A stretch of DNA of 42,576 bases from Omnitrophica bacterium GWA2_41_15 (GTDB lineage: Bacteria; Omnitrophota; Gorgyraeia; Gygaellales; Profunditerraquicolaceae). Every line of letters begins with the position of its first letter. The stretch's first letter is position 1. A program made the translations under genes and the position numbers. The DNA lies in the NCBI GenBank assembly GCA_919902045.1, contig CAKKSP010000011.1, positions 1-42,576 of the forward strand, in the 5' to 3' direction. Of the stretch, positions 1 through 42,576 are shown piece after piece. The notes beneath the pieces were generated by a model. The model did no database searches. It had not been told where the DNA came from and worked only from the letters and a program-made list of their open reading frames with translations.

Positions 1-1165
1 AATAGGAAACATAAACACTGTTGGTAGCCAAGTAACCTTTTTTAAGCATCTCTTTCGTAAAAAGCGTATAAAGCGCTGAGTTAATCTCCGGATATTCAAA
101 GTTAAAGCTAATAAGAGGATTAAACTCCGAAACGTGCATTTTTAAATCATGCGCTTTGGCTAAATTAATCCAGCCACTGCCAATCGCACTCCCAACTTTA
201 TCTAAATGCAACCATACTTTATCTTTCGTTAGTTTACGTATAGTTTCTAAAGCCGCAACAAATCCAACTCGTTCCGTCCAGAACGTAGAACTGATAAACG
301 TTTCCTGCACTTGATTCATAACCTGTTTCTTACCAACAACAGCAGAAATAGCAAAACCATTCCCCATTGCCTTACCGTAAACTACGATATCCGGTTTGAA
401 CCCATTTAGCTTATAGACTCCACCGTCTGTAATCCTCCAGCCGGAAGTTATTTCATCAAGGATAACCACGATTTTTCTCTTCTTTGCGCTGTGCTGAATA
501 TAGTTTAAAAATTCTTTTTTGGGAAAATCATGCCTTGCACCCTCAAAAACAATTACTCCGATATCTCCCTTCTTAAGGATACTGTCCAACTCATCAATAT
601 TATTATACTGAAAAGGAAAAGCTGTATTTTTCAAACCTTTAGGAACGCCTTTTGGCTTAAGTCCGGGCAACAGATGTTGATTTAATTTTCCTTCGCCTGA
701 TAAATTAGCCGCCAGATACCAATCGCACCAACCGTGATATCCGCTAAAAGCAACTCTATCTTTTCCTGTATAAGCCCTGGCTATCCTGATAGCCATTGCC
801 ATTGCTTCGCCTCCGGTTCTGGCAAACCTTACTCCGCCGGCAAAAGGGTTTAACTCCAATAATTTTTCCGCAAGGTATACTTCTTCGGGAGCGTTCAATG
901 TAGAGTTTATCCCATCATCTATCGCATTTTTAACCGCATTATTCACATCCTTATCACTATATCCTAATATTGCTGTCCCTATACCCATCTGAGACATATC
1001 AATAAATTTATTTCCATCCAGATCCCAGATTAAAACTCCTTTTGACTTACGGAAATAAGTCGGCCATATATCAGGGGCATATCTTTGAGGCCTTTTTGAC
1101 AACAGACCGTTTCCTCCCGGGATGACCTTAACTGCTTTCTTCCATAATTTTATCCCTGAATTCAT
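1..1165 (-). CDS. Class III (glutamate-1-semialdehyde aminomutase-like) aminotransferase, 3' end cut by window edge
   Basis: This is a PLP-dependent class III aminotransferase. I translated 388 residues, and the C-terminus runs off the left edge. The N-terminus (MNSGIKLWKKAVKVIPGGN) and the glycine-rich cofactor segment FARTGGEAMAMA resemble glutamate-1-semialdehyde 2,1-aminomutases. ILDEITSGWR supplies the cofactor-binding Asp, and the probable Schiff-base lysine lies in VVYGKAMGNG. The start is the ATG at 1165, preceded by an AAAGGAAAGG-type ribosome site, 13 nt after the stop of the upstream acetyltransferase gene. It sits at the end of a nucleotide-sugar cluster, so it more likely aminates a sugar or keto acid than serves haem synthesis. 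That role is inferred from context; the enzyme class is clear. Confidence 0.88.
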   Translation of the reverse strand, partial: MNSGIKLWKKAVKVIPGGNGLLSKRPQRYAPDIWPTYFRKSKGVLIWDLDGNKFIDMSQMGIGTAILGYSDKDVNNAVKNAIDDGINSTLNAPEEVYLAEKLLELNPFAGGVRFARTGGEAMAMAIRIARAYTGKDRVAFSGYHGWCDWYLAANLSGEGKLNQHLLPGLKPKGVPKGLKNTAFPFQYNNIDELDSILKKGDIGVIVFEGARHDFPKKEFLNYIQHSAKKRKIVVILDEITSGWRITDGGVYKLNGFKPDIVVYGKAMGNGFAISAVVGKKQVMNQVQETFISSTFWTERVGFVAALETIRKLTKDKVWLHLDKVGSAIGSGWINLAKAHDLKMHVSEFNPLISFNFEYPEINSALYTLFTKEMLKKGYLATNSVYVSY

Positions 1166-1178
1166 TTCACCTTTCCTT

Positions 1179-2255
1179 TTAAAGCCATTTGTGATACCAC
1201 AATTCGGTTGCTTTAGTTAAAAAACCTGCTTTCTGGTATAACCGCTGAGCAGCGTAATTCCTGCCCTGAGTCACAACATCAATTCTGATTATTTTTTTCT
1301 TTCTTAATTCAGCAAAAACCATAAAAAGAAGCGCCTTTCCGAGCCCTCTACCCTGGTACTTGCGAGCCAAACCAAATAATCCTATACTAGCTGTCTTAGA
1401 AGGAAAGTTATATTTAATTGAACAAAAACCAAGCGGCAGCCCTTTTTCATAAAGACAAAAACACACATCATCATATTTTCCTAAAACTGCTCTCTTTATC
1501 CAAAGCTGATAGAACCTTTGTACTTTATTCCGGTTGAAGTTTTCGTCAAAAAAATACCGGCTATCCTGATAAAGATCTTTACTGATCTCTTTTAACATCG
1601 GGATATCTTTTTCTTTTGCTTCAGAGAAAGTGATCCCACCGGGTAAATTATACTCAAAACCTTCCTCAATCTTTTTTTCAAAAGAAAGACGAATATCGGT
1701 AAAATGAAACTCGTTTTTTTCGGCTATTTCAACACTTCTGTTATCATGGCAATTGCAGAGATACTCTACCAAACGGAAACTTTCTTTCTTAATAGCCTTC
1801 TCTATTCGATGCATAATATTTTCCGTAAGATACCTGGAACTTAAATACGCTACCGGAAAACCCCAGAAATCGGAATCCCAATCCATCTTAGTGATCAGGT
1901 CAGTAATTTCTTCAAATTCTATGCCTGGATTATTACAAATTGAATAATCAGGCCCGGTAAAATAACGGTAGTTATCCTTGCTTTTATAATCGATAACAAT
2001 ATCGGCAAAATCATAATATTTATCCAATTCTCCGATTGTGATGGTAACAATATTTAACCCTTTAAGGATAAAATACCATTCTTTCGGCAGTCCGTTTGAA
2101 ATCAGCACCTCAATTGAATTCTTTATGAGATAATCTGCGCTGATTTTATCCAAATGGGTTTTACTACAGTTATTTTTACAGTTTTTAAAGGCATGCAGAA
2201 GTTCTTGCATGTAATCACCGTTTCCGCTTGTCTGAAACACGAAAAGTTTTTTCAT
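1179..2255 (-). CDS. WecD/RffC-like GNAT sugar N-acetyltransferase with an extra N-terminal PseG-like lobe
   Basis: The protein has 358 residues. Residues ~125-358 match the layout of WecD (RffC), the dTDP-4-amino-4,6-dideoxygalactose N-acetyltransferase: MDWDSDFWGF near residue 125, a SRYFF...RFYQLWI block, the acetyl-CoA loop YQGRGLGKAL near residue 300, and a C-terminal YQKAGF...WYHKW. WecD is about 225 residues long, so the first ~120 residues are additional. They include ADIVIDY and TGPDYSI, which recall part of the nucleotide-sugar hydrolase PseG. With wecE, rfbA and rfbB nearby, the expected reaction is acetylation of dTDP-Fuc4N to dTDP-Fuc4NAc. The start overlaps the neuB stop by 4 nt (ATGA). 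The GNAT assignment is firm; the substrate and the origin of the N-lobe are inferred. Confidence 0.85.
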   Translation of the reverse strand: MKKLFVFQTSGNGDYMQELLHAFKNCKNNCSKTHLDKISADYLIKNSIEVLISNGLPKEWYFILKGLNIVTITIGELDKYYDFADIVIDYKSKDNYRYFTGPDYSICNNPGIEFEEITDLITKMDWDSDFWGFPVAYLSSRYLTENIMHRIEKAIKKESFRLVEYLCNCHDNRSVEIAEKNEFHFTDIRLSFEKKIEEGFEYNLPGGITFSEAKEKDIPMLKEISKDLYQDSRYFFDENFNRNKVQRFYQLWIKRAVLGKYDDVCFCLYEKGLPLGFCSIKYNFPSKTASIGLFGLARKYQGRGLGKALLFMVFAELRKKKIIRIDVVTQGRNYAAQRLYQKAGFLTKATELWYHKWL

Positions 2256-3100
2256 TTTATTCCCGTAGGTCTACGGAAGATTTCACAACTTTTTTCCGAT
2301 TCTCTCAAGCCAAGTTTACCGCTTCCTAAGATATTCTCAAGCCTCCTGATCTGACTCACCATATTTTTCATCTGCTCTTCAGTAATGGAAACAGGCGCAT
2401 CCACGCAATCAATATTTTTATTTATTTTATAGTGCTTCTCAATTATTTGAGCACCTACGGCAACCGCATACAGGGAAACTGATATGTCAGGTGTATGGTC
2501 TGATTGCCCTATAAGACAATCAAATTTTTCTTTTAGCGCGCTGATAACCGAAAGATTAGCATCCTCTTCCTTTGTGGGATAAGCAGAGATACAATGAAGT
2601 AAGGCGATCTTATCCGTTTTCTCCTTAAGGATCGCAAAAGCTGCGTCTATCTCTTTCAGACTGGACATACCAGTAGCCATCATTATAGTCTTTTTAGTTG
2701 CTGCTATTTTTTTAAGCAGCTTTAGATTAACGACATCAAAAGAAGCTACTTTATATATTCTACAGCCGATATCTTCAAGAAAATCAACGCTTTCTTCATC
2801 AAAAGGCGTAGAGATAAATTCTAGGTTATGGCTCTGCGAATATTCTTTAAGTTCTTTGAATGCTTTAAATGGTAATTCACATTCTTTCAAGATATTAAAA
2901 ATAGGAGAATCTTTAGCCGCCCTTTTTTCCGTAATATAAGTCTGAAATTTTACCGCGTCGGCACCGGTCCTACAGGCTGAATCTATCAATTCCTTAGCCT
3001 TATCAATATTTCCTCCATGATTCAGGCCAAGTTCTGCTACTACATAAACTTTTCTATCAGTTAATAACCCATAATTTCTTAAGACTTTTAACGTATTCAC
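2252..3100 (-). CDS. neuB: NeuB-type nonulosonic acid synthase lacking the C-terminal SAF/antifreeze domain
   Basis: NeuB-family enzymes condense phosphoenolpyruvate with an N-acyl aminosugar to give sialic, legionaminic or pseudaminic acids. The TIM barrel is evident: VAELGLNHGGN (residues 21-31), the FQTY strand with K51, YKVASFD (116-122), ATGMSSLKEI, LLHC with H169, GQSDHT with H202, and EKHY (221-224). The metal-binding histidines are present. The usual family length is about 340 residues, whereas this protein stops at 282, just where the SAF domain that closes the active site should begin. YKVASFD is closer to the PseI style but carries Asp where Glu is usual. It lies in an operon with an SDR, a TIM barrel and a GNAT. 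The synthase class is secure; the substrate is unknown. Confidence 0.88.
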   Translation of the reverse strand: MNTLKVLRNYGLLTDRKVYVVAELGLNHGGNIDKAKELIDSACRTGADAVKFQTYITEKRAAKDSPIFNILKECELPFKAFKELKEYSQSHNLEFISTPFDEESVDFLEDIGCRIYKVASFDVVNLKLLKKIAATKKTIMMATGMSSLKEIDAAFAILKEKTDKIALLHCISAYPTKEEDANLSVISALKEKFDCLIGQSDHTPDISVSLYAVAVGAQIIEKHYKINKNIDCVDAPVSITEEQMKNMVSQIRRLENILGSGKLGLRESEKSCEIFRRPTGIK

Positions 3101-3129
3101 CGAAAATTCCTCCGGTTTAAATATTTAAT

Positions 3130-3900
3130 TTACCAACAACTCATCCCACCATCAACAACGAGATTATGCCCAGTGGTATAAGATGACATGCTTCCTGAAA
3201 GATAAACAATTGCTCCTATGACTTCCGTGTCTTTGCACATTCTCTTCATAGGACAACGGAATGAATAATTCTTTAAAAAATCCTTTCCCTGGGGGTTTTT
3301 CGGGTTATATATTCCTCCGGGAGATACAGCATTTACCCGTATATTACGCCCAGCTAAATGTACCGCAAAATATTTAGTCATTTGGATTACCCCGGCTTTA
3401 GTAGCTCCGTAAATCTCTGAGTTCTTACGGCTGCAATCAGTATAGATCCTAGGATCCGGACTAATAATTCCATAGAAAGACGCAATATTTATAATAACGC
3501 CTTTCTTAAGTTTATACTTATCGAATAAATTTACGTATGACTGAATACAAAAAAATGTGCCTTTTAAATTAACATCCATTACAATATCCAGGCTCTTTTC
3601 GCCTCTTTCTTCAAAAGGCTCAAATACACTTACCCCAGCATTATTAATTAGGACATCAACCTTTCCATATTTTTTAAAAATAGTTTTAAAGGTGCTAATT
3701 ATTTCATCTTTCCTTGTTATATCAACCCTTAAATATTGAACACCTTTTAATCGCCCCTTTAAAACATCATTATCCAAAGCAATCACCTTTGCCTTCATCT
3801 TTAAACAAGTCTTACAAATTTGCCTTCCAAGCTGGCCTGTCCCACCGGTAACAACTATAACTTTTCCTTTAAGGCCAAAAAACGCTTCTGCGTAACTCAT
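3130..3900 (-). CDS. SDR-family NAD(P)-dependent oxidoreductase
   Basis: This 256-residue protein is a classical short-chain dehydrogenase. It has the Rossmann motif TGGTGQLG near residue 18, NNAGVS near residue 86, the catalytic tyrosine and lysine in YGATK, then RVNAVSPGG, and the C-terminal VDGGMSCW typical of FabG or gluconate-dehydrogenase-like members. Its 3' neighbour is the NeuB-type synthase and its 5' neighbour is a TIM-barrel enzyme, with a 4-nt overlap at 3897-3900. A role in oxidising or reducing a sugar intermediate before or after the NeuB step is likely. SDR genes such as ptmA accompany legionaminic acid clusters, but I cannot show that this is an orthologue. Confidence 0.88.
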   Translation of the reverse strand: MSYAEAFFGLKGKVIVVTGGTGQLGRQICKTCLKMKAKVIALDNDVLKGRLKGVQYLRVDITRKDEIISTFKTIFKKYGKVDVLINNAGVSVFEPFEERGEKSLDIVMDVNLKGTFFCIQSYVNLFDKYKLKKGVIINIASFYGIISPDPRIYTDCSRKNSEIYGATKAGVIQMTKYFAVHLAGRNIRVNAVSPGGIYNPKNPQGKDFLKNYSFRCPMKRMCKDTEVIGAIVYLSGSMSSYTTGHNLVVDGGMSCW

Positions 3901-4664
3901 ATTAGCCCCCTTAATAATTTAAGCGAACGTATTAAACACCTTAAATTCTTATAATATTCAACTGTTAAATAGTTCAAATTACCGTCACTGATTAACCTTT
4001 TAGCCTCCGCGAATTCCTCAGGCTTAGGATAATCATGGGCATCAAAAGCTAGTTTATCAGGCCGAGCCTTAAATGAACTCAGGTGAATCTGTATAGCATT
4101 ATCTAAAGGAAGAGAATTTTTGTATTTTTCAAAATTAATCCCCTTATTTTGCACAGTGATCCGGGCGTGCGCAATATCAAACACAAAATCAATTTTGTTC
4201 TCCTTAACTACCCGTGATATAAAAGTTGCGTCAGTAATATATTTATATGCTCCTGTCGGATAATAATTAGTATTCTCAACCGCAAACCTCACCCCCTGGT
4301 TGAAAATACTCCTTATTCTTCTAAAATTAATCCCTGCGTTCTTCAAGGCCTCTTCTTCAGAATATTGCCTGCCACCTTCTTTAAAAACCCCATTCTTTAT
4401 ATATGGTTTACCGCAGGAAGAAGCCATATGAAAAGTCAATAATTTTAATCCGAGCTTGTTATTCTTTATATCCTTTAAATACTCGAAGTTACTTTCAGTA
4501 AGTTTATGAATAGGCTGCAACTCGCAATGAAATAGCTCTTGCTTTAATAACCTAGAACCAAAACTATCATCACGACATTCGAGGCAATCTGAATGTTTCA
4601 TTATTAACTTCGCGTATTCCTTGTTTCTAAAGAGATGGGAAATAGGCGTGGCTATTTTAACCAT
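3897..4664 (-). CDS. TIM-barrel metalloenzyme, DUF692/MNIO-like or sugar isomerase-like
   Basis: This is a TIM-barrel enzyme of about 255 residues. The ordered conserved positions are FHMASS (an early His), FAVENTNYY, FDIAHAR, NKGINFEKY, IHLSS, FDAHDYP and LTVEYYK. That series of E-N, D-x-x-H, N-x-G, H-L, D-x-H and E resembles the metal ligands of DUF692/MNIO iron enzymes, although AP-endonuclease-2/xylose-isomerase-like barrels share a similar scheme. The ATG at 4664 is preferred over the TTG at 4670 because AAGGA then sits 9 nt upstream. The gene overlaps wecE by 8 nt and the SDR gene by 4 nt, so it is part of the sugar operon. The substrate is unknown. Confidence 0.72.
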   Translation of the reverse strand: MVKIATPISHLFRNKEYAKLIMKHSDCLECRDDSFGSRLLKQELFHCELQPIHKLTESNFEYLKDIKNNKLGLKLLTFHMASSCGKPYIKNGVFKEGGRQYSEEEALKNAGINFRRIRSIFNQGVRFAVENTNYYPTGAYKYITDATFISRVVKENKIDFVFDIAHARITVQNKGINFEKYKNSLPLDNAIQIHLSSFKARPDKLAFDAHDYPKPEEFAEAKRLISDGNLNYLTVEYYKNLRCLIRSLKLLRGLI

Positions 4665-5787
4665 TAACAAATTTCCTTATCCGGCCCGCGATATAATCAA
4701 CGTCAGTAATTTTAAGATCAAAATATAACGGAAGGCGAAGGATCTTCTCACTTTCTCTTGTCGTATTTATATCTTTCCCAGAGAACCTACCAAACTTCTT
4801 ACCGGCAGCGGAAGTATGCAACGGAATATAATGAAATACGGCCTGAATACCGCTACCCCTTAGCGTGTCAATCATGAGATGTCTTTGGTGATTATCTTTT
4901 AATTTTATATAAAATGTGTGTGCGTTATGCTCACATTGATCTGGTATGTTTGGTAATTCCAACGATTTATTTTTTCCTAAATCACTCAATTTATCGTAAT
5001 ACCTCTTCCAGAGTTTCAACCTCTTCTTTCTGATTTTCTCCGCAACCTCTAGGTTAGCAAACAAAAAAACCGCGTTTAGTTCACTAGGCAAATAACTTGA
5101 ACCTATATCCACCCAGGTATACTTACAGACTTTACCCCGCAGGAACTGTTTTCTGTTCGTCCCTTTTTCTCTAATTATCTCACTTCTTTCAATAAACCTG
5201 CTATCGTTAAGGAGTATAGCCCCGCCTTCACCGCAATGATAGTTCTTCGTTTCATGAAAACTATAGCAACCGATATGCCCGATACTTCCTAACGCCCTCC
5301 CCTTGTAACTGGCCATTACCCCTTGCGCAGCATCTTCAATTACCAACAAATTAAATTCAGCGGCTATCTTCATAATAGTGTCCATTTCGCAGCTTACTCC
5401 AGCGTAATGAACAACTACTATAGCTTTAGTCCTTTTGGTAATAGCTTTTTGGATCTTAGACTCATCAATATTCATGGTATCTGGCCGGATATCCACAAAT
5501 ATAATCTTTGCCCCTCTTAAAACAAAAGCATTTGCCGTAGAAACAAAAGTATAGGAAGGCATTATTACTTCGTCATTTTTACCGATATCAGCCAAAATAG
5601 CTGCCATTTCAAGCGCATGAGTGCAAGAAGTTGTAAGAAGAACTCTCTTTGCCTTCGTATTATTTTCTAACCATTTATTGCATTTATCCGTAAAAACTCC
5701 GTCACCACAGAATTTTCTATCCTTAAAAAGGCGCGCGATATAGTGCAGCTCTTTACCGGTAACCAAAGGAATGTTAAAGGGTATCAT
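4657..5787 (-). CDS. wecE: dTDP-4-amino-4,6-dideoxygalactose transaminase
   Basis: This 376-residue protein is a DegT/DnrJ/EryC1/StrS aminotransferase that closely matches WecE/RffA in its signature stretches. These are the N-terminus MIPFNIPLVTGKELHYI, FCGDGVFTDKC near residues 26-36, SYTFVSTANAF, the cofactor Asp in EDAAQG (152), and FHETKNYHCGEGGA, where K181 should form the PLP imine. WecE converts dTDP-4-keto-6-deoxyglucose to dTDP-Fuc4N. The substrate can be supplied by the rfbA and rfbB genes in this window, and the product can be used by the WecD-like acetyltransferase at 1179-2255. The start overlaps the HAD gene by 14 nt. Length is normal for the family. Confidence 0.93.
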   Translation of the reverse strand: MIPFNIPLVTGKELHYIARLFKDRKFCGDGVFTDKCNKWLENNTKAKRVLLTTSCTHALEMAAILADIGKNDEVIMPSYTFVSTANAFVLRGAKIIFVDIRPDTMNIDESKIQKAITKRTKAIVVVHYAGVSCEMDTIMKIAAEFNLLVIEDAAQGVMASYKGRALGSIGHIGCYSFHETKNYHCGEGGAILLNDSRFIERSEIIREKGTNRKQFLRGKVCKYTWVDIGSSYLPSELNAVFLFANLEVAEKIRKKRLKLWKRYYDKLSDLGKNKSLELPNIPDQCEHNAHTFYIKLKDNHQRHLMIDTLRGSGIQAVFHYIPLHTSAAGKKFGRFSGKDINTTRESEKILRLPLYFDLKITDVDYIAGRIRKFVNG

Positions 5788-6451
5788 GTGATTTTTTAAA
5801 ATTATTTTTTAATAAACTGAAATCTTTTAATTTGGGCGCAGATAGCAAGCCATTTAACTCACTCTTTTTATTTTTCACTATTCTAACAAACCAAATATTA
5901 TTCTCCTTTGCCGCTTTGTAATCGCTTCTTGCGTCGCCGAAAAAAATGGCCTCTTCAGGGTTGATCTCATAATCATCGATCAGCCTTTTAAGATTATCAA
6001 TTTTATTGACAGGAGAACCAACAACCTCCTTAAATAATTGCGATATTTTCCTGCGTTTTAAAATATAACGTATCTCTTTCTGCGGAGTACCGGAAATAAT
6101 AAAACAATCTCTCTTTACCCGATTTAACATTCGGATAAAAAACAACGCGTCCCGAATATACGGAGCAGCAATGACTTTTTTAACAACGAGCTTAGAATAA
6201 CTTTTATCAAGCCTACCGATAATCTCTTTATTGATATTTTTACACAACAGGTTTTTATAATAGTATTTAAATTTATCATACCGGGAAACTCCGCCATTAT
6301 TACGATGGTAATCCATAACCTTACTAGAAACATCTTTGCCATATTTACCGAAAAGCTCACCAAAAGCCTTTGTCTTTATATCAAGGCTGTCAACAATCAC
6401 CCCGTCAAAGTCAAAGAAAAAAAATTTATATTTTCTTAAATCCATTTTCAT
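5774..6451 (-). CDS. HAD-superfamily phosphatase (subfamily IA-like)
   Basis: This 225-residue hydrolase starts with the nucleophile motif FFFDFDGVIVDS (motif I, DxD). It continues with IISGTP (motif II Ser/Thr), a lysine-rich segment KIDNLKRL, and IFFGDARSDYKAA (motif III acidic pair). Insertion of a helical cap after motif I fits phosphoglycolate-phosphatase-like HADs. It lies between a predicted cyclase/hydrolase and wecE and is overlapped by wecE. A phosphosugar or 9-phosphate-type intermediate made by the NeuB-like enzyme is a reasonable guess for the substrate, but nothing in the sequence proves it. A second ATG two codons in could also start translation. Confidence 0.85.
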   Translation of the reverse strand: MKMDLRKYKFFFFDFDGVIVDSLDIKTKAFGELFGKYGKDVSSKVMDYHRNNGGVSRYDKFKYYYKNLLCKNINKEIIGRLDKSYSKLVVKKVIAAPYIRDALFFIRMLNRVKRDCFIISGTPQKEIRYILKRRKISQLFKEVVGSPVNKIDNLKRLIDDYEINPEEAIFFGDARSDYKAAKENNIWFVRIVKNKKSELNGLLSAPKLKDFSLLKNNFKKSHDTL

Positions 6452-6452
6452 A

Positions 6453-7111
6453 TTACTTATAATTTATAGCTAACACGGTGCAGGGAGAAGCGTCTGCTCC
6501 TTCCACTAAGATAGGAGCAGCTATAACCATATCCGGATCATCACCTAAATCGTTCAACTTCATATCTTCGATTAACAGTATCCCCCTGCCTAAAAAAGCT
6601 TTGTGTGCCTGCCTTCCTATTTCTCTTCTCTTTAAGTTTGAAATAGAGATGCAATCAATCCCTACGTTCCTAAGGGAAGGGCATTTTTTTTTCAGCCATT
6701 CTGCAAGTTCCGAGCTCAGATATACGGAATCCTTCCAATATACAGCCTTATTTCTGTGAATTTCAAAACGCGTCTTGATCAATAGTAAATCGCAATCCCC
6801 AACTTCCTTTAAATCATCCGAAGTAATCATATAGCCGCAGGGAATATTTTTAAGCGTAATCAACTTAACTTTGGTGAAAATTAAATCTCCCGGCTTAAAC
6901 TCGCAAATAGATTTTCCCTTATTTATAAAATGTAACGGGGCATCAATATGTGTTCCGATATGATTAGAAAACGACCAGAACATCGTATTACAGGAATCTC
7001 CCTTTTTTATCGATTTTACTTTCTTTATAACAACCGGTAAATCTCTGCCACCGTAAACCGGATTCTGCTTACTTATCTTATGAGAAAGAAAAATAGTGCT
7101 TTTTATCTTCA

Positions 7112-7112
<1 letters not shown>
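6453..7112 (-). CDS. Cyclase-family (kynurenine formamidase-like) metal-dependent hydrolase
   Basis: This 219-residue protein carries the PF04199 signature HIGTHIDAPLHF at about residues 52-63, which supplies metal-binding His and Asp residues. VGIDCISIS and the C-terminal segment with GADASPCTVLAI are also typical. Relatives include arylformamidases and polyketide-type cyclases that act on amides or lactones. The start codon overlaps the stop of the upstream dehydrogenase by one base (TAATG), so the two are probably translationally coupled. In this setting it could hydrolyse a formyl or lactone group on a sugar acid. That is inference, as I know of no described sugar pathway with this enzyme next to NeuB. 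Confidence 0.85.
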
Positions 7113-8976
<1,864 letters not shown>

Positions 8977-10020
8977 CTAATCAACTTTCCACCATCTATT
9001 AGGAAACTTCTTCTTGATAATCTTATCGCCTTCTCCTACTGGCTTAAGTCCAGAAAAACGCATATCGGCATCGATCATTATTTTTATTAAATCATTAAAA
9101 TTTATCTTTGGCTGCCACTTAAATGCTTTTTTTACTTTTTTAATATCCGCAATAAGACTGTTCACTTCTGTCGGACGGAAATAGCGCGGGTCAATACTTA
9201 CGTACTTTTTCCAATTTAGGCCCACATAACTAAAAGCAACCTCAACTAATTCTTTTACCGAATAAGACGTGCCCGTACCTATAACATAATCATCAGGTTT
9301 ATCCTGTTGCAAAATTTTCCACATCATCTCTGCATACTCCGGCGTATAACCCCAGTCTCTCTTTGCTGCTAGATTACCTAAATAAAGCTTATCCTGCTTA
9401 CCAGCTAAAATGTTGACTACTGCCCGTGTGATCTTCCTGCTAACAAAAGTTTCTCCTCTGCGCGGTGATTCGTGATTAAAAAGTATGCCGTTACAGGCAA
9501 ACATATTATAGCCATCACGATAGTTTTTCGTAAGCCAGTACGAATAAAGTTTAGCGCAAGCGTAGGGGCTCTGCGGTTGAAATTGAGTAGTTTCTGATTG
9601 AGGAGGTTGAACAGAACCGAACATTTCACTAGAAGATGCCTGATAAAATTTTATTTTTCTACCGCTACGGCGAATTGCCTCTAGGATACGTGTCGTACCT
9701 AAAGCAGTGATATTTCCCGTATATTCAGGAATATCAAAACTTACCCTGACATGGCTTTGCGCGGCCAAATGGTATATTTCATCGGGTTTTATATTAAAGA
9801 CAATGTTATTGATCTGTTCTGCATCAGAAATATCACCATAATGCAGGAATAATTTGGCTTTTTTTGAATGCGGGTCAACGTAAATATGGCCTATTCGACC
9901 AGTATTAAAGGTACTTGCCCTACGAATAATCCCGTGTACTTGACAACCTTTAGAAAGCAATAACTCCGCTAAATATGAACCATCTTGTCCGGTAATACCG
10001 GTAATTAACGCTTTTTTCAT
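8977..10020 (-). CDS. gmd: GDP-mannose 4,6-dehydratase
   Basis: This 347-residue extended SDR turns GDP-mannose into GDP-4-keto-6-deoxymannose. It starts [17 protein letters not shown] with the cofactor-binding GxxGxxG, and continues with LAAQSHV, the Tyr-Lys pair in YACAKLY, and [14 protein letters not shown], which is diagnostic for Gmd. I take the ATG at 10020, which has AGGAGA 5 nt upstream. An in-frame TTG at 10065 would add 15 residues absent from the family and would overlap the promoter. An extended -10 promoter lies 28 nt upstream. It is the first gene of the left-hand sugar operon and is followed directly by fcl. Confidence 0.95.
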
Positions 10021-10047
10021 GTTGTCTCCTATTTCAATTAAAGAAAT

Positions 10048-10056
10048 ATTATAACA
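10048..10056 (-). promoter_or_regulatory. Extended -10 promoter for gmd and the left sugar operon
   Basis: On the minus strand the sequence reads TGTTATAAT, a perfect TGnTATAAT extended -10. The gmd ATG is 28 nt downstream and the upstream lipoprotein gene ends at 10146. The -35 region is poor, as is common with extended -10 promoters. The predicted transcript start is near 10041. Confidence 0.55.
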
Positions 10057-10145
10057 TCGAAACAAAGAAAATACAGGATTTTTTGCTTAAAACACGGCGG
10101 GATTTTAACCTTATAACTGCTTCAGTAGCAATGGCATTTAGTAAT

Positions 10146-10517
10146 TTATTCTTCTTTTATGTTACTATTATCAAACACTACACTCTTATCTAAACCAAAC
10201 CTGATATATCTTCTCTGATGAAAAGCAAAAACTGAAGCGTCATAATACCAATCTTCATCATAAAGCCCATGAGTCCTTTCCTCACCAACAATATAGTCAG
10301 GCTTGCCGACAGAAACTAAAACATCTTCTTTACTCATTCCCTCTACTATAGTTGCCGAAAGTATTGCTTCTTTTATTTCGGAAGTAAGATTAGGATTAGC
10401 CTTTATATAATTATTTTTTGAACTAAAACTTGGCTTGCCAAAAAATCCGATATGCGCGCAACCAAAGTTAATTATTACAAGACAGGCAAAAACTGTTATT
10501 TTTAAAATACTTTTCAT
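10146..10517 (-). CDS. Small lipoprotein with BamE/SmpA-like fold
   Basis: This 123-residue protein has a lipoprotein signal peptide: a basic MKSILK start, a hydrophobic core and a lipobox ending at the Cys in NFGC (residues 16-19 or so). The mature part contains VEGMSKEDVLVSVGKPD, the hallmark of the SmpA/OmlA (BamE) two-helix, three-strand fold that binds outer-membrane partners. Its first 50 nt overlap the end of the protease gene in another frame, and only a weak GGA precedes the ATG. It is followed by an intergenic promoter for gmd. A general role in the outer membrane or envelope is plausible; it need not be BamE itself. Confidence 0.75.
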   Translation of the reverse strand: MKSILKITVFACLVIINFGCAHIGFFGKPSFSSKNNYIKANPNLTSEIKEAILSATIVEGMSKEDVLVSVGKPDYIVGEERTHGLYDEDWYYDASVFAFHQRRYIRFGLDKSVVFDNSNIKEE

Positions 10518-11319
10518 AGGTTATCCGGGAAGCCTCTATCGATTTATCCAAGGCTTTCGGGTTTTCAATTAAATCCGTAGCGCTCCAGGCATCCGAACAA
10601 TATTTGCTCAAATACTGGTAAGGCAGGTAACCATAACCGTTATCCGCCCAGGATTTTGACCAGGAATTTTTAAATTTAAAAATCTTCTTATTATCATCAT
10701 AGCCTACGATACAAATCGCGTGGCCTCCCTGTAATTGATCATCAGGCTTAGGCATAGAAATTACTCCGGTATTTGCTACTTTTTTAGTAAACCAATTGCT
10801 AAAAACCCTTACTCCGGCAAGAAATGGGCCGTTTATAGTTAAGCTTCTTTTCATTTCTAAAACTGATTTTATCCTGGCGTAGGCTTTAATGCGGTAGATC
10901 TTGGCTTTTTTATCGGCATCTTTTTTAGGAGAATCTTTCTGAAACGGACGATACGGCCAAAAGCTTTCCGGTGGAGTGCCATAATTTAAAAGTATCTTCA
11001 TAGCTATCCGCGGATATGTGCCTTCTTCATCGGGTGAGCCGTCATATTTTTTACAAAGACTATACAAATATCTTGGAGACAACTTTATGGTTTTCTTATA
11101 TTCTATTTTATCCTGATATTCCTTTAGGCCAACAACAGTTGCAAATGCCACACAAGTTCCCTCGTTTCCCTGATTTCGCACAGCAGACATAGCAAAGGTG
11201 TAATCGACACTTATCGGAGGAGTAATTTCGGGAAGCACTAACCCCATAGGAATATCGCGCAGATCCCTAGGGTCAGGTTTACAACCGAGGGAATAATTAG
11301 CTCTAATTTTGTTATTCAT
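10468..11319 (-). CDS. Papain-like C1-family cysteine protease
   Basis: This 283-residue protein has a complete C1 catalytic set: NQGNEGTCVAFATVVG with the oxyanion Gln and catalytic Cys near residue 56, GGHAICIVGYDD with the catalytic His, and FKNSWSKSWADNGYGYL with the Asn and structural Trp. There is no signal peptide and little propeptide. The N-terminus SLGCKPDPRDLRDIPM is the usual entry to bacterial C1A domains. As written it would be cytoplasmic. The gene starts 12 nt after the ATPase gene, has no visible Shine-Dalgarno site, and overlaps the lipoprotein gene by 50 nt. Target proteins are unknown. Confidence 0.87.
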   Translation of the reverse strand: MNNKIRANYSLGCKPDPRDLRDIPMGLVLPEITPPISVDYTFAMSAVRNQGNEGTCVAFATVVGLKEYQDKIEYKKTIKLSPRYLYSLCKKYDGSPDEEGTYPRIAMKILLNYGTPPESFWPYRPFQKDSPKKDADKKAKIYRIKAYARIKSVLEMKRSLTINGPFLAGVRVFSNWFTKKVANTGVISMPKPDDQLQGGHAICIVGYDDNKKIFKFKNSWSKSWADNGYGYLPYQYLSKYCSDAWSATDLIENPKALDKSIEASRITYEKYFKNNSFCLSCNN

Positions 11320-11324
11320 AATAT

Positions 11325-11333
11325 TTTATATCA
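11325..11333 (-). promoter_or_regulatory. Possible extended -10 element for the protease gene (leaderless start)
   Basis: The minus strand reads TGATATAAA, which fits TGnTATAAt in all but the last base, ending 5 nt before the protease ATG. It overlaps the ATPase stop codon. Transcription would begin at or next to the ATG, matching the lack of a Shine-Dalgarno site. Confidence 0.35.
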
Positions 11334-12476
11334 AATCAAAAAAGTATCCAAGGCTTGGCGCCAAGGGAAAACAACAATTCCATTATCAAGTTTTCTCGGA
11401 TGAATATCTTTTAAGGACACCACAAACAATGGCAACTTAGGAAACCGTTTATGAAAAGCTATTCGCGTATCATCTGACACCGTATCTGATGAAGTTTTAC
11501 ATTCAAAAGCCATAATTGGCCCACGAGGGCCTGTTACAAGTATATCAACCTCATTTCTTCCTTCTCGCCAAAACGAAAACTCATAAGGTTTTTCATGATA
11601 ATCTCGCATACGCTTTAATTCATTATAGAAAAAGGTTTCAAATAAATAACCTTTCTCCTGCAGAGTAGGAGGGTCAACCAAGCGGTTCTGCAATGCCCGA
11701 ACAACACCGCAATCAAAAAAATAGAATTTTGGCCGCGCTTTTTTACGCTCACTTCTGTCCCAAGGCCACAGAAAATCGCCTAAAAGAGTATCCTCAAGGA
11801 TCGAAAAATATTCCTTGACTGTACTCATTGGAACCGAAGAATCGCGCGCCACAGAAGCAAATTCGATTGTTTCCGCATTCATTTGAGCCGCCACACTCAA
11901 AAATCTCTGAAACGCGCCCACATTGCGAGTCAATGCTTCTGCTTGAACTTCTTCTTTAACATAAATTGTACAATACGCCTTTAATTGCCGACGCACATCA
12001 TCAACTTTACCATCCAAAAAAGTTGTTACTACGCGAGGCAATGTTCCATAAGACAAAGCCATACCGATATCAAACTCCTTGCCGACTTCAGTGTTGGTTA
12101 AAGGATACAACCGTAAATCAAGCGCCCTTCCGCCTAAAAGATTAGCGCTGCCACGCTTTAACTTTCGCGCACTGGAACCAGAAAGAATAAATCTTAATCC
12201 AATCTCTTCTATCCCCTTTTGAACATAATCTAAAAGCGCCGGAACCCGTTGAACTTCATCAACAATTACCAAATCATTTTTGTGTAAAGCCTGCAATTGT
12301 TCCCAAAATATAACCGGTGAACGAGAAAGTGAAAGCTCTGTCTCAGGGACCAACAAGTCCATAAATAAAGCCGGGTGTAATTTACGCAATAAAAACGTCT
12401 TCCCTGTCATACGCGGGCCAAATAAAAACAGAGAGCCTGAAATCTTATCTAAATTAAGTAATCTTTGATAGCTCAT
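11331..12476 (-). CDS. AAA-family ATPase with DUF4143 (PD-(D/E)XK-like) domain
   Basis: This 381-residue protein belongs to the widespread AAA_14/DUF4143 group. Residues ~17-27 form the Walker A loop GPRMTGKTFLL, LVIVDEVQRVP is Walker B, and LSGSSARKL is sensor-like. The C-terminal third holds FWREGRNEVDILV followed by AFECKTS, a PD-(D/E)XK-like Asp...Glu-x-Lys set. Members are often accessory genes of unknown cellular role and are common in uncultured bacteria. It has no Shine-Dalgarno site but has promoter and dyad sequences directly upstream. It splits rfbB from gmd and is probably acquired. Confidence 0.88.
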   Translation of the reverse strand: MSYQRLLNLDKISGSLFLFGPRMTGKTFLLRKLHPALFMDLLVPETELSLSRSPVIFWEQLQALHKNDLVIVDEVQRVPALLDYVQKGIEEIGLRFILSGSSARKLKRGSANLLGGRALDLRLYPLTNTEVGKEFDIGMALSYGTLPRVVTTFLDGKVDDVRRQLKAYCTIYVKEEVQAEALTRNVGAFQRFLSVAAQMNAETIEFASVARDSSVPMSTVKEYFSILEDTLLGDFLWPWDRSERKKARPKFYFFDCGVVRALQNRLVDPPTLQEKGYLFETFFYNELKRMRDYHEKPYEFSFWREGRNEVDILVTGPRGPIMAFECKTSSDTVSDDTRIAFHKRFPKLPLFVVSLKDIHPRKLDNGIVVFPWRQALDTFLI

Positions 12477-12482
12477 AATATG

Positions 12483-12519
12483 AGAATAACATATTTATGT
12501 TATTTGTCAAACATAAATA
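12483..12519 (-). promoter_or_regulatory. Promoter with overlapping dyads upstream of the ATPase gene
   Basis: The minus strand has a perfect -35 TTGACA (12505-12510) and a weaker -10 TATTCT (12483-12488), 16 nt apart. The -10 ends only 6 nt before the ATG at 12476. Two overlapping perfect dyads cover it: ATGTTATTT/AAATAACAT with a 9-nt loop, and ATAACAT/ATGTTAT with a 4-nt loop. This layout would suit a repressor, perhaps autoregulation, and a leaderless transcript. Confidence 0.45.
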
Positions 12520-12524
12520 ACATT

Positions 12525-13490
12525 CTAAAATATATTTTTATGATTCATATACCAAGAAACAACTTGTTTAATACCCGATTTAAAGTTTACTTTAGGCGAC
12601 CAGCCAAGTTTTTTTATCTTTCTAAAATCAAGCGCGTAACGGATATCATGGCCCGGCCTATCTTTAACAAACTCAATAAGTGATTGCGGCTTGTCTAAAA
12701 TATTTAAAATTTCTTTAACCACTTCAATATTTCTTTTTTCTTGAGCACTGCCGATATTATAAATTTCACCGGGTTTACCTTTTTGCATCACAGAATAAAC
12801 TGCTTCAGCACAATCATCTACATAAAGCCATTCCCGCACGTTTTGACCTCTGGCATAAACAGGAACTCTTTTATTTTGTAACGCTTTGCTAATTATTACC
12901 GGAATAAGTTTCTCCGGATACTGCCATGGCCCATAATTATTACATGGCCTGACAATTATTGCCGGAAAATTATAGGTTCGAATATAAGATTTAATCAGTA
13001 AATCCGCGGCTGCTTTACTGGCCGAATAAGGGCTATTTGGCTTAAACGGGGACTCTTCATTAAATTTTCCCTTCTCTATATCGCCATAAACCTCATCTGT
13101 TGAAATATGAACAAATCTATTGATTCTATATTTTTTTGATAAATCAAGAAGCACCTGCGTTCCCTTAATATTGGTATCAATAAACGGCGAGGCATCGACA
13201 ATACTGCGATCAACATGAGTTTCAGCGGCAAAATGAACAATAATCTCAGGTTTTTCTTTAGTAAAAATCGCTTCGATTTTTTTGTTATCGCAAATATCAG
13301 TTTTATAAAATGCAAACTTTCCTTCGACCTCTTTTAAACGTTCTAACGTACCGGCGTAAGTGAGTTTATCGATCACGACAACTTTAGGGACAGTCCCGCT
13401 CGCTTCGCTCGGGGACAGTCCCTTCAGCAACAATCTTACAAAAGCGCTTCCGATAAATCCTGCGCCTCCGGTAACAATAATTTTAGACAT
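12525..13490 (-). CDS. rfbB: dTDP-glucose 4,6-dehydratase
   Basis: This 321-residue extended SDR converts dTDP-glucose to dTDP-4-keto-6-deoxyglucose. It has [22 protein letters not shown] (diagnostic for RmlB), AAETHVDRS, STDEVYG with the catalytic Asp-Glu, YSASKAAADLL as the Tyr-Lys pair, and RPCNNYGPWQYPEKLIP. Residues ~24-35 (GLSPSEASGTVP) are an extra segment between the first helix and the second strand, encoded by a palindromic repeat at 13387-13422. The length is slightly below the usual ~350. It overlaps the reductase gene by 8 nt. Its product can feed WecE and the RmlD-like enzyme. Confidence 0.95.
   Translation of the reverse strand: MSKIIVTGGAGFIGSAFVRLLLKGLSPSEASGTVPKVVVIDKLTYAGTLERLKEVEGKFAFYKTDICDNKKIEAIFTKEKPEIIVHFAAETHVDRSIVDASPFIDTNIKGTQVLLDLSKKYRINRFVHISTDEVYGDIEKGKFNEESPFKPNSPYSASKAAADLLIKSYIRTYNFPAIIVRPCNNYGPWQYPEKLIPVIISKALQNKRVPVYARGQNVREWLYVDDCAEAVYSVMQKGKPGEIYNIGSAQEKRNIEVVKEILNILDKPQSLIEFVKDRPGHDIRYALDFRKIKKLGWSPKVNFKSGIKQVVSWYMNHKNIF
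13387..13422. repeat. GGGACAGTCCC palindrome pair read in frame inside rfbB
   Basis: Two copies of the 11-bp interrupted palindrome GGGACAGTCCC (13387-13397 and 13412-13422) flank a GCTCGCTTCGCTCG core. The 36-bp unit lies inside rfbB with the reading frame kept and encodes residues ~24-35, at a place where the family has only a short loop. Confidence 0.85.
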
Positions 13491-14304
13491 TTAGATACTC
13501 CTTAACGCACTCCTCAAGCACATCCTTTATCGGACGCACTGTAAATCCTGATTCCCGCAGCTTTCGCGTAGACATTATGAGATTAGTCCTGGCCATATTC
13601 AATGTTTTAAAATTAATCACAGAATATTTGAAATCAGGAACATATTTTTTATAAACTTCCATTAAATCAGGAAAATATAAACCGCCTTCATTTACAATAT
13701 TAAACGTTCCCTTAGCATCAATTCCGATAAGATGTTTAAGCGCTTTGAGAAAATCCGGTATATAAGTTACAGAATTTGGCGCATCAATAACCTTGCCGTA
13801 TTTAGTCAACTTATCAATAAGATTTTTTGGGTGAGGACGATTGTCTAACGGTATGCGAACTCTTAAAATTAAAATATTATGTTTTTTTAATAACGGCGTA
13901 AGAGCAAGCTCTGCGTAAATCTTGCTACGGCTATAGAATAAGTCTAGGAAATCCGGAGTTTTATCGTCGTCAATTGGCTGATCTTTATCGTAATTATAAT
14001 GAAAAATACATCCACTGCTAATATGAATATACTTAATTCCTGCTCTCAAAGCGCCTTCTGCTAAAACTAAAGGCATATAAGTATTGGCAGTTAAAGTTCT
14101 CTCTTTATCTTCCTCACAACCGTCAACATTAAATTTACCGGTGTGGCCTATACAGTTAATAAGAATATCCGTACGATATTTTTTTATTTCTCCAATAACG
14201 TCATCTACCGAATTTATTCTCTTTTCGGAAATTTCGGCATCTAAATTTTCCCGGATTCTGCTCCCAAAATAACCCTTTCCCAAAATAAGTATTTTTTTAT
14301 CCAT
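13483..14304 (-). CDS. RmlD-like dTDP-4-keto-sugar reductase
   Basis: This 273-residue SDR of the RmlD substrate-binding group has the Rossmann motif [11 protein letters not shown] at the N-terminus, [20 protein letters not shown] in place of the family's NcaAyTaVDkaE block, [11 protein letters not shown], the catalytic pair in [10 protein letters not shown], and RVRIPLDNR. It sits between rfbA and rfbB, overlapping both. RmlD makes dTDP-L-rhamnose after RmlC acts, but no rfbC gene is present here. It may therefore reduce the 4-keto sugar directly (for example to dTDP-fucose or 6-deoxytalose), or work with an rfbC elsewhere. The sequence is divergent, so the exact reaction is unsure. Confidence 0.8.
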
Positions 14305-15160
14305 TTTTTAAAATTTGCTGCAGATACTCGCCGTAGCTTGTATTTATGGAATCAGCTAATTTTTTTAACTTCTGCGCGCTGATATAGCCGTTTCGATAAG
14401 CGATCTCTTCTACGCAACCTATTTTTAAACCCTGCCGTTCCTCTATTGTCTTGATAAAAATTGAAGCATCAATTAACGAATCATAGGTTCCGGTATCTAA
14501 CCAGGCATACCCCCGGCCAAGAAGTTTTGCTTTTAGTTTACCTTGCTTAAGATATTGTTTGTTTACATCAGTTATTTCAATTTCACCGCGACCAGAAGGT
14601 TTGATGCTTTTGGCAATTTTAGCGGCATCTTTATCGTAAAAATAAATCCCGGTTATTGCCCAGTTAGACTTAGGATGTTTAGGCTTTTCTTCTATTGAAA
14701 TAACCTTACTCTTATTAAATCCCATTACACCATAACGCTGGGGATTCTTTACATAATAACCAAAAACCATTGCCCCACTTTTTAAAGAAGTGCCTTCTTT
14801 GAGGTATTCAATAAAGTTATTGCCAAAAAAGATATTGTCACCCAGGATTAAACAAACAGAATCCTTACCTACAAAATCTTCTCCAATTATCAAACTTTCA
14901 GCAATCCCCCGCGGAGCTTCCTGAATAGCGTAACTAATTGATATGCCTAAGGTTTCACCATCTCCCAACAGGTCTTTAAACCTCGGAATATCCTGGGCAT
15001 TAGAAATTAATAATATATCACGAATACCTGCTAACATCAAGACCGAAAGTGGGTAATAGATCATCGGTTTGTCATAAACCGGGAGCAACTGTTTGCTGAC
15101 ACCTTTTGTAATCGGGTAAAGCCGAGTTGCTTTGCCGCCTGCTAGTATTATGCCTTTCAT
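14297..15160 (-). CDS. rfbA: Glucose-1-phosphate thymidylyltransferase
   Basis: This 287-residue nucleotidyltransferase forms dTDP-glucose from dTTP and glucose-1-phosphate. The N-terminal motif [20 protein letters not shown] contains the nucleotide-binding loop and catalytic Arg/Lys. [26 protein letters not shown] and the C-terminal [15 protein letters not shown] are typical RmlA blocks. I take the ATG at 15160, which has AAGGAG about 7 nt upstream; the in-frame codon at 15184 would add eight atypical residues and enter a repeat. A 45-bp near-palindrome lies just upstream of the ribosome site. The gene opens the dTDP-sugar unit rfbA-rmlD-like-rfbB. Confidence 0.95.
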
Positions 15161-15176
15161 AAGTAACTCCTTCTTT

Positions 15177-15221
15177 AGGGACATTTCTTAACAGGTAAAT
15201 TACTTGTTTAGAAATGTCCCT
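15177..15221. repeat. 45-bp near-palindromic element, copy A (5' of rfbA)
   Basis: The element starts AGGGACATTTCT and ends AGAAATGTCCCT, with a 3-nt centre. Arms of 21 nt pair with two mismatches. Related copies of identical length lie at 27699-27743 and 36771-36815. Here it separates the SemiSWEET gene from the rfbA ribosome site. No U-tract follows it on the minus strand, so it is not a standard terminator. Confidence 0.88.
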
Positions 15222-15230
15222 GTACTTCTG

Positions 15231-15479
15231 TTATCTATATCTCACATACAACCACACCAAAATAATCATACTAAGCAACGTAACCGAATTTGCCATAATA
15301 AGCACTGGGCTCTTTAAATATAGCCCATAGACAATCCATAAACTTACACCCGCAGAAAGCTGTAGAAGCATAACGATGCTTACATCTTTTGCAGATTTTG
15401 TACGCCAAACTTTAATTATTTGCGGCAGGAAAGAAAACATAGTTAGGGTTGCGGCTAGAAAACCGATTAAGTTCCACAT
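15231..15479 (-). CDS. SemiSWEET sugar transporter (PQ-loop family)
   Basis: This 82-residue integral membrane protein has three predicted transmembrane segments. The PQ-loop signature FLPQIIKVWRTKSAKDVS lies after the first segment, and the second and third hydrophobic stretches hold LWIVYGLY and LLSMIILVWLY. SemiSWEETs are three-helix proteins of about 85 residues that dimerise to carry small sugars. The ATG follows the stop of the upstream gene by 6 nt with no clear Shine-Dalgarno site, suggesting translational coupling. Whether it moves free sugars tied to the adjacent sugar-nucleotide genes is not evident. Confidence 0.9.
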   Translation of the reverse strand: MWNLIGFLAATLTMFSFLPQIIKVWRTKSAKDVSIVMLLQLSAGVSLWIVYGLYLKSPVLIMANSVTLLSMIILVWLYVRYR

Positions 15480-15485
15480 AGATTT

Positions 15486-16316
15486 TTAAAACGGAATCTT
15501 TACTCCAACTTCAACAGCCCTATCTTTCTCAAGTAAATTCTTTAAACGAAGAAATGCTTTTGCCTCGTTCCTCTTAAGAAAACTGCTATTTAATGCTAAA
15601 TCAAGGCCTAAAGGTTTACTCTTTTTGTCAGACAAACTAAGCACCAGCTCTTTATTAGGCGCAATACGGGCTTTTGCGCCGAAAGTAAATATTTGAGGCT
15701 TACCCTTCTTAGAATCAACCTCAAAATTTACTCCAAATTTAGCGCCTAATTTCCATTCTCCGTAAAAACAAATCACCTGCGCGCGGCTATTTGTTTTTTT
15801 TATTCCTGACCCAAGCCGAAACTTTATTTTTCCTTCTTGAGGATACATGGTGCCGGATTCAAGCTGCGCCTTAAACTCAAAAGAAGAGTTATCACTTCCT
15901 TCTAAAAGATAAACTAATTTCTCTCCGGTAAATAATTTCCAAGCGCCGCGAAATTCAATTTGCTGCGCGATTTTCTTTTTAGTTACCAGATCATACTTAA
16001 TATAACGATAAACAATCTGCTGGTTCTCGCCTATTTCCCATTTATTTTCAAAAATAAATTCTCTATGTGTTTGATTATTTTTTACTGAAAAACAAATTCG
16101 GTTTTCTTTATCAACGTACCACTTTCCTGATAATTTCCAAGTTCTAAGGCTGACAAGGCTCCATCTATTATAACCTTTTAACTCCAGGACCAGATTATTA
16201 CCATCAACAGCGATAATCTCGCCTTTTAAAGTAACGTTATCTTTTTGAGCAGGAGTAAAAATAAGTTCATGATTCTTAGTAAACTCCCATTTACCCTTGT
16301 CCGACAGTTTATTCAT
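15486..16316 (-). CDS. Unrecognised protein with tryptophan-marked beta-strand repeats
   Basis: I do not recognise this 276-residue protein. It carries five similar units of the form G-x-W-x-hydrophobic...hydrophobic-x-aromatic, marked by W10, W66, W93, W126 and W188: GKWEFTKNHELIF, GKWYVDKENRICF, NKWEIGENQQIVY, GAWKLFTGEKLVY and GEWKLGAKFGVNF. The rest alternates polar and hydrophobic residues, pointing to an all-beta protein. It ends in Phe, like outer-membrane barrels, but has no signal peptide or membrane helix. The ribosome site AAGGT is close to the ATG. It is followed 6 nt later by the SemiSWEET gene and preceded by tyrS. Function is unknown. Confidence 0.75.
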   Translation of the reverse strand: MNKLSDKGKWEFTKNHELIFTPAQKDNVTLKGEIIAVDGNNLVLELKGYNRWSLVSLRTWKLSGKWYVDKENRICFSVKNNQTHREFIFENKWEIGENQQIVYRYIKYDLVTKKKIAQQIEFRGAWKLFTGEKLVYLLEGSDNSSFEFKAQLESGTMYPQEGKIKFRLGSGIKKTNSRAQVICFYGEWKLGAKFGVNFEVDSKKGKPQIFTFGAKARIAPNKELVLSLSDKKSKPLGLDLALNSSFLKRNEAKAFLRLKNLLEKDRAVEVGVKIPF

Positions 16317-16322
16317 TTTACC

Positions 16323-17495
16323 TTATCTGATTATTCTCAAAAAACGCCTCTTGCCGACTTTTAAGACTCCTGAGCTTTCAACACAAAAATTTTCATCATC
16401 AATACGCTGGGTATCTAAATATACCCCACCTTGTTTAATCAAACGCCTGGCTTCATTTCTAGATTCCGCTAATGACGAATTAATAATAAGATCGACGATA
16501 TTTGTTTTATCCTGAGTAAGTTTATATTCCTGCATATCTTCCGGAAGTTCTTTTCGGCTAAAAACTTTCTCAAAACCTTCCCTAGCAGCAATCGAAGCTT
16601 CCCGGTTATGAAATTCAGAAATAATCTCTTCGGCTAAACGCATTTTCGCTTCTTTTGGGTGGAGTGATTTTATTTCTTCAAGATCAGAATCCGTCAATAG
16701 CTCATAATATTTCATCATCATATTATCAGATAGCGACATAATCTTACCGAACATCTCTTGTGGCAGCTCGTTTATACCTACATAATTATTGTAAGATTTA
16801 CTCATCTTCTGAACTCCGTCAAGCCCTTCTAAAAGCGGCATAGTTATAACCACCTGGGATTCCTGATTAAAATCTTTCTGTAGCTCTCTTCCAACCAAAA
16901 GATTAAAAATTTGATCAGTTCCGCCGAGCTCAATATCTGCCTCTAACTTTACCGAATCATACCCCTGAAGTATCGGGTACATAAATTCAAGTAAAGATAT
17001 ATCCTCTCCGCTTGAATATCTTTTTTTAAAATCCGCCCGCGCCAGCATCTGGGAAACTGTAGTATGAGCAGTCAGCCGGAAGATATCCATAGAAGCCATT
17101 TTATCAAACCAATCGCTGTTAAAAACAATTTTGAGTTTAGTTATATCAAGAATTTTGCATATCTGCTCTTTGTAAGTCTGGGCGTATTGCAGGACTTCTT
17201 CGCTAGTAAGTTGTTTTCTAAGAACAGACCTTCCGGTAGGATCTCCGATGCGTGCGGTAAAATCTCCGATGAGAAAATAAACTTCATGCCCAAGTTTCTG
17301 AAATGCCCGAAGCTTGCGCAAAAGCACAGTGTGTCCTAAATGCAGGTCAGGAGCGGTAGGATCAAAACCTGCTTTTATTTTCAGAGGCTGCTTATTTTGG
17401 ATCGACTTATTTAATTTATTACGCAGTTCCTCTTCTGAAATTATATCTACCGCTCCCCGCTTTATTATTTGTAACTGCCTATCAAGCTCTGTCAT
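16323..17495 (-). CDS. tyrS: Tyrosyl-tRNA synthetase
   Basis: This 390-residue class I synthetase charges tRNA-Tyr. It has the HIGH-type motif [11 protein letters not shown] near residue 52, the specificity segment [26 protein letters not shown], and the KMSKS loop in [16 protein letters not shown]-terminal S4 RNA-binding domain follows (about residues 325-390, with [17 protein letters not shown]). The overall pattern fits the TyrZ-like branch. The ATG overlaps the rpsA stop by 4 nt, so the two genes are transcribed together. Length and motifs are complete and there is no sign of decay. Confidence 0.97.
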
Positions 17496-19042
17496 AAACC
17501 TTTGGCTGATAAACCGATTTTAGCTTGTTCAACATCCACCTTAATCACTTTTACCTTTATTTTGTCTCCCGGTTTAAGAGTGGCCGTGCGTTCAGCTTCA
17601 ATCTCGTTAGAAAACACAAGCCCTTCAAGTTCCGGTTCAAGTTTCACAAAAACTCCAAAATCCGTAACGCTGACTACTTCTGAATCGCAAACTGTATCAA
17701 GCGGATATTTTACGGCGATTTCCGGCCACGGATTATTCTGAAGCTGTTTTAAACCAAGGGCAATCCTGCGATTCTGGCTGTCTACTGATAAAACTACTAC
17801 ATCAACTTTTTGTCCTTTTTTTAACACCTCTTGAGGATGAGCTATGCGCTTAGTCCATGACATATCAGAAACATGGATCATACCTTCAAGATTTGAGTCT
17901 AATTCCACAAATGCGCCGTAATCCGTAAAACCGCGGACTTTACCTTGAGCCTTACTATTTACGGGGAATTTTTCTTCTGCTTCAAGCCATGGATTCTGCT
18001 CAAGCTGCTTTAAACTTAAGGAAATCCGGCGTGCATCGCGGTCAACATTAAGAATCTGGGTTTCTACCATATCTCCGATTGCAAACATTTCGCTTAAATT
18101 ATTGATACGTTTTGCCCAAGAGATCTCGGAAACATGGATCAGGCCTTCAATACCCTTATCAAGCTCGACAAATACTCCATAAGGCAGTATATTAACCACT
18201 TTTCCTTTTATACGCGCACTAGGAGTAAATTTTTCATCCACATTCTGCCATGGATCAGGAGAGCGTTGCTTAAGGCCCAGAGAAACTTTTCCTGATTCGC
18301 GGTCAAGATTAAGGATCATCACTTCAATACGTGCGCCAATTGCTACGATTTCTGAAGGATGAGTAATTTTTGACCAGGACATATCGGTAATATGAAGCAG
18401 GCCGTCAACTCCGCCTAAATCCACAAATGCTCCGAAATCAGTAATAGCTTTCACTAATCCTGAATAAATATTTCCGATCTTTAACTCATGCCAAATCTTG
18501 GCTTTTGCTTCATCTTTCTCTTTTTGAATCGCTTCGCGGCGGGAAACAATTACACTGCGGCGTAAGCTATTTACTTTAATAATTTTGAATTTAAACCCTT
18601 TACCCAAAATATCCCTATCCTGGACATTTTTAAAAGAGGATAGCGATGCGGGAAGAAATCCTTCGATTCCCATCACATCCACAAGAAAACCGCCTTTAAC
18701 CTTTTTGATTACTCTTCCGTCATTAAGATCGCCGTCCTGATGGCTTTTTAATATTTTATCCCAGCTCTGAAGCCTCATTGCTTTATCGCGGGACAAAACT
18801 ATTGCTCCGGCATCATCCTCGATCGAATCAACAAAAAAATCAAGTTCCTGATTAATCACAAGGTCTGACTGCTGGAACTGGGATAAAGCTACTATCCCTT
18901 CAGACTTAAACCCCACATCAACCAGAACGTCATTCTGGCTGATAGAAACTACTCTTCCTTTAATAATATCGCCTTCGCGCATAATTTTAATACTTTGATT
19001 ATATAGCTCTTCTAATTCTTTTCTCTCTACAGCTGTTAACAT
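17492..19042 (-). CDS. rpsA: 30S ribosomal protein S1
   Basis: This 516-residue protein contains six S1 OB-fold repeats, recognisable by their G-x-V...hydrophobic-V-x(2)-G/L cores. They begin near residues 20, 105, 190, 275, 360 and 445 ([92 protein letters not shown]). The middle repeats end in the usual HVSEISW/HVSDMSW. S1 unfolds mRNA leaders during initiation on the 30S subunit. A strong AAGGAGG ribosome site precedes the ATG. It sits after plsC, an order seen in many bacteria, where cmk-plsC/ispH-rpsA genes cluster. Confidence 0.96.
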
Positions 19043-19082
19043 TTTTTGTATTCCTCCTTGTGCTCAAGTAAATTAATGGTTT

Positions 19083-19109
19083 ACAAGTCACAAGTGACAA
19101 GTGACAAGT
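19083..19109. repeat. ACAAGTGACAAGTG heptad repeat between plsC and rpsA
   Basis: Four ACAAGT units spaced by single-base-variable CAC/GAC steps (about 7-bp period) fill most of the 82-bp gap. The ribosome site and ATG of rpsA lie 40 nt downstream, so the repeat would be in the transcript. Confidence 0.75.
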
Positions 19110-19124
19110 AATAAATTAATATTT

Positions 19125-19715
19125 CTAGTTAGACAAATCCCTAATGCCGTTCATTACAAGCGTTGCTGCTTGCTGATACGGCATCCTCCTTTCCACAAAA
19201 ATTTGTTTTCCGAAAACAACGGAAATTTTTGACGGCTTAATAAACTTTGCATGCCGCGGAAAAGCTTCCCTGCTGCCTCGGATATAAGCAGGAATTACCG
19301 GCACACCTGCATGGGATGCAATAAAACCCACACCCGGTAAAGGATCCTGTAAATTGTCATCCATTGCGCGGCTTCCTTCAGGGAATATCACAAGCGGTTT
19401 ATCATTTTTTAAATATCTTAACGCCTGCCTAATGGCCCCAAAATCTGCAGTTTCTCTTTTCACAGGGAAAACTCCGATTCTCGGTAAAAGCCAGCCCATT
19501 AACGGATGATTAAATAAACTATCACGTGCCATATAATAAAGCATCTGGTAATTTGCTACTCCTAAGATTACCGGATCTAAATAACTTACATGATTGCTGA
19601 CCAAAATAAATGCTCCTTTATCCGGAATATTTTCTTTTCCGTAAACTTTTAGGCCAAAAAACAACTTTAAGATTAATGCTGCTATCCCGCGTAAAAACCA
19701 GTATAAAAAATTCAA
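19125..19715 (-). CDS. plsC: 1-acyl-sn-glycerol-3-phosphate acyltransferase
   Basis: This 196-residue membrane-associated acyltransferase adds the second acyl chain to lysophosphatidic acid. It has an N-terminal hydrophobic helix (about residues 2-22), the catalytic NHVSYLDP (HX4D, near residue 41), a GVFPVKR block, the substrate motif FPEGSRAMD and VPVIPAYIRGS. Translation starts at a TTG that overlaps the pgm stop as TTGA; no later ATG keeps the N-terminal helix, so I accept it. It is followed by a short repeat and rpsA. Length is normal for the short PlsC branch. Confidence 0.93.
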   Translation of the reverse strand: MNFLYWFLRGIAALILKLFFGLKVYGKENIPDKGAFILVSNHVSYLDPVILGVANYQMLYYMARDSLFNHPLMGWLLPRIGVFPVKRETADFGAIRQALRYLKNDKPLVIFPEGSRAMDDNLQDPLPGVGFIASHAGVPVIPAYIRGSREAFPRHAKFIKPSKISVVFGKQIFVERRMPYQQAATLVMNGIRDLSN

Positions 19716-21133
19716 CCCAAAAGCCCTTTCCCCTGGCTCAAAAGCCTTTTTGTTTTGGCTAAACTTTTTGATTCCGCGTATACCCGCATAAGCGGTTCAG
19801 TCCCGGAAGCGCGGAACATCAACCAGCTTCCATCCTCACAAACAAGCTTAATTCCGTCATAATCTTTGATTTCAACCACTTTTTTTCCATCAAGTTCTTT
19901 TATCGCGCGGAGTTTATTCTCATCTAATTTAAATCCTTCGGAAAGTTTAGTATCTTCACGTAAGTAATAAAAACGTCCATACTTTTTTTCCATTTCCTGC
20001 ATGATTTTAAGCATCGGTTTTTTGCGATCAACCATCATCTCAAGTAAAAGCAACCCTGCCAAAGACCCATCGCGTTCAGGGATATAATTTTTAAAACCCA
20101 TTCCACCTGCCTCTTCACCGCCGACCAAAATATCTTTTGTCAGCATTAATTCCGAAATATATTTAAAGCCAACCGGAGTCTCAAAAAGTTCACGCTTAAA
20201 TTCTTTAGCAAGATTATCCATGATATTTGAGCCGACAATAGTTTTAACAAGCCCACCGGACATCTTCCTATCTTCAACTAAATGTAACGCAAGCAAACCT
20301 AAGACTTTCTGAGGGTAAATATATTCTCCGTCACCAGAGAATGCGGCAATTCTATCAGCATCTCCGTCTAAAACTAATGCCACATCAAACTTTTGCTCTT
20401 TTAATCTTTTTAAAGTCGGCCCCAGATTTTCTATTACCGGCTCAGGCCTCAATCCTTCAAATGACGGATTAACATCGTGCCGTAATAATTCTAACTTAAT
20501 TTTTGAGCCTTTAAGAACTTCGGCAATAAACCCATTTCCGCTTCCGTGCATTACATCAACTAAAACTTTAAAACGCGCAGATTTTAGTTTTTTAATATCA
20601 ATATAAGAACGTAAAAATTTAACATAACCCTTAGTCATATCAACTTTTATAATTTCTGCTGCCTGAGAAGGCTTTTTCTCAGGAGGATTATCGATCAAAT
20701 TTTCTACTTCTTTAGTGACATCAGTACCTGCGGCACCACCGGATGCAGTTTTAATTTTAATCCCGTTATACTCGCTGGGATTATGGCTTGCGGTAATCAT
20801 TACACCTGCAGTCATACCTCCCCGATTTACTGCAAAACTCAATGCCGGCGTGGGAATCGCACGATCACTAAGCTGCACAGCTATGCCGTTATCTGCCAAT
20901 ACGCGGCTTACAATTGCTGCGTATTTTTCAGAAAGAAATCTTGTATCATAGCCTACTGCTATTTGCAATTTCTGTTCCCTGTCGCCCTGCCTGCCAAAGG
21001 CAGGCGTGACCTGTCCCCTGCTATAGAAATCCGCGATTGCCTGAGCAACACGCGCTACGTTTTTAAAAGTAAAATTATCGCTGATTACCCCTCTCCATCC
21101 GTCAGTACCAAACCTAATTTGTTGATCAGCCAT
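19712..21133 (-). CDS. Phosphoglucomutase/phosphomannomutase family protein
   Basis: This 473-residue alpha-D-phosphohexomutase interconverts hexose 1- and 6-phosphates. It contains FGTDGWRGVI at the N-terminus, the phosphoserine loop MITASHNPSEYNG (S116), the metal site DGDADR, the sugar-binding GGEEAGGMG and the phosphate-binding RASGTEP near the end. It could provide glucose-1-phosphate for RfbA and mannose-1-phosphate for Gmd. Residues ~39-53 are an extra stretch before VGYDTR, encoded by an inserted palindromic repeat. AAGGA precedes the ATG, which overlaps rpe by 8 nt. Specificity for glucose or mannose cannot be read from sequence. Confidence 0.93.
   Translation of the reverse strand: MADQQIRFGTDGWRGVISDNFTFKNVARVAQAIADFYSRGQVTPAFGRQGDREQKLQIAVGYDTRFLSEKYAAIVSRVLADNGIAVQLSDRAIPTPALSFAVNRGGMTAGVMITASHNPSEYNGIKIKTASGGAAGTDVTKEVENLIDNPPEKKPSQAAEIIKVDMTKGYVKFLRSYIDIKKLKSARFKVLVDVMHGSGNGFIAEVLKGSKIKLELLRHDVNPSFEGLRPEPVIENLGPTLKRLKEQKFDVALVLDGDADRIAAFSGDGEYIYPQKVLGLLALHLVEDRKMSGGLVKTIVGSNIMDNLAKEFKRELFETPVGFKYISELMLTKDILVGGEEAGGMGFKNYIPERDGSLAGLLLLEMMVDRKKPMLKIMQEMEKKYGRFYYLREDTKLSEGFKLDENKLRAIKELDGKKVVEIKDYDGIKLVCEDGSWLMFRASGTEPLMRVYAESKSLAKTKRLLSQGKGLLG
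20975..21018. repeat. GCCTGCC/GGCAGGC palindrome with GGGGACAGG flank, in frame inside the phosphohexomutase gene
   Basis: A perfect 7-bp stem GCCTGCC (20989-20995) and GGCAGGC (20999-21005) with a 3-nt loop sits in a longer unit carrying GACAGGG and GGGGACAGG on its two sides (minus-strand reading). It adds about 13-15 residues between the first helix and the VGYDTR strand, without a frameshift. Confidence 0.8.
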
Positions 21134-21770
21134 TTCTTATCCTTTCAATAGCGACTTTTGCATCCGGCGCTTTAAAAATATAAGAGCCCGCAGCTAAAAT
21201 ATTTGCTCCGGCTTCTAAAATTTTCTTTGCATTTAAGGCGTTAATTCCGCCATCCACGCTAATATCTTTTTCAAAAATAGCGCGCAGTTGTTTAATTTTT
21301 TTTAACGCAGAGGGTATAAACTCCTGCCCTCCAAAACCCGGGTTTACGGACATAATCAGAACAAAATCAACTTTCGGTAATATTTTTATAATTTTTGCTA
21401 AAGGAGTACCCGGATTTAAAGAAATTCCAAACTTGACTCCTCTTTTTTTCAGCTGACAGCTGATAGCTGAAAGCTGAGAGCTGGAAACCGTTTCAATGTG
21501 TACAGTCAACATATCGCTTCCGGCATCTGCAAAAATATCAATAAATTTTCCCGGGTTTTTGATCATTAGATGCACATCAAGGGGAAGCCTTGTTATTTTA
21601 CGGATATCACTGACTACCTGCGGGCCTATAGTAATATTCGGAACAAAATGCCCGTCCATTACATCAATGTGTAATAAATCAGCGCCAGCTGCTTCAACGC
21701 GCTTAATTTCGTTTCCCAGGCAGCTAAAATCAGCCGATAGTATCGATGGTGCTATTTTAATAATGTTCAT
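21126..21770 (-). CDS. rpe: Ribulose-phosphate 3-epimerase
   Basis: This 214-residue TIM barrel interconverts ribulose-5-phosphate and xylulose-5-phosphate. It has IAPSILSADFSCLG, HIDVMDGHFVPNITIG with metal-binding His and Asp, LDVHLMI, NPGTP, VNPGFGGQEF and VDGGI. I choose the ATG at 21770 with AAGGTG just upstream; the GTG at 21776 lies inside that ribosome site. The helix between TVHIE and GVKFG (about residues 96-107 from this start) is encoded by an AGCTGA repeat. The active-site strands are untouched, so the enzyme should work. Confidence 0.95.
   Translation of the reverse strand: MNIIKIAPSILSADFSCLGNEIKRVEAAGADLLHIDVMDGHFVPNITIGPQVVSDIRKITRLPLDVHLMIKNPGKFIDIFADAGSDMLTVHIETVSSSQLSAISCQLKKRGVKFGISLNPGTPLAKIIKILPKVDFVLIMSVNPGFGGQEFIPSALKKIKQLRAIFEKDISVDGGINALNAKKILEAGANILAAGSYIFKAPDAKVAIERIRNG
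21451..21483. repeat. AGCTGA-type repeat encoding a helix of rpe
   Basis: Five AGCTG units spaced by 7-8 nt (AGCTGACAGCTGATAGCTGA and onwards). Read on the minus strand in the rpe frame it gives SSQLSAISCQL, which occupies the position of a family helix at nearly normal length. Confidence 0.8.
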
Positions 21771-21786
21771 ATACACCTTATTTCTT

Positions 21787-21812
21787 GTAGGGCAGGTTTA
21801 AACCTGCCCTAC
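21787..21812. repeat. Perfect 26-bp palindrome between nadD and rpe
   Basis: The 13-nt half GTAGGGCAGGTTT is followed at once by its exact reverse complement, with no loop. It lies 17 nt upstream of the rpe ATG. No U-run follows on either strand, so it is not a typical terminator. Confidence 0.88.
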
Positions 21813-21840
21813 CCAAATAGAAAAATGTTTCCGCTAATCA

Positions 21841-21851
21841 AAAGTGTCCCT
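21841..21851. repeat. Half-copy of the GGGACA element at the nadD stop
   Basis: On the minus strand the nadD end reads AGCTAGGGACACTTT, where TAG is the stop. The same AGCTAGGGACA junction forms the stop of the MEMO-family gene at 36814-36816, next to a full 45-bp copy. Only one arm is visible here. Confidence 0.55.
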
Positions 21852-22416
21852 AGCTGTAAAGTTTATTTGCTACGATATATTTATAAACTACATCCGGCAC
21901 TAAATAACGAAACGATTGCTTCCTTGCGATTGCTTCCCGCACCTCAAATGCCGAAATATCAACTGCCCTGATAGCCACCGTAGCAATATAAGACGGAATC
22001 TTCTCAAGCGGATAGCCAGGACGCGTTGCTACCACAAATTTAACCATCTTAAGGATATCTCTTAAATCTTTCCAAGCTTCTAAATACTTAAGTAAATCTG
22101 AACCGATAATAAAATAAAGTTCATCATCCGCATAAATCCGTTTAAATTCCCGCAAGGTATCAATAGTAAAAGACGGCCCGGGGCGTTTTATTTCAATATT
22201 TGAAGCTTTAAAAAATTTATTCCCGGAGGTAGCAAGCTTTAACATCTTAAATCGGTCGCTTGCCTTTGCCACATCAGAATTTTTTTTATGCGGAGCGATA
22301 TTTGTCGGCACAAAAATAATCCGGTCAAGCAGCAATTTCTCCCGCACCTCTTCGGCTAAAATTAAATGGCCGATGTGTATCGGGTTAAATGTGCCTCCTA
22401 AAATTCCTATTTTCAT
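21850..22416 (-). CDS. nadD: Nicotinate-nucleotide adenylyltransferase
   Basis: This 188-residue enzyme adenylates nicotinate mononucleotide in NAD synthesis. It begins with the nucleotidyltransferase motif GILGGTFNPIHIGHL (GxFxPxHxGH) and continues with FVPTNIAPHK, FIIGSDLL and ATRPGYPL. The usual C-terminal ISST-x-IR is changed to ISAFEVREAI. The order obgE-proB-proA-nadD is conserved in many bacteria. The next usual gene, rsfS, is not present after it. The stop codon TAG abuts a partial GGGACA repeat. A large repeat lies between it and proA. Confidence 0.93.
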   Translation of the reverse strand: MKIGILGGTFNPIHIGHLILAEEVREKLLLDRIIFVPTNIAPHKKNSDVAKASDRFKMLKLATSGNKFFKASNIEIKRPGPSFTIDTLREFKRIYADDELYFIIGSDLLKYLEAWKDLRDILKMVKFVVATRPGYPLEKIPSYIATVAIRAVDISAFEVREAIARKQSFRYLVPDVVYKYIVANKLYS

Positions 22417-22434
22417 AAATTATAACTTTTAACT

Positions 22435-22528
22435 TTAACGCAGATTCTCGCAGATTGCACGCAGATATTCGCAGATATATTATAAAATCTGCGAATATCT
22501 GCGTTAGATTTGCGTTTATCTGCGTTAA
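22435..22528. repeat. 94-bp CGCAGAT inverted-repeat array between proA and nadD
   Basis: Four CGCAGAT units begin at 22439, 22449, 22460 and 22470, a 10-11 bp spacing. They are mirrored by three exact ATCTGCG units and one variant. The inner arms, 22460-22476 and 22487-22503, are a perfect 17-bp inverted repeat with a 10-nt centre, and TTAACGCAGAT/ATCTGCGTTAA closes the outer ends. It fills nearly all of the intergenic gap. Confidence 0.9.
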
Positions 22529-22530
22529 AA

Positions 22531-23778
22531 TTAAGCATTTCTAACTTGGCCTTTTCCGTATATCATATATTTATACGTCGTCAACTCTTCTAACCCCATC
22601 GGGCCGCGGGCATGCAACTTATCGGTTGAAATCCCGATTTCTGCTCCCATCCCGAACTGCCCGCCGTCGGTAAAACGAGTAGAAGCATTAACGTAAACAC
22701 AGGCTGAATCAACCTGGTTTAAGAATTTTTTGGCATTATCCTCATTTTCAGTTACTATTGCGTCGGAATGCCGCGATCCATAACTATTTATATGTTTCAC
22801 CGCCATATCCAGGCTGTCTACAATTTTTACTGAAAGCTTTAAATCCAGATATTCAGTGCGATAATCGGCTTCTGTTACCGGTTTTGCCCACTTTACAATT
22901 TTTCTTGTAAAATCGCATCCGCGCAATTGAACTCCAGCTTCTTTAAAACGCTTAGCCATACCAGGCAGGAAACGCACTGCCACAGCAGAATGAATAAGCA
23001 TTGATTCCATAGCATTACAAACACCGGGACGCTGGACCTTAGCATTAAAGCAGATATCATTTGCCATCTTAAGATCTGCACACTCATCAACATAAACATG
23101 ACAAATACCCTTGTAATGTTTAATAACAGGGATCCGAGAACTCTCGGTAACTTTTTTTATCAAGCCTTCTCCGCCGCGAGGTATAACTAAATCAATATAA
23201 TTATTAAGTTTTAAAAGTTCATCTATTGCCTTACGGCCACCTTTATTAACCATACTAATCGCAGCCTCAGGTATGCCAAAGCGCTTTAAAACATCCTGTA
23301 AAACCTTGCTTATAACAATATTAGAATTAATTGCCTCACTTCCTCCCCTTAAAATTACGCTATTACCGGATTTAAAACATAATCCTGCGCAATCTGAAGT
23401 AACATTAGGCCTTGATTCATAAATTATGGCAATTACTCCGATAGGAACATGGACTTTGTTGATCCAGAGCCCATTAGGCATTCTCCAGGCTTTTATCACT
23501 TCTCCGACAGGATCGGGTAATTCTGCAATTTCATCAAGAGAACGCGCCATCTCCTTTATTCTGATATCATTTAACCTAAGCCGATCAAGAAAAACTTTTG
23601 CTATCTTTAAATCTTTACGATTCTCTTTAATGATAAAATCTTTATTTTTAAGTAAAGCTTTCGCCATCTCATGCAAAACATCATTTTTTACATCCGAAGA
23701 TAAACTTACTAACGATTGGGCCGCAGCATAAGCACTTTTTGCAATATTCTCTATTTGGCTATTTTTATTCATTTTCAT
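22531..23778 (-). CDS. proA: Gamma-glutamyl phosphate reductase
   Basis: This 415-residue NADPH-dependent enzyme makes glutamate-5-semialdehyde in proline synthesis. Diagnostic blocks are IAIIYESRPNVTSD, the glycine-rich LRGGSEAINSN, IPRGGEGLI, the catalytic cysteine in VQRPGVCNAMES, TEYLDLKLSVKIV, and SDAIVTENE with a terminal TDGGQFGMGAEIGIST. The length is normal. It follows proB by 2 nt. Two ATGs (23778 and 23772) are possible starts, and neither has a strong ribosome site, which suggests coupling to proB. Confidence 0.97.
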   Translation of the reverse strand: MKMNKNSQIENIAKSAYAAAQSLVSLSSDVKNDVLHEMAKALLKNKDFIIKENRKDLKIAKVFLDRLRLNDIRIKEMARSLDEIAELPDPVGEVIKAWRMPNGLWINKVHVPIGVIAIIYESRPNVTSDCAGLCFKSGNSVILRGGSEAINSNIVISKVLQDVLKRFGIPEAAISMVNKGGRKAIDELLKLNNYIDLVIPRGGEGLIKKVTESSRIPVIKHYKGICHVYVDECADLKMANDICFNAKVQRPGVCNAMESMLIHSAVAVRFLPGMAKRFKEAGVQLRGCDFTRKIVKWAKPVTEADYRTEYLDLKLSVKIVDSLDMAVKHINSYGSRHSDAIVTENEDNAKKFLNQVDSACVYVNASTRFTDGGQFGMGAEIGISTDKLHARGPMGLEELTTYKYMIYGKGQVRNA

Positions 23779-23780
23779 TT

Positions 23781-24827
23781 CTAAAGTATTACGATATTAT
23801 CGCGGTGAATAACTTCCCGCTCAAAATGCTGCCCTTTTTGTTTTTCAAGCTGTTTAGAATTAATGCCGGTTTTCCCTCTGGCGATCTCTCCTCCAGAAGA
23901 ATCCATAACAGTTATTACTTCGCCGCTTATAAAATTTCCACTTACCTGAGTAACCCCGACGCTAAGCAAGCTTTTTTTATTTAAAAGCGCTGCCTTTGCT
24001 CCGTCATCTACATAAATAATACCTTTAGGCTTACTGCCATAAGCTAACCAGCGCGACCTTGCTTTCAGGGATTTTTTAGGTATAAATAATGTCCCATTAT
24101 CCTGCGGTTGCGCTATAACCTTATTAATAATATTTTTGCCATGCCCACATGCAATAACACAAGGAATACCGGAATTAACTGCAATTTTTGCCGCTTCAAT
24201 CTTAGTGATCATCCCTCCAACGCAGCTATTTTTTTGCGTAGGACAGGCTAAAGCGCGTATTTGAGGAGTAATTTCTCTAACTAAGCGTACAAGTTTTTTA
24301 TCGCGATCAAGAAGGCCTTCCACATCTGAAAGTATAAGTAAGAGATCTGCGCCTGATAAAGTTGCAACCATAGCAGAAAGACGGTCATTATCGCCAAATT
24401 TTATTTCATCAACCGAAACTGTGTCATTCTCATTAATGATCGGTACGCATTTATATTTTAGCAGAGTAAGTATAGTATTTTTTGCGTTAAGATAACGTTT
24501 GTGGTCGTCAAAATCATCCCAAGTTAAAAGAATTTGACCGGCAGTAATAGTTTTATCTTTAAAATAACGGCTGTAAACGTTCATCAGCTCATTTTGTCCG
24601 ATTGCAGCAGCAGCCTGCAGGATATTAAGCTCTTTTGGCCGCTCTTTAAGCTTAAGAAGATGCATTCCTAAAGCAATGGCTCCGGAAGAAACAATGATGA
24701 TTTCTTTGCCGTCTTTTACCAAGTCACAGACCTGCTGCGTGAGGCTTAAAAAAGCACGCCGATTAAATAGTTGCTTTGAGTAAAATAAGCTCGAGCCTAA
24801 TTTTATAACGATGCGATTAATCTTCAT
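23781..24827 (-). CDS. proB: Glutamate 5-kinase
   Basis: This 348-residue amino acid kinase phosphorylates glutamate in the first step of proline synthesis. The kinase domain (about residues 1-255) has IVIKLGSSL, IIVSSGAIALGM, PIINENDTVSVDEIKFGDNDRLSA and CVGGMITKIEAAKIA. The C-terminal ~75 residues, beginning near KARSRWLAYGSKPKGIIYVDDGA, form a PUA domain that is often involved in feedback control by proline. It overlaps obgE by 11 nt. It is slightly shorter than the common ~370 residues but has all the motifs. Confidence 0.96.
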   Translation of the reverse strand: MKINRIVIKLGSSLFYSKQLFNRRAFLSLTQQVCDLVKDGKEIIIVSSGAIALGMHLLKLKERPKELNILQAAAAIGQNELMNVYSRYFKDKTITAGQILLTWDDFDDHKRYLNAKNTILTLLKYKCVPIINENDTVSVDEIKFGDNDRLSAMVATLSGADLLLILSDVEGLLDRDKKLVRLVREITPQIRALACPTQKNSCVGGMITKIEAAKIAVNSGIPCVIACGHGKNIINKVIAQPQDNGTLFIPKKSLKARSRWLAYGSKPKGIIYVDDGAKAALLNKKSLLSVGVTQVSGNFISGEVITVMDSSGGEIARGKTGINSKQLEKQKGQHFEREVIHRDNIVIL

Positions 24828-25788
24828 TTGATTTTCTAAGTGTTTTTAACAAAACAACTGCTAATTCACTAACCCCATCACCCTTAAGAGCAGAAATGGG
24901 ATAAATTTTTTTGCGCATGACTTTGCGAAAACTCTCTAAATTTTTACTGCTTTGTTCAAGATCCATCTTATTTACTACCACAATCTGCTTCTTATGGGAG
25001 AGCTCAAGATTATACTGGCGTAGTTCCTGATTAATGATTTTATAATCTTCAATCGGATCGCGGCCATCAGTACCAGACATATCTATTATATGAACCAGGA
25101 CCTTGGTGCGCTCCACATGCCGCAAGAACTTATCTCCCAAGCCTTTACCTTCAGAAGAACCTTCAATAAGCCCTGGGATATCGGCGATAACAAAAGAATC
25201 ATCTTCAGACTGTACCACTCCCAGAACAGGGAATTTCGTGGTAAAAGGATACGCTGCTACTTTAGAATGAGCAGAAGTTAAGGCAGTAATTAAAGTAGAT
25301 TTGCCGGCATTAGGAAAACCAACTAATCCGATATCTGCGATAATCTTCAGGTCAAGAAGGATATTCTTTTCTTCTCCAGGTTCAAGAGCTGCAAGCACTC
25401 CTTTATGACGGCTGCCCAATCCGCCTTTTCCTCCACGCGCTACTAATAGTTCCTCGCCGTCTTCTTTAAGGTCGCGTAAAAGACACCCCGTAGCCGCATC
25501 ATGGATAATGGTTCCGCAAGGCACTCTTATTATCACCGGAAGGATATCTTTGCCTTTCTGTTGTTTACTAGACCCGTGCCCACCGTGGCTGCCGCGAAAC
25601 TCACGATGAAACTGAAAATCAAGCAAAGTGTGCAAATTCTTTTGCGCCCGCACTATAATATCCGCGCCTTTTCCACCGTCACCACCATCAGGAATTCCAA
25701 AACGGGTGTATTTATCCCTGTATACACTCATACAGCCTTTTCCGCCATCTCCTGATTTGACTTTTATTTTTATACTATCAATGAACAT
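24817..25788 (-). CDS. obgE: Obg-family GTPase
   Basis: This 323-residue GTPase acts in late ribosome assembly. The N-terminal Obg fold (about residues 1-155) carries the glycine-rich loops KSGDGGKGC, PDGGDGGKGAD and GSHGGHGSS. The G domain has GFPNAGKST (G1), FTTKFP (G2 threonines), DIPGLIEG (G3), NKMD (G4) and ISALKGDG (G5). It ends soon after G5, so the optional OCT domain is missing, as in many bacteria. It starts 3 nt after rplU, with no rpmA between, which is unusual for this operon. Confidence 0.96.
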   Translation of the reverse strand: MFIDSIKIKVKSGDGGKGCMSVYRDKYTRFGIPDGGDGGKGADIIVRAQKNLHTLLDFQFHREFRGSHGGHGSSKQQKGKDILPVIIRVPCGTIIHDAATGCLLRDLKEDGEELLVARGGKGGLGSRHKGVLAALEPGEEKNILLDLKIIADIGLVGFPNAGKSTLITALTSAHSKVAAYPFTTKFPVLGVVQSEDDSFVIADIPGLIEGSSEGKGLGDKFLRHVERTKVLVHIIDMSGTDGRDPIEDYKIINQELRQYNLELSHKKQIVVVNKMDLEQSSKNLESFRKVMRKKIYPISALKGDGVSELAVVLLKTLRKSNED

Positions 25789-25791
25789 TAG

Positions 25792-26103
25792 TTAAGATTT
25801 AATTTCATCAACTTTAATTCTGGTTAACTGCTGCCTGTGGCCTTTTTTCCAATGGCTTGACTTACGCCGACGGTATTTATAAGAAACTATTTTTTCACCT
25901 TTTACCTGATCAACGCAGGCGCAAGTTACTGAAGCTCCTTTTAGATATGGTTGCCCGATATCAACATTATCTCCAGATGCAACTAAAAGCACTTTATCTA
26001 AAACTAACTTTTCACCGGGATCGATAATTAATTTTTCAACATCAAGAACCTCATCTTTTTCAACTCTAAACTGCTTTCCTCCAACTTCAATTATTGCATA
26101 CAT
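25792..26103 (-). CDS. rplU: 50S ribosomal protein L21
   Basis: This 103-residue ribosomal protein begins MYAIIEVGGKQFRVEKDEVL and ends with the conserved KYRRRKSSHWKKGHRQQLTRIKV, the rRNA-binding tail of bL21. It is complete. GAAGGAGAC precedes the ATG by about 6 nt, and a clear promoter lies 57 nt upstream. The next gene is obgE; the L27 gene that almost always follows L21 is absent here. It begins the rplU-obgE-proB-proA-nadD unit. Confidence 0.96.
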   Translation of the reverse strand: MYAIIEVGGKQFRVEKDEVLDVEKLIIDPGEKLVLDKVLLVASGDNVDIGQPYLKGASVTCACVDQVKGEKIVSYKYRRRKSSHWKKGHRQQLTRIKVDEIKS

Positions 26104-26159
26104 TTTTACGTCTCCTTCAATTGGTTAATAAAGTATAACTCTCCCATTGTAAAGGGTGT

Positions 26160-26188
26160 ATTATACACGATTAGTTTAAATTTAGCAA
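26160..26188 (-). promoter_or_regulatory. Sigma70-type promoter for rplU, -10 inside a dyad
   Basis: The minus strand reads TTGCTA (26183-26188), a 17-nt spacer and a perfect TATAAT (26160-26165). The -10 lies in the perfect dyad GTGTAT-A-ATACAC. The transcript would start near 26153, leaving a leader of about 50 nt before the rplU ATG. The -35 starts just 8 nt before the rne/rng stop codon. Confidence 0.65.
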
Positions 26189-26196
26189 GGGAATTG

Positions 26197-27687
26197 TTAA
26201 GATACTCTAATATCTTCTAAGTGTAAGGCAGGATTAGAGATAAGGTTAACTTTAACGTGGAATTTACGTTCAATAAGATACAGGCCTTGTTTTGATTTAA
26301 GGATCTCATCAACTATCACGGGATTTAAAGAAACACTAACCTCTTTTACCCGGTTATTTTGCAGGTATTTTTTCAGCTCGCGCTGCGCATCAATTGAAAC
26401 TGTCAGGGCAGATTTTATCTTTGCTCTTCCCTGGCAATATGGGCAAACCTGATATGACAACATCTGGATAGTGCGATGAACCCGCTCCCTTGTCATTTCT
26501 ACTACACCAAAACGGGAAATCCCTAAAATATCATATTTGGCCTTATCTGTACTTAGCGCTTTTTTAAGTACATTGAAAACTTCCCTTCTATGCCCTTCTT
26601 TTTCCATATCAATAAAATCAATTACGATTATCCCGCCAAGGTCGCGTAATTTTAGCTGCCGCGCCACTTCCTGGGCTGCTTCACAATTCACTTTAAAAGC
26701 CATATCTTCCTGTTCAATATTACGTTTGAATCCGCCGCTATTGACATCAATTACCACTAAACCTTCCGTCGGCTCTATAACTAAATAAGCTTTAGATTTC
26801 AGGTAAACTTTACTTTCGTGAATCCGGTTAATCTGGCGCTCAATATCATTATTTTCAAAAAGATTTCCCTGGGGATAATAGTGCACGCGCCCTGAAAGAT
26901 ATTTTAAAAACGTCTTCATAAAACGCATGATCCGGTAATATTCTTCTTTTGAATCAACGACCAATTTATCTACATCGTCGGCAAAAGAATCCCTGATTAC
27001 CCTAAGCGTAAGGTCATACTCTTCATAAACAACCGCCGGTGCTTTCCTTTTTTCTAAACCTTCCGACATCTTGTCCCAGAGTTTACTTAAGAAATGTACA
27101 TCATTATCAAGCTCTTGCTTTGATTTTCCGCTTGCAGCTGTCCGCACAATAAAACCGGCATCTTTAGGCAATTTTAACTCATGCAAAACTTGCTTCAGGC
27201 GCCTTCGCTCATCATCCTCTTCAATCCGTCGCGATACTCCGATATGATTCTGGTGCGGAGTAAGCACAAGATATCTTCCGGCAAGGCCAATATTACAAGA
27301 AAGCCGCGGGCCTTTGGTGCCAAATTGTTCTTTTACAACCTGCACCATTACTTCTTGATTCTTTTTTATGGTTTCTTTGGGGGATTTTTTAGAACGCTGG
27401 GGCTTTTTAACCTGCTTATCTTCATCAGGGCCTTCATCGCTAGATGATTCATGTTCAAGCATTTCTTCAAGTTCAGAAAGATAAAGAAAACCTTTTTTGA
27501 GAAGGCCGATATCTACAAAGGCAGCTCCTAATGCCGGAAGCACAGCATCAATACGGCCTTTATAAATATTTCCGACGATAGTTTTATCCTGCGGCCGTTC
27601 TATATAAAACTCTTCGAGTACCCCATTATTAACAATGGCTACTCTTTTCTCGCCTGATTCAATATTGATTAAGATTTCTTTTGGCAT
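26197..27687 (-). CDS. rng: Ribonuclease E/G family endoribonuclease
   Basis: This 496-residue RNase, like RNase G in size, cleaves single-stranded AU-rich RNA in rRNA maturation and mRNA decay. It has the S1 domain entry NIYKGRIDAVLPALGAAFVDIG (residues ~40-61), interrupted by a charged, Ser/Glu/Lys-rich insert (about 75-107). The 5'-sensor and DNase-like region follow, with metal ligands in VIDVNSGGF and IIVIDFIDMEKEGHR. The Zn-link appears as CPYCQGRA. It is preceded by a 45-bp repeat, only a weak ribosome site is visible, and rplU follows. rne and rng cannot be told apart with certainty. Confidence 0.93.
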   Translation of the reverse strand: MPKEILINIESGEKRVAIVNNGVLEEFYIERPQDKTIVGNIYKGRIDAVLPALGAAFVDIGLLKKGFLYLSELEEMLEHESSSDEGPDEDKQVKKPQRSKKSPKETIKKNQEVMVQVVKEQFGTKGPRLSCNIGLAGRYLVLTPHQNHIGVSRRIEEDDERRRLKQVLHELKLPKDAGFIVRTAASGKSKQELDNDVHFLSKLWDKMSEGLEKRKAPAVVYEEYDLTLRVIRDSFADDVDKLVVDSKEEYYRIMRFMKTFLKYLSGRVHYYPQGNLFENNDIERQINRIHESKVYLKSKAYLVIEPTEGLVVIDVNSGGFKRNIEQEDMAFKVNCEAAQEVARQLKLRDLGGIIVIDFIDMEKEGHRREVFNVLKKALSTDKAKYDILGISRFGVVEMTRERVHRTIQMLSYQVCPYCQGRAKIKSALTVSIDAQRELKKYLQNNRVKEVSVSLNPVIVDEILKSKQGLYLIERKFHVKVNLISNPALHLEDIRVS

Positions 27688-27698
27688 ATTATCTCTTT

Positions 27699-27743
27699 AG
27701 GGACATTTCTTAACATGCAAATTACTTGCTAAGAAATGTCCCT
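27699..27743. repeat. 45-bp near-palindromic element, copy B (5' of rng)
   Basis: Same length and ends as copy A (AGGGACATTTCT...AGAAATGTCCCT), with central differences. It fits exactly between the DUF2344 stop codon (27749) and the weak ribosome site of the RNase gene, so its right edge is 11 nt from the ATG. Confidence 0.88.
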
Positions 27744-27748
27744 GTTTA

Positions 27749-28048
27749 TTATATAAATCTAGCTGCCTTTATCTGAACCCCTTCAGGAAGTTCTGCTTGA
27801 AATTTTTCCTGAAAATCTTTTAAACTAATAAAATCCCTAAGCGAAAATATTGCTTCTTCATTTTCGCTTTCTATCCCCAGCTTAAGCGCCCTCTGAGTGC
27901 TAATCTTAAAATGAGGACTAAACCCTTCGGTAACCTTCATCGGAAGGCTTGCCCTGCGCGCTGCCCGGGAAAATAAACGCATTAAATCAAGGTGGGATAT
28001 ATACCTTGGAAAGCCTTTTTTTGTAAAAATAAAAGCGACTTTAAACAC
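27749..28048 (-). CDS. Short DUF2344 (radical SAM-associated) protein
   Basis: This 99-residue protein matches the first half of DUF2344, also known as the TIGR03936 radical SAM-associated domain. It has FTKKGFPRYISHLDLMRLFSRA, RRASLPMKVTEGFSPHFKIS and LKLGIESENEEAIF, ending LPEGVQIKAARFI. Usually the domain follows a radical SAM domain or gene next to rne/rng. Here the RNase gene is downstream as expected, but the upstream partner is missing and pilQ ends 3 nt before it. The domain is commonly nearer 200 residues, so this is a trimmed version or a decayed remnant ending at the repeat. Function is unknown. Confidence 0.8.
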   Translation of the reverse strand: MFKVAFIFTKKGFPRYISHLDLMRLFSRAARRASLPMKVTEGFSPHFKISTQRALKLGIESENEEAIFSLRDFISLKDFQEKFQAELPEGVQIKAARFI

Positions 28049-28051
28049 CGA

Positions 28052-29575
28052 TTAATTTTTTTTATCAAAACCGAATTTTTTTTCTAACGCGCCGATATTT
28101 TCCGCGCTATTATCTTCATCTCTAACAATATGAGCTTTAATAAAAATTATCAATTCAATTTTTTCCGAATCATTAGTATCTCTGCTAAAAAACTTTCCTA
28201 AAAGCGGGATCTTTCTTAAGAAAGGTATTCCAATATTACTTTTGCCTTTTACATCCTTAAGTAAACCACCAATTACTACAGTTTCTCCGTCCTGAACTAA
28301 AATCCTTGTTTCTGCTTCACGAGACTCAATAATTGGATACGAATCCGCCGTAGTTGTATATGTGGCAATGGCAGGATGCACTATCATATTGATATACTTA
28401 TCTCCGCAAACCTGAGGCACAACATTAAGCTGAATTCCAATATCCTGATAATAATCAAGGCTTTTTGTAACTGTTTCTGAACTCTGAGTACTTTCTTCGG
28501 ATTTAAGAATAGGGTATTTTGTCCCAACTAAAATTGTTGCCTCCTGATTATTTAATGTCATTATCCTGGGAGCAGAAAGAGTATTAGTCTGCACATCTTC
28601 TTCAAGCGCAAATATCATTGCCTCAAATTGAGATCCTGTAAGCTTACGGTATATAACTTCAAGCCCTCCCGCGCCCGGACTAATACCGTTAGCACTATCA
28701 GCGACAGCCGAAGTAATACCAGTAGTACTTAAAACACGCGCTCCAAGAGAAGCCTGAGTAACACCAGCTTTAGATTTATCAACAGGTGTCTGGCCAATTG
28801 TACCAGTTACTCCACCTGCCTGCTGATCTCGCGTAGCCCAATCAAAACCAATATCTTTAAGCTTATCGCGGTTTACTTCCATTATCCTAGCTTCTATCAA
28901 TATCTGCACAGGCTTAACATCGATTTTTTCTATTACATCTTTAATCTTGTCCATGCTTGGAGGAATATCGCTGACTATCAAAGTCTTAGACCTGACTTTT
29001 TCTTCTCCTCCTTTTCGTTCTCTTTTTGACAATTCTGTAGTACCAAATGCCCATCCACCTTGGCCGGTCATTTCAAGAATAGTAACTTTTCCTCTTGGGG
29101 ATAATTGCGGTTCAATAGCTTTTTTAGCATCTAAGGCATCGATAAATTTTAGGTCGAACACCTCTGTTACGGTAGGTTGTACTTGCGCCAGGTCAACCTC
29201 TTGTTTTTTCTGTTCAGTTAGTTTTTCAATCGGAGCTACTGTAATAATATTTCCTTTTTTATCATAGCCAAAACCATGAGTCTTCAAGATAACATCGAGG
29301 GCATTCTCCCAAGGCACATCTACAAGCCTTATGGTAACGTTGCCCATAACTTCGGGGGTAGTGACAATATTAACACCAGCTTTATATGAAATTATTTTAA
29401 GGATATTTTTGATATCCGCGTCTTTAAAATCAAGGGTAACATTACGCGAACTATCAGCTTTAACCTGTTCCGGTACCGCGACAGCAAGAGTTTCCTGCGT
29501 ATTTTCTTCCTGCGCCAAAACAGAAATAGTTATACAGAAAAGCGACGCTACTAAAACTATCGCCACCTTTTTCAT
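28052..29575 (-). CDS. pilQ: Type IV pilus secretin PilQ
   Basis: This 507-residue outer-membrane secretin forms the channel through which the pilus leaves the cell. It has a signal peptide (MKKVAIVLVASLFCITISVLAQ), a secretin/TonB short N-terminal domain (ADIKNILKIISYKAGVNIV...PWENALDVIL, about 52-110), an N1/KH-like region with KIDVKPVQILIEARIMEV, and the C-terminal secretin core with TLSAPRIMTLNNQEATI and GGLLKD...GIPFLRKIPLLGKFF. The AMIN domains found in longer PilQ proteins are absent. A very strong AAAGGAGG ribosome site precedes the ATG, which overlaps the pilP stop (TAATG). Confidence 0.95.
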   Translation of the reverse strand: MKKVAIVLVASLFCITISVLAQEENTQETLAVAVPEQVKADSSRNVTLDFKDADIKNILKIISYKAGVNIVTTPEVMGNVTIRLVDVPWENALDVILKTHGFGYDKKGNIITVAPIEKLTEQKKQEVDLAQVQPTVTEVFDLKFIDALDAKKAIEPQLSPRGKVTILEMTGQGGWAFGTTELSKRERKGGEEKVRSKTLIVSDIPPSMDKIKDVIEKIDVKPVQILIEARIMEVNRDKLKDIGFDWATRDQQAGGVTGTIGQTPVDKSKAGVTQASLGARVLSTTGITSAVADSANGISPGAGGLEVIYRKLTGSQFEAMIFALEEDVQTNTLSAPRIMTLNNQEATILVGTKYPILKSEESTQSSETVTKSLDYYQDIGIQLNVVPQVCGDKYINMIVHPAIATYTTTADSYPIIESREAETRILVQDGETVVIGGLLKDVKGKSNIGIPFLRKIPLLGKFFSRDTNDSEKIELIIFIKAHIVRDEDNSAENIGALEKKFGFDKKN

Positions 29576-29919
29576 TATTGTTCCTCCTTTTTCAACTCAA
29601 GCTCCTTGATCTGGCCATCTTTAATTAAAAAAACTTTTTCCGGTTCAATTTTTAATACCTGATAACCTCCAGCATAGTCTCCGATACGCACAATCGCACC
29701 ACCTAATATAGCATAAGAAAGGCTGTTTTTGTCAAAAATAATCCCTTCAAGCGCAATATCAGCCTCACCTTTTTCCTCCTCGTCTATTTTTAAAAGAATT
29801 CCATCGGCAGTCACAAGCGGTATAAAAGGATTGCGTTTTTTCTTTGCGCTATATTCAAACCCCAATACGCAAATTACAGTTAAAATAATAACCAAAAAAA
29901 CCAATTTATTTTTTAACAT
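29575..29919 (-). CDS. pilP: PilP-like pilus assembly protein
   Basis: This 114-residue protein has an N-terminal membrane anchor (LVFLVIILTVICVLGF, residues ~7-22), then RNPFIPL and a small beta domain (DIALEGIIFDKNSLSYAILGG, VRIGDYAGGYQVLKIEPEKVFLI). The domain resembles PilP/GspC homology regions that link the inner-membrane PilMNO complex to the PilQ secretin. PilP is usually a lipoprotein of ~170 residues; no lipobox is seen here. Its place between pilO and pilQ supports the call. It overlaps pilO by 14 nt. Confidence 0.78.
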   Translation of the reverse strand: MLKNKLVFLVIILTVICVLGFEYSAKKKRNPFIPLVTADGILLKIDEEEKGEADIALEGIIFDKNSLSYAILGGAIVRIGDYAGGYQVLKIEPEKVFLIKDGQIKELELKKEEQ

Positions 29920-30496
29920 ACGCTTTTAAAGTTACAATAAAACTCTGCTTAAGATAAGAATCATTGGAATTTATAATGTGTAGGTCGGAAACTCCGCTTA
30001 AAATATCCATCTGCTCAAGCTTATTCAGGAAAACTCCAAAATTATGGTAATCAGTATCAAATTCAAGGCTTACTGAAAAAGGAGAAAAACTTTGCCCCTC
30101 TACAACTTCATCTTTTAGGCTTTTATTTTTTAGCGGTTTAATCTGAGCCAAACTTATATTCCGCTCATTAGCTATCTCTGAAATTCTTTGTAACAGAATC
30201 ATTATTTCTGATTCACTAATAACCCTTTTTACTAAAACCGCTTCTGTTTTTATCTGTGTATTTTTTGCCTGGCTAAGCCCCAGCTTAACACTTTTTATCT
30301 CTTCAGCCTTAATAGAAATATCTTTTCCTATGTTTTTTAATCCTTTAATTTGGGCAGGAAAAATCATCCCCAGGTCTATGTAAAGAAAAATACCCATGGA
30401 AATAGCAACTAAAATAAGCTTTTTTTTATCCGAGATCAACTCCGTGATAAAAGAATCGTTTGAATTAATTTTTGAAAGCAAATCTTTTATCGTCAT
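29906..30496 (-). CDS. pilO: Type IV pilus inner-membrane protein PilO
   Basis: This 196-residue protein has a single N-terminal transmembrane segment (about residues 28-48, KLILVAISMGIFLYIDLGMIF). A coiled-coil region and a ferredoxin-like domain follow (SEIMILLQRISEIANERNISLAQIKPL, FSVSLEFDTDYHNFGVFLNKLEQM). This is the PilO plan; PilO pairs with PilN at the inner membrane to align the assembly motor with the secretin. It overlaps pilN by 4 nt and pilP by 14 nt, consistent with the pilMNOPQ order. Confidence 0.9.
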   Translation of the reverse strand: MTIKDLLSKINSNDSFITELISDKKKLILVAISMGIFLYIDLGMIFPAQIKGLKNIGKDISIKAEEIKSVKLGLSQAKNTQIKTEAVLVKRVISESEIMILLQRISEIANERNISLAQIKPLKNKSLKDEVVEGQSFSPFSVSLEFDTDYHNFGVFLNKLEQMDILSGVSDLHIINSNDSYLKQSFIVTLKAYVKK

Positions 30497-31092
30497 CTCT
30501 TTTTCTCCATGCCCGGAATCATAACACTCAATGTAAAATCGGTTACATCATAGCCGCCAACTTTACGCTTACTAACCGTAGAAAGCTCTAGCCCGCTAAA
30601 CCCTTGCATAAAATCCTTATCATCCTTGAGCTGCTTCATAAATTTGTTAATTAGCGCCATTTCATCTTTCTGTAAAGAAATTACGCTTGCCTGTAGATTA
30701 AGCCCAACTTGAGAATAAGTAAGCTCTTGAAACCAGATTCCGCCGGGCAGGAGCAAGCTTAACTTATTAAGTTTTGGCGCCCAAAGCAGGCTTTTACTAC
30801 TTAGCTGATTTATTATTTTATCTTCAAGGCTGCGTTGTGCCGTACCACTTTTTAGCTCTTCCCACTGCTTACGCTCGACATCCATAATACCCCATTGACG
30901 CTTAAGCATGCCAAGCTGTGTACTCTTAAAAATAGATAAAACTCCTAAAATAATTTGCACTATGATAATCAAAACTAAAATTCCTGGGATTACAAGAAAG
31001 ACCTGGCTGGGAATAACCTTAACACTCTCATTTGAAACAGGTTTTTTCGCTTTTTGCCTAAGTTCTTCGGGAAGTAAATTTATCTCAATCAT
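30493..31092 (-). CDS. pilN: Type IV pilus inner-membrane protein PilN
   Basis: This protein is about 199 residues. It begins MIEINLLPEELRQKAKK, the conserved cytoplasmic PilN motif (INLLP) that docks into PilM. A transmembrane segment follows (VFLVIPGILVLIIIVQIILGVLSIF, residues ~30-55), then a coiled coil and a small periplasmic domain. I take the ATG at 31092, which is 1 nt after the pilM stop, with GGGG upstream. A longer frame from 31128 would put 12 unrelated residues before the INLLP motif. It works with PilM and PilO. Confidence 0.92.
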   Translation of the reverse strand: MIEINLLPEELRQKAKKPVSNESVKVIPSQVFLVIPGILVLIIIVQIILGVLSIFKSTQLGMLKRQWGIMDVERKQWEELKSGTAQRSLEDKIINQLSSKSLLWAPKLNKLSLLLPGGIWFQELTYSQVGLNLQASVISLQKDEMALINKFMKQLKDDKDFMQGFSGLELSTVSKRKVGGYDVTDFTLSVMIPGMEKKR

Positions 31093-31093
31093 T

Positions 31094-32107
31094 TTATCCC
31101 CGCAGCGCAAGCCCGGTTGCAACCGCAAGCTGAGCTGCTTTTTCTTTTAATTTATCAGTTTCTGTAATATTTTCTGTAGAAATTTGCGAAAATGTGTCCC
31201 AAATTTCCACTTCAATCCCGATATAAGAAGAAAGCTTCTCTTTTAACCCTGCTAAGAGGCTCCCTCCTCCGCTTAAAAATATTTTTTCTACTGAAGACGC
31301 GCTTTGGCTTTCGTAATAATCAAAAGAAGTGCGCACTTCCGAAGCCAGATTTGAGAGCACAAGGTCAATTGCCGCGGCAAAATCTTTAGCCTTTTTTATC
31401 GCGGAATTAATTTTAAGTTCTTCGGCAACTTTAAAATTTTCACCCGTTGCATCTGCAATTCTTTGGGTAATATTACTGCCGCCAATATGGATATCCCGGC
31501 TTAAACGGGGAACCCCTGATTCCAGGATATTTAAATTGCTAAATGCCGAACCAATATTTAATAGTGCCACGGTTTTAGTTTTTACGTTCTCCTGCTGGCC
31601 ATAGTTAAAAAGAAAGGCATTTATAACTGCTAATGAATCTATATCAATCAGATTAATAAATAAACCGCTTCCTTCTACTACTTTAACCCTCTGGTTAATA
31701 AAATCTTTTTTTGCCGCAGCCAATAGCACAAGCATCTTATTATCCGGTAAGCTTGAATTTAAAATATACCCGTCTAAATTAACTTCGTTTAAAGAAAAAG
31801 GGATATGCTTTTGCGCCTCAAATTTTAAAGCTTGGCGAAGCTCGGCATCGTTCATTTTTGGAAAATCAATATAGCGTAAAATCACCGATAATCCAGAAAC
31901 AGAAACTACTGCATTTTTTACCTGGCTAGCTGTGCTAATTTTTTTTAATACCTGCTCTAAATCCATCTGAATTGGCTCAAGATAATAATCGCAAATCGAG
32001 GCTTTGTTGTCTTTTGCGATCTTTAATTTAACAGCCTTTATAGTGTGAGTTCCGATATCAATACCAAGAGTAAAACGGTCTTTAGTCTTGCCTGAAAATT
32101 GTTTCAT
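31094..32107 (-). CDS. pilM: Type IV pilus assembly ATPase-like protein PilM
   Basis: This 337-residue cytoplasmic, actin-like protein has the phosphate-1 motif LGIDIGTHTIKAVKL near residue 12, IRYIDFPKMNDAELRQALKFEAQKHIPF (the typical PilM/FtsA-like 1C region), LLNIGSAFSNLNI (phosphate 2) and EKIFLSGGGSLLAGLKEKL (adenosine motif). PilM binds the N-terminal INLLP peptide of PilN. It follows the PilX-like gene by 3 nt. All expected motifs are present and the length is normal. Confidence 0.94.
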   Translation of the reverse strand: MKQFSGKTKDRFTLGIDIGTHTIKAVKLKIAKDNKASICDYYLEPIQMDLEQVLKKISTASQVKNAVVSVSGLSVILRYIDFPKMNDAELRQALKFEAQKHIPFSLNEVNLDGYILNSSLPDNKMLVLLAAAKKDFINQRVKVVEGSGLFINLIDIDSLAVINAFLFNYGQQENVKTKTVALLNIGSAFSNLNILESGVPRLSRDIHIGGSNITQRIADATGENFKVAEELKINSAIKKAKDFAAAIDLVLSNLASEVRTSFDYYESQSASSVEKIFLSGGGSLLAGLKEKLSSYIGIEVEIWDTFSQISTENITETDKLKEKAAQLAVATGLALRG

Positions 32108-32110
32108 ATA

Positions 32111-32983
32111 TTATGCGCCTTCATCTTGCCATGAGACTAATTCTGGATGAATAAAAGAAATGTCTTCTATAGCTTCTCTGATTGCGTCTTCATCATAAGT
32201 TATATCAACCGTACCAGTTATCTCTGTATCTCCGATAGTTGCACTCGTCTCAGCTAAAATAGTACCATTAATAATAGCATTGCCTGCCATTCGCAAATTA
32301 CCGATTACATATATTATACCATTAAATGCTCCGCCTGTAATCTGCGCATCCCCTTCAACTATCAGTATCCCGCTTCCTGTCCATGTGCTTGTGCTAATAC
32401 GTAGCTCATTTCCCGCAGAAACATTAACCCAAGTAAGCCCTTCAACCGGCGTAACGTTACTAGGAGGATCATTATAAACTGCAGTTGCATATGCTTCAAC
32501 ATCCTCTTTTCCATTTTCAAAAAGATCGGCAAAATTAATTGAAGCATACTCTTCCGTAGGCCCATTAATAGTCACCCCGCCTTTAATATCCAACTCAACG
32601 GTTGTGCGTATCGCATGTTGAAAATTACCTAAATTAATAGGATCGGTTTCTGCTACTGCAGATAAAGATCTGGTTATTACTTCACCCGAAGGCAGAGTAA
32701 CGGTTCCAATAGAATTTATCCTATAATAATTACCCGAAATAAGGGTAGTAGTTGCGCTATAATCATAGCTAGAACCACCTAAGTCTCCTGATACACTATT
32801 GGGCATATTATCAATTGCTTCGGCAATTCCGGATTCTGCCAGCCAGAATGCCCTGACAGAAGAAACGTATTTTTTAGCTTGCGTATTTTGACTTGCGCTT
32901 TTTAAAAAAAACGCTCCGGAAAGAATACTTAAAACAACAATAACCGAAAGTGCCATAATCAGAGCTACGCCGCGTTTACTCAT
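32111..32983 (-). CDS. PilX-like minor pilin-associated protein
   Basis: This 290-residue protein starts KRGVALIMALSVIVVLSILSGAFFL, a PilX/GspK-type N-terminal membrane helix, with the conserved RAFWLAESGIAEAID that follows in PilX_N proteins. Residues ~175-270 are a run of short hydrophobic/glycine turns (STSTWTGSGILIVEG, DAQITGGAFNGIIYVIG, GNAIINGTILAET) suggesting a right-handed beta-helix. Such proteins help start pilus assembly or tip formation. The start overlaps the upstream pseudopilin gene by 8 nt. The family call rests on the N-terminus; the C-terminal fold is inference. Confidence 0.82.
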   Translation of the reverse strand: MSKRGVALIMALSVIVVLSILSGAFFLKSASQNTQAKKYVSSVRAFWLAESGIAEAIDNMPNSVSGDLGGSSYDYSATTTLISGNYYRINSIGTVTLPSGEVITRSLSAVAETDPINLGNFQHAIRTTVELDIKGGVTINGPTEEYASINFADLFENGKEDVEAYATAVYNDPPSNVTPVEGLTWVNVSAGNELRISTSTWTGSGILIVEGDAQITGGAFNGIIYVIGNLRMAGNAIINGTILAETSATIGDTEITGTVDITYDEDAIREAIEDISFIHPELVSWQDEGA

Positions 32984-33599
32984 TTCTAATTTTTAGCTCC
33001 TCACGCAATGTAGTAGTAATAACTCTTCCGCCAATAGCTGTTCTTTGCATACTAATTAATACTATTAGTTTTTTGGTTATTTCGAAATCATACTCGACAA
33101 ATTCCTTAGTAGTATCGTTATAAGTAGTATAAAACGGATTTTCAACTATATCGCTAAAATTCCAGGTTTGCATAACATTTCCGCCGCTAATCAAACTCCG
33201 CGTTATTCTATCAAAGACCGGATCATAATTATAATCTATATAATCTCCGGTTATATACCAAGTATTAGACGCATCACTCCATTGCCACAAATTAAACTTC
33301 AAATGTGTCCCAGAAGGCGTATTAACTGCCTGCGCAATTTCAGAGCCAAGCACGCCTCTAATATCACGAGCGATCCAATCCATCAAATTACGCGTAGCAG
33401 CTTGCATCTCAACTTTTACTCCGCTTATCGAATTACCTGATTCTCCTATATTAAGCGCGATAAATAAAGCGCTCATAATTATACCTAATAAAAGCATACT
33501 TACTAAAACTTCTATAAGACTAAATCCTTTTATTTTAACTGGAAATACGCGTAGAAAGCGAAAAATTACGCGTACTCCCTCTTTCGCTCCAACTGACAT
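32976..33599 (-). CDS. PilW/PulJ-like pseudopilin with a long leader
   Basis: This 207-residue prepilin has the type III cleavage motif IKG-FSLIEVLVSMLLLGIIMSALF, with Glu5 after the cleavage site. A region typical of PilW/GspJ follows (RNLMDWIARDIRGVLGSEI). The only ATG available (33599) gives an unusually long 25-residue basic leader and overlaps the upstream pseudopilin gene by 65 nt; no nearer standard start codon was seen. It probably forms part of the minor-pilin tip complex with its neighbours. Confidence 0.83.
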   Translation of the reverse strand: MSVGAKEGVRVIFRFLRVFPVKIKGFSLIEVLVSMLLLGIIMSALFIALNIGESGNSISGVKVEMQAATRNLMDWIARDIRGVLGSEIAQAVNTPSGTHLKFNLWQWSDASNTWYITGDYIDYNYDPVFDRITRSLISGGNVMQTWNFSDIVENPFYTTYNDTTKEFVEYDFEITKKLIVLISMQRTAIGGRVITTTLREELKIRNE

Positions 33600-33897
33600 T
33601 TACAGTGACCTCCGCTATTCTGGTTCCTACATTACGCGAAAGCGTAATCGTTTCAGAAGATAAACTAGTAAAAGTAGGGGCACTATAACTTGAAATACTG
33701 GTATAAGCAACCCCTTTAATCTGCTCAAGCACAAATTGCGCGTCATTGACAGCTATTACAAGATTGTTATTTGATTCATTAAGCAAGGTTGAGCTGACAA
33801 AAGCAACAAGCATTCCGCTAATAGCGAATAAAAGTATAAACGCAGCAACCATAAGTTCAACTAAAGTAAACGCGCGATTAGATATTTTTATTCTCAT
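33535..33897 (-). CDS. PilV-like pseudopilin
   Basis: The protein is about 120 residues. From the ATG at 33897 the leader is short and classical: MRIKISNRA-FTLVELMVAAFILLFAISGML, with Glu at the right place, although the residue before the cleavage point is Ala rather than Gly. This ATG overlaps the previous stop as ATGA and has AAAGGA a few bases upstream. A longer frame from 33978 would add an arginine-rich stretch not typical of leaders, so I reject it. The body is short and beta-rich, as in PilV/GspI. It belongs to the minor pilin set. Confidence 0.83.
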   Translation of the reverse strand: MRIKISNRAFTLVELMVAAFILLFAISGMLVAFVSSTLLNESNNNLVIAVNDAQFVLEQIKGVAYTSISSYSAPTFTSLSSETITLSRNVGTRIAEVTVNVSWSERGSTRNFSLSTRISS

Positions 33898-34313
33898 TCT
33901 TCCTTTATCTGACATGATACTGCCCCTAAAACCCCTCCGGTAGTAACGGAAAAAATATTTTTCCCGCTTAAACGGCAATGCAAAGGCTTAGCCTGGCATT
34001 GATACCCGGAAGCTTCAAGCCGCAAACAATCATATCTATAACCTTTGAAAGATGAATCATTAAGATAATCATGATCCAAATACGCAGGGGTACCTTGAGT
34101 CAAAGCTAAAATTGTAAGAGGAAAAGTACCCTGATGGTCTTTAGAATAGTTTTCAAGGGCAGCAGAGACAAGTTTAAGCGAAGCCTGGGCAGCGGATTCG
34201 TTTTGAGTGATATTAAGTTTTGTTGCCTGTTCAATTATAAAAATTAAAAGCAAGCTGATTAAAGCCACGCTTACAGTAATTGCTACCAGGCTTTCGGCGC
34301 GGTTATTTTTCAT
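33894..34313 (-). CDS. Divergent pseudopilin without a canonical cleavage motif
   Basis: This 139-residue protein begins MKNNRAESLVAITVSVALISLLLIFII, a hydrophobic pilin-type helix, but G-F-x-x-x-E is missing (RAESLVA instead). Its C-terminal half, with YRYDCLRLEASGYQCQAKPL and NIFSVTTGGVLGAVSC, clearly resembles the two pilins upstream (cysteine pairs and the S/T-T-G-x-V tail). So it is a pilin paralogue that may no longer be processed. A weak extended -10 (TGATAAAAT, 34323-34331) lies just upstream, and the ribosome site is poor. Confidence 0.75.
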   Translation of the reverse strand: MKNNRAESLVAITVSVALISLLLIFIIEQATKLNITQNESAAQASLKLVSAALENYSKDHQGTFPLTILALTQGTPAYLDHDYLNDSSFKGYRYDCLRLEASGYQCQAKPLHCRLSGKNIFSVTTGGVLGAVSCQIKEE

Positions 34314-34356
34314 CTTAAGAAAATTTTATCATAAATAATTTTTTATACAATATAAT

Positions 34357-34812
34357 TTAACTACACGCTACTTCAGCAATAACACTTCCTGTAGATATAG
34401 TAAAAATGCGGGTGCCACTGGAATTGCAAGAAACAGGCGTAGCTGCACAAATATAACCTGTATCGGCAAAAGTTGGGCAAGTAAAGTTATATCCACCAGT
34501 AAGTGCTGCAGTATAATCCACGCGCAGAATAGGCGGAGAAGTTGTAATAAGATCATTCATTACTACGGGGTAATTTCCGGAATGACTAATAGCAAAAGTT
34601 TCACAGGAAGTAGAGATTGCTTTAAGAGTTGCCTGGGCATAGACATCATTAGCAGCACGCCTGGCACGTAAAAGATTGGATATAGCGATAGATGCTAAAA
34701 GTGCAATTATAGCTACTACGATCATTATTTCTACAAGAGTAAACCCTCCTAAAAAAAACTCCACGTTTTTAAAACAAAAACGTGGAGTTTTAATAAGATT
34801 ACTTCTTTTCAC
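34357..34812 (-). CDS. Second type IV pilin; leader region contains a terminator hairpin
   Basis: This 151-residue pilin has LGG-FTLVEIMIVVAIIALLASIAI, the canonical cleavage site and N-terminal helix, and a body with paired cysteines similar to the major pilin. The leader is abnormal at 23 residues, and its codons are formed by a 16-bp hairpin plus T-run (34751-34791). The frame has an ATG at 34812, 2 nt after the major pilin stop, and a GTG at 34764 is an alternative. Expression is probably much lower than that of the upstream pilin, through read-through of the hairpin. Confidence 0.85.
   Translation of the reverse strand: MKRSNLIKTPRFCFKNVEFFLGGFTLVEIMIVVAIIALLASIAISNLLRARRAANDVYAQATLKAISTSCETFAISHSGNYPVVMNDLITTSPPILRVDYTAALTGGYNFTCPTFADTGYICAATPVSCNSSGTRIFTISTGSVIAEVACS
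34751..34791 (-). terminator. Intrinsic terminator or attenuator between the two pilin genes
   Basis: On the minus strand a perfect 16-bp stem (34791-34776 with 34770-34755, containing CTCCACG/CGTGGAG) closes a 5-nt loop. It runs directly into further Ts, eight in all, then AGGAGGG. This is the form of a Rho-independent terminator. It lies within the leader codons of the second pilin, so it would end most major-pilin transcripts and tune expression of the pilus operon downstream. Confidence 0.82.
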
Positions 34813-34814
34813 TA

Positions 34815-35213
34815 TTAGCTACAAGCTGCGCTTGTAGTAACAGCTCCAGTGGTTACTGTATAATCAAGTGTTCCTGTGGTATTGCAACCAGTAGCTTGAG
34901 CTTGCATGCTATAGCCTCCAACTGCTAAAGTAGCATTGCAAACATAAGTATAACCCTGCGTAGAAGTATCACATATAGTTCCTGCTGCCGCAGCAAAAGT
35001 AGCTAATTGCACAAGAGTATCTGGATAATTACCATTATTTGCCGTAGCATAAGTTTCCGCGGCTGTAGCAAATGTTCTCAAATTCGCCTGAGCAGCAGCT
35101 TCATTAGCTGTCCTTCTTGCTTGTAGTAAGTTCGGAATGGCGATTGCCGCTAATAAGGCAATGATTGCAACAACGATCATGATTTCTACCAACGTAAAAC
35201 CTTTTCTGTTCAT
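34815..35213 (-). CDS. pilA: Major type IV pilin
   Basis: This 132-residue prepilin has a short classical leader: MNRKG-FTLVEIMIVVAIIALLAAIAIPNLLQARRTANEAAAQANLRT, with the peptidase site after Gly5 and Glu5 of the mature protein. The small globular part has four cysteines and an alanine/threonine-rich body ending TTSAACS. This size fits the short pilins of Geobacter-like and related groups. It has AAGGAGG 9 nt before the ATG and a consensus-like promoter 119 nt upstream. It is first in the pilus operon and followed by a terminator hairpin, which suggests high, separate expression. Confidence 0.93.
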   Translation of the reverse strand: MNRKGFTLVEIMIVVAIIALLAAIAIPNLLQARRTANEAAAQANLRTFATAAETYATANNGNYPDTLVQLATFAAAAGTICDTSTQGYTYVCNATLAVGGYSMQAQATGCNTTGTLDYTVTTGAVTTSAACS

Positions 35214-35331
35214 TCCTACTTCCCCTCCTTCCAGGGTTTAAGGTATCGCTTATAGTAACCCGGATATATTATCCAAAATTAATCCGATTAATTTCCAGGC
35301 CATACGCGTTACCTTGTGTTATATTACTTTT

Positions 35332-35360
35332 CTTATACCACCTCCTTTCTTCTATGTCAA
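35332..35360 (-). promoter_or_regulatory. Strong sigma70 promoter for the pilin operon
   Basis: The minus strand reads TTGACA (35355-35360), an exact 17-nt spacer and TATAAG (35332-35337). The transcript would start near 35325, giving a leader of about 110 nt before pilA. No sigma54 (GG/GC) pattern was found in this gap, although many pilA genes use one. Confidence 0.75.
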
Positions 35361-35452
35361 GAAAAATAAATAAAAAAATATGGTTCTTCTTATCCCGCAG
35401 GGATTTACATAATAAGTATATCATAGAGCAGGAGTATATTCAACACCTACTC

Positions 35453-35483
35453 GACCGCGTAGGTCGAAACGACCTACGCGGTC
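35453..35483. repeat. Perfect 14-bp inverted repeat with 3-nt loop downstream of the decarboxylase gene
   Basis: GACCGCGTAGGTCG and its exact reverse complement are separated by AAA. It is GC-rich in an AT-rich gap and begins 7 nt after the stop of the gene at 35490. No T-run follows on the minus strand, so it looks more like an interspersed palindrome than an intrinsic terminator. The rest of the 276-nt gap (35214-35489) holds the pilA promoter and leader. Confidence 0.88.
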
Positions 35484-35489
35484 AAAATA

Positions 35490-36440
35490 CTAAACTTCAA
35501 ACCACGCTATCGTCTTCTTAAGCCCCTGAAGTAACGACACCTTTGGCTGCCAACGTAAATATTTACGCGCCTTGCTTATATCTGGCTGGCGCTGCTTGGG
35601 ATCATCTATTGGCAAAGATTCATAGGTAATATTGCCTTTGGTATTAGTAAGCTCGGCCACAATATCGGCAAGTTCCCTGATAGTAAATTCACCTGGATTA
35701 CCTAAATTAAACGGTTCATGAACCCTGCCTTTTTTATCTCTTGGTAAACACAAACATCTCCAGATCCCTTCTACTAAATCGCTGACATAACAAAAAGAAC
35801 GGGTCTGCTTACCTTTACCATAAACAGTCATCGGTAGATTATGCATTGCCTGATAAATAAAGTTTGGCACCACCCTTCCGTCATTAATACGCATACGCTC
35901 CCCATAGGTATTAAAAATACGTATAATACGCGTATCTATTTTATGCACACGATGATAAGCCATAGTAATTGCTTCAGCAAAACGCTTACTTTCGTCATAG
36001 CAACCACGCACCCCCACAGGATTAACATGCCCCCAATAACTCTCCGGTTGGGGATGCACTAACGGATCTCCGTAAACTTCTGAAGTCGAAGCAAGTAAAA
36101 AACGCGCATTATTTGCTTTAGCTAAACCGAGGCTATTATGCGTACCTAATGAACCAACCTTAAGCGTTTGGATGGGATATTTCAGATAATCGACAGGAGA
36201 AGCTAAAGAAGCAAAATGTAAAACATAATCGACTTTTTCTTTGATCTCTAGCGGTTTTGATACATTATGCTGAACATAGCGAAAATTTTTGTTTTTAAGA
36301 AGGTGGTCAATATTATTCATTGAGCCGGTAATCAGGTTATCAACACAGATCACCTTTAGCCCTTCATCAAGCATCCGGTCGCACAAGTGCGAGCCAATAA
36401 ACCCAGCACCTCCGGTTATTACAGCAATTTTTCTACTCAT
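35490..36440 (-). CDS. UDP-glucuronate decarboxylase (UDP-xylose synthase)-like epimerase/dehydratase
   Basis: This 316-residue extended SDR has [66 protein letters not shown], the catalytic YDESKRFAE and [22 protein letters not shown]. These blocks are diagnostic for UXS-type enzymes, which oxidise and decarboxylate UDP-glucuronate to UDP-xylose. Relatives also make other 4-keto sugars, so specificity is probable rather than proven. The start overlaps the DUF1844 gene by 4 nt (ATGA). The product would feed glycan synthesis along with the left-hand cluster. Confidence 0.9.
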
Positions 36441-36736
36441 TTTTGTGTTTTATTGACTTTGGTAACATAACTGCTTTTAAGCTCAAAAAGCACATTCTCG
36501 ATAAGTTTAGCCTCATCATCGGTCAAATTACCTTTGGTTTTTTCTTTAAGCATATCCAGAGTATCAATAATAAATTTTGCCTGAATTAAATTCTCGGTTT
36601 TCTTATTAGTAGTAGGATCAGCCATATCTCCTAAAAATATGGAAACCTGTAAAGCCAAAGTACTGATAAAAAAATTAAAATCCGGCGCAGAAGGCAAAAA
36701 CGCGCTCTCGTCTACTGATTTTTTGATATCGTCCAT
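36437..36736 (-). CDS. DUF1844 domain protein
   Basis: This 99-residue protein has [56 protein letters not shown], the helical DUF1844 signature common in Omnitrophota, Planctomycetota and Deltaproteobacteria-type genomes. Its role is unknown. I start at the ATG at 36736, with GAGGAG 5 nt upstream; the longer frame to 36763 would read into repeat sequence. It overlaps the decarboxylase gene. A 45-bp repeat separates it from the MEMO-family gene. Confidence 0.85.
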
Positions 36737-36754
36737 TGCTACTCCTCGCAAGTT

Positions 36755-36815
36755 CAGGGACACTTCTTACAGGGACATCTCTTGACAGGCAAATTACTTG
36801 TTAAGAGATGTCCCT
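36755..36815. repeat. 45-bp near-palindromic element, copy C, with an extra half-copy
   Basis: The full copy is 36771-36815 (AGGGACATCTCTTGACA...TTAAGAGATGTCCCT). Relative to copies A and B, both arms carry matching changes (ATTTCT to ATCTCT with AGAAAT to AGAGAT). A partial copy CAGGGACACTTCTTAC (36755-36770) abuts it. The last two bases of the full copy are part of the MEMO-family stop codon. Confidence 0.88.
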
Positions 36816-37638
36816 AGCTAATCACCACCCCCGCATACCCCACCACCGAAGCATAATCACCGGTAACATCACCGCTAGTCTGGTAACCGGATAACCCCGC
36901 TTTTTTAGCGCCTAGCGCCTTGGCAGCATATAGCATCGAAGCCACCGGCGCATATCCACACATGGAAATATTCAACTCTTCTACTTTTTGGATTAAACCA
37001 GAAGGATTAAGCCCAATAATTTCTTTTATCGCCTGCTGATCATTTATTTTAGCCATTTCAGCCGAAACATAATGGCTCATATCAGAACTCGCTATCACTA
37101 AAGAATTATCTTTCAAATTTTCCGCCTGAATCGCTAAAGCAATTGCATTACCTAATTCTTCAAGCAACTCCGGATCATCACTAGCTATAGTTATCGGAAC
37201 GATTTCTACGGCAGGAGAAAAATACTGCAGAATTGGAACTTCTACCTCAAGAGAATGTTCAAGAATATGCGCCTCTTCATCAACAACAAGATATTTAAAA
37301 TACCGGCATATTGACTGCGCAAGTACGGTATTAATCCGTACATCTCCGAAAGGAGTCTGCCAGAAACCTTCCTGCATTATGCTAAAAGCCTCACCTCTAC
37401 CGGTATGATTCGGGCCGATAAGTACACATATACCGGGAATCTCAATACCAGCTAAAGTATTCACCGCGACAGCACCTGAATAAATATACCCGGCATGCGG
37501 AAGCATACAAGCTTTTGCTTTAATTTTTTTGGCTATAGGCTTATGAAAAGAGCGGATGAGTTCTTTTAATTCTCCGGGATCTGACGGATAAAATGTTCCG
37601 GCAACTGCAGCCCTACGTAAATTATCCTTATGCATCAA
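36814..37638 (-). CDS. MEMO-family protein (AmmeMemoRadiSam system protein B)
   Basis: This 274-residue protein matches the MEMO1 family: RRAAVAGTFYPSDPGELKELI at the N-terminus, MLPHAGYIYSGAVAV, IGPNHTGRGEAFS, HSLEVEVPILQYF, IASSDMSHYVSA and SMCGYAPVASMLYAAK, which include the His, His and Cys of the metal or redox site. Bacterial members often occur with an AMMECR1 protein and a radical SAM protein, but neither is in this window. It overlaps the TIM-barrel gene by 11 nt. Its stop codon TAG is shared with the edge of a repeat. Its reaction is not established. Confidence 0.92.
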   Translation of the reverse strand: MMHKDNLRRAAVAGTFYPSDPGELKELIRSFHKPIAKKIKAKACMLPHAGYIYSGAVAVNTLAGIEIPGICVLIGPNHTGRGEAFSIMQEGFWQTPFGDVRINTVLAQSICRYFKYLVVDEEAHILEHSLEVEVPILQYFSPAVEIVPITIASDDPELLEELGNAIALAIQAENLKDNSLVIASSDMSHYVSAEMAKINDQQAIKEIIGLNPSGLIQKVEELNISMCGYAPVASMLYAAKALGAKKAGLSGYQTSGDVTGDYASVVGYAGVVIS

Positions 37639-38545
37639 AAATTCCCTCTATTAATTTTTTAGCTGATTTTAGGTCATCGCCAGTAGCCGGATGATGCGCC
37701 TCAATAACCTTAATGGTGTCTTTTTTTATATAAGGCTTGAGCTTTAAAAAATCTATTTCTCCTTTTCCGGGAGCACGATGATCATCGCAACCAAGAGCAT
37801 CATGTATATGTATCCCGCCAAGAGATCCGGAATATGCCTCTAAAAAATCCTCATGGCGCATAAAACCCAATAACTCCATTACCTGCGCATGGCCTGTATC
37901 ATGCCAATAACAAACTTTACTGCCGCGGAACTTTTCAAGAATTATACCTATCTCTTCAAACTCCGGAATTTCCCGGTAATAAAAACGTGTTTCTATCCCT
38001 AAAGATATATTTTTACGGCGAGCATAACGCTCAAGCTCATCGATACTGCGCAGAGTTTGCTCAAAAAATTTACCTTTGGTTTCTTTACGCTGGCGGATAA
38101 TATCCTGGCGCAACTGTCGGAATTCTTGAGAATCTTTTAAGCCCTTTTCATAAAGATTAACCAGATCGCGCATGCGATCAGGAATTTCAACTCTTCCACA
38201 ATGTAAAACTACTGCCTGAGCAGACAATCGTTCGGCAGTATCAATAGACCTTTTAGTAAAACGCACTGCCAAAGAGCGCTCTTCTTCATCAAGTGAAGAT
38301 AAAGAATAACAGTCTGGCAATGCAACTTTTCTTGCTAAACCATCAGGGATAGGGCAATAATTATGGAGGCTTCTTACAGAAATCCCGTGAGGCCCCAGGT
38401 AGGCAGCGATAACTTCTACCTGGGAAACGGTGAGATTAAAACTTAATTCTATTTCTTTAAAACCCAGAGCGAGGACTTCTGCCAGCATAGCCTCTGCATC
38501 TTCATAGCGAAAAGCATTCCAGGAGACAGAGAGGCCGATACTCAT
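37628..38545 (-). CDS. TIM-barrel sugar phosphate isomerase/epimerase-like protein
   Basis: This 305-residue protein of the xylose isomerase-like/AP endonuclease 2 barrel family has LSVSWNAFRYEDAEAML, LGFKEIELSF, VRSLHNYCP, AVVLHCG, LGIETRFYYREIP (metal Glu), CYWHDTGHAQVM (His/Asp), GIHIHDALGCDDHRAPGKGEIDF (His-Asp-His) and VIEAHHPA (metal Glu). The metal ligands are complete. The rpsU stop is 3 nt upstream of its ATG. The co-transcribed MEMO-family and UXS genes give no clear substrate; an isomerase, epimerase or endonuclease are all possible. Confidence 0.87.
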   Translation of the reverse strand: MSIGLSVSWNAFRYEDAEAMLAEVLALGFKEIELSFNLTVSQVEVIAAYLGPHGISVRSLHNYCPIPDGLARKVALPDCYSLSSLDEEERSLAVRFTKRSIDTAERLSAQAVVLHCGRVEIPDRMRDLVNLYEKGLKDSQEFRQLRQDIIRQRKETKGKFFEQTLRSIDELERYARRKNISLGIETRFYYREIPEFEEIGIILEKFRGSKVCYWHDTGHAQVMELLGFMRHEDFLEAYSGSLGGIHIHDALGCDDHRAPGKGEIDFLKLKPYIKKDTIKVIEAHHPATGDDLKSAKKLIEGIFDA

Positions 38546-38548
38546 TAA

Positions 38549-38716
38549 CTAAAATCTCCTCTTAGCCTTCGCTTTCTTTCTTTTACGCTCGCTGGGCTTC
38601 TCGTAATGCTTGCGCTCCCGGACCTCTTTTAGAATACCGTCCTGTTCCACGTCTTTTTTAAAACGGCGCAGCATTGCTTCAAATGATTCGTTTCTAACTG
38701 GTTGATTTTCTTGCAT
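38549..38716 (-). CDS. rpsU: 30S ribosomal protein S21
   Basis: This gene encodes 55 residues: [20 protein letters not shown], then [20 protein letters not shown] and a C-terminal tail rich in Lys and Arg ([15 protein letters not shown]). This matches bS21, a small protein on the 30S platform near the anti-Shine-Dalgarno end of 16S rRNA. AAGGGGTGA stands 6 nt before the ATG. It has its own consensus-like promoter and a folded leader of about 108 nt. The following TIM-barrel gene starts 3 nt later. Confidence 0.96.
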
Positions 38717-38740
38717 TTTTAATCACCCCTTGTCAATTAG

Positions 38741-38824
38741 ACAACACCAGCGCACATTTGCGCAAAAGCGCATGCCGGCGTAATTCCTATAGGCGCCGGG
38801 CTACCGATTGCGCTGGGTGTTTGT
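38741..38824 (-). promoter_or_regulatory. Structured 5' leader RNA of rpsU (three-stem junction)
   Basis: On the minus strand this 84-nt segment folds as follows. P1 pairs 38824-38809 with 38754-38741 (14 pairs, two single-base bulges). P2 pairs 38801-38794 with 38780-38774 (7 G-C-rich pairs, one bulge) over a 13-nt loop. P3 is TGCGC-TTTT-GCGCA (38772-38759). Transcription from the adjacent promoter should begin at about 38824, the first base of P1. The ribosome site lies 10 nt after P1. It may be an autoregulatory site for S21, but I cannot name a known RNA family. Confidence 0.7.
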
Positions 38825-38831
38825 AGGAAAA

Positions 38832-38860
38832 ATAATACCATTTGCCGGTCAAAATGTCAA
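38832..38860 (-). promoter_or_regulatory. Strong sigma70 promoter for rpsU
   Basis: The minus strand reads TTGACA (38855-38860), a 17-nt spacer and TATTAT (38832-38837). It lies just downstream of the TonB receptor stop at 38877, and the predicted start is about 38824-38825. It is one of the two best promoters in the window. Confidence 0.78.
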
Positions 38861-38876
38861 TAGTTTTACTATTTTA

Positions 38877-40886
38877 CTAAAATTTAATCTCTACGCCTCC
38901 AGTAAATGTTTCACCCGGCGCCGGATTAAAATATTTTGTAGCGCCGCTTACAAAACCATGGGAGTTGTATTTTCTGTCAAAAAAATTATCAATTGCCAGA
39001 AATATCTTCATTGCTTTATATTCATAGCTCACCTTAGTATCCGCTGTTATATAACTTAAAAGTTTATTGCCGTTTGTCGAATCAATATAAGAGCTGCCAA
39101 CATACGTAACAGCTAAATCCCAACTCAACCCAAACTCTGTAGCAAAATGCAATCCTGAACTTGCCTTATGTATCGGGATGTTGGCCAGATATTTCCCGCT
39201 ATAACTTCCTGTTTCATTTTTTGCCCGTGAATAGGTATAATTCGCAAATCCTGACAACCATTTGACAATTCTAAAATCTAAACTCGCCTCTACGCCTTTA
39301 TGAGATGTTTTACCATAATTCTGATATTTTACGCTAGCATAGTCATACCAAATTTCATTATCAAGCTCCATCCAGTAAAAGCTTATATTTGATTTCAAAG
39401 ATTCGTTAAAACGATGGCGTAATCCGATTTCATAGCTTGTCGCTTCTTCAGGCTTTAAATCAGGATTAGCCGAGCTTCCATAAGTAAACATCTGGCCTAT
39501 TGTAGGAGTCCTGAAGGCCTGAGCATAATTAGCATAAAGATTCGAATCTTTCTGATACATATAAACCAGGCTGCATCTCGGAGTTAATTTAGACATTTTT
39601 TCTGTCTTTGAATTATTTGTAGTTTTGCGGTCGTCAAAATCAAAATCTACCCAATCATGCCTCATCCCTGCGATAAACCGTAAAGCGTCAATAAGCCTAA
39701 TTTCATCTTGAAGGTACGGCCCGATTTTGCCCCTTGTAACTGCGTAATCGCTCTGAAGCGCTCCTCTTTGCTGATACGGTGCTTTGTATTCCTCATAATT
39801 GAAATAATCTTTTCCCAGGTCAATTCCTGCAGTAAATTCATGTTCTAAGCCCATAATTTCCTGATTTAAGCTGCCTTTCAGCAATACACCATAAGCATCT
39901 TCATCCTCAATCTGCTCTTTTTTCGTACTCTCTGCACTTCCACTTGTATAAAATGAATCTACGTCATTATTTTTATAATAAACTATTGCTTCTGTTTTTG
40001 CCTCATCATTTATATCCCAAGCGTGCGTAATGCTTACGTCGCTTTTTGTTCCGCCGCTTTTATCATTTTCGCTACCCGGGCGTGCCTGACGCCGATCCTG
40101 CGCAATCTGGGCCTCAGTCAATGCCCACGGAATAGCGCCTCTTTCTTTCTCATAATAGTCTAATGACAATCTTAAGTTTTGAGCATCGTTAATTGTATAA
40201 TCTAACTTTCCCTCCGCATGAGTCCTATCGTAATCACAATGTTGCCGAAATCCCTCCGTGGTTTTATAACTTACCCCCGAAAGCACCCTTAGTTGTTTAT
40301 TATACGCTCCCAAAATCGAAACTCCGTACTCCTGCGTATTAAAGCTGCCGAAAGAAGTTGATACTCGAATTTCAGGCTTATCCTTCGGCTTCTTAGTAAT
40401 AATATTTATTACTCCGGACATGGCATTATCTCCGTAGAGAGCTGACGCAGGGCCTCGTACAACTTCGACGCTCTCTATGTTATCCAATGAAATCAAATCC
40501 CAATCAACCAGCTTATCTGCGCCTTTATTCTGCGGTATTCCGTCGACTAATACCAGTTGATGGCTAGACATACCTCCATAAAAACCGCGCATATTGACAA
40601 CACCGGTAGACCCTACTCCGGAGGAATCATACGTATATATTCCCTCAACATTCTTCAATAAATCAGGAATGCTTTTTGCGTTGGTCTGCGCGATTTCTTG
40701 AGCAGAAAGAATATTTACGCTCGCTGGCGTTTCTGACACCTTTCGCGTTGTCCTTGAGGCAGTTACGGTTATCGACTCCAGTTCAATAATTTTTGCGTTA
40801 ATATATTTGTCTTCTTCAGCATAAGCCGATAAGGCAATTGTTAATGTCATTATCCCTGTAAAAAGTAATACTCTCTTTTCCATCAT
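38877..40886 (-). CDS. TonB-dependent outer-membrane receptor (BtuB/siderophore type)
   Basis: This 669-residue protein has a signal peptide (KRVLLFTGIMTLTIALSAYA), a TonB box-like IELESITVTAS, a plug domain (about residues 50-165) with LLKNVEGIYTYD, MRGFYGGMSSHQLVLVDGIPQ, VEVVRGPASALYGDNAMSGVINIITKK, and a long 22-strand barrel ending in VEIKF, with terminal Phe for Bam-dependent insertion. BtuB-like size and the adjacent FecCD/BtuCD-type ABC genes point to cobalamin or an iron chelate. Either of two adjacent ATGs (40886 or 40883) may be used; the second has better spacing from AAGGA. Confidence 0.93.
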   Translation of the reverse strand: MMEKRVLLFTGIMTLTIALSAYAEEDKYINAKIIELESITVTASRTTRKVSETPASVNILSAQEIAQTNAKSIPDLLKNVEGIYTYDSSGVGSTGVVNMRGFYGGMSSHQLVLVDGIPQNKGADKLVDWDLISLDNIESVEVVRGPASALYGDNAMSGVINIITKKPKDKPEIRVSTSFGSFNTQEYGVSILGAYNKQLRVLSGVSYKTTEGFRQHCDYDRTHAEGKLDYTINDAQNLRLSLDYYEKERGAIPWALTEAQIAQDRRQARPGSENDKSGGTKSDVSITHAWDINDEAKTEAIVYYKNNDVDSFYTSGSAESTKKEQIEDEDAYGVLLKGSLNQEIMGLEHEFTAGIDLGKDYFNYEEYKAPYQQRGALQSDYAVTRGKIGPYLQDEIRLIDALRFIAGMRHDWVDFDFDDRKTTNNSKTEKMSKLTPRCSLVYMYQKDSNLYANYAQAFRTPTIGQMFTYGSSANPDLKPEEATSYEIGLRHRFNESLKSNISFYWMELDNEIWYDYASVKYQNYGKTSHKGVEASLDFRIVKWLSGFANYTYSRAKNETGSYSGKYLANIPIHKASSGLHFATEFGLSWDLAVTYVGSSYIDSTNGNKLLSYITADTKVSYEYKAMKIFLAIDNFFDRKYNSHGFVSGATKYFNPAPGETFTGGVEIKF

Positions 40887-41695
40887 TTCCTTTCCCTCTC
40901 CGGCGAGTTCGTTTTTATTTCATCTTCAGAAACCAGCAATACATACGGCTTGGCAGAAACCGGGTTCTTTTCCACCACTACCACTGTTTTATAAACCTCT
41001 TCAATGATTTTATAGTTGATTACGTCTTCGGTTGCCCCTTCCCTAAAAATCCTTCCGTTACTTAACAGGATTAAACGCCGGCAGTATTCGCTGGCCAGAT
41101 TCAGATCGTGTAAAACCATGAGTATTGTCAACTCTAATTCCCGATTCAACCGTTTTATCAGATCCAAAATTCGCACCTGATGGGTAATGTCTAAATATGT
41201 TGTGGGCTCATCCAGTAAAAGGAGTTTTGGCTGTTGAGCAAGCGCGCGGGCAATAAATACAAGCTGCCTCTCTCCTCCGCTTATCTGAGTCATAAGATGA
41301 TCTTTAAACCTCAACGTATCAGTTAAGCGCATGCATTCTTCGGCAATTTCCAGGTCGTCCTTATCTTCAAAAAATTGGAAATTTTTTAAATGCGGAATTC
41401 TGCCTAAAAGAACAAATTCTTCTACAGTCATCGATATAGGATTAATACCCTGCGGAAGTACTGCCATCTTCCTTGCTAATTCTTTGAAGCTCATCTGCCA
41501 GATATCTTCCCCGTTTAAGATAACTGCGCCTTTTTTTGGCTTAAGCGTACGGCTAATCCCGCGCAGCAATGTAGTTTTTCCTGAACCGTTAGGCCCGATT
41601 ATGCCTACAATCTCCTTATTATTAACTTTAAAATTAATATCCTGGACAAAAAAATTCCCCGTGTATCCGCAGGTCAGATTCTTGATTTCTAACAT
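40883..41695 (-). CDS. ABC transporter ATP-binding protein, FecE/BtuD family
   Basis: This 270-residue ATPase has Walker A GPNGSGKTTLLRG (near residue 34), a Q-loop in AVLPQGI, the signature SGGERQLVFIARALAQ, Walker B LLLLDEPTTYLD, and the switch His in LMVLHDLNLASEYC. It is the cytoplasmic motor for the permease gene just upstream (7-nt overlap), serving the TonB receptor gene that follows (ATGA overlap). Substrate type, cobalamin or ferric siderophore, cannot be settled from this subunit. Confidence 0.94.
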   Translation of the reverse strand: MLEIKNLTCGYTGNFFVQDINFKVNNKEIVGIIGPNGSGKTTLLRGISRTLKPKKGAVILNGEDIWQMSFKELARKMAVLPQGINPISMTVEEFVLLGRIPHLKNFQFFEDKDDLEIAEECMRLTDTLRFKDHLMTQISGGERQLVFIARALAQQPKLLLLDEPTTYLDITHQVRILDLIKRLNRELELTILMVLHDLNLASEYCRRLILLSNGRIFREGATEDVINYKIIEEVYKTVVVVEKNPVSAKPYVLLVSEDEIKTNSPERERK

Positions 41696-42576
41696 GGCTT
41701 TCTGGTAAAGGTGTAGATAAAGAGGCTTCCACCTAATATCCCGGTAATCACGCCAACCGGAAATTCTATCGGCGCAATTATTGTCCGGGCTAAACTATCA
41801 CAAAAAATTAAAAAAACAGCTCCGCTCAAAAAAGAGCTGATTAAAAGAATCCGGTGGTCGTTTCCTACAAGCCGGCGCATAAAATGCGGTACGATAAGGC
41901 CGACAAAGCCGATCATGCCGGCAATTGATACGCTAAAACCCGTAAGTAATGACGCCAGGATAAAAAGCAGCCGTTTGCTCTTTTCAACGTTTATGCCCAA
42001 ATGCCTTGCCTCCTCTTGGCCTAAAGAAAAAGCATTCAGGTCAAAACAAAAAATATACGCTGCAATTAAACCCAGGATTGCCATTCCCAACGCTAGTTTT
42101 ATCAATAACCAATTCGGCTGGTCAAGTGAGCCCATTATCCAAAAAACAATTCCGTGCAAATCTTCGGCCCGGGAAATAGCCATAATCAACATGATCAGCG
42201 ATGAGCAAATAAAACTTAACATTACTCCGCAAAGTAGGAGCCCTTGCATCCTTAAAATCTCCTGTTTCACGCTTAAGGCATATACCAGTGTTATTACGCA
42301 AATACCTCCCAGAAAACCAAATATAGGCAAACTTAATAAACCAAACACATTCTGCATACGTAAGACGATATTCAAACACACACCCAATGCCGCTCCGCCT
42401 GAAATACCTAAAGTATAAGGCTCAACCAGGGGATTACGGAACATCCCCTGCAGAATTACTCCGGCAAGGCTTAAAGCGCCTCCGATTGCAAATCCCAGGA
42501 GAATCCTGGACAGGCGGATATCAAAAAGAATAACGAATCGGGCATCTGTACGGCCTTTTGAAATGATTTCACCGAT
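41689..42576 (-). CDS. ABC transporter permease, FecCD/BtuC family, 5' end beyond window
   Basis: The frame is open to the right edge, giving 295 codons plus the stop. The upstream part reads ARFVILFDIRLSRILLGFAI, then GGALSLAGVILQGMFRNPLV, the classical FecCD/BtuC entry (RLPR...GvilQg...NPL), so the ATG at 42444 is internal and not the start. Later landmarks are GISGGAALGV, GIVFWIMGSLDQPNW, LGQEEARHLGINV, SIAGMIGFVGLIVPHFMRRLVGNDHR and FPVGVITGILGGSLFIYTF, which include the ATPase-coupling loop. About nine membrane helices are present in the visible part. Confidence 0.94.
   Translation of the reverse strand: MGEIISKGRTDARFVILFDIRLSRILLGFAIGGALSLAGVILQGMFRNPLVEPYTLGISGGAALGVCLNIVLRMQNVFGLLSLPIFGFLGGICVITLVYALSVKQEILRMQGLLLCGVMLSFICSSLIMLIMAISRAEDLHGIVFWIMGSLDQPNWLLIKLALGMAILGLIAAYIFCFDLNAFSLGQEEARHLGINVEKSKRLLFILASLLTGFSVSIAGMIGFVGLIVPHFMRRLVGNDHRILLISSFLSGAVFLIFCDSLARTIIAPIEFPVGVITGILGGSLFIYTFTRKPC

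Follow-up and report, generated by a model that had tools for sequence, protein, structure and literature searches.

A dispersed double-hairpin element of Omnitrophota, nested upstream of rpsU, as a probable mobile mRNA leader

The window (the 42,576 nt stretch of Omnitrophica bacterium GWA2_41_15 DNA analysed here) carries the rpsU gene on its minus strand. A GC-rich fold (38819-38730, minus strand) begins ~12 nt past the rpsU promoter and is followed by the Shine-Dalgarno (SD) region and the gene itself, raising the question of whether this fold is a regulatory leader belonging to rpsU. A reading made from the sequence only had proposed that it is, with the ribosomal protein S21 feeding back on its own ribosome site through the fold. 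The promoter described in that reading (TTGACA, 17 nt, TATTAT) was found where it had been placed (Table 1), and in relatives, where rpsU gave tblastn matches at 60-76% identity, it is kept as TTGACA-17-TATATT-like sites, including in relatives without the element. The SD region AAGGGGTGA of rpsU is the counterpart of AAAGGAGATGAT in relatives that lack the element. A transcription start near 38824 was again predicted, with the fold beginning 3-5 nt later, and the outer helix (P1), previously counted as 14 pairs, consists in the minimum-energy fold of 12 pairs and one bulged C. The two further helices P2 and P3 do lie in the loop of P1 and together form one complete inserted unit, and the 10 nt thought to separate P1 from the ribosome site are part of an overlooked hairpin B, which abuts the SD. 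For the 38690-38824 transcript the folding energy is -41.8 kcal/mol (z = -2.18), a stability equalled in 3 of 200 shuffles. Further upstream of rpsU (38877-42576, minus strand) are genes for a TonB-dependent receptor, an ABC ATPase and a permease, which together, going by sequence appearance only, would make an uptake system for vitamin B12 or iron siderophores.

Table 1. Features of the rpsU leader in the window, and places of the CACCCAGC subgroup in the same genome
Feature	Coordinates	Strand	Basis
-35 box TTGACA, rpsU promoter	38855..38860	-	sequence
-10 box TATTAT, rpsU promoter	38832..38837	-	sequence; predicted start near 38824
Outer hairpin A, 5' arm and half loop (CACCC with bulged C)	38804..38819	-	fold
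Nested inner unit, a second A + B double hairpin within the outer hairpin A loop (P2 + P3)	38759..38803	-	
Outer hairpin A, 3' half loop and 3' arm (GGTG)	38745..38758	-	fold
Hairpin B, TTGTC-TAATT-GACAA, abutting the SD	38730..38744	-	sequence
SD region AAGGGGTGA of rpsU	38723..38731	-	sequence
rpsU, ribosomal protein bS21, 55 aa	38549..38716	-	translation
CACCCAGC subgroup, L091	C31:30840		
CACCCAGC subgroup, L094	C42:13317		
CACCCAGC subgroup, L095	C46:108		
CACCCAGC subgroup, L096	C47:5463		
CACCCAGC subgroup, L089	C2:16658		

An Rfam scan of the window gave no match, in agreement with the earlier impression that the fold belongs to no named RNA family, and a relaxed threshold gave chance-level matches only. 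No description of the element was found in the library of papers searched, and repeats are not mentioned in the Omnitrophota survey paper. Conservation upstream of rpsU, on which a gene-specific leader would depend, was not seen, as the element is absent from 27 further Omnitrophota genomes whose rpsU upstream region could be read, and also at additional rpsU loci of relatives. As most of the 27 have a recognisable promoter and SD without the unit, the copy at rpsU was most likely gained in this lineage.

The fold is also not confined to rpsU. A 101-base query had seven genomic matches. Six are at other genes (an ORF6N protein gene, a rubrerythrin-like gene, rplL inside rplJ-rplL, accB, acpP and a small zinc-ribbon gene), each with the orientation seen at rpsU and ahead of a start codon. 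A covariance model of the short unit, comprising hairpins A and B and the SD, found ~44 places at unrelated genes of the GWA2_41_15 genome. A second model with neither the SD nor the start codon recovered 42 places identical to those of the first, indicating that the flanks of the first model did not create the pattern in this genome. Among 384 Omnitrophota genomes the unit was found in 93. Its own family contributes 61 of these (out of 71), further families of its order 6 and the rest of the class 26, in a patchy pattern, and copy number is likewise patchy among genera. A narrow test of viral contigs, using one loop-class pattern, gave no exact match.

The anatomy of the unit was examined in 154 parsed copies. 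It is ~45 nt long and consists of hairpins A and B with no spacer between them. Hairpin A is made up of CACC, a bulged C, 4-7 pairs, a loop around UAUCGGAU and GGUG; the bulged C is conserved, the G and A of the loop are near-invariant, and the loops differ among copies within one genome. Hairpin B, with 4-7 pairs and a loop mostly of 4-5 nt, directly follows A in 146 of the 154 units. In an alignment of 43 units made with no structure model, pairing held in 99.6% of cells, a percentage inflated by the structure-aware search from which these units came. Two-sided pair changes in the 43 units numbered 99 against 22.7 in shuffles, and the covariation score was 0.562 against no more than 0.103 when slid. 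All five pairs of hairpin B vary, four of them with changes on both sides. In one alignment row (L081) the stem CGCC..GGCG was entered as CACC..GGTG, which lowers rather than raises covariation, and copies found by plain DNA similarity already covary, with hairpin B stems TTGTC/GACAA and TGTGC/GCACA in the same match region. The helices put forward in the sequence-only reading are therefore supported by compensatory changes across homologues, and these, together with the sense orientation of the copies, are the two properties looked for in a structured mRNA leader, although a DNA hairpin that a transposase recognises should also covary.

That the unit moves was concluded from an occupied and empty site, from units within units and from copies inside riboswitches. 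At rpsU, the two parts of outer hairpin A (38819-38804 joined to 38758-38745) are letter for letter the short-form hairpin A of a copy upstream of a parA-like gene in the same genome (L043), and the inner unit is matched independently by model R2 (38758-38802). Nested forms homologous to the rpsU copy are present at three other genes of the genome and nesting also occurs in other genera, with further visible cases missed by a strict count. In genus g29, a gene encoding the protein MGHTCNSI... has the unit in G320, G156 and G213, placed after the preceding stop codon and ahead of the SD, and the same site is empty in G337, where it reads TTATAAGGAGG, and in G255. Comparison of the occupied and empty sites indicates a clean insertion with at most A or AA in common, and the nested unit at rpsU also joins without duplication. 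A comparison of occupied and empty cysK sites in this genus matched paralogues and so is not clean. Copies were further found inside FMN riboswitches, beside tRNAs and terminators, and near other riboswitches. Copies within a genome are more similar than those in different genomes, and orthologous copies are no closer than random cross-genome pairs (mean rank 0.50), which fits independent arrival over descent at most shared genes; shared flanks within a genus indicate descent there. The double-hairpin leaders are a new family of mobile leaders whose dispersal is well supported, and movement would presumably be via some enzyme.

Variant forms and other palindromes were also observed. A subgroup in the GWA2_41_15 genome has CACCCAGC hairpins within longer outer stems, away from start codons, and tRNAs adjoin two of its places (L094 and L095). 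In the leader of a PilZ-domain gene of the same genome (L058, 197-279), a foreign palindrome GCCTGCCTGCCGGCAGGCAGG occupies the hairpin A loop. G025 has about 17 copies (e.g. L194, L195, L205 and L206) of a larger three-way palindrome, in which AACTTAYGGAGC, the double hairpin and AAGCGAACATAAGTT are followed by GGCCGAACTTACCCAGCAC; this palindrome had no Rfam match, and a similar one lacking the unit precedes rpsU in L219 (G015). Units antisense inside an FMN riboswitch aptamer match were seen at L076, L077, L080, L083, L087 and L268, which represent several Omnitrophota families. Group I intron matches (Rfam RF00028) are present in L071 (1149-1438), where the match overlaps a tRNA match ~60 nt from a unit copy, and in L087 (2-200), where it is >1 kb away. 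Palindromes unrelated to the unit lie between the rpsU promoter and SD in L227 (G004) and L229 (G017) (TGGGGTCAGAATTA...TAATTCTGACCCCA; GTAGGGGCGGGTTTCAAACCCGCCCCTAC), and GGGGTCAG agrees with GGGGWSAS, a motif that terminal repeats of Y1 transposase genes are reported to carry (PMC3733652). At the MGHTCNSI gene of G028 (L287), an unrelated palindrome, GGGACCGTTTCC-TGAA-GGAAACGGTCCC, is in the same gap between stop codon and SD that holds the unit in genus g29.

The position of the unit relative to genes is strongly biased. With a leader defined as a unit that has both an SD and an ORF (40 codons or longer) within 45 nt, 94 sense leaders and 3 antisense were found among the genomes examined closely (of 154 parsed units; p = 2e-24), and the start codon is mostly 10-13 nt past hairpin B. 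The unit begins no more than 100 nt after a co-directional stop codon in 61 of 91 cases, about half of these within 16 nt, and a promoter role is unlikely at such copies because the unit trails a same-strand stop codon so closely. The SD is not hidden by the unit, as its unpaired probability was 0.519 with the unit, 0.530 without it and 0.451 with a shuffled unit, and the unit is therefore a self-contained fold. Sequestration of the SD was rejected on the same figures, accessibility being unchanged relative to deletion. Several copies lie where a leader role is impossible, and the best-scoring copies in other families are mostly not leaders (1 of 8 is).

The genes behind the leaders, which from their sequences are taken to include rpsU, rplL, rpsP (twice), rpmE, rpmH, rpmI, rplT, rpsK, rplF, rpsA (twice), rpoA, eno (twice), acpP (twice), the gene for HU (twice), atpE, gapA, metK, carA, carB and that for rubrerythrin (in three genera), recur beyond expectation. 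Across six genera, 13 shared ortholog pairs were counted against ~2.6 expected on a rough background. Ribosomal-protein genes account for 11 of the 94 leaders, an enrichment of about threefold (p about 6e-4) on an assumed background of 50 in 1300, gene-level backgrounds being approximate.

The reading preferred here, to which a probability of about 0.58 is given, is that a mobile palindromic double hairpin has been co-opted as a leader acting at the mRNA level, and that rpsU carries a nested double form of it, inserted between the transcription start and the SD. The family would copy itself around Omnitrophota genomes and settle in non-coding gaps, and copies would be retained mostly on the sense strand, in the stretch that runs from a preceding stop codon or promoter to the SD of a gene in high demand. 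In the mRNA, hairpins A and B would fold on their own and leave access to the SD as it is without them. Any effect would then likely be post-transcriptional, with a stable 5' or intercistronic block protecting the downstream message from decay and separating downstream initiation from the preceding cistron, such that output is raised or fixed relative to that of the neighbours. This would be useful where a gene is needed in excess of its operon neighbours, as for rplL relative to rplJ or acpP relative to fabG. The unit probably tunes mRNA stability or translation, with a presumed benefit to expression.

The main rival, considered unlikely though by some way the strongest of the alternatives, is a purely selfish palindrome that an enzyme inserts just 5' of AAGGAGG-like sequences or into hairpin loops. 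Its position would then tell only of where the enzyme inserts and what is tolerated, the genes being unaffected. Dispersal, nesting, the copies in riboswitches and tRNA spacers, the patchy copy number among genera and the predominance of non-leaders among the best-scoring copies of other families are all consistent with it, and an insertion preference for SD-like sites could produce the same placement bias without any benefit. However, it does not readily account for the 94:3 sense bias, which is seen even though the non-leader copies show that an SD is dispensable in the target, nor for the same genes being hit again in different genera or the enrichment of ribosomal-protein genes. In G028 an unrelated hairpin fills the same gap, which points to selection favouring a hairpin at that position, and other hairpin families may be used likewise in gaps between stop codon and SD.

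A regulon is a further alternative, with these mRNAs under joint control of a protein or small RNA that binds hairpin A at its bulged C and UAUCGGAU loop. It would explain why the bulged C and the loop G and A are so well kept and why one signal precedes many growth genes. A regulon is nevertheless improbable, as the loops vary within a genome and the set of genes carrying the unit differs between genera. CsrA, the obvious binder of GGA loops, is absent in all genomes of the family searched, and a CsrA regulon was rejected for this reason.

Pairing of CACCC with the SD, earlier suggested as a switch between two folds, is at chance level across the family, with at least five contiguous pairs possible in 5 of 94 leaders against 5.1% of shuffled controls. 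In rpsU only, the switched fold is nearly as stable as the other (-37.5 vs -37.9 kcal/mol), and the pairing there may be a local coincidence. An autoregulatory leader specific to rpsU, in which S21, which lies near the anti-SD, or the ribosome flips P1 to CACCC-SD pairing, is very hard to credit, since the near-equal energies at rpsU and the feedback known by another route in Flavobacterium are outweighed by the absence of the element from the readable rpsU leaders of relatives, the ~44 copies at other genes and the chance-level complementarity, which already contradict it. Both outcomes that the sequence-only reading had named as counting against it, lack of conservation in relatives and many copies at unrelated genes, were thus observed. 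The earlier observation of a folded leader is largely right, but the main claim of the interpretation tied to rpsU is wrong.

Short palindromes of bacteria are usually regarded as neutral or 3'-flanking repeats, whereas the family described here, which is spread through a phylum, is mostly found in one functional spot, in sense and in contact with the SD, and returns at the same housekeeping genes in different genera. If the co-opted double hairpin does raise or insulate expression, it would amount to a portable expression module of natural origin, and would clearly exemplify how a mobile element becomes domesticated as an mRNA leader. A more tentative extension, which falls somewhat short of being probable, is that independent lineages repeatedly install the mobile double hairpin in the stop-SD gap of the same high-demand genes, such that transposition of a ready-made mRNA module tunes operon stoichiometry. 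For structured leaders of these genomes, a check for repeat copies should come before any gene-specific riboregulator is put forward.

Among known systems, the feedback on rpsU shown experimentally in Flavobacterium also concerns initiation at rpsU, but it operates through an extended SD and ribosomes without bS21 and needs no folded leader (PMC9976891). REP/REPIN elements resemble the unit in being short GC-rich palindromes in many copies, non-coding, often clustered and with independent flavours in each genome (PMC3733652, PMC3116915). Those mobilised with RAYT transposases have a GTAG or CGTC tetranucleotide at the palindrome end (PMC3733652), whereas either motif or its complement is near the end in only 4 of 94 leaders. 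REPs are mostly downstream of coding regions and REPINs pair in opposite orientation, whereas the unit is in sense orientation upstream of start codons with no opposite pairing. REP/REPIN sequences also flank a Y1/RAYT transposase gene, and no such association was seen for the unit in 15 Y1 stretches searched with model R2, where units were present only in L260 as leaders of neighbouring genes. Membership of the RAYT/REP class was therefore rejected, given the lack of an end tag and of a flanking transposase and the opposite placement relative to genes. The Correia elements (CREE/NEMIS) of Neisseria and other MITEs are likewise small non-autonomous repeats close upstream of genes, and can act at the RNA level through RNase III processing (PMC10969869, PMC2649163). 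In contrast to these, the unit consists of two abutting hairpins of ~45 nt located at the SD itself and in a different phylum, and neither terminal inverted repeats nor a clear target duplication was seen, as judged from one occupied/empty and one nested case. The E. coli ompA leader carries a 5'-stabilising stem-loop, and the unit has in common with it a stable hairpin close to the 5' end and an SD left unobstructed, but it differs from an ompA-type leader in belonging to a dispersed repeat family common to many genes and located mostly between cistrons.
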